Shown here piece by piece: positions 1-64,000 of a DNA stretch of 64,000 nt. Both the position numbers and the translations under genes were made by a program. Positions within the stretch are counted from its first letter, which is position 1. Every line of letters starts with the position of its first letter. The DNA is from Bradyrhizobium diazoefficiens (lineage in GTDB: Bacteria > Pseudomonadota > Alphaproteobacteria > Rhizobiales > Xanthobacteraceae): assembly GCF_016616885.1 (NCBI RefSeq), contig NZ_CP067102.1:1454501-1518500 (forward strand). Reading direction: 5' to 3'. Below the pieces are notes generated by a model. The model ran no database searches and had not been told where the DNA came from. It saw only the letters and a list, made by a program, of their open reading frames with translations.

Positions 1-967
1 TCGGGTCGACCGGCGCATCTCCTCGAAAAGGATGTGTGGGTAGTGTGGGCCCTCGCCGCGCTCTACGGATCGGCGCTCGGCGAGCATCTGGTGTTCAAGG
101 GGGGCACTTCACTATCGAAGGCCTATGGCGTCATCCGACGGTTTTCCGATGACGTCGACCTGACCTACGACATTCGGGCGATTGCACCGGATCTGGTGGG
201 CGATAACGGTGAGGCATTGCCCAAGACGCGTAGCGAAGAGAAGCGCTGGTCGAGCGAGGTCCGCAAGCGCCTGCCGGAGTGGGTAGCCGGGACAGCGCAG
301 CCGGTCATTGCGGACGCGTTGGCTGCGGAGGCGTTGGCCGCCACGATCCGTCTCGAGGGCGAGAAGTTGTTCATCGACTATGAGGCGATTGCGACGGGCT
401 CCGACTACGTGGCGCCGAGCGTGATGCTTGGGTTCGGCGCACGATCGACGGGTGAGCCGGCAAGTCTGCGGGACATCACCTGCGACGCATCGGGCTTGGT
501 TGAAGGCGTGGTCTTCCCAACGGCCCGGCCCCGCGCGATGCGTGCCGAGCGAACCTTCTGGGAAAAGGCCACGGCGATCCACGTCTTCTGTCTGCAGGAG
601 CGGCTTCGTGGCGATCGTTTCGCACGACATTGGCACGATGTCGTGCGGCTGGATGAAGCCGGCCTTGCGAAAATAGCTTTCGCTGATCGCGACCTGGCGA
701 ACGCCGTGGCGCGCCAAAAAACCATGTTTTTCGCCGAGAAGGCGTCCGATCGAACATCCATCGATTACGCAGCGGCGGTGGACGGCGGCCTGCGGCTTGT
801 GCCCGCTGGGGATGGCCTGAAGGCGCTGGAAGGAGATTACGCATGGTCGAAGATGGACTATTCTTGGGGATGCCGAATCTTTCGCGGCGCTCATGCAGCG
901 TTGCGCGGACATTGCCGCTCGAGCAAACAGCGTATCCAAGGAATTCGATCAGGCGTCGCCAAAATAA
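1..967 (+). pseudogene. AbiEii-type nucleotidyltransferase toxin, 5' cut by window edge, 3' frameshifted
   Basis: The reading frame is open from base 1, so the true start lies outside the window. The nucleotidyltransferase signature GGTSLSK followed by FSDDVDL is present near the N-terminus, typical of AbiEii/AbiGii toxins, which are usually paired with an AbiEi antitoxin (it would lie upstream, unseen). The last part is broken. After GDYA (about base 842) the family-like continuation MVEDGLFLG is in a second frame, and from about base 872 the continuation DAESFAALMQRCADIAA is in a third frame, ending at a TAA at 965-967. Two small indels therefore separate the catalytic core from its C-terminus; the open frame instead runs to 1020 with an unnatural tail. 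The catalytic core could still be made. Family call is sound; loss of function is inferred. Confidence 0.7.
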
Positions 968-985
968 AAAAGGCCCGGGGGGGTG

Positions 986-1144
986 ATGATAAAACGTCTA
1001 ACACGAGTAGCGCGGCTTGAGATTGTCATAAAAGAGGAATGTGGACGGCAGGGCCTGCTCGCCGACTTTGTGCGGGTCATCGACGTTCTGCCTCATCAGA
1101 ACAGTCACTGTGAGCGAACGTATCGCCTGGCTGGTCTAGCATGA
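986..1144 (+). CDS. Possible 52-residue leader protein of the FAD/SMC operon
   Basis: An ATG at 986 opens 52 codons that stop at a TGA overlapping the ATG of the next gene (ATGA). The product is basic and contains a helix-like segment ending LADFVRVIDVLPHQ. A G-rich stretch directly upstream could act as a ribosome site. The downstream flavoprotein gene has no clear Shine-Dalgarno of its own, so coupling from this ORF would explain its translation. I recognise no family. It may be a real small component or only a translational leader. Confidence 0.4.
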   Translation: MIKRLTRVARLEIVIKEECGRQGLLADFVRVIDVLPHQNSHCERTYRLAGLA

Positions 1145-3516
1145 CGGGCGTCGTTTTGCCTTTCGATGATTGGCTTCTGATAGCGGGAAACTCCACTGAC
1201 AGTGGACTTCATTTCGTCGGTGCGTTTGATCGACGGATCACATTTTATTCGCAGCAGGTTCGTGCGCTGCGGCTTGCCCACGCCCTAAGTCGTCCCGGCA
1301 AGTTGAAGCCAACTGATAACATCGCTGTGGTCGGCGCGGGGGCTGCGGGCGTTACGGCTGCCCTCGGACTGGCGTTACTCGGTAACGATGTGAGCCTATA
1401 CGACCCCGCCGCATCGATCTTGCAGCTACAGAGCGCATCACCGCGCCTGCTGCATCCTCATATCTACGAGTGGCCCAGGTTGGGATCGCTGGATGATCGC
1501 TCGGGTTTACCAGTCTTGGATTGGTCTGCGAATCACGGCGGCGCCGTTTGCACTCAGCTCAAGGCAGACTTTCACGCTGCGGAGACGCGCCTGCCGAATC
1601 TCACCTTCAAACCGGGCCAGAAATTAACATCCCTCGATAGAGTCGGCACGCGGTGGCGGCTTGGGCTCACAACGAATGGTACTCCCAGCTTTCGTCAATT
1701 TGACCACGTTGTGCTCGCGATCGGCTTCGGCGACGAGATCCCCTGTGGGGCGGCGATCCCTGTGCACTATTGGAAACAGAATTCCACGGGGTCGGCCGCC
1801 GCCGAACCGCACAGTCCAGCGACCTATCTTGTCAGCGGCAATGGCGATGGCGGGCTCACGGACCTACTAAACCTGCTGATTCAGGATTTCGATCATGTCA
1901 GATTTACGCGAAGCTTTTTGGACTATTTTTCTGATGACGCTCTTCGCGTCACGACTGAAACCGCCTGCGCTGGTGTAACGGCTGGCGACGATCTCGAAGC
2001 GGCGTTCAATACCAATCTTTTACCCCTGTTTGACGAACTGGGCGTGCTCGATCGACTCAGTCAGCACCTTCGATCCGACCGAAAGGTCACCATCAACAGC
2101 TCCGGCCCGTTATTTGCTGCGACAAAGGCAGCGCAGCTCAACCAAGTTATGGTCTTTGCGGTTCTTGAGGCGGCGAAGCAGGTCGCGCGCCCGGTCCGGC
2201 GAAGTTCGGGCCAGATCACGGACGTCGTCCTAGGCACTGGGGGCTTCCAAGTCGCCGGTCCGAGTGTCGCGGGGGGGCCGCTGACGGAGACGCTGGAACA
2301 TGTCATCCTACGGCACGGCCCTGACCGTGCGCTTCGCTATGCGCCCGCCGGGGCATATTTCACAGCGTATCGGGCGCATGCGACTGCTTTATTTGCAGCG
2401 AGGCCCGATCTCAACGCGCCGCCTATCCTCGATCGCGAGACCTACGACTTCTTTGAAAAGCTTCGAATTGAGAAGCTCGAAGATCATGCGTCACAGCAAG
2501 CGTCCCGGGCCAGTGTCGCCAGCGCGAGAGCTACGATTGTCCTGGAGATTGATCCGGCCGGTCATGTTCCAGTCGAGCGTGGCAGCCGGCGCCTTTTGAA
2601 CATTGCCGACAGCTGCGAGCGGCTGACCGGAAATGTCATTCTCCACCTCGCTATGCCTCCTGCGAAAATAGCCGGATCGGCGAACCTCATTCGCCTGGCG
2701 CGTGCCAGTGGTGGTCGTATCGCACTCGCCGCCGGGCCTGATGGCCTATCTGACTGGCAGAAGCTTGTGCCGACGATCAATGCAGTGCCGGTTGCGATCT
2801 CATATTATCCCGCACTCGCGCTGAATATGACCGGATTGGACGAGGCGATCGACGCCTGTTTGCTCCGCCTCCTCGATCAGCGGGTCCGAATAGCGCTGGC
2901 GAGTTATCATTGCGACGCACTTGGTCCGCTCAACCCATCGATCGCCAGCGCTATCGAACCAACTTGGACGGCATGGCATGCCTCGCTGAAGAGCGACAAA
3001 ACGCTGCTTAGCGCCTTTCTCCGTTGGCTAGCCAATGTTGAACAGTACGAGCGTTCACCGTGGGACGGTGATCACGCAAGCGTTCCGCATCTTGCGACGG
3101 CAGTTGTGATGATGCTGGCGACGCATCATGGCGAACCGCTGGAGCCCGCATTTGTTGACCGAGGAAATCTGAAATTTAGCAAGAATGCGGTGGCGCTGGG
3201 ATCGGGGTGTCAGATGATCGGCCAGCAACTAATCGCGGTCTGGAATCAACCCGACCAGTGGGGTGTCGATGCGCTGATTCTATCGGGCTCGGCAGAAGTT
3301 GAAGTCCTGGATCCACCGGGCCGCATACTCGATGGCGGCAAGCCCGCCATGGGAATGGCGGCGGCGAGACGGGTGCGCCCCGTAGTGATCCGGAACGATA
3401 AACAGTGGCGTGCACGCCTGATCGGCGATCTGGCTGGCTGGAAAGCCGCGGTGGAAGCAGAATTTTCCGCCTTGCGTGTGCGGCAGGACAAGGAACTGGA
3501 GGAGCTTCCCAAATGA
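1141..3516 (+). CDS. FAD/NAD(P)-binding protein, first large component of an ABC-3C-like operon
   Basis: Protein of 791 residues. Residues 61-90 form a classical dinucleotide-binding Rossmann unit, GAGAAG (65-70) with acidic D88 at the end of strand 2, and a second motif (VVLAIGFGD, about 190-198) matches the ATG motif of flavin oxidoreductases. There is no signal peptide. The C-terminal 350 residues have no family I can name. The gene overlaps its neighbours by 4 bases at both ends (ATGA), so it is co-translated with the small ORF upstream and the middle gene and SMC ATPase downstream. In ABC-three-component systems the first gene is an effector and the ATPase comes last; here the effector position is held by a predicted flavoenzyme, which could consume NAD(P)H or oxidise a target. 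The enzyme activity is inference. Confidence 0.7.
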   Translation: MTGVVLPFDDWLLIAGNSTDSGLHFVGAFDRRITFYSQQVRALRLAHALSRPGKLKPTDNIAVVGAGAAGVTAALGLALLGNDVSLYDPAASILQLQSASPRLLHPHIYEWPRLGSLDDRSGLPVLDWSANHGGAVCTQLKADFHAAETRLPNLTFKPGQKLTSLDRVGTRWRLGLTTNGTPSFRQFDHVVLAIGFGDEIPCGAAIPVHYWKQNSTGSAAAEPHSPATYLVSGNGDGGLTDLLNLLIQDFDHVRFTRSFLDYFSDDALRVTTETACAGVTAGDDLEAAFNTNLLPLFDELGVLDRLSQHLRSDRKVTINSSGPLFAATKAAQLNQVMVFAVLEAAKQVARPVRRSSGQITDVVLGTGGFQVAGPSVAGGPLTETLEHVILRHGPDRALRYAPAGAYFTAYRAHATALFAARPDLNAPPILDRETYDFFEKLRIEKLEDHASQQASRASVASARATIVLEIDPAGHVPVERGSRRLLNIADSCERLTGNVILHLAMPPAKIAGSANLIRLARASGGRIALAAGPDGLSDWQKLVPTINAVPVAISYYPALALNMTGLDEAIDACLLRLLDQRVRIALASYHCDALGPLNPSIASAIEPTWTAWHASLKSDKTLLSAFLRWLANVEQYERSPWDGDHASVPHLATAVVMMLATHHGEPLEPAFVDRGNLKFSKNAVALGSGCQMIGQQLIAVWNQPDQWGVDALILSGSAEVEVLDPPGRILDGGKPAMGMAAARRVRPVVIRNDKQWRARLIGDLAGWKAAVEAEFSALRVRQDKELEELPK

Positions 3517-4160
3517 CTCCCAAAATCCTTAGTGACAAGCTCATGCAGTCGGCAAAGTCGCTTGGATGGCCGTCGACGGTTGAGCCAGACTTTACATCTG
3601 CAACGTTCAGGGGCCGCCAGGATGCATCTGCCACGTCGCTGCCAGAAGCCACAATCGGCCTACGCCTTGGTGCATATCCCGTTCTGGTCGCACCGATCGC
3701 GTTAAACACCAGCGAGCAAATGCAAGGTTCGCTTCGACCCCTGCACAACCAGATGGTGATCGCCCGGTCTTACATGCGCGCTGAAGAGGTGATCAACGCG
3801 CACATCATGCTTTGCGTGACTGCGACGGACTCCCAAGCTGACTGGCGTGGCATTATTGATCTTGCCGAAAGGGACGAGACGGTGTGCCGGAAAGTGGTCT
3901 GGATGCCAGACACCGACGAGTTAGACGAATCGTACGATCTATTTCTTGCGCGAACATTTCTCGCTCAGCCATGGCGATCGCTCCAAGCTGTCCTCAACGC
4001 GCCGCTCGACCATAACCAGGGACTCGCCGAGCGAATTCTCGTTAGGCACGGGTTGCCGGAGCCAGCGGCGAAGCGGTGGGTCGTACTTGCTGAGACTTAT
4101 AAGGATGACCCTGACGGATTGATCCCGCAGTTGGTCGTTGCCCGGGAGCAGCCCGAATGA
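3513..4160 (+). CDS. Small middle component between flavoprotein and SMC ATPase
   Basis: The ATG at 3513 overlaps the flavoprotein stop and the gene's own stop overlaps the SMC start, giving 215 residues. A longer reading from 3405 lies wholly inside the upstream gene and is unlikely. The sequence is soluble with an alpha/beta core (segments such as YPVLVAPIAL, NAHIMLCVTAT and CRKVVWMPD) and no membrane segment. Size and position fit the 'middle component' of ABC-3C systems, thought to link effector and ATPase. WMPDTDEL and FLARTFLAQPW resemble phrases in small partners of SMC-like ATPases, but I claim no exact family. Function is inferred from context. Confidence 0.6.
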   Translation: MTPKILSDKLMQSAKSLGWPSTVEPDFTSATFRGRQDASATSLPEATIGLRLGAYPVLVAPIALNTSEQMQGSLRPLHNQMVIARSYMRAEEVINAHIMLCVTATDSQADWRGIIDLAERDETVCRKVVWMPDTDELDESYDLFLARTFLAQPWRSLQAVLNAPLDHNQGLAERILVRHGLPEPAAKRWVVLAETYKDDPDGLIPQLVVAREQPE

Positions 4161-7100
4161 CACCGCTCTATCTGAAGCACGTAGAACTTCGACAATTCAG
4201 AAGTTTCGCGACGCTCGATGTTGAACTCCCGGCGCAGCCTGGTGTGCTTATAGTCCATGGCAGCAACGGGCTGGGCAAGTCCTCTCTTTTCGATGCACTT
4301 GAATGGGCGCTGTCTGACCAAATCGACCACTTCCGAGATGCAAACGGCGTCAATAAGCCTGGCACGTATTTGTGCCGCTGGCGGGAAGGTGAGCCGGGGC
4401 CGACCAGCGCCACGATGATTTTTTCGGATGACAGCACAATCGAGCGAAGCCTGTTGTCCGCTAAATCGATTAAGTCGCAACTTCGAGGCAACGTCCCTGA
4501 TATCACTGGCTTCCTGCGTGCGCCGGCATGGCAGCAGCGCATTTCGGAACTACAGCGCTATCTTTTGCTGACCCACTTCCTGGGGCAGTCGACCCTCTCG
4601 CGTTTGACTTACCGAAAGTCTACTGAGCGGTTCGATATTCTTAAGGAAGCTGCTCAGAGCACGGCTATTGAGGCAATTGCCAACGCTCTCCATGGCCAGG
4701 GTAACACCACGGTCGTTCGCGCCTACGCCCGGCAAATCGAAACCTTTGAGCGACATGCCAAGAGTTTGGGCGACCTTCTAGAGCAGGAGGCTTCGCTATG
4801 GACAGAAGCGCAGATTTCGGGCTCGATCGACGAGGCCAACGCCGATTCCGAGGCTCGCCGGATTGCAGAGCAGTTATCGCGTGCGCAGCTCAACAATCAG
4901 AAAACCACTGACACGCCGGCTGGTGAAGCTGAGCTCACGATCGAACGTCTGCAGGCGACGGCAGACAGTATTGAGCGCGAATGTCTTTCCGCCGAGTCTC
5001 AATTGGGGGACGCGCGACGTCTCCACAGCGAGCGGCAGCGCGTCCTAACGGACGTGGCCGAAGTGGGAGCGTCGCGCACCGCTACACAGGCGCGCCTGGA
5101 CGCGCTCGCTGGCGAGCTCGAGCGGGCAGAGAAGGTCAAGGATGATCGCCGCAGGCTGGTTGCGGCCCATCAGGAGGAGGTCGCTGGCGCGTCGACGGCC
5201 CTTTCGCGCCTACGCACGTTGCGTGACGCGCGCGTTTTGCTCGCTAGACTGGTGGCAGAAGATCAAGAGGGCGCCGTTGCGAGGGTGGCTGCCGACCAGG
5301 CAAAGAACGAAGCGGAGCGCGATGTCACGCTGGCCGAGCGCAGGCGACAAATCTTGCAGTGGCTAAACGGTGAAATCGGCCAATGCGATGAGGAGATCGA
5401 CCGCCTGCGTGGCAGCGTAGCGACGGTCGATCAGGCGATCGCGTGTGAGGCTCGCATTCGGGACCAATCGGACGGGCTTGCTCGCCTCGAAGCCGGCAAT
5501 CCAAACATAGATCAGGCCGTGGAACGTGGCGAAGAAATCGCAACGGCAGCCATCGACAGCGTGAGCGCTCAAACTGCGGTTGTCGAGAGCCTTCGGTACA
5601 CGTTCGACACTATGACTAACGCAATTGCATCGATCGCGACGCACTTGCCGGCCGATGCATGCGATTGCCCGCTTTGCGCGACCCCCTTTGACAGTGCGGA
5701 TTCCTTGCGGTCTCGGGTCTCGACCGCCGCACAGCGTCTCGCACCCGCCCTCGTCGCCCAGGAGGAAACGCTTAAGACCCTGTCGGTCGCTCGTGACGCC
5801 CGTGCAGCCGAACTCCAACAACTGCGAGGCGCACAGTCGGCGATTCGTTCAGCCCGTGCGGCGCTTGACGTTCAGCGAGAGCAGCGAGCCCGATTGCTCT
5901 CTCGCCTTGTTGATCGTTCTAGCGATGGACCCGCCGATCTCACCGCGAGACGAACGCGCTTGCTTGACGCAGTCGCCGCCATAACCGCGAGGCGCCAGCG
6001 AATGGCCCGTTGGCAAACGCACTCGGCTCTCGGCGGCCAGGCATCGAACGTAGAACACACGCGCGCGATCCGCGCGCGCGACGCAGCGCAACGGACGCTG
6101 GACGCCGCCACCCGCACGTCCGCAGATCTCGCCGCGGCTCTCGAAAGAGCGAAGGCGGATGAAGCTAACGCAATCTCTGCAGTGGACGTGGGTCGCGAAA
6201 TTAGTTCCAATGACCTTTCGCGAATGCTTCAGGAAGCGGAGGCCGCGTCACGTCGTGTTGAGGAGAGTGTCTCTGCTGCAACGCGGGCGCTAGCAGACGC
6301 CGACACGACTGTCGCTGCCCTCGAAGCGGAGCAGGCCGGTCTGAGGGCGCGACTGGTAGAAGTCGATTCCCGAAAGGCTGATCTTGATCGAAAGCAGCTG
6401 AGGATCGGTAACGACTGGCTTGCGCTGCAACGGTTCGGTTCGGTTCCGGATCTTGCACCCGTCCAGACTCTCGAGCGTCGCATTGCCGCTACGAGACTGG
6501 CGGTCAAGGAAGCGACAGCTCAACTTTCGCGGCTGCGTGAAGGGCGTCTCGCTTGGGCCCGACAGCTAAGCCATCGCGCTGTGCTCGAGCAAATCCGGGA
6601 GCAGGTTGATGGGCCGCCAAATGGGACACGCGACGAGTTGCTGACAAGTGCTACGTCGCTTCGTGCTCGCAAAACGGCGGACGCCGAGGCGGTGCGCCAA
6701 GTCAAAGAGATTACAAAGGCCGCGAGCGCTGACATCAGCGCCGAGCTGGAGGACTTCAATTCAGAATACATCAAGCCCTTGGGTTTCTTGATGTCGAGGA
6801 TTAATCAGGCGATCCTGTGTGATCCGCGCGTCGGGATTGATCTTCACGTCAAGAAAAAGAAGATTGAGCAGAGCGCCGTTAAAGGAAGTGAAGTCCCTAA
6901 GGCGGTCGGGGACATAGACCCTGTGCTCGTACACAGCGAAGGTCAAATGGCTGCTCTCGCGGTCAGTATGCTATGCGCCGCAAGCCTGACATTTCCCTGG
7001 TCGCGATGGAAGGCGCTCGTTCTGGACGACCCGTTGCAGCACAATGACTCGATTCATGCTGCGGCATTTGCAGACCTAATGGGCAATCTCGTTAGTGCCG

Positions 7101-7279
7101 AGGGCTATCAAATACTTCTTTCGACCCACGATGTCGCTCAAGCGGAATTTTTGCAGCGCAAGTTCCGTTCGCGCCGTATTCCTTGTACCACATTGAACTT
7201 GTTGGGACTCGGCAAGGACGGCGTTGAGTGGGCCGTCCAATCCTCTTCTTCGATAGAGCCTCGCGCAGCGTTGGCTTGA
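4157..7279 (+). CDS. SMC/Rad50-like AAA ATPase with coiled coil and zinc-hook-like CPLC
   Basis: Protein of 1040 residues. The N-terminal Walker A is GSNGLGKSS (35-43). Long Ala/Glu/Arg-rich coiled-coil arms follow, broken near the middle by CPLC (504-507), which resembles the CxxC hook of Rad50/SbcC. The C-terminal half-ATPase has a signature-like SEGQMAAL (about 926), Walker B ALVLDDP (about 953-959) and the H-loop LLSTHD (about 988). This is the layout of ATPases that clamp DNA or sense unusual DNA ends. It is coupled by ATGA overlap to the middle gene and followed after one base by a cupin gene. A chromosomal SMC role is unlikely given the operon partners; antiphage or antiplasmid surveillance is the inferred job. 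Confidence 0.8.
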   Translation: MTPLYLKHVELRQFRSFATLDVELPAQPGVLIVHGSNGLGKSSLFDALEWALSDQIDHFRDANGVNKPGTYLCRWREGEPGPTSATMIFSDDSTIERSLLSAKSIKSQLRGNVPDITGFLRAPAWQQRISELQRYLLLTHFLGQSTLSRLTYRKSTERFDILKEAAQSTAIEAIANALHGQGNTTVVRAYARQIETFERHAKSLGDLLEQEASLWTEAQISGSIDEANADSEARRIAEQLSRAQLNNQKTTDTPAGEAELTIERLQATADSIERECLSAESQLGDARRLHSERQRVLTDVAEVGASRTATQARLDALAGELERAEKVKDDRRRLVAAHQEEVAGASTALSRLRTLRDARVLLARLVAEDQEGAVARVAADQAKNEAERDVTLAERRRQILQWLNGEIGQCDEEIDRLRGSVATVDQAIACEARIRDQSDGLARLEAGNPNIDQAVERGEEIATAAIDSVSAQTAVVESLRYTFDTMTNAIASIATHLPADACDCPLCATPFDSADSLRSRVSTAAQRLAPALVAQEETLKTLSVARDARAAELQQLRGAQSAIRSARAALDVQREQRARLLSRLVDRSSDGPADLTARRTRLLDAVAAITARRQRMARWQTHSALGGQASNVEHTRAIRARDAAQRTLDAATRTSADLAAALERAKADEANAISAVDVGREISSNDLSRMLQEAEAASRRVEESVSAATRALADADTTVAALEAEQAGLRARLVEVDSRKADLDRKQLRIGNDWLALQRFGSVPDLAPVQTLERRIAATRLAVKEATAQLSRLREGRLAWARQLSHRAVLEQIREQVDGPPNGTRDELLTSATSLRARKTADAEAVRQVKEITKAASADISAELEDFNSEYIKPLGFLMSRINQAILCDPRVGIDLHVKKKKIEQSAVKGSEVPKAVGDIDPVLVHSEGQMAALAVSMLCAASLTFPWSRWKALVLDDPLQHNDSIHAAAFADLMGNLVSAEGYQILLSTHDVAQAEFLQRKFRSRRIPCTTLNLLGLGKDGVEWAVQSSSSIEPRAALA

Positions 7280-7280
7280 T

Positions 7281-7640
7281 ATGGCCGGAACAGCGGAGTG
7301 GAGATCTAATAGCGCCGTCGCTAGGCGTGCCGCGGAGCAAATGGCTATTCGGATCGACAGTCGCCGTCTGGGCGGCGGAGCTGCCGTGAGCATCATCGAG
7401 GCGCGTGTCCCGGTGAACAGTGGTCCACCAGCGCACTTCCACAAGGAGCGCGACGAATTATTCGAAATCCTTGAGGGCACGTTCCGTTTCCGCGTCGGTG
7501 ACGATCAATTCGATGCCCCTGCTGGCACGAGTGTCGTGATTCCCCGTGGCGTCGGCCACACTTGGGCCAACGTCGGTACAAACCAGGCGCGAATACTCTT
7601 GATCTTCACCCCCGGTGGAATGGAAGAGTTCTTCCCCTGA
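7281..7640 (+). CDS. Cupin-domain protein at the end of the ABC-3C-like operon
   Basis: 119 residues. Cupin motif 1 is visible around PPAHFHKERDELFEILEG (two His, Glu, and a later Gly) and motif 2 around GTSVVIPRGVGHTWANVG, so a beta-barrel metal site with the His/His/Glu/His set is probable. The ATG lies one base after the SMC stop, which suggests translational coupling and membership of the operon rather than a separate gene. Cupins bind small molecules or act as dioxygenases or isomerases; its part in a defence operon is unknown. It could bind a signal nucleotide or sugar, or simply be a neighbour carried along. Confidence 0.75.
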   Translation: MAGTAEWRSNSAVARRAAEQMAIRIDSRRLGGGAAVSIIEARVPVNSGPPAHFHKERDELFEILEGTFRFRVGDDQFDAPAGTSVVIPRGVGHTWANVGTNQARILLIFTPGGMEEFFP

Positions 7641-7886
7641 AATTGGCCGCACGCCGCCCGAACAGTGGCAGGCGCTCTCCGTACCGCTTGCCGGATTAGG
7701 ATTGCGGGATCCGGCAAGCGTTCCTTGTTTAGGTTCGCAATATTCAGGAAATGAATCCGCAGAACCTATCAATCAAGACCGACACGTCCTTATCGGTTCG
7801 GCAGTGCGGACTTCACCCGTCGAATGGTTCAACGTGAAGTGTGCGCATTGATGTCTTACGAGCCAGCGGAGATGGTACTTTCGAGC

Positions 7887-8522
7887 CTATTTCCGCTTGA
7901 TGTTTGGGCTGCTGGCTATTGGTTTTGCTTTGGGGACGAACTTCTCGCCTGTTGTGACGGTCAACTCCCCCTGCGTTGTCAGGTCTAAGGGATCGATGCC
8001 TGACGTTTTGAGCATGTCGTTCCAAACCTCAGTGAGGTCGTCGTAGGCGTTTGTAATCATTTCCGGTGTGCAGAGCTTCTGCCAATCGGCCGTCATGTCG
8101 ATCTCTTTGCCCTTTTGACCATCGGCCTTGTCGATGTAGGTTTTGCTCTTTTCGGTCTTTACCGGCTTGCCGTGAGCCAGCGTGTTGCGCAGGCGCTTCA
8201 TCGCAGAGACGGAGCTGTAAGGCCGCTTTCCCCAATCGGGAGAAATCTTCAGGTGCTGGAAAACCTTATCGATCTTCGTGTGGTAGTCGTCCCAATCATT
8301 CCAGAGAGGTAGTTTTTTAGCGCCGATGGCGTTGAGGTACGCCTCGAATGAGAACGCTAGCATCGTGCCCGCGGCCATGCAGGTAAACGTCAAGCCTGCC
8401 TCGTCGTTATCGGCGACCTTCTTCTTGATGATGTCTACAAACCATAGAGCGGCGTTGTCGATGTAATTGTGGATGTTGTGGTCGACGACTTGCTGGCTTG
8501 CTTTATGAAACTTCTCGTCCAT
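7887..8522 (-). CDS. HEPN-like protein with RNTLAH motif
   Basis: The start at 8522 (MDEKFHKASQQ) is preceded by a strong AGGAGG about 6 bases upstream; longer in-frame starts lack one. 211 residues, mainly helical. The segment KRLRNTLAHGKPV carries the R-N-x-x-x-H signature of HEPN RNases (catalytic Arg and His). An earlier helix with AAGTMLAFSFEAYLNAIG is typical of HEPN-like four-helix proteins that open with an aromatic/Glu pair. No clear partner nucleotidyltransferase lies next to it. Function as an RNase in an abortive-infection system is inferred from the motif; it may instead be a non-catalytic HEPN-fold protein. Confidence 0.6.
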   Translation of the reverse strand: MDEKFHKASQQVVDHNIHNYIDNAALWFVDIIKKKVADNDEAGLTFTCMAAGTMLAFSFEAYLNAIGAKKLPLWNDWDDYHTKIDKVFQHLKISPDWGKRPYSSVSAMKRLRNTLAHGKPVKTEKSKTYIDKADGQKGKEIDMTADWQKLCTPEMITNAYDDLTEVWNDMLKTSGIDPLDLTTQGELTVTTGEKFVPKAKPIASSPNIKRK

Positions 8523-8904
8523 TGGTTGCCTCCTTTGCCCCGCCGAGCCCTGTGGCCGTTTTGAGCGCGAAGCATACCGCACCTGATTCGAAAGGGCGTT
8601 GCGTTGCACGAAACGCAACTGAAGAGACACCGGTGAATGGAAGAGGTCTTCGGCATATTGCGAGCCCTGAGCTCTCAACCCGGCTTGCGACGCCGTACCG
8701 TTCGCTCGAATCGCTGAGGCGATAATAGTTAATCGATCTCAATCGCGCGGATCTAAGCACCTGATATCGCGCTAGAATATGGCGCGGAAACGATTAACAA
8801 CCTTCTCTTAGTCTAACGATCTTAGGTCTGGGTGCGTTGCGACCGTCAACTTCGGCACCGACGATACTCCAGGGGGTGCGTTGCTGCGGTTGACGGGCCG
8901 GGAC
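8523..8904. other. Intergenic stretch without a convincing gene
   Basis: About 380 bases between a leftward HEPN-like gene and a rightward small ORF, so it should hold two divergent promoters. Local GC is lower around 8720-8830. I see no strong repeat, RNA gene or coding signal. Confidence 0.4.
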
Positions 8905-9174
8905 ATGCCTCAGGCTCGCCTAGCGCGCCAAGTCCGGCGGCATGATGCCGAGGCAAGATTGGGGATGGAGGTTGATGTGACCAGAAGGGCGGCCGACTGG
9001 CCCATTGCGGATTTCGGGCCTCAGAAAATCCTGAGGGAAACGGGACCGGTGATCGATGCTGCGGGGAAGTGGCCCGGCATCATGATTATAATGACCGCTC
9101 TTTTTCTGCGGTTCGCGATCTGTATCGTCAGCATCCTGGCGCTCTCGAAAGGCGCCTGGCATTTCTTGGGGTGA
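8905..9174 (+). CDS. Possible small protein with C-terminal membrane segment
   Basis: From the ATG at 8905 the frame gives 89 residues. The first half is charged and the last 25 residues form a hydrophobic stretch (IMIIMTALFLRFAICIVSILAL). It stops four bases before the next gene, suggesting an operon with the following HEPN-like protein. No family recognised and the ribosome site is weak, so it may be spurious. If real it would be a tail-anchored partner of the downstream protein. Confidence 0.35.
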   Translation: MPQARLARQVRRHDAEARLGMEVDVTRRAADWPIADFGPQKILRETGPVIDAAGKWPGIMIIMTALFLRFAICIVSILALSKGAWHFLG

Positions 9175-9178
9175 AGGC

Positions 9179-9631
9179 ATGGCCAAAAAAGCGGCTACGA
9201 TGACGATCAACCAGGAGCGCGACGTATACGGGGCGATCGGCGCCTTCGTATTTCATTTTTCGCAACTGGAATTTACAATACGAGCCAGGCTCCAGCGGGT
9301 GCTGCTGCTAAAACCCGGATACAGCGATATCGTGATGGGCGGTTACGACTTCGCAATGCTCTGCACAGTCACCCGAGAGGCGCTGCTCGCCCGCAAGCGA
9401 ATCAGCGACAAGCGCAAGAAGCTCATTAAGTCCTTCTTTAATGACTGTCACGGGCTGGCCAACCCAAGCAGGAATATCGTGGCGCATGCTCTCTGGACAA
9501 CCGGCGGGGCAAGCCACGTCTCCCGGAACTCCTTGCAGCGTTCGCTTCATTACAGCGATCTGAACGACCTGCGCGCGCTTACAACGAAGGCCAAAGCGCT
9601 GATGATGCGAATGTTCAAGGACAGGATTTAG
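9179..9631 (+). CDS. Small HEPN-like protein with RNIVAH motif
   Basis: 150 residues, ATG at 9179 with GGGGTGAAGG just upstream. The N-terminal helix contains FHFSQLEFTIRARL, a common opening of small HEPN-like proteins, and PSRNIVAHALW supplies the R-N-x-x-x-H motif. The rest is helical and basic. The gene converges on the leftward gene that ends at 9628, overlapping its stop by 4 bases. This is the second RN-x3-H protein in the cluster. RNase activity is inferred only; related small proteins are mostly annotated as hypothetical. Confidence 0.55.
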   Translation: MAKKAATMTINQERDVYGAIGAFVFHFSQLEFTIRARLQRVLLLKPGYSDIVMGGYDFAMLCTVTREALLARKRISDKRKKLIKSFFNDCHGLANPSRNIVAHALWTTGGASHVSRNSLQRSLHYSDLNDLRALTTKAKALMMRMFKDRI

Positions 9632-10854
9632 CCTTCGTCCTTTGCTTTCGCCTCGGCTTCCTCGACGGCTTTTTTTATCGCCTGACCACGCGCCCAAGCA
9701 TCGCTAGCACGGCCTTGGCGCTTCGCACGATATTCGTCCGCCGTGTACATGATCGTTGAGAGCCCGACTTCGATGTGCCGTTGGTACTCGCCGGACTCAA
9801 AATGGTCGAGCCTGAAGTTTTCGTCTTTCGTGAGCCCCGTGTCAGGCCTTCTGGGAGCAAGCTTCAAGTTGAGGTAGGCCGTCAGGATCATCCGGTACAG
9901 CAACGCTGCAAACATATGAAGCGGCTGCTTGGTTGGAGGGACGATCAAACGCCCCTGCGACATCGCGTTGCCGTGTAGTGCGTCATTCCGCAGAAGATTG
10001 ATCTCGCCGAACAACCAAACTGGGAGGGTATACAACGCGCCGCTCTTGTCGCCATAAGCCTTGTAGCTCTTCGTGGAGCAAGCCGAGTTATTCCAACTGA
10101 TGCTGTTAAGCGCGGCATAGACGCCCTTGTAGGCTTCTTTTTTCGCCGGGTAGAGGATTTCGAACGCGCTGGCCCATAGCGCCACCGATCTCACGATGTC
10201 ATAGAGCTTCGCATCGGCGCCCGCAGGAAGCATTGCCGCCGCGTTCGCCATGTTAAGGGAACGGAACAGTCGCTCGTCCTCGATAGACGGGCTATCATTC
10301 GCGAAACACCGCTCCCAGCGTTTGAGGAGTTCGGCCATCAACAAGATATCGACGTCGCGCCGGTCGAGCTGGTGCGTCGCCAGTGCCGGCATCGTCTGAC
10401 CACGGAGGCGACGGACTTCATGGTAACCAAGCAGGGAAGGCGTCTGAGTCACTAGACCTTGGCCCTTGTTGTCTACCATCCATGGGTAAACGGCAAATGT
10501 GTCCGAATACATTGGTCCCTGGACGTGGCCGAACTGATGAACTTTGGCCCAGCTCAGGGGAATAACGGACATCGATATGAGGTCGCGAAATCCGGAGATG
10601 GCGCTGATCGTACGATAGGTGTCCGGCTTGTCCTTGCGCCAAATGATGGTGCTTGGCTGGACGGGATCGCCGAACTCAGTTTTGAATCTCTTCAGGAAGC
10701 TGCCCAACCGGGGCTGCTGCTTCTTGATGGCTGTGATGCGAAAGTCGTCCGGAGCGACCAGAGCGAAACCATCCACATCGATCGGGAATTTGACGTGAAC
10801 GTTCGGCAGGCTGAACATCGGTGCCCAAAGAGGCGGCTCTTTCGCCTTAGCCAT
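9628..10854 (-). CDS. Large hypothetical protein with RNDALH motif, coupled to a nuclease gene
   Basis: 408 residues if read from MAKAKEPP at 10854; an ATG two codons earlier (10860) is equally usable. Both starts lie upstream of the stop of the preceding gene (10847), so the two are translationally coupled. No N-terminal domain is recognised. Around residue 280, INLLRNDALHGNAM contains an R-N-x-x-x-H motif, as in Apea-like HEPN domains found at the C-end of defence proteins. The C-terminus is a charged Ala/Glu/Lys helix. Together with the upstream PD-(D/E)XK protein it looks like a two-gene nuclease/HEPN module. Function not known. Confidence 0.55.
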   Translation of the reverse strand: MAKAKEPPLWAPMFSLPNVHVKFPIDVDGFALVAPDDFRITAIKKQQPRLGSFLKRFKTEFGDPVQPSTIIWRKDKPDTYRTISAISGFRDLISMSVIPLSWAKVHQFGHVQGPMYSDTFAVYPWMVDNKGQGLVTQTPSLLGYHEVRRLRGQTMPALATHQLDRRDVDILLMAELLKRWERCFANDSPSIEDERLFRSLNMANAAAMLPAGADAKLYDIVRSVALWASAFEILYPAKKEAYKGVYAALNSISWNNSACSTKSYKAYGDKSGALYTLPVWLFGEINLLRNDALHGNAMSQGRLIVPPTKQPLHMFAALLYRMILTAYLNLKLAPRRPDTGLTKDENFRLDHFESGEYQRHIEVGLSTIMYTADEYRAKRQGRASDAWARGQAIKKAVEEAEAKAKDEG

Positions 10855-12223
10855 TGGCATCGTCCGGGTCGGGGACATTGAAGAGCATCAAGGTCAGCGC
10901 ATATTCCCGGTTGGGATCGTTCGCGTTATGGAAGACGTACCTAAACCGCGCGGGCCCTTGGACCAGCGGGCCGGACTTGTATTGCGGGTGCGCTCGAACC
11001 GCCTCCTGTGCCTTCCATATCACATCGCTGAAGCCCTTGTTGCGGTTGAAGATGACAAGTGCCGTCTTCGTGTCTCTCCAGGTCACGTATCGCTGGAGCT
11101 GGTCGACGGCGGCGGTGAAGGCCGTCACTCCCTCCCAAATTTTGCATTCGGCGATGAAGACGTTGGCACCGCCTTGCCGGATGATGATGTCCGACTTTCC
11201 CTCGCCATTGAAGGTCTCGCCGGTTGCTTCCCCCTCGTACTGCCCGTTGAGCTGTACCAGGAAGTGGAAGCGCAAGGCCTCTTCGCCCAGATCCGCGAAG
11301 GCTTTGGGGCTGTATTCCATGACCAGCGACATGTTCTGCATGACGGAGAGGACGTGTTGGTAGATTTCCTCGGCGAGATAGAATTGCTGCTCCGCGGGGA
11401 GCTGAAAATTGAAGGGCTCGGGTCTGATCTGCTTGCGGACCGGGTGGACGGTTAGGTCAGGAGCGTTCGGCCGTCGCTTGGGCTTGAACGTCAGGCCGGC
11501 CGAAATCTGTGCCGTGGACTTGAGCTGATTGATCCGTTGGTCGATTGCGTTAATGACCATACCCCGGAAGTTCATGGGCCAAGCGCTCAGGGATTCCGCT
11601 GAGCGTTTCAGATGCTCATCGATGTTGTCCAGGATGGCATCGAACGCCCGTTGAACACCCTCAAGGCTGTGGTTCTCTTTGGGCACATACAGGGTGACTT
11701 TGTTCTCGCCGATAAAGCCAAGCGGAGGTTTCAAACCTACCGCTGTCGGTTCAGTCCTCAAGTAGCGGGCGTCTCCGGTAAAGGGTACGTCGAGAGAAAA
11801 GATGGTCCCGCGGCGCTGATCCGTGAGCGTCTTGAAGTCGATGTTATGAAGCATCGCGAGGTACGGCGCGTAAAAAAATTCGAACTCCGCGTGTTCGGCT
11901 CCGTTGCGGTCCAGAACGGGCAGGTGGATGTAATGTTCGTTGTAAAGCGCTTGGACAATATCGTCGACGGGCTGTGCGGTCAGGGACGCGAGGGTCGCAC
12001 GTGATATCCGGTCGACAACCTTGCCAGTGATCCCGTGAGCTTCATCGATGATGCGCTGCCCGCGAAAAGCAGGACTGGATAGGGCGGCGGCATTGGAGAA
12101 ATGGCTCGCAGGTTGCAATGTCTGACAATAGCAGTAAAGCCGTGCGCGCAATAGTGGTGTGGCCAAACCACCGCCCGCAACCTTGAACGCCCGGCCGCTT
12201 ATTTTCCGGAGGATGTGGACCAA
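10847..12223 (-). CDS. PD-(D/E)XK nuclease-like protein
   Basis: The longest frame gives 458 residues from a TTG start at 12223; the true start may be later, since the first 45 residues look unlike the rest. The C-terminal third has the restriction-nuclease fold signature: an upstream Glu, then GKSDIIIRQGGANVFIAECKIW, giving D and E-x-K catalytic residues. The N-terminal half carries no named domain. It shares an operon by stop/start overlap with the RNDALH protein. It ends the island side next to a tRNA-Arg fragment at 12284. A DNA-cutting defence effector is a fair inference; the target is unknown. Confidence 0.6.
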   Translation of the reverse strand: MVHILRKISGRAFKVAGGGLATPLLRARLYCYCQTLQPASHFSNAAALSSPAFRGQRIIDEAHGITGKVVDRISRATLASLTAQPVDDIVQALYNEHYIHLPVLDRNGAEHAEFEFFYAPYLAMLHNIDFKTLTDQRRGTIFSLDVPFTGDARYLRTEPTAVGLKPPLGFIGENKVTLYVPKENHSLEGVQRAFDAILDNIDEHLKRSAESLSAWPMNFRGMVINAIDQRINQLKSTAQISAGLTFKPKRRPNAPDLTVHPVRKQIRPEPFNFQLPAEQQFYLAEEIYQHVLSVMQNMSLVMEYSPKAFADLGEEALRFHFLVQLNGQYEGEATGETFNGEGKSDIIIRQGGANVFIAECKIWEGVTAFTAAVDQLQRYVTWRDTKTALVIFNRNKGFSDVIWKAQEAVRAHPQYKSGPLVQGPARFRYVFHNANDPNREYALTLMLFNVPDPDDANG

Positions 12224-12283
12224 GCCCTGAAGCTTTGCCGCTTAGGCGCTACTCGCCAAGATCGCTGATTTCTCGAGAAGCAG

Positions 12284-12328
12284 TGGCGCACCCCACACGA
12301 TTCGAACGTGTGGCCTTCGCCTTCGGAG
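12284..12328 (-). tRNA. 3' fragment of tRNA-Arg(CCG), probable attachment site
   Basis: Read on the minus strand this is the 3' half of tRNA-Arg: anticodon loop CTCCGAA (anticodon CCG), variable region, T-arm with GTTCGAATC between ACACG and CGTGT, then GGGGTGC, discriminator G and encoded CCA. The 5' half is absent: the expected GCACCCC acceptor strand and D-arm are not found in the sequence on the right, and pairing stops at the anticodon loop. Such fragments are left where tyrosine integrases insert at tRNA genes, and a dead integrase lies 180 bases away. Confidence 0.75.
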
Positions 12329-12508
12329 CAATTTAACCTGCCCTACGCAAATGCGCGATAGGGCAGTCAATGCTTCGCTATCCTCCTAATCTCATTATGG
12401 AAACTAAAACCGGTGGCCGCAGCTCCTACCCTGCTGTGCGCCCCGATTTCCCTCCACATGCTTATGCGGTGCTTACGCGAGAGACGGGCTTCAAGTCGGA
12501 GAAATTCG

Positions 12509-12720
12509 ATGACAAAGCTCAGTTAGCGGATCGTCGACGCCGCGGAAGCCCGGGAAAAGGACTACGTCATTTGGGATGACGAACTGCCCGGCTTTGGTCT
12601 TCGGGTGTTCGCATCGGGCAAACGTAGCTACCTGATTCAGTATCGTTCGGCCGGCCGCTCACGTCGCTACACTATCGGGCAGCATGGCGTCTGGACGCCG
12701 GAGCTTGCAAGAAGTATTTG
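12509..12720 (+). pseudogene. Tyrosine integrase N-terminal fragment
   Basis: The frame starts MTKLS, hits an in-frame TAG at 12524, then continues RIVDAAEAREKDYVIWDDELPGFGLRVF and on to YTIGQHGVWTPELA before stopping at 12720. This is the arm-DNA-binding domain (about 70 residues) of P4-like/rhizobial island integrases; the catalytic domain is missing. A nonsense codon plus a 3' truncation make it dead. Its place beside the tRNA-Arg fragment fits a degraded genomic-island end. Confidence 0.75.
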
Positions 12721-12832
12721 AGCCCGGTCGAAAGACAGAAGTAGCTAAATTTCCACGTGCTCGACAATTTCTTTGAAAGTGCGTCGCGGCGCGTTCGATC
12801 GGGAGCAAACGAGGGATTGTAAGGTCACGCCT

Positions 12833-13333
12833 ATGAGCATGCAGTGGCTATTGGCTAGAGCGCCGGGATTCAATGCACTAACCGCAGCTGAGCGGAACGC
12901 GATTGTCGACTTTTCACTATTGTGGAGCCTGTTCGAGGCGCTGATACTCAAGAACGCCGGCAGCGCTAATACCATACGGGCTGCAGTTGATGGCTGGTAT
13001 GATAAAGGGATCCTACAAGCCGATGCCTACGATCCTCAATTGGCTTACTTCCGGGCCCGTTACTATGCGAATGGCTCCTTTACCTATCATTTCGACCACC
13101 TGCACCTGAGGCGAAACGACCAAATAGAGTTGGTCCGGTCTGTCATCGATGGGAGAAACAACGACCCGTGTTGTCGGGTCGTCACGGTATTCGTCATCGT
13201 TCTGCGTTTCAGGAACAACCTGTTCCATGGCCTAAAGTGGCAGTACGCGCTGGCGGGGCAGCTAGACAATTTCACGAGTGCGAACTCCGCGTTAATGACA
13301 GCTCTCGATCACCATGGCCAACTCCAAGGCTGA
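12833..13333 (+). CDS. HEPN-like protein with RNNLFH motif
   Basis: 166 residues from MSMQWLLARAPGF; an earlier ATG at 12773 would add 20 unlikely residues. The segment VLRFRNNLFHGLKW has the R-N-x-x-x-H motif. Upstream, LWSLFEALILKNAG matches the aromatic/Glu helix often seen in small HEPN-like proteins. It lies just inside the integrase remnant and converges with the leftward gene at 13344. This is the fourth RN-x3-H protein within 5.5 kb. Catalysis is inferred. Confidence 0.55.
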   Translation: MSMQWLLARAPGFNALTAAERNAIVDFSLLWSLFEALILKNAGSANTIRAAVDGWYDKGILQADAYDPQLAYFRARYYANGSFTYHFDHLHLRRNDQIELVRSVIDGRNNDPCCRVVTVFVIVLRFRNNLFHGLKWQYALAGQLDNFTSANSALMTALDHHGQLQG

Positions 13334-13343
13334 ACTCCGGCGT

Positions 13344-14462
13344 TCAAACCACGCGGCTGTAGGTTTCGCCATCTATCACGCGCTGAACCTGTTCTTTATT
13401 TCTCGCTCCGATCCTCCCGGCTATGGTCTCCGGTGAGTAGAGAGCCGCTAGCTCACGAATGGCGCGCACTTGCTCAACTGAAAGGCGGTCATCCCGCCCG
13501 CAGATCTGCGCAATGGCCCAAGCGTCGTCCTTCCATTTGTCCGACACCCACGGTGCCGGAAGACCTTTACGCGGGTTATCCCGTAACCAGGCCTCTAACA
13601 GCCGGTCGCGTTCGTCAGGCATCGGCACAATGCGCTCGGCCAGCATCCCGTTCTCTCGAAGATATTTCAGCCCAGACTTTCCGCCGGGGATCATGTTCAA
13701 GCGCCGTGCGTCAGACCAGTGTCCTTTGACGAGCCATTCCTCCGTTGCGTAAAGAGCCTCGAGATCATCAGTAATCCCCATGACCTTATGGTGGATATAG
13801 GTCACGCGTCCTTCGCGTAGTTCCTCACGGAGTTTGCGATGAAACAGCAGTGGGCTTCCGGCATCAACAGCCCGACGATGCTCTGACCAGCGTTTCTGCC
13901 AGCTTCGCGTCGTAACGCCAACGTAGAAGAAGCCATCGTCCGGGTAGGATGGCCCCTCACCAAATATATGCTGATAAAGAACGTAGGATTTCTTCAGCCA
14001 CGCCTCCGGTGCAATCAGCAGGCGGGCCGGCGCGGAGAACACTTGGCTAGGCTGTGTGACGCCAAATAGTCGCGGAGAGGTCTCAAGGCGATTCGCCGCC
14101 GCCAACAGGACTGGATCTAGCACGACGTCAAACCGGACCTCCGTTCCTAACGCTAGTTCACCCGCTTCGAGAGTATGCCCTGACTTAAATTGGTCAGGAC
14201 CAACCGTTCGAAGCCCCTCCTTTACGCGATTCTGAGGCGCTATGAAGATAGGCCTATCACCCAGTGCAACGAGGTGCACAACCGGTATGAAATCTCCCGG
14301 CTTCGCGCGAATAACGCCTCCCTTTTGCTTAGCGACACTTAGCCAATGGGCGCCGTATCCGGTCCTGCACCACTGGCGGAGCAGGATCTCAATCTCACTC
14401 CGCCGCCGGTGCATGACCTTGGGCGCGAGATGTTCCCACCACTCGCCGCTGATAGTGATCAT
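13344..14462 (-). CDS. GIY-YIG-like nuclease-domain protein
   Basis: 372 residues from MITISGEWWEHL; this ATG overlaps the stop of the upstream nuclease gene as ATGA, which decides the start. The middle region has FFYVGVTTRSWQKRWSEHRRAV, resembling the GIY-YIG core (Y-V-G-V-T then R-W-x-x-H), with a downstream Glu in ALYATEEWLVKGH. A C-terminal helical part (EQVRAIRELAALYSPETIAGRI) looks like a DNA-binding helix-turn-helix. It sits in an operon with a RecB-like nuclease. A homing-type or defence nuclease is plausible. Confidence 0.55.
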   Translation of the reverse strand: MITISGEWWEHLAPKVMHRRRSEIEILLRQWCRTGYGAHWLSVAKQKGGVIRAKPGDFIPVVHLVALGDRPIFIAPQNRVKEGLRTVGPDQFKSGHTLEAGELALGTEVRFDVVLDPVLLAAANRLETSPRLFGVTQPSQVFSAPARLLIAPEAWLKKSYVLYQHIFGEGPSYPDDGFFYVGVTTRSWQKRWSEHRRAVDAGSPLLFHRKLREELREGRVTYIHHKVMGITDDLEALYATEEWLVKGHWSDARRLNMIPGGKSGLKYLRENGMLAERIVPMPDERDRLLEAWLRDNPRKGLPAPWVSDKWKDDAWAIAQICGRDDRLSVEQVRAIRELAALYSPETIAGRIGARNKEQVQRVIDGETYSRVV

Positions 14463-15385
14463 AAGGGCCTCGCTTCGTGAATTATCCCGTCTTCTTCGGG
14501 ACGGCGAGCTAATAAGGAGGCCGGATTCTCGACCCACACTATCTCGCCCAGACTCAGAAATACGAGCATTCCGCGCTTGGCGCCTGTCGCCTTCAGATAA
14601 TCGCTGAGCTGCGCGGCGTAGCGGTTTCGTACTGCAGAACTCGGGGTGATATCCGACTTCCAATCAACGGCCGCCTCCACGTGGCCCTCTCTGATCGCGA
14701 GCGCATCCGCTCGGCCTGCAATCAGGACACCTTCCTCGGAAGCCCAAATCGTCACTTCAGGCAGAAGAAAGGGGCGCATCTCCGCTATCTCCGGCAGGGC
14801 TAAAGCTCGCAACGCGCACCTCGCCATCTCCGTCGCATCAGGGCGGATCTCCCTCTCGTCCGCGTCCGTTAGCAACTGGGCGAGCAACTCGTCCGCACGT
14901 GAAGCCACCGGTCTCTCCTGGGCCTCCAGCCCGCCCGCCAGGAACTCCTCCATCAACTTGTGAAGGACAATCCCGCGTAATGCTCCGCCGCCGACCACTT
15001 CTATCTGTTCGGCAAGCGAGTCAGCCACGACGACTGTGTCGATAGGATCAGCTAGGCGATCTCGATCGTGGTCGCTCGGACGGCGCCAGACAACGGTCGG
15101 CGCGCTCTCGCTCACCCTTCCTTGCTCTCCCGCGAAAATGTCAGAAGATTGCTTGTTCTCGTGTGCTGCCGCTTGCCGCTGGTTCAATTCCGGAAAGCCG
15201 GAAACATCTAATTCTGGGAGTTCCCCTTGTCGGAGATCGATTGAACTGAACCATGAGTCTTTCGCAGCCTGTGGGACAAGGGGAGCCGGGATATGCAGGC
15301 GAAAACGCAAACGCGTCACACCCGGCACGATGGCGTAGGCGGCAATGATAAGTGTAAGGAAAGTGAGAAAGCCGTCGAGTGTCAC
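14459..15385 (-). CDS. Membrane-anchored RecB-type nuclease domain (helicase part lost)
   Basis: 308 residues. Residues 1-45 contain one hydrophobic segment (FLTFLTLIIAAYAIVPGV). From about residue 45 the text matches the C-terminus of UvrD/AddA-type helicase-nucleases: WRRPSDHDRDR, then RGIVLHKLMEEFL, GRADALAI, AVDWKSDI and YAAQLSDYL, giving the RecB-family H, D and D-x-K catalytic set. The helicase motifs are all missing. It looks like a fusion of a short membrane segment to a helicase-nuclease tail, either a deletion product or a true membrane-tethered nuclease. It overlaps the GIY-YIG-like gene downstream. Confidence 0.6.
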   Translation of the reverse strand: MTLDGFLTFLTLIIAAYAIVPGVTRLRFRLHIPAPLVPQAAKDSWFSSIDLRQGELPELDVSGFPELNQRQAAAHENKQSSDIFAGEQGRVSESAPTVVWRRPSDHDRDRLADPIDTVVVADSLAEQIEVVGGGALRGIVLHKLMEEFLAGGLEAQERPVASRADELLAQLLTDADEREIRPDATEMARCALRALALPEIAEMRPFLLPEVTIWASEEGVLIAGRADALAIREGHVEAAVDWKSDITPSSAVRNRYAAQLSDYLKATGAKRGMLVFLSLGEIVWVENPASLLARRPEEDGIIHEARPL

Positions 15386-15627
15386 TGCGTGCCCATTCTA
15401 GCTCTCATCCTGAGCGACTTGAAATCGGATACCTTTCTATCCTAGCACGAAGCCACCCTGATATAGGCAGCAATTGCTCTGCCGCGTCTCGCTCACGGGA
15501 CCGGGCTCTAGTCCACTCGCTTTCGCGGGTGTCGCCGAGCCCCCGCGGATCCTAGGGAGTGCGGGATTTCGGCTCTCGGCTTCGGTCGCGATCCCTCGCA
15601 CGAAGCGCAGTTATTTTTGCTGCGGTC

Positions 15628-16293
15628 TCACTTAAGCTTTAGGCAAAGGTCTGCGTTGTCCGGGCGGCCGACTAGGTAGACCTCTTGAAAGGTTAATGGG
15701 GCGATGGACGCAGCCAGCAGCGGCCTCATCTCTACCCAACGCTCTCGCGGAAGATGCTCCATTGCAGTACTGACGATCAGGGTATGGCCCTGACTGTGAG
15801 CCTTATTTCTGGCGCACAGTGCGAGAGCATCGATCATCGTCTCCCGCACTTGATCGGTCGAGTACGCCTCCCTCTCGTCCGCCATTTTCTCGTCGAACAC
15901 GCTCTTTGGTTGGTCATCGGTCACGCCGATAAATCCGCGGCCCCAACCGGTCTTGTTTAACTCGGTCATGAGGTTAAGGCGCTCACGGGCCTGGGCGACC
16001 GTTACCTCTATGGTTCGGTGCAGGCTCGGCGTCCGATGCAGGACATTGCAGTCGGGAACGCTACTGTTCAGCGGAAATTGAACCCTGTCCGAGTTGCCCG
16101 CATGCCTGGACAGGAATAGAGCGACAGGCGTGACCTCATCCCGAAGGCGCTTCATCTGTCCTCTGCCAAGCCTGTAGTCTTCCACTAATCCGCGAGCTCT
16201 GATCTTCGGGAAGAGTGCGGCGTGGCGCTCGAAAAACTCGCCGATCTCCAGGCCAGATCTAAGCTGCTCGTAGAACGAGTCAAACATGTCCAT
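15628..16293 (-). CDS. Unknown protein, last gene of the SIR2 operon
   Basis: 221 residues beginning MDMFDSFYEQL. No named domain. The region from about residue 85, HRTIEVTVAQARERLNLMTEL, has a lone E-V-T-V-A-Q that could be a divergent nuclease motif but is not convincing. It follows the frameshifted SIR2 gene after 6 bases in the same direction, so it belongs to that operon. Possible roles are an immunity or sensor partner. A function cannot be given. Confidence 0.5.
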   Translation of the reverse strand: MDMFDSFYEQLRSGLEIGEFFERHAALFPKIRARGLVEDYRLGRGQMKRLRDEVTPVALFLSRHAGNSDRVQFPLNSSVPDCNVLHRTPSLHRTIEVTVAQARERLNLMTELNKTGWGRGFIGVTDDQPKSVFDEKMADEREAYSTDQVRETMIDALALCARNKAHSQGHTLIVSTAMEHLPRERWVEMRPLLAASIAPLTFQEVYLVGRPDNADLCLKLK

Positions 16294-16299
16294 GAGGCT

Positions 16300-17561
16300 T
16301 TACTGTTCCAAAGCAGTTCTCAGTGCTTGCACGCTCGGATTGTCGAGCCACGACACTATGGCATTCGGACGCTTCGCGGCCTCAACCATTCCATTGAACC
16401 ACACTGCAAGCTTGTGCACCCCTGAGATGTGCATGTGTCCAGGTCCTACGGCGCATTCGGGTGTCAGCAGAGCATCGCACATGCTCCGGCTCCACATATC
16501 ATGCCGAATCAGACCCACCGTCTTGTCGCCGTAATAGTCGACAATCGCGACAGGCGGACGAGGCAGATTGCGCTCGGCCGCACCTCGGAAACGCTGTTTG
16601 AGAGTGTGATTCACGTGAACGTCGCCAAACCCATATCCCCCGATTAGAAGGGCGTCCGCCTCATGCGCGTGTCGGACGAACGCCGAGTAGAAAGACTGAA
16701 ACGGCTCCACGAGCAACTGGTCGAGTTTAAATCCGCCTGCGACCAGGGTGCTGGCCTGAAACACTCTCCCGTCAGACCGTGTCTCCGTCCATCGCCCCCA
16801 TGATCGTCGATAAACGTCGACTGAAGGTCGCGTTGCCATTTAATCGCTTGGCTCGACGGGCCTGCCAAAGTGTGATGCACACTGCCGTGCAGTTGATACA
16901 TGAATCCCCAATCTGCCCGGCTACACACAGCATTGCTGTCAAAGAAGCCATCGGGAGCGAAGCCCGTAAAGGCGTCCGGCCAAGCTCTTAATGCGAGATC
17001 GTCATAGTTCAGGTTATAAATGCCGAGATCAAACGCCGTCCGCAGCTTGCGAAACAGGGCCTGATAAGAGCGGAAGTCCTCGCACTTGTCGTCAAACTCC
17101 CGGCAGTACGAACGCATCTGCCTCGCAAGCGCGCTGAGAAGGTAGCTCAGTTCCGAATTAATCAAAATTGAAGGCCCATAGCGTTCTGGAACACTGTCAT
17201 ATGGGAACCGAAGATCCATAGCCGTGTCGGCACTCCTTATGATCTCACGCAAGGATGTACCGTATGGTGCGGGCATCGCCCAATGCGCCAGAGCGGTCAT
17301 GTCGCCGAGTGCCTTTTCAAAATTTACTTGCGGCTGACTGTCTGGATTGACCATCCTGTTGCTTGATTGATAGTAACGCTCGATCGAATCCCACACCTTC
17401 ACGAAGCAGTTTTCGATGGCAGGACCGCTCGCGTCCTTATCATTGAGCCAATTGTTGCTCCAATCGCGCATTTTCCGCCCGAGGCAAGCCACCGACGGCA
17501 TTCCGAAAGGGATTGAACTGCCGGCTCCGAGTATTACGAGCAGCTTTTTCTTGCGCGTCAT
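16300..17561 (-). pseudogene. SIR2-like NADase gene with a frameshift
   Basis: The first frame (17561 downward) has the SIR2_2 opening LLVILGAGSSIPFGMPS, then GIYNLNYDDLAL and MYQLHGSVHHT, the nucleotide-binding and catalytic His region. After about base 16780 it becomes nonsense, while another frame continues SDGRVFQAST and then ALLIGGYGFGDVHVN, the typical SIR2 C-terminus, to 16300. One indel near 16770-16800 joins them. SIR2 proteins of this type deplete NAD+ in antiphage defence. The start overlaps the upstream nuclease stop (ATGA). As written the gene is broken; a sequencing error cannot be excluded. Confidence 0.75.
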
Positions 17562-18106
17562 TCGACCCTGCCTCGGAGCAGTAATTTGGCGACGACGGCT
17601 GACACTTGATTTTCATAGCCCTGATCGGACATGCGCTTGAGACGCTCTCTCAGCCAGGGCTCATCCCAAAGCTCCCAATTCTTTTCGGCAAAATGTCTCT
17701 GCAGACCCGTACGATCGGCATCCGAAGCAATGCGGCCACAAGCCAAACAGAGCTTCGCGTTAGGACGGCATGCCCCGGATTCGGCGAATTGGAGCCTCAA
17801 TCGCTCAAAGACGACGGCCCTCAACTTGCCGTCAGCAAACAGTTTGAATCGCTCCGCGGATTTTTCGTCGCTGCCGTCGAACGCGCGTAGCGCGACACCT
17901 CGGGAGTCAAGATAGCTCTTGCATTCGACGATCTTCAGGAGATTGTCGCGCCCACTATAAGCAACAATGTCCAGTTCCCAGCGGGGCGAGGACGGTCGGC
18001 CGATTAGGCGCTTTTCTTCTTTGGTCAGCTCGACCTTGATGGAGGTGCGGACCCAATAGCCTTCCATCCAGAGAATTTCGCTTACCGACTGCTCGAATGC
18101 GTCCAC
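17558..18106 (-). CDS. PD-(D/E)XK endonuclease-like protein
   Basis: 182 residues. Near the middle, WELDIVAYSGRDNLLKIVECKSYLDS gives the D and E-x-K residues of the restriction endonuclease fold, with an N-terminal Glu (FEQSVSEILW) possibly completing the site. Single compact domain, no membrane segment. It lies 9 bases after the DUF3883 gene and overlaps the SIR2 gene by 4 bases, so the three are one transcript. A DNA-end or modified-DNA nuclease acting with the SIR2 protein is the likely role. Confidence 0.65.
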   Translation of the reverse strand: MDAFEQSVSEILWMEGYWVRTSIKVELTKEEKRLIGRPSSPRWELDIVAYSGRDNLLKIVECKSYLDSRGVALRAFDGSDEKSAERFKLFADGKLRAVVFERLRLQFAESGACRPNAKLCLACGRIASDADRTGLQRHFAEKNWELWDEPWLRERLKRMSDQGYENQVSAVVAKLLLRGRVE

Positions 18107-18115
18107 CCGGCGCCC

Positions 18116-19240
18116 CTATTCCGCATCTTCCCAGTCAAATGACACGACATATCCATTCGGCCCAAGGTCGCTGATTGCGTATAGCTCCTCGGCCTTCCAC
18201 GCTCGTAAATCGTAAGGTTTTCCGTCTTGGTCGAAAAACACCAAATAGAAATAGTACGAGTCGCGTGCGTTTGCGGTGAGAGAGATCTTATGTTCGGTTT
18301 CGGACAGGAAAAAGCGATAGCCTGGAGCTGTCCGATTTTTTCCCGCTGACTTCACCTCGATAAAGCGCTCCTTGCCCGGTGCGGTGTACGACACAAAATC
18401 GTATCCGCACCCAAGCATATCGCGGCAATCCTTGATCAGCTTGATAAGTGCCTTGTGGTCCGCGCCTTCCAAGCGCTCCTTTTCCCACTTCAGCGCGAAA
18501 TCCTCGCTCAATTTTCCTATCTTGTTACGGTTCTCCAACATTTCATCGATGTTGATCCTTCGATGGTTCCTCTTATGAAGGGCGCTGACGTGCTTTTGCT
18601 CGTCGGGAGCGCGGATATAGGTGTTGTACAGAAACGTCATGAACTTGGGATTGCTCCAAGATTTCGTGATGCGGTTTTCCAGCTTCGCTTGCAGCAACAG
18701 ATGTTGTTGTTCACTGATAGCCGAATCCTCCGGGAGGCCGAGCGCCGTGCTCAGCGTTTCGATGTGCTCTTTGCTGCATACGTTTAGATACAGCTCCGGA
18801 AAATAGAGGCTCAGAATCTTTGCTTTGAAGTTCTGCGAAATCTCGATGTCGTCAATGTCGGAGAATCGCTGCGACCGCCCGGCGTCTATCAGGTCGAGGA
18901 GATTCATTTTGACGGCGGTGAATGCCTGCTCCTTGGAGCTGAATCGCTTGTGAAACCGGTACTTCATCGTTGTATCGGGCTTTGCCTTACCGAAATAGAT
19001 TCCGAATTTCATGGCGGTGGCGCCAAGGATATTGGCCCACGGCTTGGTCTTGGCTTCGACATAGGTACAGAACGACGGCGTTCCTTTACCCATGACGTAG
19101 CCGTCCAAGGTCAGGTTCTTGAGTCGGTCTATCGGAAACGCTCGCAGGAAGGCTCCTCGGCATTGAGCCGCCACATCCTCAAACGAACTGTCGAAACGCT
19201 GCGAAAACTCCTTGAGCTTTGCATCATAGGCAGGCGGCAT
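18116..19240 (-). CDS. DUF3883-domain protein, first gene of SIR2 operon
   Basis: 374 residues. The C-terminal 100 residues match DUF3883, a PD-(D/E)XK-like fold: GYDFVSYTAPGKERFIEVKSAGKN, then FFLSETEHK and YYFYLVF. The N-terminal part (about 40-90) has CTYVEAKTKPWANILGATAMKFGIYFG, a segment also seen in proteins that precede restriction-like ATPases. DUF3883 domains occur in many conflict systems, often fused to helicases. As first gene of the four-gene operon it may bind or cut DNA and signal to the SIR2 NADase. Start chosen at the only ATG in front of the conserved region. Confidence 0.65.
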   Translation of the reverse strand: MPPAYDAKLKEFSQRFDSSFEDVAAQCRGAFLRAFPIDRLKNLTLDGYVMGKGTPSFCTYVEAKTKPWANILGATAMKFGIYFGKAKPDTTMKYRFHKRFSSKEQAFTAVKMNLLDLIDAGRSQRFSDIDDIEISQNFKAKILSLYFPELYLNVCSKEHIETLSTALGLPEDSAISEQQHLLLQAKLENRITKSWSNPKFMTFLYNTYIRAPDEQKHVSALHKRNHRRINIDEMLENRNKIGKLSEDFALKWEKERLEGADHKALIKLIKDCRDMLGCGYDFVSYTAPGKERFIEVKSAGKNRTAPGYRFFLSETEHKISLTANARDSYYFYLVFFDQDGKPYDLRAWKAEELYAISDLGPNGYVVSFDWEDAE

Positions 19241-19374
19241 CTACTTATCTCATCAATCAATCGAAAAATTGACGATACGCCATGTATGGTTGTTTGAGCA
19301 AATATCGCACTGCATACATGTGGTGAAAGCTGTGGCGTCCCTGCGTTTTTGCGTGCGGGCTGTCGTGAACGGAG

Positions 19375-19560
19375 CCGAAGGCGTCTCCGGGTAGGGTAGG
19401 CGCGGGACACCTCGTTAGAGGATATCCCTACGCCTCCTTCCAAACCGTGCGGGCACCTTTCAATGCACATGGCTTTCCGTACGCGCATGCTTTCGACCTG
19501 AAACGGTTGTTCGGCATGACGGGCACAGGACAATGGTCTTGCGCCGCCAACCGGACTGTT
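19375..19560 (-). mobile_element. Group II intron fragment
   Basis: Read on the minus strand the segment runs AAAGCCATGTGCATTGAAAG, GCACGGTTTGGAAGG, GGATATCCTCTAACGAGG, TGTCCCGC. This closely resembles the conserved RNA block that precedes the reverse-transcriptase ORF in bacterial group II introns. No reverse transcriptase follows, so only a relic remains. Borders are approximate. Confidence 0.55.
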
Positions 19561-19654
19561 TCAAAACCGTCAGCGATCCGCTTCGCAGGTCTCGCATGCT
19601 CGACGCCCTCACCAATCGAGGAGTACGAACATACCTGATGAAAGCCCCACCACC

Positions 19655-19777
19655 GTGGCACGTCGCACGCCTTGGAATAAGGGCAAGCTGATTGGGGCCA
19701 AGCCCCCGCTACGGCGAAGCCAAGTCTGGTCGATCCGCACCCGACTCCTGATCGAAAGACGGACCCGCGACCTCGCA
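19655..19777 (+). pseudogene. Integrase fragment
   Basis: About 40 codons reading ARRTPWNKGKLIGAKPP and then SQVWSIRTRLLIERRTRDLA, the conserved N-terminal opening of a phage-type integrase common in proteobacteria. After DLA the frame loses similarity and runs into unrelated sequence. No catalytic residues remain. Confidence 0.6.
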
Positions 19778-19780
19778 AAT

Positions 19781-19864
19781 TGCCCGTGCGCCGCGGTTAT
19801 AGCAGGACGTGCAAGGGCCAAAGTGATCCGGCAAATCGCGCCACGGCGCGCCAGATCGCAGGAC
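19781..19864 (-). pseudogene. IS5-type transposase fragment
   Basis: On the minus strand 28 codons read VLRSGAPWRDLPDHFGP and CTSCYNRGARA, the hallmark first block of IS5-family (IS427-like) transposases (GAPWRDLP, then TCYNR). It abuts the integrase fragment on the other strand, so one element inserted into or next to the other. No terminal repeats were found. Confidence 0.6.
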
Positions 19865-20017
19865 CCTACCAGGATCTGACACTCCTCTCCAGAAGGAGGT
19901 CACGATTTGGCGCCGGCCCGGTGTGACGGTCAAATTCATGGATGTCACGTAGGGTCTTCCGGACTCCGGCCGAGCAGCCACAGACAGGGATAGGCTCTGC
20001 GAGACTGCCGTCCTTTC

Positions 20018-21331
20018 TTACCCCGCCTTGCGATCGGGGTCGCCCCCGTTCTCCAGCAATGGCATGTCCAGACTTGGGATATCCGGCATAGCCTTGCCGG
20101 CTATGGCCTGAAGATCTCCTACCATCCCCACGGTGGAGTCGATGACAGCCAATATCTGGGTTTCCCGCTTGGCCCATTGTCGGCCCATGAACTTGCGCTC
20201 CTTGTCGAGATCTTCCCGCATGTCGTTGAACTTCTCGACCACGGCTTCCACGCGCTGCCTGAATTTGGTGCCCGTCAGATAGTGATAAACCTCCTCCATT
20301 TTGGTCTTCTGACCTTGCTGTACGAGTCGCGAACCGCTGATGTCAATGAGCGCCTGACGGAGAGCCACGGCAACCGGCAGTGCACAGCGGGGGTGCGTCA
20401 CCCACACGCCGTCGACGAGGTCGAAATGCTCAACTTGCTTGGGAAGTGTCTGCGATACTATGAGAGCAACATCAGCCCCACACCGGCGTTGATCGTCCCG
20501 AAGCTTGCCGAGCCATCCATCGCTCCAAGCTTTGGTACGCTTCGATTCCCAGAGAATAATGCCCGCCGGCTGCCCGAGTGATCCGTTGACTTGCTGAACC
20601 ACGTCAGCGCCAAGCTCACCCTTTCCCACTGGCTCGACCAGGTCGGTTGGAAAACGACCGCGCAGAAGCCCTTCGAGTTCAAGTTCCAGGACCTCGCCCT
20701 GTGACTGCTGCGATCCCTGCTCGGCCTTACGCTTCAACTCCTCGATCGTTCGGGACATCGACTCGATCGTCTGATCTTTCTCCGCGACCCGCAGCCGAGC
20801 CGCCTCGTCGGCCTCTTGCTTGGCCTTTATCTGGATCTGATCGACCAAGCCCTGGACACGCTTCTCAACAGTCAAGTCCAACTCTCGCTTCTCCTCGTCG
20901 AGAGCCCGCTGCCTCCGGATGAGTGCAGCCTGTGCCTGTTGCGCCTCAGCCAGCTTGACATTGTTGGCTTCAAGCACCAGCCGAAGTTCCGTCGCTTCAT
21001 CGGTTCGGGCCTGTAGCTCGGCCGCCGCCGCGTCCCGGGCTTTCTTGGCTTCCGCAGCGACGAGCCGGCTGCGTTCCGCGGCCAATCTTTGCGCCACTTG
21101 GTCTTCGACCAGCTCGCGATCCTTTTCGAGCTGTTCGCGCTCCCCTCGGAGGGCTTCCGCTTTGCGTGCGATTTCCGCATCCTTGTTGGCCAGCTGTTCC
21201 TGAAACTTCTGACGTGTTTCCGCAAGAAGGGGCGCGGCAAGCGATTCCGTCAACCGGATCTCGTGATTGCAATTCGGGCAATGAAGTATGGGTTCATGGG
21301 CGGCACCAACCGCGGTTACGTTGAATGTCAT
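20018..21331 (-). CDS. DUF2130 coiled-coil protein
   Basis: 437 residues from MTFNVTAVGA, with GGGAGGG six bases upstream; an earlier in-frame start adds 8 residues. Layout matches DUF2130 proteins: a short N-terminal zinc-ribbon-like part (HCPNCNHEI), a long charged coiled coil (about 40-215), and a C-terminal domain with GIILWESKRTKAWSDGWLGKL, where E-x-K fits a nuclease-like core. Family members are widespread and uncharacterised, some phage-encoded. No operon partner on this strand. Confidence 0.75.
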   Translation of the reverse strand: MTFNVTAVGAAHEPILHCPNCNHEIRLTESLAAPLLAETRQKFQEQLANKDAEIARKAEALRGEREQLEKDRELVEDQVAQRLAAERSRLVAAEAKKARDAAAAELQARTDEATELRLVLEANNVKLAEAQQAQAALIRRQRALDEEKRELDLTVEKRVQGLVDQIQIKAKQEADEAARLRVAEKDQTIESMSRTIEELKRKAEQGSQQSQGEVLELELEGLLRGRFPTDLVEPVGKGELGADVVQQVNGSLGQPAGIILWESKRTKAWSDGWLGKLRDDQRRCGADVALIVSQTLPKQVEHFDLVDGVWVTHPRCALPVAVALRQALIDISGSRLVQQGQKTKMEEVYHYLTGTKFRQRVEAVVEKFNDMREDLDKERKFMGRQWAKRETQILAVIDSTVGMVGDLQAIAGKAMPDIPSLDMPLLENGGDPDRKAG

Positions 21332-21618
21332 GAACCCTCCCGTCCCTCGCACCAACGATAGCCGTGATCCGGCCAGCTTCGTTACGCTTGCGATATGGCT
21401 TTAGCGCTATTTCAACGCTCTGGTCGAACGCCGCCGGTATGTGCCCGCAGCTTTTCCACTGAAACCAGCTTGACACGTGCTTAAGCAGCTTTAACAGGCA
21501 AGGTTGCTTCTTCTCAGCAGCTTGGCGCCCTCAGTCCGCGTTATCTCCGGAGCGTCGATTGCGATGCAGTTTCGAAATTATGGTCGGGTGCTGCTCCGGC
21601 GCGACTGCCGGAGGAACA

Positions 21619-21816
21619 ATGATCCGTATTCTGCACACGGCTGATTGGCATATCGGTCAAACTTTACGCGGTTTCTCTCGGGAGCATGAGCACCGCAAGG
21701 TGTTTGAGCGGCTCGAACAGATAGTCGTAGAGCGGGATGTCGATGCTCTCGTCATCGCCGGCGACGTGTTTGACAGCCAAAATCCTTCCGGGGAAGCGCA
21801 GCAGCTCTTCTGGGCG
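21619..21816 (+). pseudogene. sbcD: SbcD N-terminal fragment
   Basis: ATG at 21619 after GGAGGAACA. The first 65 codons read as the SbcD/Mre11 metallophosphatase start: ILHTADWHIGQTLRG (D-x-H) and DALVIAGDVFDSQNPSGEAQQLF (G-D). After that similarity ends abruptly near 21813 and the frame runs on in unrelated sequence to 21957. The rest of the nuclease and sbcC are absent, so this is a truncated relic. Confidence 0.75.
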
Positions 21817-22127
21817 GAATGCACTGGCGTTCGCTGCTCGAAGGATAACGCGCGTCGGCGTTCGCCGTCCAGGCTCTCGCGAACCGAGCCGCTTGGGTGC
21901 GTCTCGGCTTTCGGCTTCGATCCTTCGCGCGAGAGCACATGCCTTTGGCCGGGGTAGAAACAGAGACCGGGCCATTATGCAGCAGCCACCTGCACAAAGG
22001 CCCGGCCTTATCTTACTTGCCGCGATACCGAACGGCTGCAAAGGACACTTCAGATCCTTTGGAGAGGTTTCGCTTTGCACCCGGGTTGCGACCCCGAGGT
22101 GGCAATGTCTCAGTCGCGAGGCCGCGA

Positions 22128-22214
22128 CTACTTCTTTTTCTTTGAGGTCTTCTTTGCCACTTTCTTGGTGGCTGCCTTCGCGGTCTTCTTTGCCTTCTTC
22201 GCTTTCTTGGCCAT
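22128..22214 (-). CDS. Tiny lysine/alanine-rich basic protein (histone H1-like)
   Basis: 28 residues starting MAKKAKKAKKTAKAATKK, nearly all Lys and Ala, preceded by AGAGGA. Short Lys/Ala-rich proteins of this sort are frequent in Bradyrhizobium and resemble the tails of H1-like nucleoid proteins. It may be a full small gene or the conserved tail of a longer one (a longer in-frame start exists upstream but looks non-coding). DNA binding is inferred from charge. Confidence 0.5.
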   Translation of the reverse strand: MAKKAKKAKKTAKAATKKVAKKTSKKKK

Positions 22215-22724
22215 GTCGTCCTCTGTAAAAAACCGACTCAGTGAACGTGCGCACGCCATGCATCGACTTGCGCAACGCTGACACGATATCACGAATGCAA
22301 AACTGATACCAACCGCGTCGCCGAAGCCGCTCTTGACTCGCTCGTCGGGGGCGGTCCGTCCGCGTCCCGCCTTTGACGATGCTATGCTGACGTTCCTGCG
22401 GCTGCCGTACGCACATCCCTTGAATGCGTCGGCTGGAGAGGTGAACAATGACGATGGCCGCATGATTTGCCGCGGCCCGCGTCTCGTCCAGCCGCCCGGA
22501 GGAGGCAAAGTCATCGTCCAATTGCCGGACTCGCCGCACAGTTTTCGTGGCGCAACAGAACGCGCAGCGTGAAGGCCGATGATCCCGAGCGCATTCTGGG
22601 CGAATGGTAGGCGTTCGATAAGGACATCGGCGTGCTGCGCGACGACTATCGGGTCGAATGTTCAAGCAGCGAGCGTTTCTGGCTATTCTAGACTCGCCCA
22701 GCCGAAGCGGGCGGCCGCAGGTGG
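22215..22724. other. Intergenic stretch with coding debris
   Basis: About 500 bases between the tiny basic gene and the end of the monooxygenase operon. A broken rightward frame near 22570-22690 (ADDPERILGEW, stop, AFDKDIGVLRDDYRVE) looks like decayed coding sequence, but I cannot name it. No alcohol dehydrogenase, often found after propane monooxygenase genes, is seen. Confidence 0.35.
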
Positions 22725-22755
22725 GGTGCTTTCCGTGCCGCTCTCGGAAAGCACC
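22725..22755 (-). terminator. Perfect 11-bp hairpin after mimG
   Basis: GGTGCTTTCCG and CGGAAAGCACC form an exact 11-bp stem with a 9-base loop, 45 bases beyond the stop of the chaperonin gene. There is no T-run on either side, so it may stabilise the transcript end or work with Rho. Confidence 0.5.
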
Positions 22756-22800
22756 GCTCGGAGCGGAACGAACGCGATGGCGATCGTCGGTCCGCGCCGA

Positions 22801-24438
22801 TCAGCTCCGGCCGTAAACTTCGGCACCGCCGCCGCGCGCAGGGCCGGCGGTAGGATCGACGCCTTCAGGAAGATCGACGACGAGCGAATGGGTCGTCAGG
22901 ATTAGCTTGGCCACCGACACCGCATTCTCGAGAGCGGCGCAGGTAACCTTGACGGGATCAATGACGCCGGCTTCGAACATGTCGGTAAATCTGCCGCTCC
23001 TGGCATCGAAGCCCGTGCCGGGTTGCTCGGCGACGACCCGTGTCACGATCATAGCGCCATCCTGTCCGGCATTGCCGGCGATGATCGCCAATGGGCGCTT
23101 GATCGCGTCGCGGACCAGCATCGCACCGGCTTGTGCGCCATCAACCTCCTGATTCACCAATGGATCGAGCCGCGCTGCGACCTGCGCGAGGGCAGTACCG
23201 CCACCGGCCACCACACCTTCGCCACGGGCAGCCCGGGCTGCGTTAAGGCCATCTTCGAGGAGTTGCGCCGTGCGTTTTTGCTCGACCGGCGTGGCGCCGC
23301 CTGCGAGCAGGAGTGCGGTCCCGCGGGTGAGCTTTGCAAGGCGATCGGCCAGCTTGTCGCGCTCGATATTCTGCGGTGCCTCGTCCCACAGCTTCTGGAC
23401 CAGTTGCCGCCGCCCGTCGATGGCCGCCTTGTCGCCATTGCCGCCCAGGATCACGGTCGCGGATGCGGATACCCTCGCGCGCGTCGCATTGCCCAGATCG
23501 GCGATCGTCACCTCCTCGATCCGGGCACCCAGGTCGCGCGCGATCACCCGGCCACCCGTCATAATCGCGAGATCCTCCATCATCGCCTTGCGCCAATGGC
23601 CGAATTCCGGCGGATTGATCGCGACGACGGTGCCACGTCCCTGAAGCCGAGCCTGCATCACCGCCGCGATGACCTCAGGCGCGATCTCGTCCGCTACCAG
23701 CAGCAGCGGACGCCCGCTTTCCTTGAGCTGGTCGAGGATACGCAGGATCGGCTCGGCCGATGGCACTTTGTGGTCGGTCAGCAGGATCGCCGGATTGTCG
23801 AGTTCGGCGACCAGGCTTGAACTGTCGGTCGCCATATGGTGCGATACGAATCCGCGATCGAGCACGAGCCCTTCGTCGACCTCCAGTCGCGTCGGTGAGC
23901 CCGGGAACGCATATTCGACATGGACGACGCCTTCGATGCCGACCCGCTCGAGCGCTTCCGCTATAAGCTCTCCCAGTGACGTCTCGGTGGCCGCGACGCT
24001 TGCAACCATGCGCAATTCGCCCTGACGCAGCGGCCGAGAGTCCTCTCGCAGTGCTTTAATGACCAGATCGCAGGCGTGGTCCATGCCGGCGACAACGTCG
24101 ACCGCCTTGTGCTCGTGCTCGACCAGTTTCACGCCATCCTGCACCAGCGCATTGGCGAGCGCTGTCGCGGTCGTGGTGCCGTCACCGGCGATCTCATTGG
24201 TCTGGGCTGACACCTCGCGAACAACCTGCGCGCCCAGATTCTCGAACCGGCAGGGTAACTCGATCTCGGCCGCGATGCTGACACCATCGCGCGACACCAA
24301 CGGCGTCCCGATCGGGCGATCCATGATGACGTTGGTTCCCTTGGGGCCGAGCGTACCGACTACAGCGCGGGCAAGCTGGTCCACGCCGCGCGCAAGCGCC
24401 GCCCTAGCTTCAGCATCGTAAAGCATGATCTTGGCCAT
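22801..24438 (-). CDS. mimG: GroEL-like chaperonin dedicated to propane monooxygenase
   Basis: 545 residues of GroEL type with the ATP-binding IAGDGTTTATAL segment (about 82-95) and LGPKGTNVIMD near the start, but divergent from housekeeping GroEL. It ends in a GGGAEVYGRS tail rather than the usual GGM repeat. A GroEL paralogue after the coupling-protein gene is the known pattern of mim/prm clusters, where it is needed to make active hydroxylase. It lies 107 bases downstream of mimD in the same direction. No groES is present, so it probably uses the genomic one. Confidence 0.9.
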   Translation of the reverse strand: MAKIMLYDAEARAALARGVDQLARAVVGTLGPKGTNVIMDRPIGTPLVSRDGVSIAAEIELPCRFENLGAQVVREVSAQTNEIAGDGTTTATALANALVQDGVKLVEHEHKAVDVVAGMDHACDLVIKALREDSRPLRQGELRMVASVAATETSLGELIAEALERVGIEGVVHVEYAFPGSPTRLEVDEGLVLDRGFVSHHMATDSSSLVAELDNPAILLTDHKVPSAEPILRILDQLKESGRPLLLVADEIAPEVIAAVMQARLQGRGTVVAINPPEFGHWRKAMMEDLAIMTGGRVIARDLGARIEEVTIADLGNATRARVSASATVILGGNGDKAAIDGRRQLVQKLWDEAPQNIERDKLADRLAKLTRGTALLLAGGATPVEQKRTAQLLEDGLNAARAARGEGVVAGGGTALAQVAARLDPLVNQEVDGAQAGAMLVRDAIKRPLAIIAGNAGQDGAMIVTRVVAEQPGTGFDARSGRFTDMFEAGVIDPVKVTCAALENAVSVAKLILTTHSLVVDLPEGVDPTAGPARGGGAEVYGRS

Positions 24439-24545
24439 CTATCGTCTCCTGTGTGCGCCGCCATCCGCTGGGCCGAGCCTTGTCATTCCGGTCTGGCTAG
24501 TGGGATGGTACGCGCCTGTGGCGCGGCCGCCGGCGCGTGATCGTG

Positions 24546-24902
24546 TCATTCGTATTGGAGCGCCTCGTCCATGTCCCCGAAGAGGATCACGGTGTTCTCG
24601 TCGATCATCACCATCCGGCCGTAATGGGTGGCGGTGGAAATCTCGAAGATGTGCGGTGTCATCTCGCGGCCGAGCGCCTCGCTGATCTCGGCCATGTCGA
24701 AGACGATCTTACCTTCGCCGTCCACACGGATCATCGCCGGCAGGTAGGTGACCTTGATTCCGGGACGCTGTTCCATGATCTCGGCAATGCAGCGTGCCTC
24801 GACGCTGTCGTTCATCGTCACCCCGCATTGATGCGAGATGGTGCGTTCCTGGGTGATGTCCTTGAGCGGCGTGAAGAGCTGCTGCTCGGTGGTAACGGCC
24901 AT
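24546..24902 (-). CDS. mimD: Monooxygenase coupling/effector protein (MmoB/DmpM family)
   Basis: 118 residues from MAVTTEQQLFTPL; the upstream extension reads as low-complexity Arg/Ser and is rejected. The core CGVTMNDSVEARCIAEIMEQRPGIKVTYLPAMIRV matches the MmoB/DmpM fold, which has no cofactor and binds the hydroxylase to gate substrate and electron entry. It sits 25 bases after the beta subunit gene, between it and the chaperonin, as in mimABCD clusters. Confidence 0.9.
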   Translation of the reverse strand: MAVTTEQQLFTPLKDITQERTISHQCGVTMNDSVEARCIAEIMEQRPGIKVTYLPAMIRVDGEGKIVFDMAEISEALGREMTPHIFEISTATHYGRMVMIDENTVILFGDMDEALQYE

Positions 24903-24927
24903 GTTGTGGGTTCCTTTCGTGGCGCGA

Positions 24928-26037
24928 TTATTCGACGGGCTCGGCGACCTGCAGCTCCGGCATCGGAATTTGCGTCGAGAAGACGCCGATCTCCGACACG
25001 ATCGCCTGCAGGCGGTTGATCGCCGACGCATAAGATTCGGCGAACTGCGCGGATTTCACCCGCGGCTGTGACCAGATGGGTTGTAGATCGAGCGCCGCCT
25101 GGGTCGCGATCGGCGAATATTCGTCGAACCAGTCTTGCAGCACGCGCCGATTGTCCTCACCATGCGCGGGATCGCGCACAAGAGTCGCAAACAGCTCAAC
25201 CGTATTGGCAAGGTTGCGCTCGTAATCCGCTTCCGCCGCCGAGATGATGGCGGGCGACGAATAGTCGCTCTGTGTCGCCGCGACCTGCATGACGAAACCA
25301 GAGCGGAACAGCTCGCCTACCAGTGGCTCGAATAGCACGTTGACGATGAAATACTGCTCCAGGAAATCCTCGGCGCCGCGTGCAGATTCCACGAGTTCGC
25401 GAGCCTTCTGCCAGATCGAGTTCTCCAGCCAATTGCGCTTGCCGGCGTCGACGTCGAAGCCTTCGATGTCGAGCGCGATCTCGCCGAGATAGAGCGTTAG
25501 ATCCTGCGCCAGCCGCAGTTTGTAGGACGAGTTGGTCAGGATCGCGTTGTTGACCATTTGGGTATAGCCGTAGCGTTGCGCGCGCATCAGCGCGGTGCCC
25601 AGGCCATATTCGGCATGCTTGAAGGCACCCAGATGATCTTGCAGTATTTTCACCCACGCCTTGTCGAAGCGCCTCGGTGCTCCGGCGCGCCGCGCGTTGT
25701 CGATTACGTTCTTGATCATGCCGCAGATGGTCGACTGGCGTTGGTAATGCGTCCGTTCCCATTCCTGGTCGGGCGCGCGATAGAGGTGCCAGTCGCTGCT
25801 CTTCAGCGCGGTCCACTCCTTCGAGTATGTCGGCGTGCCGTCCCCGAAGGACATGATCCAATTCTGGAGGAGGTAGCGTTCGGGGTCCGGCTGGACGTCA
25901 ACGGTGACGTCCTCGTAATGCGTCGCCCGACGCCCCTTCGGCTCGAAATAATTATAGGCTCGGCTATCCGATCCCGGAAAGGTCTTGGCGCCCGCCGCTG
26001 CGGACCTCTGCTCCTGCTCCATCACTCGTCCAGACAT
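24928..26037 (-). CDS. mimC: Propane-type di-iron monooxygenase hydroxylase, beta (small) subunit
   Basis: 369 residues from MSGRVMEQEQRSAAAG, preceded by a purine-rich GGGAG; a start at 26076 overlapping the reductase stop is possible and would add 13 Arg/Glu-rich residues. Motifs of the family's beta subunit are visible: YNYFEPKGRRATHYEDVTV and WERTHYQRQSTI. It is ferritin-like and lacks the iron ligands, as expected of the structural subunit. Together with the alpha subunit it builds the hydroxylase dimer. Confidence 0.9.
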   Translation of the reverse strand: MSGRVMEQEQRSAAAGAKTFPGSDSRAYNYFEPKGRRATHYEDVTVDVQPDPERYLLQNWIMSFGDGTPTYSKEWTALKSSDWHLYRAPDQEWERTHYQRQSTICGMIKNVIDNARRAGAPRRFDKAWVKILQDHLGAFKHAEYGLGTALMRAQRYGYTQMVNNAILTNSSYKLRLAQDLTLYLGEIALDIEGFDVDAGKRNWLENSIWQKARELVESARGAEDFLEQYFIVNVLFEPLVGELFRSGFVMQVAATQSDYSSPAIISAAEADYERNLANTVELFATLVRDPAHGEDNRRVLQDWFDEYSPIATQAALDLQPIWSQPRVKSAQFAESYASAINRLQAIVSEIGVFSTQIPMPELQVAEPVE

Positions 26038-26072
26038 CGTCTTCTCCCTCTCTCTCTCTTGGGCATTCGGCC

Positions 26073-27131
26073 TCATGCTTGGGTGGCGGGCGTGAACTTG
26101 TCGAAATACATCCTGGCCGGGTCGATATCGGCCATTTGCAGGGTCGGCAGTGCGGCATCGATCATCGGCGATGGACCGCAGCTATAGGCGTCCGCTTCCT
26201 CGGTATTCTCCATGTCGAGCAGGTGGCGGCGCAGCACGTCGTGGATGAATCCGGTTTCGCCGTTCCACTCCGAATCCGCTTCGACATGTGACAAGGCGGG
26301 AATGAACTTGAAGTCGGGCATCCGCGCTTCAAGGTCGGCGAAGACGTCGAGCGCGAACAGATCCTGCGTTGTCCGGGCGCCGTAGAAGAAGCGAACCGGG
26401 CGCGTCTCGCCGCTTGCCGCCTGATCGAGCAGGATCGACATCAACGGTGCCATGCCAGATCCGCTGCCGACCAGGATCATCGGCCCGTCGCGCTGCTCGC
26501 GACGGAAGCAGGAGCCATAAGGCCCCTTCACCGTGATCGGATCGCCGGTCTTCGCCTCGCCGATCGCGGTCGAGAAGGCACCGCCGGGATAACGCTTGAT
26601 GATGAACTCCAGGCGATCGGGCTCACTCGGTGGATTGCCCATCGAATAGGAGCGCGTGATCTCCGCGCCATGAAGCGTCAGGTCCGCAAACTGTCCGGCC
26701 CAGAACTTCATCGGCTCGTCTAGGTCGATCGCGATGCGAACGATGTCGTGCGTCAGCGGCTCGACGCTCGCCAGCTTTCCGTTGAACGCCTTGACTGCGA
26801 TCGAGCGCGACAGCAGGTCCTCGTCATAGTTGAGCAGCTCGACCTCGACGTCGCTATAGACGAGCGTCCGGCACAGCAGGACATGACCGCTTTCCTTCTC
26901 CGGATCGGAGAGCGCGAAGGTCGAATATTTGAGCATCTCCACATCCCCTTCGTTGAGGATGCATTTGCACGCGGAGCACTGCCCTTCCTTGCAGCCGTGC
27001 GGCAGGGCGACGCCCTGGCGGAAGGCTGCGTCGAGGACGGTCTCACCTTCCTCCACTTCCATCTCGACCCCTACCGGCTCGAAGCGCACCTTGTGCACCG
27101 CCGGCCTGCGCTGAGGCATTTCCCGTCCCAT
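26073..27131 (-). CDS. mimB: NADH:monooxygenase reductase (2Fe-2S and FAD)
   Basis: 352 residues from MGREMPQRRP, chosen because GGAG lies 7 bases upstream; longer starts would read through that site. Residues C47, C52, C55 and C87 form the plant-type [2Fe-2S] site. RSYSMGNPP is the flavin-binding motif and LVGSGSGMAPLMSIL the NAD(P)-binding part. It carries electrons from NADH to the di-iron centre. It lies between alpha and beta genes, the mimA-B-C-D order, which differs from soluble methane and toluene monooxygenase operons. Confidence 0.92.
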   Translation of the reverse strand: MGREMPQRRPAVHKVRFEPVGVEMEVEEGETVLDAAFRQGVALPHGCKEGQCSACKCILNEGDVEMLKYSTFALSDPEKESGHVLLCRTLVYSDVEVELLNYDEDLLSRSIAVKAFNGKLASVEPLTHDIVRIAIDLDEPMKFWAGQFADLTLHGAEITRSYSMGNPPSEPDRLEFIIKRYPGGAFSTAIGEAKTGDPITVKGPYGSCFRREQRDGPMILVGSGSGMAPLMSILLDQAASGETRPVRFFYGARTTQDLFALDVFADLEARMPDFKFIPALSHVEADSEWNGETGFIHDVLRRHLLDMENTEEADAYSCGPSPMIDAALPTLQMADIDPARMYFDKFTPATQA

Positions 27132-27208
27132 GATCATTCTCCGTGAGGCAGTCGCAGCGGATGCCGGGGGAGGCGGCGACACCACCTCCCCGGCCGCCGG
27201 TGGGGGGT

Positions 27209-28873
27209 TCAGATCCGGCGGATCTTGAAACCCTTGCGATAGTCCTCGACATGTTTGGCCCGCGCCTCGGGCTTCAGTTCGCGCAGCGCGAGCAGCGGGC
27301 TGCGGATGGTGTGGCCTCGGACATGGTCAAGCGTCCACATGTCCTTCTCCTCGAACGACATGTGCGGCTGAGCGATCAGTGTCTTGCCGTCAGGACGCAC
27401 GAAGCCCATGTCAACGATGGCGTCGGCGAGATCCCAGCCGTCATAGACCTCTTCCCACTGGCGGCGGCCCGAGAAGCGGCCCATCGCCGGGGTCTGACGG
27501 CCCTGATATTCGGCGGCGAACGCTTCCTTGTGGGTCCAACGATCGACCTCGCTGGCATAGGTGAACAGCTCGCCGTCCACCTCGTCGACGCAGAAGTCCT
27601 CGCGGATGACGCACGGCACCAGGCTCGACCAGCAGCGATGCGGATAAACGTAGCCGGTGTCGGCGAAGGTGATGATCTCGCTGCCGGGTTTGGAGAGTTT
27701 CTCGTAATTCTCCCACCAGGCGCCGAACTCGTCGTACCACCCCGGATACTTGACCTCGAACCATTCGAAGTCGCGCTCGGTCTGCGCCTCGATCCGCCAG
27801 AAATTCGCCCACCAGCCGGCCGAGATGGCCTGCGCGAACTTGTGGACATAGCCCTTCTTGACGATCGAATCGAACGCCTCATGGACGTCGTCGTGGTGGA
27901 TCTTGATGCCGTATTTTTCGAGCGGCAGCATGTAAGTGCGATAATAATCCTCGAAGATCCAGCGGTGCCACAGCTCCGCGTAGCTCTCCTTATTCTTGTC
28001 GCGATTCTTGGTGCCATATTCGATGATCGTACCGATGATCGCGTCAACGATCATGTGGTTCTGCCAGAAGGAATAACGAATATCGCGTTCCAACAGCAGA
28101 TGATTATCTGGCTCCTTCAATACCGACATCAGCATCGAATGGCCGTTGCCGATATGGCGACTTTCGTCGCTCTGGACCGAGAGGAACACGGTCGGCAACG
28201 CATAGTCGCCGTTGCGTGCGGCCTCCGACGGCATCGCCACAAACAGCGTGTTGGTGAACGCCGTCTCGGCGGCGACTTGGAGATAGATATTCGATGCGGT
28301 GATCGCATCACCGGTCAGGAAGGCCTCGCCAAACTGCCGCCCGATCGTCGTCGCAGCGCATTTGCCGAACGCCTTCTCAGTGATGTCGAACCCGGCCGGA
28401 TCGATATAATTCTCCATGTACCATTTCTTGAGGTTCATCTGGATGGTCGAGTGCCGGAACTCGTCCACCATCTGCATCGTGAAGCCGGTGCGCAGATGAT
28501 CGCCGGGGGCGAGCTGCCCGAGCGGCGCCATTGATCGGGCGGCCGAGATCTCGGGGAAGGGGATGATCGCCAGGAACAGCTTCATCCATTCAATCCAGCG
28601 CGGCTCGACGTTGCGGAACATGTCGCCGCGCAAGGCTGCGTCGAGCGCGCCATAGACGCGATTGTCCTTCTCTTCCTGCATGGGGAAATAGGAACGCAGC
28701 ACCTGCTTCATCGGGTCGCGCGGCGACTTGCTGATCTTGTAGTCGGTCGGGACCGCCATCGCGTCCTGCACATAGGACGGGGTCCAGCCCAGATCGGCGA
28801 TGAGGCGCGTCGCCTCCCCGATACTGATGCCCTTCTGGCTTGTGATCTTGTTGAGTGTGAGTGCCTCAGTCAT
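27209..28873 (-). CDS. mimA: Propane-type di-iron monooxygenase hydroxylase, alpha (large) subunit
   Basis: 554 residues, ATG with AGGAG upstream. The di-iron ligands are all present: E108, E138 and H141 (DEFRH), E203 and E237 with H240 (DESRH). Their spacing is the same as in soluble methane monooxygenase (114/144/147/209/243/246) with a constant shift of 6. The sequence resembles the propane/acetone/phenol-oxidising MimA/PrmA group (group 5 soluble di-iron monooxygenases). It would hydroxylate short alkanes at the secondary carbon or related ketones; the exact substrate cannot be read from sequence. First gene of the operon behind a sigma-54 promoter. Confidence 0.93.
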   Translation of the reverse strand: MTEALTLNKITSQKGISIGEATRLIADLGWTPSYVQDAMAVPTDYKISKSPRDPMKQVLRSYFPMQEEKDNRVYGALDAALRGDMFRNVEPRWIEWMKLFLAIIPFPEISAARSMAPLGQLAPGDHLRTGFTMQMVDEFRHSTIQMNLKKWYMENYIDPAGFDITEKAFGKCAATTIGRQFGEAFLTGDAITASNIYLQVAAETAFTNTLFVAMPSEAARNGDYALPTVFLSVQSDESRHIGNGHSMLMSVLKEPDNHLLLERDIRYSFWQNHMIVDAIIGTIIEYGTKNRDKNKESYAELWHRWIFEDYYRTYMLPLEKYGIKIHHDDVHEAFDSIVKKGYVHKFAQAISAGWWANFWRIEAQTERDFEWFEVKYPGWYDEFGAWWENYEKLSKPGSEIITFADTGYVYPHRCWSSLVPCVIREDFCVDEVDGELFTYASEVDRWTHKEAFAAEYQGRQTPAMGRFSGRRQWEEVYDGWDLADAIVDMGFVRPDGKTLIAQPHMSFEEKDMWTLDHVRGHTIRSPLLALRELKPEARAKHVEDYRKGFKIRRI

Positions 28874-28969
28874 CGCTCATCTCCTTTCCCTGGCGCGGCG
28901 GGGCCTTTTGCGGTTTGGCTGTGACGAGATGGCCCGATCATCAGGCACGGCCACCGCTTGAGTCCGCTC

Positions 28970-28985
28970 AGCAACATACGTGCCA
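28970..28985 (-). promoter_or_regulatory. Sigma-54 promoter of the mim operon
   Basis: On the minus strand TGGCAC-GTATG-TTGCT fits the -24/-12 consensus TGGCAC-N5-TTGCW exactly. It lies 97 bases upstream of mimA and points toward it. Propane monooxygenase operons in other bacteria depend on a sigma-54 activator (MimR type); none is encoded in this window. Confidence 0.85.
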
Positions 28986-29476
28986 AGGGGAGAAGTGCTG
29001 GATTCTTGGAATAGGCGGAGCGGGGCGCGTCATCGATGCGACACGGCCCGCAACACTATTGTCCCGTCGGTGACGCAGATCTGTTCCGTCGATGCGCGAT
29101 GCGGGTCCGCCGATCGTCTTCGGCTCTGCACAGAAACGACCTGTTTCCGTCACCCAAGCGCCTCACCTTCCAGCCTGGCATTTGCCATCGCCTCACCTCC
29201 TCCCATCAGCTCATGCCGGCCTGTATCCCAAGCGAACCGCGCGATGACGAGGTGGAGGCCTCATGCCGGCTACGGTGGTTTTGGGAAATTGGCGAAGCAT
29301 GAGGTGAAGCAAAATCGACCTCGAGATGGGAATCTCGCGCCAGTTGGGAGCCGCGGCGCGAACATCTCATTTGAATTGCAATTTGCTTTCCTTGAGCGAT
29401 CGCCATCGCGCGATCCGAAATCCAGAACCTGGGCCGCCTTACTGAGTAACGACAGGCTTTGATGGAGGCGTTTTGA
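28986..29476. other. Divergent control region between mim operon and micropeptide genes
   Basis: About 490 bases without a convincing gene. For a sigma-54 promoter this is where enhancer sites of the activator should lie. One imperfect inverted element, TGTCCCGTCGGTGACG near 29060, could be such a site. No second -24/-12 element was seen pointing rightward. Confidence 0.4.
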
Positions 29477-29620
29477 ATGCTTGAGGCGCAAGGATATATC
29501 GCAATTTCGGTCATCTATTTGGTCGTCGCCTGGGGTCATTGGCGGTTTTCAAACAAAGCTCACGTTGCGACCGGCCAATCGACGGCGAACAAATCGAATG
29601 AGCAAGGAGCCAGAGAATGA
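29477..29620 (+). CDS. 47-residue membrane micropeptide
   Basis: ATG at 29477 with GGAGG eight bases upstream. The product begins MLEAQGYIAISVIYLVVAWG, one membrane helix, followed by a polar tail. Its stop overlaps the ATG of the next micropeptide (ATGA), so the two are coupled. No family recognised. Divergent placement next to the propane monooxygenase promoter suggests, but does not prove, a link. Confidence 0.6.
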   Translation: MLEAQGYIAISVIYLVVAWGHWRFSNKAHVATGQSTANKSNEQGARE

Positions 29621-29709
29621 ACAAGGAGACCCTGATCATCTGCGCGAGTTACGCTACCATCGCACTGATCTACTTCGCGATGGCGATTGCTCATGCGCTG
29701 GGCATTTAG
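29617..29709 (+). CDS. 30-residue membrane micropeptide
   Basis: ATG at 29617 with AGGAG seven bases upstream and a 4-base overlap with the preceding gene. The product is almost a bare membrane helix (TLIICASYATIALIYFAMAIAHALGI). A terminator-like hairpin follows within 5 bases. Two overlapping genes with good ribosome sites and a hairpin argue for a real transcript. Small subunits of transporters or oxidases look like this; the partner is unknown. Confidence 0.6.
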   Translation: MNKETLIICASYATIALIYFAMAIAHALGI

Positions 29710-29713
29710 AAGA

Positions 29714-29742
29714 AGCCGGCGAGTGAGAGAGCACTCGCGGGC
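29714..29742 (+). terminator. Hairpin after the micropeptide pair
   Basis: AGCC-G-GCGAGTG pairs with CACTCGC-G-GGCT around a short purine loop (one G/G mismatch). It starts a few bases after the second micropeptide stop. The T-tract is weak (TTGATT). Confidence 0.55.
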
Positions 29743-29756
29743 TTGATTGCTAGCTC

Positions 29757-30515
29757 TCAGGGCTGGGTTTTGTCGGTACTGGCTGGCAATGGCGAGCACC
29801 GAACACTACCCATATAACCGAGTTTCTCAAGGTCGATGGACGAGCTAAGGTCGCGATTCAATCTTGGCATCTCCATGACCTTCGATGGGGATGGCACTGC
29901 ATGAGCCAAAGACAATGTCCGATCCTTCACTCCGGAGGCTTGAGTCTCTTGGATTGCCGGAGGGGACAACATGATCTGTCCTTCCCGATTGGCAAAGGAA
30001 GCCCGCGCGGTGTTGATCTGTAAGGCGATTTCGGAAATCTCATTTTTCCTGTTCTTTAGCTCTGCTCTGATTTCCTCTTGCTGCTTCACAAACGAGGCGA
30101 CGACATTCGCGAGCGATTCCGGGCGCGCAGCCTTAAGGGACTGATTGATCCAGTGCATCTCGGCAACTTCAGCTCGCAACTGGAGCGAGAAGTCGATCAT
30201 GGTAATCGTACTCGCAATTAGAGCGACGCCAGCTAGTCCAAACCCTAGACGCAAGCACCATCGCGTAGTGAATATGCGTGCAATGGAGTCTGCAGCGGCG
30301 CCGAACCGCCCATGTGGGTGGAGTTCCCGAGGCTTCGGGCCGCCCTGAGACGTTCCCGTCAGCTCGCGCAAGGCCTGCGGCATTTCGGGGCGCAGTCCCG
30401 CTGCTCGCAGCTCCTCTCGAACGACGGCGTCCGGATAATCGAGGATATCCGTATGATCTTCCGGCGGGTTCGCATCGAGGCGAGCCAAGATCGTTTCGAT
30501 AAGCGATTTACCCAT
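29757..30515 (-). CDS. Single-pass membrane protein paired with a sigma factor (anti-sigma candidate)
   Basis: 252 residues from the ATG at 30515 with GGAGGAG upstream; a GTG at 30521 overlaps the sigma gene stop. An acidic/proline-rich N-terminal region of about 80 residues precedes one membrane helix (LGFGLAGVALIASTITMI), then a coiled coil (residues about 115-170) and a low-complexity tail. Immediate overlap with a sigma-like gene is the normal setting of a membrane anti-sigma factor, but no ZAS zinc motif is visible. The role is inferred from context. Confidence 0.6.
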   Translation of the reverse strand: MGKSLIETILARLDANPPEDHTDILDYPDAVVREELRAAGLRPEMPQALRELTGTSQGGPKPRELHPHGRFGAAADSIARIFTTRWCLRLGFGLAGVALIASTITMIDFSLQLRAEVAEMHWINQSLKAARPESLANVVASFVKQQEEIRAELKNRKNEISEIALQINTARASFANREGQIMLSPPAIQETQASGVKDRTLSLAHAVPSPSKVMEMPRLNRDLSSSIDLEKLGYMGSVRCSPLPASTDKTQP

Positions 30516-30517
30516 GT

Positions 30518-31078
30518 TCACTCCTCCAGATCAGCGATCTTGGTGCCAGACGGCGGCTTGCGTTTGACGCGCACCTCGTTCCTTCCAAGCTCCAGAATGA
30601 TGCGGCGCAAATTCTTCTTGAGCGCGTCCACTTTTTGAGGAGAAACACTCATGGCCTCGGCTATTTCACGCGAGGTTCTCAGTCCTGCGAGCATATGCAT
30701 CGCCACCTCGTTGGCCCCAGAGTCCTGTTGTTCGATGAGTTGCGAAAGACTCGCGATCGACAGCGCGTCGTCTTGCGTGGGACGCGTGGGGAAGCGGATC
30801 ACCGCTTCATCATCGAAATCGAACAACCTTGCGCCTGGTGACCTCATCTGATCGCTGCGAATGCTTCGCATGATGCCGACGAGATAGACGAAGAGCTCGT
30901 ATCTTTTTAAGTCAACCGTCCTGGTTGTGAAGCTCCGCGTAATAGCTTCTTGCGCAAGTTGTTCGGCTTCGTGCCGCCTGTTCGCTCGGCCGGCACTCAT
31001 CCGATAGGCGACAGCGAGGACTCTCGGATAGAGGTCGTCCCAATCGATGTCGTCCACCCAGTCCGGTCGTTTTTGCAT
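30518..31078 (-). CDS. ECF-like RNA polymerase sigma factor
   Basis: 186 residues. RRHEAEQLAQEAITRSF near residue 35 looks like sigma region 2 (HEAEDLVQEA type), and SREIAEAMSVSPQKVDALKKNLRRII near residue 135 is a region-4 helix-turn-helix. Linker composition is variable, and the family is a divergent ECF type seen in alphaproteobacteria. The last codon overlaps the membrane partner gene. Its own promoter should lie in 31079-31230. Confidence 0.65.
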   Translation of the reverse strand: MQKRPDWVDDIDWDDLYPRVLAVAYRMSAGRANRRHEAEQLAQEAITRSFTTRTVDLKRYELFVYLVGIMRSIRSDQMRSPGARLFDFDDEAVIRFPTRPTQDDALSIASLSQLIEQQDSGANEVAMHMLAGLRTSREIAEAMSVSPQKVDALKKNLRRIILELGRNEVRVKRKPPSGTKIADLEE

Positions 31079-31235
31079 TCTTCACCGCCTTGATCGAGGC
31101 AATTCTAATGCCCGCGCCCCATCGGGGTCGCGAACAGCTGAATCTCATTTGGCATAGGCGAGCCTGCGGCACGTTTTCATCGCCACTTACACCAAATAAA
31201 TTCGAGAACATAAAAATCTTTGCAAAAACAGCGGC

Positions 31236-31499
31236 TTGTTGTTTTGGCAAGAGACTTCCGGCGCTACGGGCTCGGCGATCCGCGAGCTCGGCTTCGAGGT
31301 GTTCAGCTATGGGCTCTTCACGAAGGGCACCGACAAGGAGACGCTCGTGGTGATCAATCAGCCGGTCGCCAAGTTGCCGTCCAGCCCGGGCGACATCGTC
31401 AGCGCGGATGATGACGGCGTGATGGTCGTGCCGAAGGCGACCAGCGCCCCGGTCGTGAAAATCGCAGCACGAATTGAAACGCCGCTTTCCCGGGCGTGA
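31236..31499 (+). pseudogene. RraA/HMG-aldolase family C-terminal fragment
   Basis: The frame reads IRELGFEVFSYGLFTKGTDKETL, then SSPGDIVSADDDGVMVVPK, the conserved substrate loop and the PGD-x5-D-D-DGV motif of the RraA-like aldolase family. The N-terminal 90 residues and the R-D catalytic motif are missing and the tail is altered. It is a relic of a 4-carboxy-4-hydroxy-2-oxoadipate aldolase-like gene; the following ILNGGGLIRHLTQPV (31515-31578) may belong to a neighbour gene relic. Confidence 0.6.
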
Positions 31500-31968
31500 A
31501 GTCCGCATGCTCGACATGAGCGCGATCCTCAACGGCGGCGGTCTCATCAGGCACCTGACGCAGCCGGTGCCGATGTGAGCGCTCGGTCCGGTTGGCCTAC
31601 CGGGCAGAGCTAGCCCTCGTGTAAGCGCCTGAGCCTCCCTACGAGTAAGGCAGTCCCATTGCCATCACTTGCGAAACCACGGTTGCTTGGGCTTGTGCGG
31701 CCAAGCGCGACGGGACCATTTGGTATTACCGCAAGCTCAGCGAGACTTTCGATGCCGTCCTGCCGGGCGCGCCGGCTCGGCAACTCGCTCTTACGGTTTT
31801 CATCTTCCCGCCTGATCAAATCGGCTCCGCGACGGGTCATCCCGACATTGGCCTTTGGGCTGATCAGGTCCAACGTTTGCGATGACATCTTCTTGTCTTG
31901 AAAATCCGCGAGTTCGGATGGACACTTGCCTCAAGTCCTTGGCCATCATTAATCCGAGGAAGACGATC

Positions 31969-32190
31969 ATGGCGATCCAGATCGTGATGGATAGTACTGG
32001 CGACAGCCGTTACTTTTTCAATCCAGACGATGCACGAGAGCTCGCAAAGGCGGAGCGGCGGTTCTACGAACTGACCGACGCCGGCTTCACCGCGGCGGCA
32101 CGGACAGGTCCGGGTCACGTATCGCAAATGCGATCGTTCGACCCCAACGCGGAGGAAACCGTCTTCTTCCCCAGGCTGGTCGGCGGGTGA
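31969..32190 (+). CDS. Small conserved hypothetical protein
   Basis: 73 residues from MAIQIVMDSTGDSRYFF, with GAGGAAG upstream. Contains DDARELAKAERRFYELTDAGF and ends VFFPRLVGG. Proteins of this look recur in Bradyrhizobium genomes, often beside a larger hypothetical like the one 12 bases downstream. Compact acidic fold, no membrane segment. Function unknown. Confidence 0.6.
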   Translation: MAIQIVMDSTGDSRYFFNPDDARELAKAERRFYELTDAGFTAAARTGPGHVSQMRSFDPNAEETVFFPRLVGG

Positions 32191-32202
32191 TCGGCCCACG
32201 CC

Positions 32203-32625
32203 ATGTTTGGCTTCAGATCATCTCATCCGCGTGAACGCCGGCGCGCGCGAGCGATTCGGGCTCTCTTCATCAGACACGGCGCCGAGAGAACTCCGGAGGG
32301 CCGCTCGCTGCAGCTCTTGCGGAAGTGGCTATCGCCGGCCCAGCGTGCGCAGTTCGCGGGAAAGGGCTATTTCGAGGTCATCGGTGGCGAGACTGGCAGG
32401 CAATATAGGATCTACGCGGGCGGGTCGACGAACGTCTGCGAGGTCGACGAAAAGGGCTATCCGACGCGCGGCCTGTGTTTCATGCCGCGTGGTGATCTGC
32501 CGATCGGAGATGTTATGCTTTCCCAAAAGATCGCGCTGGAATGCTGCGAGAACCGCGCGCTCCAGGTGGCCAGGAGGTTCGCACCGACCGGTTTCATGTT
32601 CCGGCGAAGCCGGCTCCTTGGTTGA
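32203..32625 (+). CDS. Conserved hypothetical protein, partner of the preceding gene
   Basis: 140 residues starting MFGFRSSHPRERRRARAIR. A basic N-terminal part precedes SLQLLRKWLSPAQRAQFAGKGYFEVIGGETGRQYRIY, which resembles the 'LS-x2-Q' motif of several small rhizobial hypotheticals. Two Cys (ECCENRAL) are near the end. Same direction and short gap suggest an operon with the 73-residue gene. Function unknown. Confidence 0.6.
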   Translation: MFGFRSSHPRERRRARAIRALFIRHGAERTPEGRSLQLLRKWLSPAQRAQFAGKGYFEVIGGETGRQYRIYAGGSTNVCEVDEKGYPTRGLCFMPRGDLPIGDVMLSQKIALECCENRALQVARRFAPTGFMFRRSRLLG

Positions 32626-32975
32626 GCGCAACGGCCCTCGCTTGGACATCGGCGAAAGATGTTGCGTAGCGGAGACCAGGACGTGCTGAATTCGATCGGA
32701 ACACCTGTGAGTGCCCGGATGACCACAGCAACTAAGCTGACATTCGAGGCTATACGTCCTGGGTGTCAATTTCTGATCGCCATCTCCTTCGAGCGGCTCC
32801 GACGTGGTGCACACGGGGAGCACGAGATCGATCTTGCAGACGACGCCAGTCGGCTCGAACAGGATCTCGTCCGACTGCCGAACTGGCCGAGGGCGCGCGA
32901 CAGAAGGCGCAGTCCCAATTCGCTTTTCGGCGGAGCGTAGACCGGCAGCCATTTCCCGTTCTCTGGACCGAAGGG
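32626..32975. other. Intergenic stretch, no clear gene
   Basis: 350 bases between the hypothetical pair and the leftward MFS gene's stop. Several short frames exist on both strands but none has a ribosome site and family-like sequence. Confidence 0.35.
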
Positions 32976-34133
32976 TCAGCCCCTCCCATTGGCGAAGCCA
33001 AACCAGGCGAACGGGAGCGCGACGACGCAGAGCGCCGCCATGCAAAAGAATGCCGCCCCGGCATAGGAAGCATATAGTGCGCCTGACAAGTAGATCAGTA
33101 CTGCCGTTAGCAAGCCTGAGCCAAAGGCATAGAGAGCTTGCGCAGTTGCGGCGACGCTTGCTGCGACGAGCATCCCCATCATTCGCATGCAGGCGAGATG
33201 AAGCAGAGCGAACGTTAATCCGTGTAACGGCTGTATCAACGAGAGCAGCAACACGGAGGTGGTCACGCCCGCTACAGACCAGCGGACGATTCCGGCCGCA
33301 GCTGCCAAGACAGCCGCGCCACGCACGCCAAACCTATCCAGGAGTGCTGGACCGGCGAGCATGAACACCAACACTTCAGCAACCACCGCTTCCGACCACA
33401 GGAAGCTGATCGTCGAAGTGCTGATGCCCGCGTCGCTCCACCTGATGACTGCAAATACATCGTGCACTGCATGACTGCCATAGATCAAGGCTGATGCGAT
33501 AATCATCATTCGAAACTGCGACAGACTGATCAGCGCTTTCATCTCTGACACAGCAAAGGGCGGCGACCTCTGCGATCGGGCTTGCCCAGGTAACAATGCA
33601 GTGGCGCCAGTGGCGGCGATCAGAAAGGCAGCGTTCATCCAGATAACCGGCGTGAGATCGGCTGGGCTTACGAGTTGTCCGGCGATCAGTGTTCCCAGGA
33701 CGAAAGCCGCGGAGGCAGCCCCTCGTATCCATCCGTACTCGAATGGCCTTCCGGCAAGCCGAGGCCTCACAGTATTGACCGATAACGCATCGGCGATCGA
33801 GGTGGTGGGAGCGAGAGCGGCAGCCTGAGCCAACGCGACAACAAGCAATAACCAGAATGTATCAGCCCAGAGCAACGCGACGGCTGCTGAGGCCGCCACG
33901 GCAGCGCAGGCTGCGAGCACGGGGCGCAATGACCCGAGCCGATCCCCCAGCATAGCAACTAACGGTCCGGAAACGAGCCGCGTCAGCATCGCGGCGGCGA
34001 GGATCAGGCCGATCTGCTGAGACGCCAGAGCTCTCGTTTCGAAAAATTTTGGCCAGAACGGAGATGCGGCGCCGAACGCCGCGTAGAGGGCAACGTAGAC
34101 GACTATATAGGCGATTGGTGCGGGAATGCGCAC
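32976..34133 (-). CDS. MFS transporter, HcaT/LacY-like
   Basis: 385 residues with about 12 hydrophobic segments. The start MRIPAPIAYIVVYVALYAAFGAASPFWPKFF and the loop GPLVAMLGDRLG (motif A-like between TM2 and TM3) are typical of the MFS_1-like group that includes 3-phenylpropionate carrier HcaT. Proton-coupled uptake of an aromatic acid or sugar is the family role; the substrate is not readable here. It stands alone, facing left. Confidence 0.8.
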   Translation of the reverse strand: MRIPAPIAYIVVYVALYAAFGAASPFWPKFFETRALASQQIGLILAAAMLTRLVSGPLVAMLGDRLGSLRPVLAACAAVAASAAVALLWADTFWLLLVVALAQAAALAPTTSIADALSVNTVRPRLAGRPFEYGWIRGAASAAFVLGTLIAGQLVSPADLTPVIWMNAAFLIAATGATALLPGQARSQRSPPFAVSEMKALISLSQFRMMIIASALIYGSHAVHDVFAVIRWSDAGISTSTISFLWSEAVVAEVLVFMLAGPALLDRFGVRGAAVLAAAAGIVRWSVAGVTTSVLLLSLIQPLHGLTFALLHLACMRMMGMLVAASVAATAQALYAFGSGLLTAVLIYLSGALYASYAGAAFFCMAALCVVALPFAWFGFANGRG

Positions 34134-34963
34134 AGGGAGGGCCTTATATCGGTTACTCTATTGCGTGCACGACCCTGGGGACGTTCAGGCGAAGAACGCA
34201 AACCAATCGGAGAACCGGCTGCGAAAGCGAAGTCTGGCCGTATCGCACCAGCCGGATCAAGTCGATCTGCGCTGCTCGGTTCGCCAAGTGACGGGCGCCC
34301 TTCTCAGTTGTACCGGCACTCCGGACGACGCCCAAAAAAAACGAGTCCTGTAGGTCAGTCATGCCGACTAACGCCGATTACGGTCCGCTAAGCGAGTGAG
34401 GACGTACCTTGAGTCCCTGATCCCGACGATCACTTCGCCATCTCCCGAACAAATTATGCCGCATCTTGCCGAAAAGTAATTGGCGCACCGGCTCTTGAAT
34501 GGGGCGGTCATGGAGAGCTCTGCGTTCTCCGCGTTCCCGCGCGGCATAATTTCGCGCGTCGCGTTGGTACCGACCAGTTCAATGACCTTGTAGACGCTGT
34601 CGGGCGTGTCGTCCTCCTATTCGCTAGGCGCAGGAAATCTAGCATCGCGATCTTGACGCTGATACGCCTCGGAATGCCGTGGCAAAGAGTGCGATTGGCT
34701 GTCGCTTTCATGTTTGACCAAACGCAGGACTCGGGCGGCCCTCCGTCGGGGGATACGTTCGCATTTCAGCCCCCAGGGACGCTCACATGGAATCTTCTTC
34801 CCGCCAGTTAGCTTGAGCACATATATTTGCCGGCTGCGTTCGTCGCGGAAACCGCGTGCCTCGTGTGAAGGTTGGCTTGATGCACGGGTAAATTGACCTT
34901 GGGCCCGCCAACTGCGGCGGGTGACAACGCGAATGCATGTCTGTTCGTCGCAAGCGTTTACGC
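34134..34963. other. Long intergenic region with a dodecin relic
   Basis: About 830 bases. Apart from the dodecin remnant at 34560-34607 no frame looks like a protein gene. The rest seems to be decayed sequence or control DNA for the two leftward genes around it. Confidence 0.35.
34560..34607 (-). pseudogene. Dodecin remnant with ATG changed to ACG
   Basis: On the minus strand AGGAGG is followed by ACG and then PDSVYKVIELVGTN, the invariant opening of the flavin-binding dodecin. The codon at the start position is ACG instead of ATG. After about 15 codons the family sequence stops, and the frame continues as unrelated text. Both the start loss and the missing C-terminus show a dead gene. Confidence 0.6.
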
Positions 34964-35665
34964 CTACGGCGTCGAGATCAATCCACGAGCTGTTGCAACT
35001 ATCCAGCGGTTGCCCCAACGCACGATAGAATCGATTCGGCCGATGCCGGGGACCACGTCCCCTCGTGCTGCCATTCGAATCCCATCGGGTCCTTCGAGCA
35101 CCGCCGTTCCGCCGCGAACCTCAAGGACTGCCCACCCCCCAATAGTCGTTGGTCTTGTCTCCGGGACCGACAGGAGCGGCCCCGGAGGCCCGAGCGAGCC
35201 GGTCACAGACGTATCCGGCTCGAAAACCGAAGAGGTTGGGTTCAAAGCTTCCGGCGATTGCCCCCCACTCGACGCTTTGACCAGAGGCTTCGGAGCAAGG
35301 CTCGCGCTGACTGTGGAGGGCTGACCTAAACCGGGCGGTGTTCGCGAGCTTGCTATCTTTCGGGCGCTTTCGGCCTTACCGCCTGACTTTGTGTCCGGCA
35401 TGCGGCGCGAAGCCGGTTCTATTCGAGCATTTGGATTGAGAGCCGAGATGGTTGCAGGAGCATACCAGGCACCGGCCCATCCCAATCCAAAACCTGCAGC
35501 CAATGCGACCGCGACGAGCCAAATAGTGGGTTTTGAATGACCGCTTGGCGCCAATAGCGCCAGGACCTCATCTCGATTGGAGGGCAAGAAATCGGATCGG
35601 TCGAGCGTGACGGGCCACGGGACCGTCTCGATTATTTCCAAGGTATTGGCATGGTGCAATTGCAT
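34964..35665 (-). CDS. Single-pass membrane protein with C-terminal PilP-like domain
   Basis: 233 residues from MQLHHANTLEII with AAGGGA upstream; a start at 35689 adds 8 residues. One membrane helix (IWLVAVALAAGFGLGWAGAWY) near residue 60, then a Pro/Ser-rich linker of about 90 residues, then a C-terminal beta domain (GWAVLEVRGGTAVLEGPDG, GDVVPGIGRIDSI). That domain recalls the PilP/secretion-pilot type. Likely periplasmic. Probably rhizobial-specific; function unknown. Confidence 0.6.
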   Translation of the reverse strand: MQLHHANTLEIIETVPWPVTLDRSDFLPSNRDEVLALLAPSGHSKPTIWLVAVALAAGFGLGWAGAWYAPATISALNPNARIEPASRRMPDTKSGGKAESARKIASSRTPPGLGQPSTVSASLAPKPLVKASSGGQSPEALNPTSSVFEPDTSVTGSLGPPGPLLSVPETRPTTIGGWAVLEVRGGTAVLEGPDGIRMAARGDVVPGIGRIDSIVRWGNRWIVATARGLISTP

Positions 35666-35957
35666 GCTCGGGTCCCTTGTGATCCCCAATGATCATGCCG
35701 GGAACTAAACCAACCCTTAACGACCGATGCACCTCAGCACGAATAAAGACAGCGGTTGATCACGCAGGCCGGGACCTCGACCACATGATCATGGGCCGTG
35801 TTTTGCAACCTTGAGCGGCTGGACCGGCCTTGCATTCGGACCCGTGGCTCACGTCCGGAACACAATGAATCCATGGCGCCGCCAGATTTGAGCCGCATGG
35901 CCGCCTATGTCGGTACGAAGGGTCATGCCGGGCGGGGCGCAACACCGGGAGTTTTCG

Positions 35958-36690
35958 ATGTCCGGTTATTTGCGAATGTGCTTCGTCAGTTTGGCTCTTA
36001 TTGAAACTCTTTCGACAGGCCCTGCGTCTTCCAATCCTCTTGCGGATATCTTCAATACTGCTGCACCCCAGCCTACGGTGACCTCTCCGCCGCAAGCGGA
36101 ATGCTTGGGACGCCCCGGCAACTCGACCCCCGATAGCCTGCATTGGGTCTACCGAATGGACGGGCACCACAAATGCTGGTTCCTGACCGAGGGTGTGGCG
36201 AAGGTAAAGAAGACCGTTCGTCGACGCGTGGTGAAAGATAACACCGCCAGTTTGGACGAGAACGGAGCCGCGCGGCCCAGGCAGAGCGGGGTCGTTGATG
36301 CGCGCGCGGAGTTGCTGCGCTCTGCACCGGCCGAGCCGTCTCAGCCGCCTCACCCCGAAGTCAAGGTAGCTGATGCTGCCTCCGATCTCGATACGGGCAC
36401 CACTCTGATGTCGGCGCCCCCCAATCGCTGAGCACGGCCGGCCCACGCACTCCGTGCCGAACCAAGTCGATGTTGAGCAACCTCTCGCGGCCGCGCCGGC
36501 CAACGATGTGGTGACCTCGCCCGAACCTCCGACTATCCCGATCGGCGTGCTTGTGCTCACTGCAGAGGCTCGTAACGAGGCGCCGAGCCAGACGGCAACT
36601 TGGCTTGGCGTACTACTGATGATTTTGGGGATGCTCTCCATCTTAAGCTCGAGCCGCTCGCTTCGGCACGCGGTGAGACTGCGCCACTGA
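35958..36690 (+). pseudogene. Exported hypothetical protein split by a C-tract frameshift
   Basis: The first frame starts MSGYLRMCFVSLALIETL, a signal peptide, then CLGRPGNSTPDSLHWVYRMDGHHKCWFLTEG, a motif common in Bradyrhizobium exported proteins, and stops at 36431. A second frame continues PIAEHGRPTH, then VDVEQPLAAAPAND and a C-terminal membrane helix (TWLGVLLMILGMLSIL) to 36690. A run of six C at 36417-36422 joins the two: one C fewer restores a single protein of about 243 residues. Either real decay or phase variation or sequencing error. Confidence 0.65.
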
Positions 36691-36864
36691 AGCGCACTAG
36701 CCAGGCTTACCTGACGCGTCGCCGCGCGGTCGATGAGATCTAGCTCGCTGGTATAGCCGAATTGCCACACGTACAAAGGTTCCGCACCCATTCATTGAAG
36801 TTTGGCGCGGCCTGAGACGGACATTCGAGTACGGTGACGGTCCCCCTTTGGGAGGGACTGCATC

Positions 36865-37074
36865 ATGCGGTACAAGGTGTTCGTGGTGGACAGCAGCCGG
36901 CGCGTGATTTGCGTCGCAAAGCTCGACTGCATTGACGAGCAGGCGGCGAGACGTCGAGCCGAACAAATGTATGGCGAACACGACGTTGAGCTTTGGGAAG
37001 GTAATCGCCTCGTTGCTGTATTTCGAAGTGCAACGTCGACCGAACAATCGAGGCGACCGCTCCGTCCCACATAG
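36865..37074 (+). CDS. Small hypothetical protein
   Basis: 69 residues from MRYKVFVVDSSRRVIC, with GGGAGGG upstream. An alternating beta/alpha pattern and an acidic helix DEQAARRRAEQMYGEHDVELWEG. Resembles short Bradyrhizobium hypotheticals. No operon partner. Function unknown. Confidence 0.55.
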   Translation: MRYKVFVVDSSRRVICVAKLDCIDEQAARRRAEQMYGEHDVELWEGNRLVAVFRSATSTEQSRRPLRPT

Positions 37075-37422
37075 ACGGCCGGTCTTACCGCCGGGTTAGT
37101 TCGGTTAGCCATGGCGGCGTAACAGGTTGCCGACACGTCGCATCGAAGCTCAAGAACTAGAGGCGCAGCCGCCAGATGCTCCCAGTACTGTGCCTCTGCG
37201 AGCAGTCTCGAATGCTGCTTACCAGGGTCCTGTTCGTTTAAGCGCATCTTCCCACCATGGCGCGCGTGTCCAGGAGCGTGCGGAAGGCAACGCATTCATG
37301 CGAAGCTCGGACCAATGCCGGAATCCGAACACCGACCGAACGCGAGCACTCTTCCAATTGGTGGAGAACCGAACCATATTGGCAATCAGCCCGGCGCAAA
37401 GGCCGAGCTTGCTTCGTCGCGC

Positions 37423-37728
37423 TCAGTGCTGCTTCCCGTTCAATTCTCTCAGTAAGGCATGTAGGAAGTCGCTGGCATGATCGTATTCGACGCGGCCATC
37501 GGCAACCGCGCGAGCGCGCGGACATAGGACATTGCCAACAGTCTCGGGATCGAGTGTGTTGACGCGCTCAGACCACAGCTCGAGTAGACCGTCAGGTATG
37601 TCGTCGCTGGATCTGAACAGCTTCGTGAGGCAATGCTCGCCATCGTGCTTCTGATCGTGGTGCGCTTTGGCAGCATAAAAGGCGAACAGACCGCGGAATG
37701 CTTCGCGGGAAACAGCGATCCTGACCAT
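37423..37728 (-). CDS. Hypothetical protein
   Basis: 101 residues from MVRIAVSREAFRGLFAFY, with a GGGGGG stretch ahead of the ATG. Helical, with AAKAHHDQKHDG and a C-terminal YDHASDFLHALLRELN. No domain recognised. Neighbours on both sides are other short genes. Function unknown. Confidence 0.5.
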   Translation of the reverse strand: MVRIAVSREAFRGLFAFYAAKAHHDQKHDGEHCLTKLFRSSDDIPDGLLELWSERVNTLDPETVGNVLCPRARAVADGRVEYDHASDFLHALLRELNGKQH

Positions 37729-37959
37729 TATTCCCCCCTAATCACTGAAGTGTCGCTACATTCTAGCAATCTGAAAAAGTAACCGAAAATAACACAAGGC
37801 CGGATCGGGAAAAATAGGAAAGTGCGTCAGTAAAGTTGCCGCAGGGTTGGTAGCCCGCCCATTGCGTAGATGGAAAATCGGAGTTCGCGGGCCACTTCCC
37901 TTTTCGTTGCTTGACCCTCTTGGGCTGGGACCGCGCTTGTCCCAAGATGGCAGTGTTCT

Positions 37960-38150
37960 ACTTACTCGGAAGCTGTGCCCGAGGTGCGGCAAGCCGATGA
38001 CGGCCGTCCCCGACGATATAGCGGAGGGCAAGCAGCGCTACGTCTGCACAGTTTGCGACGGCGACCCGCTGCACGATCCGCGGCGCGCAAGCGGGCCGAA
38101 AGCCGCTGAAGCCGCCCGCGAGGCAGCGCACGATGTGGGCTCAAGGGAGC
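37960..38150 (+). pseudogene. Zinc-ribbon protein fragment
   Basis: The frame carries LTRKLCPRCGKPMTAVPDDIAEGKQRYVC and then CDGDPLHDP, two CxxC pairs of a small zinc-ribbon family. It has no ATG or GTG with a ribosome site in this frame and the C-terminus runs out of register (a missing base near 38090-38130 is likely). A decayed small gene. Confidence 0.4.
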
Positions 38151-38377
38151 CGCGGAGTCAGAGCCAAGGCCGATGCGCCCTCAGGCGTGATCTCGTAGCG
38201 GTCGGCCTCCCGTTTCATCCAACCTGCGCGCACCATCTCTTCCGCCATCGCGACGCGGCACAAACGCTTGTTGCCGCCTGGGTGAAACAGCCCGCCGTCA
38301 CGCGCCTGCAGGTGTCCGTATAGGCGGGCCTGGCACAGGACCCGGCGCATTGCCGGAGATGGAACGTCCATGGCCAT
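38141..38377 (-). CDS. Small winged-helix-like hypothetical protein
   Basis: 78 residues from MAMDVPSPAMRRVLC with GGAGGAG upstream. The text LCRVAMAEEMVRAGWMKREADRYEITPEGASAL has the form of a short winged-helix (helix, then ITPEG wing) as in many small rhizobial proteins. DNA binding is possible but not shown. Overlaps the tail of the zinc-ribbon fragment on the other strand. Confidence 0.5.
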   Translation of the reverse strand: MAMDVPSPAMRRVLCQARLYGHLQARDGGLFHPGGNKRLCRVAMAEEMVRAGWMKREADRYEITPEGASALALTPRLP

Positions 38378-38497
38378 CAAGCTCCTCCGGCACCGGACGT
38401 TCCTTAGCCTGGGCAAGCCTGAGCGGGTCGATTCCCCGGAACGGCAGGCGGTCCGGGGACTTGATCCATCGGACCATTTCCTGTGAGGAGAGCGACT

Positions 38498-38719
38498 ATG
38501 AAAGCAATTCTGGCCGCGACGTGCCTTCTCGCACTCGCGTCGATTTCGCCGGCGGAAGCCAAGGGCTGCTTGAAGGGCGCCATCGTCGGCGGCGTCGCCG
38601 GCCACATGGCCGGACATGGCAAGCTCGGCGCTGCGGCCGGCTGCGCCATCGGCCATCACGAGGCCAGCAAGCAGAACCCCAATAACTCGAACGCCCAGGC
38701 GCCGGCGGCTCAGAAGTAG
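38498..38719 (+). CDS. Small exported glycine-rich protein
   Basis: 73 residues from MKAILAATCLLALASISPAEA, a clear signal peptide cut after AEA, with GAGGAG upstream. The mature part has GAIVGGVAGHMAGHGKLGAAAGCAIG, a glycine-zipper-like segment with two Cys, ending in Asn/Ala-rich sequence. Such proteins are common in Bradyrhizobium; a periplasmic role is expected. Confidence 0.65.
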   Translation: MKAILAATCLLALASISPAEAKGCLKGAIVGGVAGHMAGHGKLGAAAGCAIGHHEASKQNPNNSNAQAPAAQK

Positions 38720-38742
38720 CGCCGAACCGGGTAGTGGCCGCC

Positions 38743-38988
38743 ATGAAGATCTGGGCGCATTCCGAGAGCCACATCGTCGAGCTTGACGATGGTTCGCGCT
38801 GGCAGATCTTTCCCGGCGACCTCGATTTGACGCTGAACTGGAAGCCCGAGACCGAAATCAGCGTCGCGCCGGCAGAAGACAATCTCGGCTCGCATGTGCT
38901 GGTCGGCGCCGGCGCCAAGGTGCGGGTCATCCCGGAAGGCGCAAGCTGGCCCGTGCGGGAGGTCAAGAACGCGTTGAAGGATGGCTGA
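38743..38988 (+). CDS. Small conserved hypothetical protein
   Basis: 81 residues from MKIWAHSESHIVELDDGSRW; a GTG at 38734 would add three. Beta-rich, with SRWQIFPGDLDLTLNWKPETEISV and KVRVIPEGASWPV. Lies 23 bases after the exported glycine-rich gene, likely co-transcribed. Function unknown. Confidence 0.55.
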   Translation: MKIWAHSESHIVELDDGSRWQIFPGDLDLTLNWKPETEISVAPAEDNLGSHVLVGAGAKVRVIPEGASWPVREVKNALKDG

Positions 38989-39100
38989 AGGCCCGCGGGA
39001 GTCCGCTCCAAGCGACTTGCGGCCGCTCCTCAGGAACGGATGCGATGTCGCCTTCGTCACGTCCGAAGATATCAACATCAAGGACGTCGAATGGCCATAG
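38981..39100 (+). CDS. Very short ORF overlapping both neighbours
   Basis: 39 codons from ATG 38981, inside the end of the previous gene, to TAG 39100, inside the PRC-barrel relic. The text LLRNGCDVAFVTSEDINIKDVEWP looks protein-like but has no known family. Could be coincidence. Confidence 0.3.
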   Translation: MAEGPRESAPSDLRPLLRNGCDVAFVTSEDINIKDVEWP

Positions 39101-39287
39101 AAGACCGCGAGACCTATCTCATCGGAAGCGACAAAGTCGAAGGCACGAACGAGTACGGGCCCGACGGGCAGAAGTCGGTTACATCGAGCGTGTCATGATC
39201 AACAAGGTCAGCGGCAAGATATCCTACACAGTGCTCAACTTCGGCGGCCTATTTGGCATCAGCGACGATCACTACCCGCTGCCTTAA
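39091..39287 (+). pseudogene. PRC-barrel protein with a frameshift
   Basis: Starts MAIEDRETYLIGSDKVEGTNEYGPDGQK; then register changes, and in another frame GYIERVMINKVSGKISYTVLNFGGLFGISDDHYPLP follows. Together these are a PRC-barrel stress protein of about 65 residues. One base is missing near 39170 (GGGCAGAAGTCGG). As written the first frame stops early at 39198. Confidence 0.65.
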
Positions 39288-39882
39288 GATGGGCCGCCAT
39301 GCTGCTCAAGTCTGGCAGCGCCATGGACTCGTTGCGTGCTCTTCGTGAGAGATCCGATTTGACCTCGCTCATCCATATCGCGCGCGTGCTAGTTCCAGGA
39401 ACGAGAATGACAAGGTGCTTGGCTCAACACTCATGGATGCACAACCAATCTTTGAATTCAAAAAGGACGCGGACTCCTTACGCAGCGTAAATTTACGCGC
39501 CAAATCGAGCATTGACGACGCACGGGCAGCGGCGATGACGCACGAAAGTGCTCATCCGAAAGTTGCTCAACTGAAACAATACCTCGGCGGAGAAGGTGAA
39601 AGAAAGAGCGAAACGTGCACCAAGCATCGCAGCAGCGCAAATCGAACGCTGAAAAGGATTGGCGTGACTTCCGTTGTGGGTCAGTCGCTTCATTGAAGGC
39701 CAGTTTCGGCGAGGTCCGGTCCTGACACGGCATTGGACATTGAAGCACTCGCTCCGGATCGACGCGATGGGCCATATCCGGACCTATGCGCGTACTATTC
39801 TGAAGGATGGAAATTTACTGGCTTTCCGCTATTTTGTGTTGAACCGCAGTTCTGTAGCGGCGATCTCGAAACGGTGTTTGCC
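39288..39882. other. Intergenic stretch, weak coding debris
   Basis: About 590 bases before the peptidase gene. A rightward frame at 39415-39696 exists but shows no family or ribosome site. No RNA gene or repeat seen. Confidence 0.3.
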
Positions 39883-40629
39883 ATGACCTCCAGGTCCTCG
39901 ATCAGGCGGCTCGGCGCGCCGCTCGTCGCTTTTTTTCTGATCATCTGGCCGTTGGTTGCGCCGGTAGATGCTGTTGAGGACGCTGGAAAGGTTGGCGTGG
40001 TGTCGTTTGGCCTGTACGGGGATCAAGGCGTGTTTAGATCCGAGGCGACCGGCGCGGCTCAGGTCGTGGCCGACCGTTTCGAGACGGGCCCGATCAACGT
40101 GGAGTACAATTCCAAGAATGGCGGAAGTGCAACGATCGAAGCTCTGACCAAGTCGTTGCAGACGGCAGCCAACCGCTTGGATGCCGAGAAAGATGTTCTC
40201 TTTTTGATTCTCACCTCGCATGGCTCTCCTGATGGCCTTGCAATCAAGGCGGGGCGGCTCACAGAAACGCTCACGCCATCTCGTCTCCGCGACATGCTCG
40301 CGAAGACAGGTGTGCGATACAAGGTGGTGGTCATCTCGGCTTGTTATTCTGGGGTTTTTATCCCGCGTCTGGCGAATCCCGATGTGCTGGTCATCACCGC
40401 GGCCGATGCCAAGCATCCGTCGTTCGGCTGCCAGGACAAGGCCAAGTGGACTTATTTTGGCGACGCTTTTTTCAATGTCGCGCTCCGGAATGCCACTAGC
40501 CTGAAGGATGCGTTTCTCGATGCGCGCTCACTCGTCCGGAAGCGAGAATTGCGGGAACATTTCGAACCGTCGAATCCGCTCATGGCGGGCGGCGCAAACG
40601 TGCTGCCGTTTCTTGTCGGACGCCCTTGA
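39883..40629 (+). CDS. Peptidase C13 / caspase-like exported protein
   Basis: 248 residues from MTSRSSIRRLGAPLV; the first 33 residues are a signal peptide or anchor (VAFFLIIWPLVAPVDA). The catalytic pair of clan CD is visible: His in LFLILTSHGSPDG and Cys in VVVISACYSGVFIP. This is the legumain/caspase-like C13 family, found in alphaproteobacteria with signal peptides. The periplasmic or secreted target is unknown. No partner gene. An earlier start at 39733 adds 50 residues of low likelihood. Confidence 0.75.
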   Translation: MTSRSSIRRLGAPLVAFFLIIWPLVAPVDAVEDAGKVGVVSFGLYGDQGVFRSEATGAAQVVADRFETGPINVEYNSKNGGSATIEALTKSLQTAANRLDAEKDVLFLILTSHGSPDGLAIKAGRLTETLTPSRLRDMLAKTGVRYKVVVISACYSGVFIPRLANPDVLVITAADAKHPSFGCQDKAKWTYFGDAFFNVALRNATSLKDAFLDARSLVRKRELREHFEPSNPLMAGGANVLPFLVGRP

Positions 40630-40782
40630 ACTACCGGCTGCGAGCGCAGAGGCTAGTGCTCGCGGACGCATCGCCGTTCCGGTCTCCTCCGATAAGCAGA
40701 CTGTTTGGCGGTCCGCTTAGGCTTCGCATTCGGGCCATGAGCCGACATCGCTCCAATCAAGCGGCGATACTTCTCAGGCTCC

Positions 40783-41204
40783 TTAGCGGCCGTAGGGGAA
40801 GCAGCGGTTGCGATTGAGTGTGAGACCGAAATGCGCTCCCAGTGCAGCGATGGCCGCGTCCTGCTGAGGATAAGGATCGGCATTGGATGCGGCAACGATG
40901 ATGATCCGGAACCCGGCGCGGTCCTTGCCACCCGGTGGCAGCATCGCTGTAGTCAGTGCATTGCCCTCCCTGTCGCGCAGCGTGAGGAAAAGCGGCATCT
41001 CTCGCTGTACATGGGCCTCGAGGCCGATGTCGCGCTCAATCGCGTTGGGCCGCTCCGGACGCCAGGATTGGACCGCCTTCTCCCGCTCGCGGCGGAAATA
41101 TTTCTCAACTGTGTGGCCCATCAGGCGCGATCATGCATCGCTTCACCTTCCGTCTCGATACGGAACCACGTCTTGCCCTTCGGCGCGTCGCAAACGTACT
41201 GCAT
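40783..41204 (-). pseudogene. Conserved rhizobial hypothetical split by a frameshift
   Basis: The frame from ATG 41204 reads MQYVCDAPKGKTWFRIETEGEAMHDRA and stops; in another frame SRLMGHTVEKYFRRERE continues, then ERDIGLEAHVQREMPLFLTLRDREGN and GFRIIIVAASNADPYP, to 40783. A single base lost near 41120-41140 joins them to a protein of about 135 residues like ones I recall from Bradyrhizobium. The second part alone also has its own ATG (41121). Confidence 0.5.
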
Positions 41205-41495
41205 TTCGCCCGTCCTGCGATCGACGCAATTCTAGGGCGGCGGGCCTGCAAAGCCAATATGAGACTCGCTCCCGTGTATAGGCGGACACCAAGTTGGGGT
41301 GTACCAAGCTGTACCAATCTTGGTTTGGGCACCTAATCATCGGTCAAGTTTAGCCTGCGCAGGATACGGCGTGTGAGAAGCAACCAAAATTGTTCTTGAT
41401 ACGAGGGGCTAAGAGTTCTTGATTGGACGTTGAAGTTCTAGTGAGCCCAAACAATACTAGATCGACCGGAATAATCCTCTTCAAGGAGCGTCCCG

Positions 41496-41705
41496 ATGCC
41501 TGACGTAAGGGAAAAGCAACGCGAAACCCGCCGGAAGATCATTCGCCAATGGGCGAAGCTTCCGAAGGATAAACGGGAGTCTATAGAGGGGATTTCTGAA
41601 TTCGCCAGGACCGCCGCTCAGCAGAACGAGAACGCATTCGTCCGCAGTCGTCGCGATCCGTATCAGAAGATCATGGGATGGCTATTGCCGCGTGCTCATC
41701 TCTGA
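41496..41705 (+). CDS. Small basic hypothetical protein
   Basis: 69 residues from MPDVREKQRETRRKIIRQW, preceded by AAGGAG. Strongly basic and helical (KLPKDKRESIEGISEFARTAAQQN), perhaps nucleic-acid binding. Stands alone. Function unknown. Confidence 0.5.
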   Translation: MPDVREKQRETRRKIIRQWAKLPKDKRESIEGISEFARTAAQQNENAFVRSRRDPYQKIMGWLLPRAHL

Positions 41706-42265
41706 ACGACTGAGTCCTCTGCACATCCTTCGAAGGCGACACCGGGTTCTTCAGCTTGACCCGATGTGGCGAACGGCCCGCGCGATTTAGGGAGCAAACC
41801 ACGCACCTTGTCGCAAACCACGTTGAGCGGGATTTTATGACGCCGATCAGGCGACGGCCGATTTCCATTTAGGGTAACCAGCGGCGATCACGCTCGGGCC
41901 GACCCATGTCCGGTTGATCCCAGAGAGCCGACCTACAGATCCCCTGTAGCTTTCGGCAACGGGCCAATAGCAGATGATTTTCGGGTAGGATGATCATTGA
42001 TGATCAGTCCTGCAATGCAAACGCTCGTGTAACGATGGGCAATCGACAACGGAACGCCACGAGCATCCGCGCCTTTGCTCACGAAGTTGGCGTAATTCGA
42101 TAGGCTCTTCAACTCGGCCGACCGCGAGAGGCCGTACAGGCCGCTCCCACCGTTCACCAACGTCCGCAACATGTTCTCGCCGCACTGGCACGCTGGTCGA
42201 GGCCAGAGAACCGATACCTCGCGCCGTTCACGGCATCCCTGAAGTAATTGCGCTAGGCGCGCCAA
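41706..42265. other. Intergenic stretch, nothing recognised
   Basis: About 560 bases. Frames on the minus strand up to 170 codons long exist across it but lack ribosome sites and family-like text. Confidence 0.3.
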
Positions 42266-42724
42266 TTGGGCGATGGGTCGGGCTTGCATCAGTTCGCTCC
42301 AAATCCCGAATGCGGTGAACCAAAAAATCGCGGACGTTGCAGATTTACAACCCGCGTAGCCATTCGAGATACTAAGCTCATACTGAGCTCGTCCATTGAG
42401 ACGACCGAAACATATTTCGTCTATTTCATACGAACAGCGGGACAAAAAGTGTTTGATGTCTATTGCAATGGCAAGCGCGAGCTGCTTGTTCTACGTAACG
42501 GCTCTGCAATACCCGGCGTTTGCTCTCGGAATAAATGGCGCAAGAGCAGAACAAGAGTTCTGAAAGTCAGCGACGAGATCAAGTCAGCCGTTCAGAGACA
42601 GGGCTATTACGTTCGCAGCTTGCGGGTTAGCAAGGAGCGGTTGATCTCGGTCGAGCAGGTCGGCGGCTTCTCCATGTGCATCTCTACAGCATCACCACAA
42701 GCCTCCGTCCTCTACTCGGCCTAA
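42266..42724 (+). CDS. Possible hypothetical protein
   Basis: 152 codons. From about residue 25 the text looks protein-like ([30 protein letters not shown], then [25 protein letters not shown]) with basic, beta-like composition and lower GC than neighbours. The N-terminus is uncertain. No family recognised; the opposite strand is also open in part. Confidence 0.35.
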
Positions 42725-42775
42725 CAGCGGGGCAGATAAGCCCGGCAGCTTGAAACGCGAACGGCTTTGGGAAGG

Positions 42776-42988
42776 TCAGGTCGTCGCCGCTCCATCCAAC
42801 TGCGCCAGCCCAGCTTCGATCACAATGATATCTTCCTCGATCTGCTGAATGGTTGTCCGGTCATCAAAACCAGTGCGTGCCTTTAGGTCCGCCGCCAGCT
42901 TCCGGCGCTGCATGCGCAAATCGTCGAGAGCCCTCCTGTCATTCAGGCTAACGTAGCCGTCCACAATAAGCTCGATTGCGTTTGGCAT
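42776..42988 (-). CDS. Small coiled-coil hypothetical protein
   Basis: 70 residues, MPNAIELIVDGYVSLNDRRAL then a charged helical hairpin (MQRRKLAADLKARTGFDDRTTIQQIEEDIIVIEAGLAQL). This matches a short protein type common in Bradyrhizobium. Two more short leftward genes follow upstream. Function unknown. Confidence 0.6.
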   Translation of the reverse strand: MPNAIELIVDGYVSLNDRRALDDLRMQRRKLAADLKARTGFDDRTTIQQIEEDIIVIEAGLAQLDGAATT

Positions 42989-43023
42989 CCCGGCGCCAGT
43001 CTTAAATCACCCACCCGCAACGC

Positions 43024-43221
43024 TTAGCCCGCGACATTCTTCACAATGGTATCTCTTCGGAGATTGTCTCCGGCAGTCGTCAAATGGAATCCGACGATCA
43101 GACCGAGCCGCCTTAACGTCAGGAGTGCAAGAGGGTCGCACAGTTCAATGGAAAGTCCGGCTCCCAATACCGCAATGGCGCGTCGTTCGTCGCTATCGAG
43201 ATCAGCCCATGAGATGTCCAT
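43024..43221 (-). CDS. Small hypothetical protein
   Basis: 65 residues from MDISWADLDSDERRAIAVLGAG. The pattern ELCDPLALLTLRRLGLIVGFHLTTAG looks like a short winged helix of the kind where a 'L-x-RLGLI' helix precedes a wing. Located in a row of three short minus-strand genes. Function unknown. Confidence 0.55.
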   Translation of the reverse strand: MDISWADLDSDERRAIAVLGAGLSIELCDPLALLTLRRLGLIVGFHLTTAGDNLRRDTIVKNVAG

Positions 43222-43248
43222 CACGCGCCTCCGCGCCAAAAGAATTAT

Positions 43249-43383
43249 TTAAAACCCAAACGCGTGCCTGATTTGCCGCAGCATTTCCGTCGCCGCTTCG
43301 GTGTACCGACCGTTGGCTGGGTATCGATCTAGCTGCGCTGTGCTAATCAGCGCCACAATTGCCACCGTGAAGCCCTTAAACAT
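43249..43383 (-). CDS. 44-residue membrane-anchored peptide
   Basis: ATG at 43383 gives MFKGFTVAIVALISTAQLDRYP followed by GRYTEAATEMLRQIRHAFGF. One membrane helix and an amphipathic tail ending IRHAFGF. Peptides of this form recur in Bradyrhizobium genomes. Function unknown. Confidence 0.6.
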   Translation of the reverse strand: MFKGFTVAIVALISTAQLDRYPANGRYTEAATEMLRQIRHAFGF

Positions 43384-43943
43384 TAGGCCTCTCCTGCGAC
43401 ATACCGCCAACCGGGCGTGTCGAATATAAACCGTTCTCAGAATGCGCTACGCACATGCCGACTTAATATGCAAATGGTGACAGTGAGTAGTAACCAGGTC
43501 CTTAACGCGCGCCATGAGCGCCATAGAATGAGGCGCAGACGCTGCAACGGCCGTTGTCGCGCTCAAAGTGTGCACATTTCTCAGCCGTCCAGGACCACGC
43601 AATCAAAAGCCCGCGTGGCGCCCATCGTCTGCGCAACGACATTCGCCCGTCTTCATCGCCTCAAAGACACTGGAGGAGATCAACATTGTGATGGTGTTAG
43701 CGAGACAGCTCGTCAGTTGATATTACGAGTGCGACCCGCATCCCTCCACTTTGAACTGGCGCTCGCTCAAAGAATGAAAACGGCCCTGGCGTGAGGCTGT
43801 GGGCGCCGGAGCCGTCATTCCCACGCCTCCGCTCCTGAAGGGTCGAAGACGAAAGCGCCCAGATCGACCATAGTCCTTCTGCCGAAAAAATTCCGGGAGA
43901 GTCTGTCCCGGTGCTGGGTCTGATTGGGTACACCTTGGGACGA
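43384..43943. other. Intergenic stretch, nothing recognised
   Basis: 560 bases with short open frames on both strands, none with family-like text. No repeat or RNA gene seen. Confidence 0.3.
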
Positions 43944-44165
43944 TCAACCGCCCAGACGCGGCGCCCGGTAATACTGAGCTGGCGAGATATAGTCCCTGTG
44001 CAAGCACGTTGGTCGTCTGTCGCCATCGATCAACACGGTGAGCCCGGTGGTAGAACGGCTCACCCCGAGAACGGTGCCCCTCTTACCGGCGAGGCTTGGG
44101 CAACGAGCGGCCCCTCGCAAGTCCGACTTGATGCGTCGGATCGGACGCATCGAAAGGCGCTTCAT
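43944..44165 (-). CDS. Small basic hypothetical protein
   Basis: 73 residues starting MKRLSMRPIRRIKSDLRGA. The centre GKRGTVLGVSRSTTGLTVLIDGDRRPTCLHRDYI looks like a KOW/SH3-type beta barrel with a basic N-terminus, suggesting nucleic-acid binding. No clear partner. Confidence 0.45.
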   Translation of the reverse strand: MKRLSMRPIRRIKSDLRGAARCPSLAGKRGTVLGVSRSTTGLTVLIDGDRRPTCLHRDYISPAQYYRAPRLGG

Positions 44166-44425
44166 TCCATGAGTTCCGGTCTTGGCGCAACGCCGCGACG
44201 GATGCAGCCGGGAATCGGCCCAGCGCGAGGGCTTGGTAACATGGCCGATTGCCGGAGGGCGAATGGCGCTTCGGGCCGTCTCATCAGCTCCCGTGGGCAG
44301 CGCCGTGAAGGGCCCTAGAAGCCGGCTCGTTCATCACCCTTCCCTGGGGCGGGAAGGCGCCAGGGAACTGAGATGTTGGCTCTTGCTGCGGAAAGACTCG
44401 TTTAGGGATCATTAGCTCGCCAAGA

Positions 44426-44479
44426 GATACGTAGACATATCAGTTGATGGGCATCGTAATGATCTGTATACGTATCATT
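44426..44479 (+). promoter_or_regulatory. Probable HipB operators upstream of hipBA
   Basis: Two inverted repeats precede the antitoxin gene: GATA-N8-TATC at 44426-44441 and AATGAT-N10-ATCATT at 44458-44479, the latter with GTATAC at its centre. Such paired palindromes are where HipB dimers bind to repress their own operon. Confidence 0.6.
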
Positions 44480-44508
44480 TGGCCTTTCAGATGATCCGAG
44501 AACATATC

Positions 44509-44823
44509 ATGCCGCCCGCACCGGATCCGCTCCTCAAGGACCTTGGCTTGCGCTTTCGCAAGGCGCGCTTGGCCGCTCGCCTGTCGCAGCAGCAAATCGC
44601 CCAGCGGGCCAATATCAGCAGGCCTCGCTATCGGGACATCGAAACGGGGGCTGCCGCCGCCCGTGCAACCACGCTTGTCAACGTCGCACGCGCACTTGGC
44701 ATGGAGATGATGCTGATCCCGCAGGCGATGGTGCCTGCTGTTCAGTCGATGCTCCAGCCTGCGGATCGCGATGATGATCGCCCTGCGTTCACGTCGGATG
44801 TTGAAGACGAGGAAGGCTCATGA
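44509..44823 (+). CDS. hipB: HipB-like XRE antitoxin/repressor
   Basis: 104 residues from MPPAPDPLLKDLGLR; a start at 44479 would run over the operator. Residues 12-70 form an XRE helix-turn-helix (FRKARLAARLSQQQIAQRANISRPRYRDIETG). The tail is acidic. Its stop overlaps the HipA start (ATGA), the normal arrangement. It should bind the operators upstream and neutralise the kinase. Confidence 0.85.
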   Translation: MPPAPDPLLKDLGLRFRKARLAARLSQQQIAQRANISRPRYRDIETGAAAARATTLVNVARALGMEMMLIPQAMVPAVQSMLQPADRDDDRPAFTSDVEDEEGS

Positions 44824-46064
44824 GCGCGGCACTCCCCGCGGCGGAGCGTATCCAGTCGCTCGATATCTCGTTGAATAATCTTCCGATCGGCACGCTGGTC
44901 CGGACACCGGGCGACTACAACGCGTTCAACCTTTTGCCCTCTTACCGGAGCTTGAACAACCCGCCGATCTTGAGCCTGTCGCTTCGATCAGTCGATGGCG
45001 GCCTTCGCAAGGATCCCAAACCGATACGCGGCGCACTTCCACCGTTCTTTGCAAACCTTTTGCCCGAAGAGAAGCTGCGCGAGGCCATGGAAAAGCATCA
45101 CGCCGCGTCAGTCAGGCCGGGCAACGATTTCGATCTGCTCGCGGCCCTGGGAACCAACCTGCCCGGGGCGGTGCGCGCGCTGCCAAGTGACGGCATGCCC
45201 GTTCCCATTGGTCCGGCGGCGGAGGCCGGCAAGAAGGCGCGCTTCTCGCTCGCCGGCGTGCAGATGAAACTATCGGTCATGAAAAACACGGGAAAGGAAG
45301 GCGGAATCACGCTCGCGGTGGACGACGAGCAAGGGGAATACATCGCGAAGTTTCCCTCGGTCACGCATATCGGCCTATCGGAGAACGAATTCGCAATCCT
45401 CGCCCTTGCGGAAGCACTGGGAATGGACGTGCCCGCCCGCGAACTCGTCGACAGATCAGAGTTTGCCGGCATCCCGGAAGAATTCAACACCATGTCCACG
45501 GGCAAGGTCCTGCTCGTCCGCCGCTTCGACCGCGAGGCCAGCGGCGCGCGCGTGCACATGGAGGATTTCGCGCAAGTGTTTGGCCGATATCCGTCCGAGA
45601 AATACACCGGCGCAGCCTATCACAACATCGCGGCAGCGCTGAACAGCGGCGTCTCGTTCGATGCAGCCATCGAATTTGTGCGACGCCTCGCTTTGACAGC
45701 GCTCACAGGCAACGGTGACATGCATCTCAAGAACTGGTCGCTGCTGTATCCCGGAGATGGCCGGACACCAACGCTGTCGCCCGTCTATGACGTGCTTTCA
45801 ACGATTCCCTACATCCCAAAGGACGGCATGGCACTTAGCCTTGCCGGCGAAAAGTCGTTCAAGGCGTTGACCCAGGAGCGCTGGCGCAGTTTTGCGAACC
45901 GCAGCCGTCTTCCGGAAGGGGCCGTGATGACGGCAGTCGCTGAGACTGCGGCGCTCGTGCGCGCCAAGTGGTCGGTTCTTCCGGAACGCGATGTTGTGCC
46001 TGCGCAGGTCCTCGATCGGATCGATGCGCATGTCGATGAAATGGCAGCCATCCTCGCGCCTTAA
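44820..46064 (+). CDS. hipA: HipA-type serine/threonine kinase toxin
   Basis: 414 residues, a usual HipA length. N-terminal HipA_N part (GALPPFFANLLPEEKLREAM), glycine-rich FSLAGVQMKLSV, catalytic loop GNGDMHLKNWSL (Asp and Asn), and the metal site SPVYDVLST. HipA kinases phosphorylate tRNA synthetases and slow growth. It is coupled to hipB by overlap. All key residues are present, so it should be active. Confidence 0.9.
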   Translation: MSAALPAAERIQSLDISLNNLPIGTLVRTPGDYNAFNLLPSYRSLNNPPILSLSLRSVDGGLRKDPKPIRGALPPFFANLLPEEKLREAMEKHHAASVRPGNDFDLLAALGTNLPGAVRALPSDGMPVPIGPAAEAGKKARFSLAGVQMKLSVMKNTGKEGGITLAVDDEQGEYIAKFPSVTHIGLSENEFAILALAEALGMDVPARELVDRSEFAGIPEEFNTMSTGKVLLVRRFDREASGARVHMEDFAQVFGRYPSEKYTGAAYHNIAAALNSGVSFDAAIEFVRRLALTALTGNGDMHLKNWSLLYPGDGRTPTLSPVYDVLSTIPYIPKDGMALSLAGEKSFKALTQERWRSFANRSRLPEGAVMTAVAETAALVRAKWSVLPERDVVPAQVLDRIDAHVDEMAAILAP

Positions 46065-46545
46065 GGTCGGCAGGTCTTGAAGCGCACATCACCCGATCCT
46101 GCTATCGCATCTGGGATGTTGGCGAATGCGCTCGCTCACAGGTTTTGCAGGCTTCCGGGCATTAGCCACTCAAGCGGCGACGGCTCGTTCTTGAAGGCGA
46201 TCTTCTGAAGACGCCGACATTCGCCCGCGCATCAGCTCTTGCCCGATCCCGTCATCGAGGTCGACCCCGATACGGCTGCGACAATCCTCGTCGCACGCAA
46301 AGCGAGACATGCCGCGTGGATCGCATAGGGAGCCGCGCATCCGATCGACGCCGATAAGAATACCCCGATGCATCCAGCGAGCCAGGTGAAGACCGGCACT
46401 TTCCAGCGGAGGCCGGCCGGTCCAGCTCGGAACGGCCGTATGCAGAAACCCGCCGAGCCTTTGCCGCCAGTTGCCCGAACAGCATTCGTCGAAGGTCTCC
46501 CGCGAATACGCCCGGTCACAGGGGGATCAACGCGCCGGCCTAGGT
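46065..46545. other. Intergenic stretch after hipA, nothing certain
   Basis: About 480 bases. A minus-strand frame has one hydrophobic segment (46240-46400) without a ribosome site. Looks like decayed sequence. Confidence 0.3.
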
Positions 46546-46776
46546 TTATGCCCAGCAGGAAGAACGCGGAAGCTGTGGGACGTCGCGGGACCTTGATAGT
46601 TGCGAAGGCGCGGGACCGACATACGAGACTTCCCCTACTTGGAGAGGGGCTTGACGGGTTTTCATGTTCTCGAACAGCCTCGCAAACATCTGCTCGGCCT
46701 TGCTGACCTGCGGCACCGCCTTGTCCTGCTCGATGTTTGTCAGCGTGCCGACCACGATGGTGGCGACCATGCCCAT
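46546..46776 (-). CDS. Possible small membrane-anchored protein
   Basis: 76 residues: MGMVATIVVGTLTNI, a short hydrophobic start, then QDKAVPQVSKAEQMFARLFENMKTRQAPLQVGEVSY, then a Ser/Pro-rich tail that may be out of frame. No family recognised. Confidence 0.35.
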   Translation of the reverse strand: MGMVATIVVGTLTNIEQDKAVPQVSKAEQMFARLFENMKTRQAPLQVGEVSYVGPAPSQLSRSRDVPQLPRSSCWA

Positions 46777-47388
46777 TGCGTAATAGCGGCAGTTACTTCA
46801 CGCCATAGACGCCGGCCTGATCGAATTTTACACTCATGTCTTCGCGCAGTCTTGCCGCCGAAGGGAGCCGCGCCGTCCGACAGCATGCCCTTAATTCTCG
46901 CGGCATTGTGAAGGCCCGCGCCAAAATCGGTCGAAGCTATCCCGACCCTTCCAAACGGTCATGGTCGGTGTGCAGGGCCACGCGTGCGGTCGGAGGCAAG
47001 TAGCGGCGCCCCTAGCTGCTTATGTCCGAAAGCAAACGCACGGTCTGTCCGAAGCCCGCCAAGCTATCGCGAACGCGACATTGCGCACGACAAACCAGAG
47101 GCAATGAACGCGCGCTTTGGCGCTGGCCTAGATCCTGCAGTCGCGAAAACAGCGTGTGTAGGACGGCGTAACAGCGTCAGCAACGCAACGATTTTGGACT
47201 GCGATGAGAACCCTCTGCCCGTCGCGGGCGGTGAGCTTCGACGCATTTCCTTTCGCTGTGTTGCTGATGCATGCGCTGTGGCGACACGCCTGAAGCAGAG
47301 GTCGCACTCGGTCCACCGAAGGACGGGAGTGCAAATGGCTGTGTGTCATCACCCTTCATTCGATGATGACGCACATTGTGAGGTGATG
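46777..47388. other. Intergenic stretch upstream of the outer-membrane gene
   Basis: About 610 bases. The frame of the outer-membrane protein stays open upstream to 46984, but that part lacks a signal peptide and looks non-coding. It should hold the promoter. Confidence 0.35.
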
Positions 47389-49119
47389 ATGCGATTTGGA
47401 GTTCTTACTTGGGGGGCCGCAACAGCTGCACTCGTTGCAAGCGGAGCGGTCAATTCAACGGATCTTAGGCCGGCAGCAAAAGTCCCGCCGAAACTGTGGA
47501 GCTGGACCGGAGCATATATCGGCGGACACGTCGCCGGGGGCTACGGCCGGACCTCGTTCAGCGATCCCTATGGCCCGTCGATTTACGGGGACGTCGTTGA
47601 TACGCCTGCATTCCTGGCCGGCGGACAGCTCGGCTACAACTGGCAGAGGGACCGCTGGGTGTTCGGCCTCGAACTGGAAGCGAGCCGTGCTGTCTCGGAC
47701 GGCACAAACACCTGTCTTGCCTTCTCCAGCGTTGTTGTGATCGCAACCTGCAACGCAGGTCCAAGCGTCCTTGCCACGGGAACCGCTCGTGTGGGTTACG
47801 CTTTTGGCCCGCAAGGCCACACGCTGGCCTACGTCAAAGGAGGCGCCGCTTGGCAAAACAATCGCGGCGCGATCACCAATCACAACGAATTCCGGGACGG
47901 GACCTTTGCCGGATACCCGCGGCATACGACGCAGTTCGATGACGGTCGTTTCGGCGCGACCGTCGGCGTCGGCATCGAGCAGCAGCTCACGCCCGCTTGG
48001 TCCCTCAAATTTGAGTACGACTATATGGGTTTTGGCGGACCTGGTGTGGCGACCCCTCCGACCGTGCAGCGTCCGCCCCTTGCTATCATCCCCGCCAGCA
48101 CGAGCAGCTTAGCCAGCGATTATCACGTCGGTAAAGTCGGCTTGAATTACCATTTTGGTGTCGATCCGACCGCGGAATGGGCCGATGCGCCGCTGCACCC
48201 CGCAACAGCGACCGCCAAAGCCAAGCCCGTTCTATCTACGGGCGGCTGGTCGATCGAGGGCGGCTCACGGGTCTGGCTCAGCCGGGGAGCTTTCCAGTGG
48301 GACTACACACATGCGCCCCGGTTTCCAGGAGATGAAAGCGTTCCCACTTCAAGGCTCACCTATCAGGGGCTCGACGGCGTGTCCGGCGAGATGTTCGGGC
48401 GCCTTGACAGCCCTTGGGGGATATTCCTGAAGGGCAATATCGGCCTCGGACGCTTCAACAAAGGAAAGCGGAACGACGAAGATTCGAGCCTCGGGCAGTG
48501 GGCCTATCTCAACGCGTTATCCGGTCAGGCAAACGGACGATTCACATACTACACGGCGGATGCCGGCTACGATTTTCTGCGCGGCAGCAATTACAAGGTG
48601 GGCGCATTTGTCGGATGGACCTCCTACGGCGAGAAGTCGGATTCGATAGGTTGCGTGCAGACCGCTTCGTCCTCGCCGGCTTGGCCATGCACGGGGCCGT
48701 TCCAGCGGCAGCGGCAGCTCGCCGGCACGCAAGACACCGATTGGAATGCGCCGCGCATCGGCCTTAGCGCCGAGGCTTTGGTGCTTGAGCGCTGGCGCGT
48801 GAGCGCCGACATTGCTTACCTGCCATGGACCGAGTTCAGTGGTCGCGACAACCATCTCCTCCGCCCAGCGACAACGTTCTACGATCAGCGCGGAGACGGT
48901 GGCGCAGGCCTTCAGGTGGAAGGGGCGCTCTCCTACTTTCTCACCAAGAATGTCAGCATCGGAGTTGGTGGTCGATATTGGTCAATGTGGACCAAAAAGG
49001 ACAGCGATGTGATCTACAACGCCAACTGGCAGGGCGGCCGAGATCAGGAGCCTGCTCTTGCGAAATACCGCATGGAACGATGGGGCACGTTCATCCAGGC
49101 CTCCTATAAGTTTGACTGA
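47389..49119 (+). CDS. Outer-membrane protein with two beta-barrel domains
   Basis: 576 residues from MRFGVLTWGAATAALVASGA, a signal peptide; an adjacent ATG at 47386 is equally possible. Residues about 30-265 are an Omp25/Omp31-like barrel (SWTGAYIGGHVAGGYG at the start, GKVGLNYHF at the end). After a linker of about 20 residues a second barrel follows (WSIEGGSRVWLSRGAFQWDY to FIQASYKFD), like the omptin-type domain found in rhizobial outer-membrane proteins. Both end in aromatic residues as barrel strands do. A fusion of two barrels in one chain is known in Bradyrhizobium. Function unknown. Confidence 0.75.
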   Translation: MRFGVLTWGAATAALVASGAVNSTDLRPAAKVPPKLWSWTGAYIGGHVAGGYGRTSFSDPYGPSIYGDVVDTPAFLAGGQLGYNWQRDRWVFGLELEASRAVSDGTNTCLAFSSVVVIATCNAGPSVLATGTARVGYAFGPQGHTLAYVKGGAAWQNNRGAITNHNEFRDGTFAGYPRHTTQFDDGRFGATVGVGIEQQLTPAWSLKFEYDYMGFGGPGVATPPTVQRPPLAIIPASTSSLASDYHVGKVGLNYHFGVDPTAEWADAPLHPATATAKAKPVLSTGGWSIEGGSRVWLSRGAFQWDYTHAPRFPGDESVPTSRLTYQGLDGVSGEMFGRLDSPWGIFLKGNIGLGRFNKGKRNDEDSSLGQWAYLNALSGQANGRFTYYTADAGYDFLRGSNYKVGAFVGWTSYGEKSDSIGCVQTASSSPAWPCTGPFQRQRQLAGTQDTDWNAPRIGLSAEALVLERWRVSADIAYLPWTEFSGRDNHLLRPATTFYDQRGDGGAGLQVEGALSYFLTKNVSIGVGGRYWSMWTKKDSDVIYNANWQGGRDQEPALAKYRMERWGTFIQASYKFD

Positions 49120-49483
49120 AATCCCAGTGGCTCTGCACGATGAGTTTTGGCCGGTCGCGTGCGGCGGCGATCAGATGAGCTCTGGCAGGCTTTTGGGATC
49201 AGCGAGGATCCTGGTGCGCAGAGATGTCATGGGCAGCCTTCCGATGGGGCCGGCTTCGCTCAAGCGTCAGTGCCATCTGTTGACCCGACGGCGGAGCCGA
49301 CGAGAGAGTATTGCTGCATGTCGGTTCGGCAGGGGCTTGCGATGCAGTTGAGTATCGAGGTGGATAAAAGCCAGACACTGTCCCTGCCTGGGCGTGAAGG
49401 GGTTTGCCGAATAGAAGCCCCAGCCAAGGCGCTGGATGCGCGGCCGTTGCATGTTCCCCCAGCGGGCGAGGGTATTCTGTGAC
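49120..49483. other. Intergenic stretch, nothing recognised
   Basis: About 360 bases between the outer-membrane gene and a small gene. Short frames on both strands show no family. Confidence 0.3.
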
Positions 49484-49693
49484 ATGAAAGCAATGGACGA
49501 GCGAACGGTGTGGGAAGGAATTTCGACGGCCCCGTACGAACGAGCGCTCGAGCTCGCCGTGATCGAAGGCAATCGCGTGCATGCGCTGATCTTCGCCTGC
49601 CGTCGCACCCCGAGCGGCTGGATCAAGGATACGACCCGCGAGCGGGTCGTCATTCATCCGACGCACTGGCGTCCGTGGCCCGCGAAAGACTAG
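49484..49693 (+). CDS. Small conserved hypothetical protein
   Basis: 69 residues from MKAMDERTVWEGISTAPYERALELAV. The middle, NRVHALIFACRRTPSGWI, and the C-terminal HPTHWRPW are typical of a small protein family seen across Bradyrhizobium. Located 100 bases before fixL. Function unknown. Confidence 0.6.
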   Translation: MKAMDERTVWEGISTAPYERALELAVIEGNRVHALIFACRRTPSGWIKDTTRERVVIHPTHWRPWPAKD

Positions 49694-49796
49694 TTTGCTC
49701 CAGCCCACCTCTTGTCGAAAGGACGGCCAGTCGAGCTATGAGGCGATCACCGTCCATTCTCGCAAAGACGCTTTCGTTTTCGCATCTGGCCACTGA

Positions 49797-51239
49797 ATGA
49801 CAGCACAAGGTCGATTTTTGCTTCGCTACGGGGCGGCGGCAACCGCCTCCGCTTTCATCTTCTTTCTGCGCCTTGCCTTGCATCACCATTTCGAGGATCG
49901 AACCTTCACCGTGATCTATGTTCCGGTCGTCGTCTTTGCGGCATTTGCTGGCGGCCGTGGGCCGGCCATCTTCGCCACGCTGCTCTGCCTTGGAAGCAGC
50001 GCCTATTTCCTCGGAACCGGCCTCTACAGCGACCCGGCGAACCTGATCGATGTCTCCTTCTTCACCGTCATGGGACCGATCCTCGGCGTGATCGGAGACC
50101 GGCTGCGGCAACAGTCCGAAGATGCCCGAAATCGGCAGGCCCAGCTTCAGTCAATCCTGGATACCGTCCCGGAAGCCATGGTCGTGATTGATGAGCGGGG
50201 CATCATGCGATCCTTCAGCGTCACGGCCGAGCGCCTCTTTGGCTGGTCGGCCGCGGAGGCGATCGGAAACAATGTCTCCATCCTGATGCCGGGACCTTAC
50301 CGGCGGGAGCATGATAGCTATCTCGATCGCTACCGCGCCACAGGCGAGCGCCGCATCATCGGGATCGGGCGGATCGTGGTCGGCGAGCGCAAGGATGGCT
50401 CGACCTTTCCGATGGAGCTCGCAGTCGGCGAGGCCAAAGCCGGCGCCGAGCGTTACTTTACCGGCTTCGTCCGCGACCTGACCGAACGGCGAACCCAGGA
50501 ACGCCGCATGCAGGAGCTGCAGTCGGAGCTGGTGCATGTGTCCCGGCTGACCGCGATGGGTGAGATGGCGTCCTCGCTCGCGCACGAGCTCAATCAGCCA
50601 TTGTCCGCGATCACCAGCTATCTGCGCGGTGCCGCGACCCTGCTGAACGCGAGCGAGTTTGACAAGGAGCGCGTGCGCGAGGCCATGGACCGCAGCGCCG
50701 ACCAGGCGTTGCGTGCTGGCGACATCATCAAGCGCCTGCGTGAGTTCGTCGCCAAGGGCGAGACCGAGCACACCATCGAGAATCCGGCGACGCTGCTCGA
50801 GGAGGCCGCAGCGCTGGCCCTGGTCGGCGCCAGGGAACAGGGTGTGCGCGTGTCACTGCGCTGCGACCACGACGTTCCCGATGTCGTTGCCGACAAGGTC
50901 CAGATCCAGCAAGTCGCGCTCAACCTCATCAGGAATGGCATCGAGGCGATGGAAACGACCAGCCGGCGCGAGCTGACCATCGGCATCACCCGCCAAAACA
51001 GGTTCGCCTTGTTCTCCGTCACCGATACCGGCACGGGCATCGCCCCGGAGATTGCCGAGAAGCTGTTTCAACCCTTCGTCACCAGCAAGGCAAACGGCAT
51101 GGGTGTAGGTCTTTCAATCTGCCGAACCATCATCGAAGCACATGGCGGACGCGTCGCGGCGCGTCCCAACGAGGGCGGTGGCACCGTCTTTGATTTTACG
51201 CTGCCCTTCGCCGAAACGGAGGCGGCTGATGAACGATAA
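49797..51239 (+). CDS. fixL: Oxygen-sensing histidine kinase FixL
   Basis: 480 residues: an N-terminal membrane region (about 10-100), a heme-PAS domain (about 113-230) with the heme-ligating His in PYRREHDSYLDRY (H172), and a histidine kinase core with H263 in SSLAHELNQPL, N-box LIRNGIEAM and G-box GMGVGLSICR. In low oxygen the heme is free and the kinase phosphorylates FixJ. The stop lies 11 bases inside fixJ. It starts the microaerobic block of this window. Confidence 0.95.
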   Translation: MTAQGRFLLRYGAAATASAFIFFLRLALHHHFEDRTFTVIYVPVVVFAAFAGGRGPAIFATLLCLGSSAYFLGTGLYSDPANLIDVSFFTVMGPILGVIGDRLRQQSEDARNRQAQLQSILDTVPEAMVVIDERGIMRSFSVTAERLFGWSAAEAIGNNVSILMPGPYRREHDSYLDRYRATGERRIIGIGRIVVGERKDGSTFPMELAVGEAKAGAERYFTGFVRDLTERRTQERRMQELQSELVHVSRLTAMGEMASSLAHELNQPLSAITSYLRGAATLLNASEFDKERVREAMDRSADQALRAGDIIKRLREFVAKGETEHTIENPATLLEEAAALALVGAREQGVRVSLRCDHDVPDVVADKVQIQQVALNLIRNGIEAMETTSRRELTIGITRQNRFALFSVTDTGTGIAPEIAEKLFQPFVTSKANGMGVGLSICRTIIEAHGGRVAARPNEGGGTVFDFTLPFAETEAADER

Positions 51240-51837
51240 GCCGGTCATTCACGTCATCGACGACGACGCTGCGATGCGGGATTCGCTGGCGTTCCTGCTC
51301 GACGTCAATGGATACAGGTCGCAGGTCTACGAGACGGCCGATGCGTTTCTGGCCGGCGGCGGGGCCGAGACTTTAAGCTGCGTCGTCTCTGATATTCGCA
51401 TGCCCGGCATCAGCGGCATCGAGCTGGTCAGGAAGCTGAAGCGCGAAGGAGCAGCCAGTGCGGTCATCCTGATCACCGGCCACGGCGACGTCGCGCTCGC
51501 CGTGGAGGCGATGAAGGCGGGTGCTGCGGATTTCCTTGAAAAACCGTTCGATGATGCGGCGCTTTTGGACGCGATCCGCGCTGCGCTCGATACCCGTCCT
51601 TCCGCTCCGGGCGAAAATTCCGCGCGAAAGCAGGCGGAGGCGCGGCTCGCAGACCTGTCGCCCCGCGAGCGCGACGTGCTGCAGGGGCTCGTGGCCGGCA
51701 AGATCAACAAGGTCATCGCGCATGACCTCAGCATCAGTCCGCGCACGGTCGAGGTCTACCGTGCCAATCTCATGGCGAAGACGGGGGCGCGCAGCGTGTC
51801 CGAACTGATGCGTCTCGCGCTCGCTGTGGGTCTGTGA
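51229..51837 (+). CDS. fixJ: Response regulator FixJ
   Basis: 202 residues from MNDKPVIHVIDDD, overlapping the end of fixL by 11 bases. The receiver domain has the acid pocket DDD and phospho-acceptor D55 (VVSDIRMPG) and Lys in EKPF. The C-terminal LuxR-type helix-turn-helix is LSPRERDVLQGLVAGKINKVIA. Phosphorylated FixJ activates fixK genes. An ATG at 51142 would lie inside fixL. Confidence 0.95.
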   Translation: MNDKPVIHVIDDDAAMRDSLAFLLDVNGYRSQVYETADAFLAGGGAETLSCVVSDIRMPGISGIELVRKLKREGAASAVILITGHGDVALAVEAMKAGAADFLEKPFDDAALLDAIRAALDTRPSAPGENSARKQAEARLADLSPRERDVLQGLVAGKINKVIAHDLSISPRTVEVYRANLMAKTGARSVSELMRLALAVGL

Positions 51838-51948
51838 GGCCTGGCTAGCCCGGCATCGGCTAGCCGCCGGTCGCCGGCCCGACCAGTGCCAGTGCTTGCG
51901 CTGACGAGGGGCGTCGACTGCAGCGTGAGCGATCGAGCGCGATCCTGA

Positions 51949-51962
51949 TTGATCTTGCTCAA
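51949..51962 (+). promoter_or_regulatory. Near-consensus FixK/FNR box
   Basis: TTGAT-CTTG-CTCAA matches TTGAT-N4-ATCAA except for one base. It lies 49 bases upstream of the next gene start, so FixK could activate the small gene and hemN together. Confidence 0.6.
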
Positions 51963-52010
51963 GGACTTCGCTCCGGTTCTGAGCAACATGTCGGCAAACA
52001 GGAGAACACA

Positions 52011-52238
52011 ATGGCCTTATTTGAGGTGCGCTTTATCAAGACAGTCTGCGACGACAGGGGGCAGAAGCATCGCGCGTGCGAGGCGGCGTTCAGCATCGAA
52101 GCTCCGTCCCTCACGGACGCAGTTGGACGAGCGGAAGCCGATTTTTGCCGGGAGAGGCACGTCCATGACTGGACGATCTTCGCAGATGCGGTCGAATTCC
52201 GGGCGCCGGCCGCGCTGGAGCGGGCCCGGGCCTCCTAG
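52011..52238 (+). CDS. Small conserved hypothetical protein upstream of hemN
   Basis: 75 residues, MALFEVRFIKTVCDDRGQKHRACEAAF, with AGGAG upstream. Compact alpha/beta pattern with FCRERHVHDWTIFAD. Sits 15 bases before hemN behind a FixK-like box, so it is likely low-oxygen induced. Resembles short Bradyrhizobium proteins; function unknown. Confidence 0.65.
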   Translation: MALFEVRFIKTVCDDRGQKHRACEAAFSIEAPSLTDAVGRAEADFCRERHVHDWTIFADAVEFRAPAALERARAS

Positions 52239-52253
52239 CAAGGTCGATGTGTC

Positions 52254-53588
52254 TTGAACCCCCTCGTGCGCCGTTATGCGGGCTACAATGTACCGCGCTA
52301 TACGTCTTATCCGACTGCCGCCGATTTCTCAGCCGACGTCGGCGCGAAAGATCACGAGGCCTGGCTCGCCGGCCTCGGGGCGGGTCAGGCCGTATCGGTC
52401 TATCTTCACGTGCCCTATTGCCGAAGGATATGCCTGTACTGCGGCTGCAACACCAAAATGGCCGTCCGTGATGACGTGGTCGGTGCCTATCGCCGCGCGC
52501 TTGAAGCCGAGATCGATCTTGTTGCGAGCCTGGTCGGGGGGAGGCCCCAAATTGCCCGGCTGCACTGGGGCGGCGGAACGCCGAGCATTCTTGGAGCTGA
52601 CGGCCTGCGATCCGTCATCGCCGCGCTCCGTCATCGCTTTCGGTTTGCGAACGCCCTCGAGCACGCGATCGAGCTCGATCCACGCCACGTGACTGTCGCG
52701 CTCGTGGCGGTCCTGGCGGAGCTCGGCGTCAGCCGTGCGAGCCTGGGCGTCCAGGACATCAATCCTTTGGTCCAGGCCGCGATCGGCCGCCTCCAGCCGC
52801 TGCCTGTCATCGAGACGGCCGTCGAACGATTGCGGTCGGCCGGAATCAGAAATCTGAACGTCGATCTGATGTATGGGCTGCCGCTGCAGACAGCCGCCTC
52901 GATCCACAAGACGTGTACGTTGGTCGCGGCGATGGCGCCCGACCGCATCGCGTGTTTCGGCTATGCGCACCTGCCGCGGCTCAAGGCCAACCAGCGGCGC
53001 ATCGATGAAGTCAAACTGCCGTCGCAGGATCAGCGCATTGAGCAGGCCGAGGTCATGTCCGAGGAGCTGATTGGTGCCGGCTATGTGCGAATCGGCATCG
53101 ATCATTTTGCCAGGCCCGGCGATGCGCTCGCAAGCGCCGCAGCAGGCGGGACGCTGCATCGCAATTTCCAGGGCTATACCGAGGATGCCAGCGGCGTTCT
53201 TCTCGGCCTCGGCGCCTCCTCGATATCGACCTTCACGGACGGCTTCGTGCAGAACGCAGCCGATGTTCCGAGATATGTCGGTGCCATCGCTGCCGGCTCA
53301 CTCGCCTCAGCCAGGGGATGCCGGCGCGATGAAAACGACCGGCAGCGCGCGCACATCATCGAGCGGCTCATGTGCGATTTCAGTGTCGATCTCGATGCCG
53401 TCGCGCCAAATGCCGAGTTCCGCAATGAAATGGCGAGGCTGGCATCGATGCAATCGGAGGGGCTGGTCGAGATCGATGGCGCGAAGTTGACAGTCACGCA
53501 AGCCGGCCGGGCCGTCGTTCGCGTCATCGCCGCAACTTTCGATACCTATCGATGCGCGCAGGCGGCCCAGTTCAGCAGCGCAATTTGA
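52254..53588 (+). CDS. hemN: Oxygen-independent coproporphyrinogen III dehydrogenase
   Basis: 444 residues from a TTG start (no ATG in this frame nearby). The radical-SAM motif YCRRICLYCGC (C-x3-C-x2-C, with a further C) is at about 60, with VPYC before it and GGGTPS as the SAM-binding turn. HemN decarboxylates coproporphyrinogen III without oxygen, giving heme for the cbb3 oxidase in microaerobic cells. It lies between fixLJ and the cco cluster, as in related rhizobia, and is probably under FixK control. Confidence 0.92.
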   Translation: MNPLVRRYAGYNVPRYTSYPTAADFSADVGAKDHEAWLAGLGAGQAVSVYLHVPYCRRICLYCGCNTKMAVRDDVVGAYRRALEAEIDLVASLVGGRPQIARLHWGGGTPSILGADGLRSVIAALRHRFRFANALEHAIELDPRHVTVALVAVLAELGVSRASLGVQDINPLVQAAIGRLQPLPVIETAVERLRSAGIRNLNVDLMYGLPLQTAASIHKTCTLVAAMAPDRIACFGYAHLPRLKANQRRIDEVKLPSQDQRIEQAEVMSEELIGAGYVRIGIDHFARPGDALASAAAGGTLHRNFQGYTEDASGVLLGLGASSISTFTDGFVQNAADVPRYVGAIAAGSLASARGCRRDENDRQRAHIIERLMCDFSVDLDAVAPNAEFRNEMARLASMQSEGLVEIDGAKLTVTQAGRAVVRVIAATFDTYRCAQAAQFSSAI

Positions 53589-53598
53589 TCTGCATCAA
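53585..53598 (+). promoter_or_regulatory. Perfect FixK/FNR box upstream of the cco cluster
   Basis: TTGAT-CTGC-ATCAA is an exact match to the consensus, overlapping the last codon of hemN. It lies about 60 bases before the next gene and about 570 bases before ccoN, so it likely drives the whole cco operon. Confidence 0.85.
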
Positions 53599-53655
53599 CG
53601 ACAACGTCCCTTGGCGGATGTAACACATCATCGAGAAAGGGACCCAAATCGTCAC

Positions 53656-54105
53656 ATGTTGATTGAAGCGGCCGCCAAGACATGCAGCACATTGTTCGGC
53701 AATCTCCGTGACCGCTTGAAAGGTGTCATGGATCGCAGGAACGAGTTGCAGCGGCTGGACCAGCGGGAGATCGAGGTGATCGCGCGCGAGCTGAATCTTT
53801 CCAGGACGGAGCTCGCTGCGCTGATCTTGAAACCTTCGGGTTCGCTTCAGTCCCTGAGCAGGCGCCTCTCCCATGCTGGCCTTGCTGAGGACGACGTGGA
53901 GGCATCTCACGGTGACGTGCTCCGCGATCTGCGACGCGTGTGCAGCCAATGCTCGTCCAAGGCGCGCTGCGCCCGGGACTTGAATCACGCGCGGCAAGCG
54001 ACGCCCGCAAAATACTGCCCAAATGAGCAGACGCTGCGGGCGTTGGCGGACGATGTGCAGCGGTGCGCCCCACAAAATCTGCCGGTCCCCGCCACCCACA
54101 ATTGA
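53656..54105 (+). CDS. DUF6455-like cysteine-rich protein
   Basis: 149 residues from MLIEAAAKTCSTLFG; an ATG at 53611 would add 15. The C-terminal part has SQCSSKARCARDLNHARQATPAKYCPNEQTLRAL, a Cys set resembling the DUF6455 domain. The N-terminal half is helical. Placed right before ccoN and behind the FixK box, so co-regulated with the oxidase. The Cys set might bind metal or a cluster; unknown role. Confidence 0.65.
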   Translation: MLIEAAAKTCSTLFGNLRDRLKGVMDRRNELQRLDQREIEVIARELNLSRTELAALILKPSGSLQSLSRRLSHAGLAEDDVEASHGDVLRDLRRVCSQCSSKARCARDLNHARQATPAKYCPNEQTLRALADDVQRCAPQNLPVPATHN

Positions 54106-54165
54106 TGTCGATCAGCCCGGGCGCCGCGCGTGCCTCCCTGAGCCACTCCTCGAGGATGTCGCACC

Positions 54166-55821
54166 ATGACGAACGTCTCCGCCGGCGCAAAATCGATGAC
54201 GATCGGAGAAGCGACGTTGTGGCCGCTGTTTGCGGTGCTCGCATTCATTTGCCTGATCGGCGCGGGATTCGCGCATGACGCCCCGTTCGCCTTTCACGCC
54301 TCGCTTAGCTGCGCCGCCAGCATCGCGGCGGCGTTTGCGATCCTCAACCGCTACTATGATCGCCCGGCCAGACTGCCCCCGCAGGAGATCAACGGGCGTC
54401 CCAATTACAATCTGGGACCGATCAAGTTCGCATCCGTGGCGGCGATGTTCTGGGGCATTGCCGGCTTTGCCGTCGGGCTGATCATCGCCTCGCAACTGGC
54501 ATGGCCCGCGCTTAATCTCGATCTGCCCTGGACCAGCTTCGGCCGCCTGCGTCCGCTGCACACGTCGGCCGTGATCTTCGCGTTCGGCGGCAACGTCCTG
54601 ATCGCGACCTCGTTCTACGTCGTGCAGAAGACCTGCCGCACCCGGCTTGCCGGCGATCTCGCGCCCTGGTTCGTCGTGCTCGGCTACAACTTCTTCATCG
54701 TGATCGCCGGCACCGGCTATCTGCTCGGAGTGACGCAGTCGAAGGAATATGCCGAGCCCGAGTGGTACGCCGATCTGTGGCTGACAATCGTTTGGGTGAC
54801 TTATCTGCTGGTGTTCCTGGCTACTCTGGTCAAGCGCAAGGAACCGCACATCTTCGTCGCCAACTGGTTTTATCTGGCGTTCATCGTCACAATCGCCGTG
54901 CTCCACCTCGGCAACAACCCCGCGCTGCCGGTCTCCGTGTTCGGCTCGAAGTCCTACATTGCCTGGGGTGGTGTTCAGGACGCCATGTTCCAGTGGTGGT
55001 ACGGGCACAATGCGGTCGGCTTCTTCCTCACCGCCGGTTTCCTCGCGATCATGTACTATTTCATCCCCAAGCGCGCCGAGCGGCCGGTCTATTCCTACCG
55101 GCTCTCGATCATCCATTTCTGGGCGCTGATCTTCCTCTACATCTGGGCCGGCCCGCACCATCTACACTACACCGCGCTGCCTGACTGGGTGCAGACGCTC
55201 GGCATGACCTTCTCGATCATGCTGTGGATGCCCTCCTGGGGCGGCATGATCAACGGGCTCATGACGCTGTCCGGCGCCTGGGACAAGCTGCGCACCGACC
55301 CGGTGCTGCGCATGCTTGTCGTCTCCGTCGCCTTTTACGGCATGTCGACGTTCGAAGGCCCGATGATGGCGATCAAGGTCGTCAACTCGCTCAGCCACTA
55401 CACCGACTGGACCATCGGGCACGTGCATTCCGGCGCGCTCGGCTGGGTTGGCTTTGTCTCCTTCGGCGCGCTGTACTGCCTGGTGCCGTGGGCGTGGAAT
55501 CGCAACGGACTCTACAGCCTCAAGCTCGTTAACTGGCACTTCTGGATCGCCACCCTCGGCATCGTGCTCTACATCTCCGCGATGTGGGTGTCGGGAATCC
55601 TGCAGGGCCTGATGTGGCGCGCCTACACCTCGCTCGGCTTCCTTGAATATTCCTTCATCGAGACCGTCGAGGCCATGCACCCGTTCTACATCATCCGTGC
55701 AACCGGGGGCGCGTTGTTCCTGATCGGCGCGCTGATCATGGCCTTCAATCTCTGGATGACGGTCCAGGCCGGCGAAGCCGAGGAGGCACGCGCCGCCGGC
55801 CGGCTCCAGCCTGCCGAATAG
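54166..55821 (+). CDS. ccoN: cbb3-type cytochrome c oxidase subunit I
   Basis: 551 residues with 12 or more membrane helices. Typical CcoN text is present: [41 protein letters not shown] and [15 protein letters not shown], with the His ligands for heme b, heme b3 and CuB, and [13 protein letters not shown] near the end. It reduces oxygen at high affinity and pumps protons. First of the ccoNOQP genes behind a FixK box; ATG at 54166 follows a 60-base gap. Confidence 0.96.
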
Positions 55822-55829
55822 GTCGTGCT

Positions 55830-56564
55830 ATGTCCTTCTGGAACCGACACAAGATCTTCGAGAAGAACGCGACCATCCTGATCGGTGGAATCCTCGTGGT
55901 CATCGCGATCGGCGGTCTCGTCGAAATCACGCCGCTGTTCTATCTCAAGAGCACGATCGAGGCGGTCGATGGCCTTCGTCCCTACACGCCGCTCGAGCTT
56001 GCCGGGCGCAACATCTATGTCCGCGAGGGCTGCTACCTCTGCCACTCGCAGATGATCCGCCCCTTGCGGGACGAAGTGGAGCGCTACGGGCACTACTCGC
56101 TGGCCGCCGAGAGCATGTACGATCACCCCTTCCAGTGGGGATCGAAGCGTACCGGTCCTGATCTTGCCCGCGTCGGCGCCAAATATTCCGATGATTGGCA
56201 TGTCCGGCACCTGACCGATCCGCGGGCGATCGTGCCGCAATCGGTGATGCCGGGGTATCCATCGCTGGCTGCGACCGAACTCGAGCTTGAGGACATCGCC
56301 GCGCATCTTCGGACCAGCCGCGCAATCGGCGTACCTTATACCGACGAGCAGATCGCTCATGCCAAAGCCGACCTCAAGGCGCAGCTCGATCCCGATGGCG
56401 CGGATGCCGAAGCGTTCCAGAAGCGCTATCCAAATGCGGTTGTCCGCAACTTCGACGGCAAGGCCGGCCAACCCACCGAACTCGATGCGTTGGTCGCCTA
56501 CCTGCAGATGCTAGGGACGCTGGTCGACTTCAAGCTCTACGACGAAAAAGCCAATCTGCGTTGA
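55830..56564 (+). CDS. ccoO: cbb3 oxidase subunit II, mono-heme cytochrome c
   Basis: 244 residues. One N-terminal membrane anchor ([15 protein letters not shown]), then the c-type heme motif CYLCH (C68, C71, H72) with downstream Met in QMIRPL and MPGYP. Passes electrons from CcoP to CcoN. Begins 8 bases after ccoN. Confidence 0.96.
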
Positions 56565-56576
56565 AGGCAATTTGTG

Positions 56577-56741
56577 ATGAAGGCGATTGTCTCCGTTGAA
56601 AACCTGGTGTCGCAGTTCGTGCTCAATTTCTGGACGCCGGTCTTCGTCGGCATCTTCCTTGCTATCGTCTTTTATGCACTGCGTCCCCGCAACAAGGCGC
56701 TGTTCGATGCCGCGGCGAAACTGCCGCTGCGGGAGGATTGA
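56577..56741 (+). CDS. ccoQ: cbb3 oxidase small subunit CcoQ
   Basis: 54 residues from ATG 56577: MKAIVSVENLVSQFVLN, then one membrane helix (VFVGIFLAIVFYAL) and a basic tail with RPRNKALFD. Size, position between ccoO and ccoP, and single helix fit CcoQ, which stabilises the complex. Stops 3 bases before ccoP. Confidence 0.92.
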   Translation: MKAIVSVENLVSQFVLNFWTPVFVGIFLAIVFYALRPRNKALFDAAAKLPLRED

Positions 56742-56744
56742 CGG

Positions 56745-57617
56745 ATGAGCCAGCACAACGACACCGACCACATTACCGGCCGGTCGACCACGGGCCACGA
56801 ATGGGACGGCATCAAGGAGCTGAATACGCCGCTTCCCCGCTGGTGGGTGCTGACCTTCTACGCCACCATCATCTGGGCCTTCGGCTATTGGGTGGTCTAT
56901 CCGGCCTGGCCGCTGGTGAGCGGCTATACGGCCGGCGTCCTGCACTACACCAATCGCGCCGCCGTGACCGCAAATCTCGCCCAACTCGAAGCCTTGCGCG
57001 GCGAAAGGATGAAGGCGCTTGGCACCGCGTCTCTGGCCGACATCGAGAAGGACCCGGCCCTCCTGGCCTTGGCGCGCGCGCGGGGCAAGACGGTGTTCGG
57101 CGACAATTGCGCGCCCTGTCACGGCAGCGGCGCCGCCGGCGCGAAGGGCTATCCAAATCTGAACGACGACGACTGGCTCTGGGGCGGCACGCTCGACCAG
57201 ATCATGCAGACCATCCAGTTCGGCGCACGCTCCGGTCATGCCAAGGCGCATGAAGGCCAGATGCTCGCCTTCGGCAAGGACGGCGTGCTCAAGTCGGACG
57301 AGATCGTCGCGGTGGCCAACTATGTGCGCTCGCTGTCGGGCCTCTCGACCCGGAAAGGTTATGACGCCGCCAAGGGCGAGAAGATCTTTGCCGACAATTG
57401 CGTCGCCTGTCACGGGGAGAGCGGCAAGGGCAATCAGGAGCTCGGCGCCGCCAATTTGACCGACAAGATCTGGCTCTACGGCTCGGACGAGGCGACCCTG
57501 ATCGAGACCATCAGCAATGGCCGCGCCGGCGTCATGCCGGCCTGGGAAGGGCGGCTCGATCCTTCGACCATCAAGGCGATGGCGGTCTACGTCCACTCGC
57601 TGGGCGGTGGCAAATAG
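56745..57617 (+). CDS. ccoP: cbb3 oxidase subunit III, di-heme cytochrome c
   Basis: 290 residues. One membrane helix (about 33-53), then heme motifs CAPCH (C122, C125, H126) and CVACH (C221, C224, H225), with axial Met candidates in MLAF and MPAW. Receives electrons from soluble cytochrome c. Last structural gene of ccoNOQP. Confidence 0.96.
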   Translation: MSQHNDTDHITGRSTTGHEWDGIKELNTPLPRWWVLTFYATIIWAFGYWVVYPAWPLVSGYTAGVLHYTNRAAVTANLAQLEALRGERMKALGTASLADIEKDPALLALARARGKTVFGDNCAPCHGSGAAGAKGYPNLNDDDWLWGGTLDQIMQTIQFGARSGHAKAHEGQMLAFGKDGVLKSDEIVAVANYVRSLSGLSTRKGYDAAKGEKIFADNCVACHGESGKGNQELGAANLTDKIWLYGSDEATLIETISNGRAGVMPAWEGRLDPSTIKAMAVYVHSLGGGK

Positions 57618-57698
57618 CAATGCCGGGCTAGGTTTGACCGGTTCACCCAGGTGAAGCCGTTCCGCCTTGGGGCAATGGTGCCTTGTCGGGGGATTTTG

Positions 57699-59171
57699 AT
57701 GGGCGTTCCGATGACCAAGAACGTCACTTCGAAGGAGTTGATGGGTGGCGATGATGATCTGCCGCTCTATGCACCACAGAAGAAAATCTATCCGCAACGG
57801 GTTTCGGGCACCTTCCGGCGGATCAAATGGGGGCTGATGGCGCTCTGCCTCGGCGTCTATTACCTGCTGCCGTTGGTGCGCTGGAATCGGGGCCTCGGCG
57901 CGCCCGACCAGGCCGTGCTGATCGATTTTCAAAGCCAGCGCTTCTATTTCTTCTTCATCGAGCTGTGGCCGCAGGAGTTCTACTACTTCACCGGGCTCCT
58001 GATCCTGGCTGCCTTCACCTTGTTCCTGATGAATGCGCTCGGCGGCCGCACCTGGTGCGGCTATCTCTGCCCACAGACGGTGTGGACCGACCTGTTCTAC
58101 GCGGTGGAGCGCTGGACCGAGGGCGACCGCCGCGCACGAATCAAGGCCGATGCCGGTCCGCTGACGGCCGCGCGGCTGGCGCGGCGCGCGTTGAAGCAGG
58201 CGATCTGGCTGATCATCGCCTGGTGGACCGGCGGCGCCTGGGTCCTCTATTTCTCGGATGCACCGACGCTGGTGAAGGATCTCGCCACGTTCCAGGCGCC
58301 GGCGATTGCCTACATCTGGATCGGCATTCTCACCGCTTCGACCTATCTCCTGGCCGGCCACGCACGGGAGCAGGTCTGTCTCTACATGTGCCCATGGCCG
58401 CGCATCCAGGCCGCGCTTACTGATGAGTGGGCGCTCAACGTCACCTACAAATACGACCGCGGCGAGCCGCGCTGTTCGATGAAGAAGGGAAGAGACCTGC
58501 GCGCGCTGGGCGAGAAGATCGGTGAGTGCATCGATTGCAACCAGTGCGTCGCGGTCTGCCCGACCGGCATCGACATCCGCAACGGCGCGCAGCTCGGCTG
58601 CATCCAGTGCGGCCTTTGCATCGACGCCTGCGATAACGTGATGAAGAGAATCGGCAGGCCGACGCGCCTGATCGGCTACGACAACGACATCAATGTGCAG
58701 CGGCGGACATCCGGAAAGACGGAACTCTTCAAGCCGGTCCGTTCCCGGACGGTGGTCTATGCCGCGCTGATCGCCACGGTTTGCGCGGTGATGCTGCATG
58801 CGCTGCTGACGCGCTCGCTGCTGGACGTGAACGTGCTGCACGACCGGAACCCCGTGGCGGTCAAGCTCAGCGCCGGCGCGATCCGCAACGGCTATACGCT
58901 GCGCTTCCTCAACAAGCGCGGATTTGATCGCGTGATCGCCGTCGATGTCGACGGCCCCGCCAATGCGCAGATCCACATCGTCGGCGTCGACTCCGTCACG
59001 CCGGACCGGCCGATGATCGTGCTTGCGCGCGATACGACCACCGAGTTGCGGGTGCTGGTGACTGCGCCGTTCGACGAGAAAGCGGAGAAGACCCAGCCGG
59101 TGAAATTCCGCATCACCGACATCGGGCTCGGCGAGGTTGCCTCCGCCACCGATCATTTTGTGACGCCCTGA
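57699..59171 (+). CDS. ccoG: CcoG/RdxA/FixG ferredoxin-like membrane protein
   Basis: 490 residues from MGVPMTKN, with GGGGGA just upstream; an earlier start at 57651 is less likely. Several membrane helices (LMALCLGVYYLLPLV, YFTGLLILAAFTLFL), RTWCGYLCPQTVW, then two [4Fe-4S] motifs: C-x2-C-x2-C-x3-C in CIDCNQCVAVCP and CIQCGLCIDAC. It reduces Cu(II) for the oxidase CuB site. Opens the ccoGHIS assembly genes. Confidence 0.93.
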   Translation: MGVPMTKNVTSKELMGGDDDLPLYAPQKKIYPQRVSGTFRRIKWGLMALCLGVYYLLPLVRWNRGLGAPDQAVLIDFQSQRFYFFFIELWPQEFYYFTGLLILAAFTLFLMNALGGRTWCGYLCPQTVWTDLFYAVERWTEGDRRARIKADAGPLTAARLARRALKQAIWLIIAWWTGGAWVLYFSDAPTLVKDLATFQAPAIAYIWIGILTASTYLLAGHAREQVCLYMCPWPRIQAALTDEWALNVTYKYDRGEPRCSMKKGRDLRALGEKIGECIDCNQCVAVCPTGIDIRNGAQLGCIQCGLCIDACDNVMKRIGRPTRLIGYDNDINVQRRTSGKTELFKPVRSRTVVYAALIATVCAVMLHALLTRSLLDVNVLHDRNPVAVKLSAGAIRNGYTLRFLNKRGFDRVIAVDVDGPANAQIHIVGVDSVTPDRPMIVLARDTTTELRVLVTAPFDEKAEKTQPVKFRITDIGLGEVASATDHFVTP

Positions 59172-59190
59172 AATCTGAGGAAAACCGGAC

Positions 59191-59691
59191 ATGACAACGT
59201 CTTCATCCGCCATACGGCCGATCACCGGGCGCTTCGTCCTGATCGCCGTAGTCTCTTTCTTTGCCGTCGTGATCGGCGTCAACGCGGTGATGATGCGGCT
59301 TGCCATTGCCACGCTGCCGGGAACCGAAGTCGACAGCGCCTATAGCGTGAGCCTTGCCTATCAGAAGGAAATCCAGGCGGCACATCAGCAGAACGGGCGC
59401 GATTGGAAAATCGATGCGCATATCGAGCGCCAGGCCGGCGGGACGGCCCGGCTGACTGTGGACGCGAAGGCGCAGGACGGCACGCCGCTTGCCGGGCTGT
59501 CGGTCTTCGGCCGGCTCGAGCGGCCGACCGACCGCAGAGCCGACCAGGCGTTTGCGATGATCGAGGCGGGCGGCGGCAACTACCACGGCATTGCGCATGG
59601 CGTTGCGGTGGGGCAGTGGGACCTGGTGATCGAGGCCGATCGGGACGGAAAGCGCCTGTTCCTGTCGCGCAACCGCGTCGTTTTGAATTGA
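59191..59691 (+). CDS. ccoH: CcoH/FixH assembly protein
   Basis: 166 residues. One N-terminal membrane helix (FVLIAVVSFFAVVIGVNAVM), then the FixH core with SAYSVSLAYQKEIQAAHQQN and AGGTARLTVDAKAQDGTPLAG. Needed to assemble the cbb3 oxidase. Lies 19 bases after ccoG and 11 before ccoI. Confidence 0.92.
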   Translation: MTTSSSAIRPITGRFVLIAVVSFFAVVIGVNAVMMRLAIATLPGTEVDSAYSVSLAYQKEIQAAHQQNGRDWKIDAHIERQAGGTARLTVDAKAQDGTPLAGLSVFGRLERPTDRRADQAFAMIEAGGGNYHGIAHGVAVGQWDLVIEADRDGKRLFLSRNRVVLN

Positions 59692-59702
59692 GGGCTGGGG
59701 GA

Positions 59703-61892
59703 ATGCAATCGACGATCGATTTTTCGCACTTCCTGAAGAGGTCCGGCCCCGATCGCCTGCGCCTCGATCTCGCGGTCGACGGCATCTGTTGCGCCGGCTG
59801 CATGGCCAAGATCGAGCGCAACTTGTCGCAGATCCCGGATGTCACCCTGGCCCGGGTCAATCTGACCGATCGGCGCCTGGCCCTGGAGTGGAAGGCGGGC
59901 GCGTTGGATCCCGCGCTCTTCGTCGTTCGTCTCGCCGAGCTCGGCTACAAGGCCTATCCGTTCGAGCCGGCGGGCGCAGAGACACGGGAGGCCGACCTCG
60001 CGGGCGCGCTGCTGCGGCGCCTGGGTGTTGCCGCTTTCGCGGCGATGAATGTGATGATGCTGTCGGTGCCGGTCTGGTCCGGCAATCTCGGCGACATGCT
60101 GCGCGAGCAGCGCGACTTCTTTCATTGGCTCTCCGCGCTGATCGTGCTGCCGGCGGCAGCCTATTCGGCCCAGCCCTTCTTTGCGTCGGCCTGTGCGGCG
60201 CTGCGTGCGCGCGGTGTCAACATGGATGTGCCGATTTCGATCGGCATCGTCCTGGCGCTGGCGATGTCGCTGTTCGAAACGGCGATGCATGCCGAGCACG
60301 CCTATTTCGACGCGGCGATCATGCTGATCGCGTTCCTGCTGGCCGGCCGCTATCTCAACCAGAATGTGCGGCGGCGTACCCGCGCCTTTGCCGGCAATCT
60401 TGCCGCGCTGAAGGCGGAAACGGCAACGAAATTCATCACTGACGAGGAGATCCGCACCGTTCCCGTCGCCGCGATCCGCCCCGGTGATGTCGTGCTGCTC
60501 CGTCCCGGCGAGCGGTCGGCCGTCGACGGCGCTGTCCTCAGCGGCCGCTCCGAGATTGACCAAAGCCTGATCACCGGCGAGACGCGACCAACGACGGCAA
60601 TCGCCGGAAGTGCGGTCTACGCCGGGACCCTGGTGCGATCCGGCGCCTTGCGCGTGCGCGTCTCGGCGGCCTGCGAAGCAACGCTTCTGTCTGAAATCTC
60701 GCGGCTGTTGGAAAATGCCCTGCAATCGCGTTCGCGCTATCTGCGCCTTGCCGAACGTGCCTCGCGGCTTTACGCGCCGCTTGTCCACGCGACCGCGCTC
60801 TTGACCATGACCGGCTGGCTTATCGCAGGCGCCACGCTCCACGATTCGGTCGTGATTGCCATCGCTGTCCTCATCATCACCTGTCCCTGCGCGCTTGGCC
60901 TCGCCATCCCAGCCGTTCAGACGGTGGCCTCCGGCGCCCTGTTCGGCTCGGGCGTGTTGCTCAATGCAGGTGAGGCGATCGAGCGGATCGCCGAGGTCGA
61001 TCGGGTGATCTTCGATAAGACCGGCACGCTGACTCTCCCCGAGCTCGACGTCGCAAATGCCGGGTCAATTCCTGCCGATGTCTTCGATTTGGCCGGCCGC
61101 CTGGCGCTGTCCAGCCGGCACCCGGTCGCCGCCGCGGTTGCGCGCGCGGCAGGCGCAAAAGCGCCGCTGCCGGACATCGCGGAGGTGCCGGGGCAGGGCG
61201 TTTCCGGCGTGGTCGATGGCGTCGACATCAGGCTGGGGCGGCCGTCCTGGTGCGGCGCCGATGAGGCGGCTAACCAGATTCTCCAGAACGATCCCGAGGC
61301 ATCCGTCGTCGCGTTTCGACACGGTTTGACGCGCCATGTCTTCGCAGTCCGGCAGCGGATCCGTCCTGATGCGGCGAACACCGTCTCTGCGCTGCAGCGG
61401 GTCGGCTTGACGGTGGAGATGCTGTCCGGCGACCGGGAGCCGGCCGTCAGGGCCGCTGCCGAGACGCTCGGCATTCATCATTGGCGTGCCGAGGTGACCC
61501 CGGTCGACAAGATCGCCCGCATCGACGAGCTCGCGCGCCACGGCCACAAGGTGCTGATGGTCGGAGACGGCCTGAACGATGCGCCGGCGCTGGCCGGTGC
61601 TCACGCCTCGATGTCGCCGGTCAGCGCGACGCACCTCAGTCAGTCGGTGGCGCATGCGGTGTTCCTCGGCGAGCGGCTTGCACCCGTGCAAGCCGCGATC
61701 GCCATTTCGCGCCAGGCGGTGCGGCTGATGCGGCAGAACCTCTGGCTCGCGGTGATCTACAACGCGCTCGCTGTCCCGCTCGCCATGGCCGGCCTGGTGA
61801 CGCCGCTGATCGCCGCGGCCGCGATGTCCACCTCGTCGCTGCTCGTGATGCTCAATGCCTTGCGCGCGCGCCGGCAGAGGGAGCCCGCCTGA
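59703..61892 (+). CDS. ccoI: Copper-exporting P1B-type ATPase CcoI/FixI
   Basis: 729 residues from MQSTIDFSHFLKR. Metal-binding ICCAGC (C30, C33) near the N-terminus, the CPC motif in TCPCALGLAIP, phosphorylation site DKTGTLT, the HP motif in SSRHPVAAAV and hinge GDGLNDAPAL. Eight membrane helices expected. It delivers copper to the cbb3 oxidase. The stop overlaps the ccoS start (TGATG). Confidence 0.95.
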   Translation: MQSTIDFSHFLKRSGPDRLRLDLAVDGICCAGCMAKIERNLSQIPDVTLARVNLTDRRLALEWKAGALDPALFVVRLAELGYKAYPFEPAGAETREADLAGALLRRLGVAAFAAMNVMMLSVPVWSGNLGDMLREQRDFFHWLSALIVLPAAAYSAQPFFASACAALRARGVNMDVPISIGIVLALAMSLFETAMHAEHAYFDAAIMLIAFLLAGRYLNQNVRRRTRAFAGNLAALKAETATKFITDEEIRTVPVAAIRPGDVVLLRPGERSAVDGAVLSGRSEIDQSLITGETRPTTAIAGSAVYAGTLVRSGALRVRVSAACEATLLSEISRLLENALQSRSRYLRLAERASRLYAPLVHATALLTMTGWLIAGATLHDSVVIAIAVLIITCPCALGLAIPAVQTVASGALFGSGVLLNAGEAIERIAEVDRVIFDKTGTLTLPELDVANAGSIPADVFDLAGRLALSSRHPVAAAVARAAGAKAPLPDIAEVPGQGVSGVVDGVDIRLGRPSWCGADEAANQILQNDPEASVVAFRHGLTRHVFAVRQRIRPDAANTVSALQRVGLTVEMLSGDREPAVRAAAETLGIHHWRAEVTPVDKIARIDELARHGHKVLMVGDGLNDAPALAGAHASMSPVSATHLSQSVAHAVFLGERLAPVQAAIAISRQAVRLMRQNLWLAVIYNALAVPLAMAGLVTPLIAAAAMSTSSLLVMLNALRARRQREPA

Positions 61893-62209
61893 TGGAAGTC
61901 CTGCTCTATCTGGTGCCGCTTGCGATCGTACTTGGCGCGTTCGGCCTCGCGGCCTTTCTCTGGTCGCTCAAGAACGGCCAGTATGATGATCTGGATGGCG
62001 CCGCCTGGCGGGCGATCGCCGACGATGAGCCGGCTGAGACATCCTCCACCTCGGCGCACCCGGCGAGCGCCCAGCATCGTCAACGCGATCGCAACCCGCG
62101 CGAAGGCCATCAGCAGCGTCCATCAGGACGCCCGCGTGGCGGACCGAGCGGGATTCGACAATCCGGGACGATCCCGGCCGCTCAGCCATGGCCGCCCACC
62201 TATCAATAG
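61892..62209 (+). CDS. ccoS: CcoS/FixS cbb3 maturation protein, with a long C-terminal tail
   Basis: 105 residues; CcoS is usually 50-60. The first 45 residues are normal: MEVLLYLVPLAIVLGAFG, one helix, then FLWSLKNGQYDDLDG. After DDEP the tail is Arg/Ser/Pro/Gln-rich low complexity (SAQHRQRDRNPREGHQ). The tail may be a natural rhizobial extension or the result of a lost stop. Ends 70 bases before the insertion sequence. Confidence 0.85.
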   Translation: MEVLLYLVPLAIVLGAFGLAAFLWSLKNGQYDDLDGAAWRAIADDEPAETSSTSAHPASAQHRQRDRNPREGHQQRPSGRPRGGPSGIRQSGTIPAAQPWPPTYQ

Positions 62210-62279
62210 CAGCTGGGGGATTGGTCAGTTTATCGGAAGCGCAAGAAGAATGTCGGCTTCAGCCGTGAACATGCGCTAG

Positions 62280-63565
62280 CAGTCTGCTGAAGAACCCGCT
62301 CGCCACGGAGAGGGCTTGATGATTCACTTTATCATCCCGATTCGGTGGAGGCGATCATGCGCGGCAGGTTTACGGATCAGGGCGGCCTGTTTTCGTACAT
62401 CGCGCCGGAAAAGCGTGTGCCAGCGAACCATCCGCTGCGGAAGGTCCGGGAACTTGTCCGGGATGTCTTGAATGATTTGAACCGCAGCCTTGGGAGGCTC
62501 TACGCCAGCGAGGGACGTCCTTCGATCCCTCCGGAGCAATTGCTGAGCGCCTTGCTGCTGCAGGTGTTCTACGGCATCCGCTCGGAACGCCAGTTGATGG
62601 AACAACTGGACTACAATCTTTTGTACCGCTGGTTCGTGGGGCTGTCGCCGGACGATCCGGTCTGGGATCCGACCACCTTCACCAAGAACCGGGAGCGGCT
62701 GCAGAACGGCGATGTGTTCACGAAGTTCATGACCTGGCTTCTGAACCATCCGCAGGTCAAGCCGCTGCTGTCGGACGAGCACTTCTCGGTGGACGGGACG
62801 CTGATTGAAGCCTGGGCTTCACAGAAGAGTTTTCGTCCCAAGGACGGCTCCGGCGACGATGATGACGGCGCCAACTTCCACGGCCAGAAGCGCAAGAACG
62901 ACACCCATGCGAGTACCAGCGACCCGGACAGCAGACTTTATCGCAAGGCGGCCGGACGGGAAGCCAAGCTTTGCTATATGGGCCACGCCACCATGGAGAA
63001 CCGGCATGGGCTGGCGGTGGCCGGCAGGGTCACGCATGCCAATGGCACCGCCGAACGCCGGGCTTCGGAGATCATGCTGAAGGCGAGACGCAAAGCCGCA
63101 GGTCGCCGCATCACGGCCGGTGAGGACAAGGCGTACGATACCGCCGATCATGTCGCCAATCTTCGCGCCATCGGCGTGACGCCGCATGTGACGCAGAACC
63201 AAGCCGTCACCAAAACCGGCAAGACCCGCAACAGCGCCATCGACGAACGAACCACGCGGCATCCGGGATATGGCATGTCGCAATCACGCCGGGCGATGAT
63301 CGAATGCATCTTCGGATGGGGCAAGCAGCACGGCACCATGCGCAAGACCAAATATCGCGGCATCGCGCGCGTCGCCGCCGACTTCCTGCTCAATCTGATC
63401 GCCTACAACCTGATCCGCATTCCCAAACTGCTTGCCGCTTAGCCACCCGCGTCAGGGTACACCCAGCACCAGCCTAGGAAATTACAACCAACTCCACCGC
63501 GTCGCCCCCAACAACGACCGGCAAGAACACGAAAACTCTCCATTTCAAGGTTTTTCAGCAAACTG
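62280..63565 (+). mobile_element. Complete IS5-type insertion sequence
   Basis: Imperfect terminal repeats CAGTCTGCTGAAGAACC (left) and CAGTTTGCTGAAAAACC (right, read inverted) bound 1286 bases. Both ends are flanked by CTAG, a 4-base target duplication of the YTAR type used by IS5-group elements. One transposase gene inside. It sits downstream of ccoS and does not cut a gene. Confidence 0.85.
62357..63442 (+). CDS. IS5-type DDE transposase
   Basis: 361 residues from MRGRFTDQGGLFSYIAPEKR (a GTG start 12 bases earlier is possible). N-terminal RPSIPPEQLLSALLLQVFYGIRSERQLMEQL, then catalytic D in HFSVDGTLIEAW, second D in ITAGEDKAYDTADH, and E in SRRAMIECIFGWGK. The reading frame is intact, so the element may be active. 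Confidence 0.9.
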   Translation: MRGRFTDQGGLFSYIAPEKRVPANHPLRKVRELVRDVLNDLNRSLGRLYASEGRPSIPPEQLLSALLLQVFYGIRSERQLMEQLDYNLLYRWFVGLSPDDPVWDPTTFTKNRERLQNGDVFTKFMTWLLNHPQVKPLLSDEHFSVDGTLIEAWASQKSFRPKDGSGDDDDGANFHGQKRKNDTHASTSDPDSRLYRKAAGREAKLCYMGHATMENRHGLAVAGRVTHANGTAERRASEIMLKARRKAAGRRITAGEDKAYDTADHVANLRAIGVTPHVTQNQAVTKTGKTRNSAIDERTTRHPGYGMSQSRRAMIECIFGWGKQHGTMRKTKYRGIARVAADFLLNLIAYNLIRIPKLLAA

Positions 63566-64000
63566 CTAGATCGTGATTTCGTCAGATCAATGATGCGTAG
63601 CACCGTAACCAAAACGACGCGCGAACCCGACTTGAACTACAAGCTCGACCTCATCCCTATTTCGCAGAGAAAGGTATTCTCATGCCCTCAAGGGCATGGC
63701 CTAGCCTCTCGACGATCCTTTCCGAAGTTTCTCGCTTAGTTATCCCGTCGTAAGGACGCGAACGTAGCCACTGCGAACTAGGTGTGTACCCATAAACCCG
63801 GCGGCGTCATGTGACTGTTAACTACGCCGCTTTGCTCCTATAACGACCAAGTTCGTGGGGTAGCGCAGTATGTCGCGATGGGCCAACACCGGGCATTAAG
63901 TTTGGCTCTATCTTTTATCGTTTGCTCTCTCGATGCCGACGGACCCAAGTGGCTCGACGCTTCGGCCGCTGGTGTGCTGTACAGTCAGTCCGTCACTAAT
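63566..64000. other. Stretch after the IS, nothing recognised
   Basis: 435 bases with no convincing frame on either strand. GC is lower than in the cco operon. No RNA gene or repeat seen. Confidence 0.35.

What the first reader, a model, noticed from the sequence alone, without database searches (positions are those of the whole stretch)
986..7640. Overlapping operon: small ORF, flavoprotein, middle protein, SMC ATPase and cupin - candidate new ABC-3C-like system
Five genes overlap or nearly abut (ATGA, ATGA, ATGA, then one base). The ATPase has Walker A, coiled coil, a CPLC hook, signature and Walker B. The middle gene fits the ABC-three-component pattern (effector, middle component, ABC ATPase). 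The effector place is held by a 791-residue protein with a GAGAAG dinucleotide-binding fold and an unknown C-terminal half, and a cupin follows. I know of no described system with this set. A flavin-based effector would be a new way to harm the cell or the invader, for example by draining NAD(P)H when the SMC sensor fires.
Basis: partly seen in the sequence, partly recalled or inferred. Interest (0 to 1): 0.85.

Follow-up and report, generated by a model that had tools for sequence, protein, structure and literature searches.

The report
Lamassu defence operon with flavoprotein effector
This is a member of the known Lamassu (ABC-three-component) family of bacterial defence systems in which the effector protein carries a flavoprotein domain that is predicted to burn the cell's NAD(P)H when the DNA sensor fires; the same domain is also found attached to quite different sensor proteins, so it is likely a portable immune weapon, and I found no experiment on it.

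Summary
The genes are real, but the system is not new. The three core proteins match PADLOC's LmuA (711 bits), LmuC (228) and LmuB (851) and Pfam's ABC-3C domains CTD2 and MComp1. A review already lists a double-Rossmann dehydrogenase domain among Lamassu effectors (PMC10586767 section 9). LmuA, LmuC and LmuB occur, always in that order, in 36 of 52 loci. The cupin is a bystander (beside lmuB in 0 of the 35 of these loci with room to see it). The small ORF has an ATGA-coupled counterpart in 3 of 34 relatives. AlphaFold2 models residues 57-446 as a flavoprotein with two dinucleotide-binding domains. None of 32 aligned domains has CxxC or the FMO signature pattern. It therefore looks like an exchangeable effector, most likely an activated NAD(P)H oxidase (predicted). 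Verdict: a known kind of system with a little-studied, testable effector.

The parts
1141..3516 (+). LmuA: N-terminal flavoprotein effector half (about residues 1-450) plus CTD2 of ABC-3C systems (477-772)
   Evidence: PADLOC LmuA 711 bits, Pfam CTD2 168 bits; AlphaFold2 model pLDDT 88.3; fold matches for residues 57-446
1333..1350 (+). First dinucleotide (FAD) motif GAGAAG, residues 65-70
   Evidence: Both outer glycines and the middle one invariant in 32 aligned flavin domains
1834..1851 (+). Second dinucleotide motif SGNGDG, residues 232-237
   Evidence: G233, G235 and D236 invariant in 32 aligned flavin domains; NAD(P)H binding is inferred
3513..4160 (+). LmuC / ABC-3C middle component 1
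   Evidence: PADLOC LmuC 228 bits, Pfam MComp1 46 bits
4157..7279 (+). LmuB: SMC/Rad50-like ATPase with CPLC hook
   Evidence: PADLOC LmuB 851 bits; motifs
986..1144 (+). Small ATGA-coupled ORF before LmuA; at most a lineage-restricted coupling leader, not a general component
   Evidence: Counterpart in 3 of 34 relatives; 39% over 51 residues in L047
7281..7640 (+). Cupin_2 protein; neighbour, not part of the system
   Evidence: Pfam Cupin_2; not beside lmuB in relatives
1..1020 (+). AbiEii (its frame starts upstream of the window), neighbour; AbiEi lies just outside the window
   Evidence: Pfam AbiEii 114 bits; AbiEi-type hits for the gene before it; AbiEii upstream of LmuA also in L047 and L055

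Best explanation
The operon is a Lamassu (ABC-3C) defence system in which the SMC-like LmuB with LmuC is predicted to sense foreign or abnormal DNA and then would release LmuA, whose N-terminal flavoprotein domain likely oxidises NAD(P)H with oxygen and so would shut down the infected cell before the phage spreads. Shown by the calls: the identity of the three components, two nucleotide-binding glycine motifs, the conserved gene order, and reuse of the flavin domain on other sensors. Inferred from published work on Cap4-type Lamassu: release and tetramer formation of LmuA on activation. Inferred from fold and motifs only: FAD and NAD(P)H binding and the oxidase reaction itself. CTD2 is predicted to dock the effector to LmuB/LmuC.
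Against: No activity, cofactor or complex was tested. The fold matches are remote (11-15% identity) and span reductases, monooxygenases and N-hydroxylases, so they do not single out an oxidase. Release and tetramer formation are known for another effector class. The Walker B glutamate position is Asp here, unlike the E-to-Q change that PMC10586767 gives as general; what this means is unknown.
Confidence: 0.5

Rival explanations
1. The flavoprotein is a true monooxygenase that oxygenates a specific target (nucleotide, lipid, protein or small molecule) needed by the phage or the cell; NAD(P)H is used only as the coupled reductant.
For: FMO-like proteins and N-hydroxylases are among the best fold matches.
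Against: The FMO signature pattern FxGxxxHxxx[YFW] (recalled) is absent in 32 of 32 domains; no substrate is hinted at by conserved neighbours (neighbour list shows no shared gene).
Confidence: 0.28
2. The flavin domain is a redox or nucleotide sensor or a structural part, and harm is done by another partner or by LmuB/LmuC themselves.
For: CTD2 is uncharacterised and has no solved relative found.
Against: The N-terminal domain takes the place that nucleases, proteases and SIR2 take in other LmuA proteins (PMC10586767 section 9), and it is shared with proteins that lack LmuB/LmuC.
Confidence: 0.12
3. A new five-component system including the small ORF and the cupin, as first proposed.
For: Tight packing of all five frames; a 39% similar small ORF at the same place in L047.
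Against: Cupin not beside lmuB in the complete relatives, small-ORF counterpart in 3 of 34; the core trio is a named system.
Confidence: 0.03

Closest known systems
Lamassu type II / ABC-3C (DdmABC of V. cholerae; the Janthinobacterium agaricidamnosum system tested in PMC8565338)
   Same: LmuA-LmuC-LmuB composition, order and overlaps; CTD2 and MComp1 domains; SMC-like ATPase with hook
   Different: DdmABC carries a Cap4 nuclease on LmuA (PMC12409362 passage); here a flavoprotein. The effector class of the Janthinobacterium system was not given in the passages I read.
Lamassu with 'double-Rossmann dehydrogenase' effector (listed in PMC10586767; Lamassu-FMO in DefenseFinder, name recalled)
   Same: Very probably the same thing
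   Different: No experimental work on it was found in the held library
NACHT/STAND defence proteins (bacterial NLR-like)
   Same: Some carry this flavin domain at the N-terminus (L064/P0121)
   Different: The sensor is a NACHT domain in the same chain, not an SMC complex
YpdA / thioredoxin-reductase / FMO-like flavoproteins
   Same: Fold with two dinucleotide-binding domains
   Different: 11-15% identity; no CxxC and no FMO signature pattern

Membership tests
Lamassu type II / ABC-3C | LmuA effector with an ABC-3C C-terminal domain | tested here: met
   LmuA 711 bits, CTD2 168 bits, cut-off 25
Lamassu type II / ABC-3C | LmuC middle component | tested here: met
   LmuC 228 bits, MComp1 46.1 bits, cut-off 27.3
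Lamassu type II / ABC-3C | SMC/Rad50-like LmuB with Walker A, Walker B, signature; zinc hook in many | tested here: met
   LmuB 851 bits; motifs
Lamassu type II / ABC-3C | Three-gene operon with the small gene in the middle | tested here: met
Lamassu type II / ABC-3C | Phage or plasmid defence; ternary complex; LmuA release and tetramer | not testable with these tools
   Needs wet work
Flavin-containing monooxygenase (FMO) | Fold with FAD and NAD(P)H dinucleotide domains | tested here: met
Flavin-containing monooxygenase (FMO) | FxGxxxHxxx(Y/F/W) signature (recalled) | tested here: not met
   Absent in 32 of 32 domains
Thioredoxin-reductase-type disulfide reductase | Redox-active CxxC | tested here: not met
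   Absent in 32 of 32 domains

The most novel reading that the evidence does not exclude
A mobile flavoprotein cassette is a general bacterial immune effector that kills by redox (draining NADPH and making reactive oxygen), plugged in turn onto an SMC DNA sensor (Lamassu), NACHT and other P-loop sensors and a Roc-COR GTPase: a bacterial intracellular counterpart of the phagocyte oxidative burst, and a way to attack the nicotinamide pool other than NADase cleavage.
Probability: 0.35. Interest if true: 0.8.

Novelty: new member of a known kind. Interest (0 to 1): 0.42.

Why it matters
The system class is known, but I found no experiment on its flavin effector. Nicotinamide-targeting immune effectors such as SIR2 and TIR act on NAD+ by cleavage; a redox effector would attack the same pool differently. 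That one flavin domain was exchanged between an SMC-type and a NACHT-type sensor marks it as an effector and makes the question testable. It is also an annotation warning: the PADLOC LmuA model PDLC03858 matches NACHT and Roc-COR proteins through the effector half alone.

Tried and rejected
Cupin as a component: rejected. With 13 cupin seeds, two weak cupin-like ORFs (E 0.0016 and 0.0022) occur in 52 loci, both on the opposite strand; the one in L058 starts about 700 bases beyond lmuB, the one in L048 lies upstream of LmuA. Cupin homologues are found genome-wide in all 16 genomes searched, so distant cupins say nothing.

Small ORF as a general component: rejected.

The tally '188 of 197 genomes': rejected, because most matches are short generic Rossmann motifs (residues about 50-90 of the model) and the control rings in 9 of 14 genomes. 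I count 5 genomes with a full-length match and 7 matches of 120 bits or more to the flavin half.

Solved relatives by sequence: LmuA only six matches at E 0.11-0.8; LmuB generic SMC/Rad50 and a few others, none of the 38 rows named Lamassu; CTD2 and LmuC profiles none at E 0.1. Fold search with CTD2 alone (pLDDT 87.8): none at E 0.001 or better, best 0.05; I do not read this as a new fold. Viral library with the whole LmuA: 3 matches at E 0.001 or better, two labelled ribonucleotide reductase alpha subunit of Lactococcus phages and one unnamed; not used. Phage genomes: no match to LmuA at 1e-8. NCBIfam gives LmuA only sub-cut-off flavoprotein matches and no hit to LmuC.

Papers: searches showed no experimental study of a flavin Lamassu effector; these were listings, several cut (25 of 1,178; 20 of 37; 15 of 18; 15 of 24). 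The ABC-3C classification paper and two Lamassu structure papers are not held, so absence in print is not shown. Passages read without use for the argument: PMC10286901, PMC10865869, PMC7159879, PMC10952713, PMC11811056.

Full report
What is there. Family scans identify the three large ones: 1141-3516 is LmuA (PADLOC 711 bits over residues 7-788; Pfam CTD2 of ABC-3C systems at 477-772), 3513-4160 is LmuC / middle component 1, and 4157-7279 is LmuB. 7281-7640 is a Cupin_2 protein. The small ORF 986-1144 hits nothing at E <= 1. Upstream lies AbiEii, with an AbiEi-type gene just outside the window.

Where it is. The window lies at 1,454,501-1,518,500 of an 8.09-Mb single-contig genome. The genus is inferred to be Bradyrhizobium: a same-genus genome, G116, holds its copy on a contig of 28,576 bases, the length of the Bradyrhizobium sp. 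WSM3983 contig found. Other defence-type genes lie close by: a SIR2 protein of family PDC-S65 just upstream of the window (729 bits), PDC-S54 at 10847-12223 (376 bits) and PD-T4-1 at 18116-19240 (533 bits). I scanned only part of the window for such genes.

Do the genes travel together? A full-length match to this LmuA model is found in 5 of 197 genomes (the window's own, G070, G105, G116, G131); 7 further matches of 120 bits or more cover the flavin half only. A scan of one genome per species gave 49 loci. With three loci of the earlier search added, 36 of 52 have LmuA, LmuC and LmuB, in that order in all 36, split genes included. The 16 others are L056, L064, L069, L071, L072, L079, L083-L089 without L090, and L093-L095: contig ends, broken or missing frames, LmuC frames lost by my simple ORF picking (for G116 tblastn sees LmuC), and proteins with a different sensor. 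Counts are sequences, not independent events; some rows are near-copies. On plasmids, 14 of 72,556 records match and 8 cover at least 80% of the query; in the two that I opened the trio is annotated as ABC-three component system protein, middle component 1 and AAA family ATPase.

What is not part of it. Cupin: using 13 cupin seeds, no cupin-like ORF adjoins lmuB in the 36 complete loci; L050 ends 136 bases after lmuB and cannot tell; two weak opposite-strand matches (E about 0.002) lie elsewhere in L058 and L048. The same-genus relative G070 (LmuA 75%, LmuC 78%, LmuB 71% identical) has neither cupin nor AbiEii at these places. Small ORF: an ATGA-coupled frame recurs in L047 (39% identical over 51 residues, the only tblastn match), L055 (29 codons) and L048 (55 codons), the relatives whose LmuA C-terminal domain is 77-84% identical. 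The other 31 of 34 relatives lack it, and 6 of them have frames of 28-75 codons overlapping GTG or TTG candidate starts, which shows how easily such frames arise. At most it is a lineage-restricted coupling leader.

Portability of the effector. The flavin half is fused to NACHT/nSTAND1 (L064 of Methylobacterium gregans; P0121 is its match in the protein database), to LRR-Roc-COR (L083, a Verrucomicrobia MAG), to a protein with Pfam accessions PF13401, PF02985 and PF13646 (P0159; AAA and HEAT by recall of the accessions), and to proteins of 1500-1800 aa. Of ten such large proteins used, I checked five for a P-loop behind the flavin domain and all five have one; the one scanned with Pfam (L072) has no further family. 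The domain also stands in proteins of 438-720 aa with no other Pfam family. The NACHT-linked domain is 62% identical over 97% of its length to a CTD2-bearing protein (P0122). A quick maximum-likelihood tree of 50 domains places it within the CTD2 group as sister of P0124 (SH-aLRT 97) and separates P0143 from the other nine large proteins; 6 changes of sensor type are needed for 6 types, against a shuffled mean of 20.1. Limits: it is the quick method; four long branches (L030, L032, P0159, L083) make the deep order unsafe; 'Lamassu' in that tree means presence of CTD2 (or the operon for L022 and L024); direction cannot be read. I take the exchange as the best evidence that the domain is an effector.

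How it works, step by step. Sensing by LmuB/LmuC: inferred from the family (hairpins or DNA ends; PMC10586767 and PMC12904381, passages). Release and tetramer formation of LmuA: reported for Cap4-type Lamassu (PMC12409362 passage; PMC12799240 passages). Redox attack by the flavin domain: predicted. Docking by CTD2: predicted; no solved relative by sequence or by Foldseek at E 0.001 or better.

Known or new. Known kind. PMC10586767 (passages and section 9 read) places ABC-3C, DdmABC and the Lamassu types in one superfamily and lists a double-Rossmann dehydrogenase domain among LmuA effectors. PMC8565338 (passages) defines Lamassu type II by LmuC and shows phage protection for one such system from Janthinobacterium; its effector class was not given in the passages that I saw. 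NCBI names many homologues 'ABC-three component system protein' (225 hits from a capped candidate list, 120 shown). PMC12799240 (passages) describes interchangeable genes fused to core immunity genes in several systems, so modular exchange as such is known. Searches of the held library found no experimental study of the flavin effector, but key papers are not held. The DefenseFinder name Lamassu-FMO is recalled and comes from no call.

Verdict. The anatomy was read well, the claim of a new system is not supported, and the mechanism guess remains open and testable. The sensor exchange of the flavin module is the most interesting thing found.

Noticed in passing
L064:8650-12708, L083:6796-10266, L072:8950-14322: The LmuA flavin domain is fused to NACHT/nSTAND1, to LRR-Roc-COR, and to a 1790-aa protein with a P-loop; PADLOC's LmuA model matches all three through the effector half alone.
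   Followed up: partly
L026:6818-8935, L028:8007-10060, L029:6841-9070, L031:8086-10402: Proteins of 438-705 aa with the flavin domain; three of them (L028, L029, L031) have an adjoining gene of 221-263 aa without family hits: possible further one- or two-gene systems.
   Followed up: no
window 1-1020: AbiEii next to Lamassu also in L047 and L055, and a few genes upstream on a Rhizobium sp. ZX09 plasmid (L097). The last 57 residues of the window's AbiEii do not align with those of L047 and L055 although the DNA does for about 80 bases more, so the reading frames part near the end.
   Followed up: no
window 10847-12223 and 18116-19240; L033:9623-11893: Further defence-type genes: PDC-S54 (376 bits), PD-T4-1 (533 bits) and a SIR2 protein PDC-S65 (729 bits) just upstream of the window.
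   Followed up: no
L054:9001-17693; L081:8935-15276; L052:11927-15121: Broken copies: LmuA interrupted (L054), LmuA in two frames (L081), LmuB in two frames (L052).
   Followed up: no
window 7887-8534: Minus-strand protein with only weak HEPN-like matches (Pfam E 0.07-0.09; PADLOC CARF-HEPN model 0.0012).
   Followed up: no
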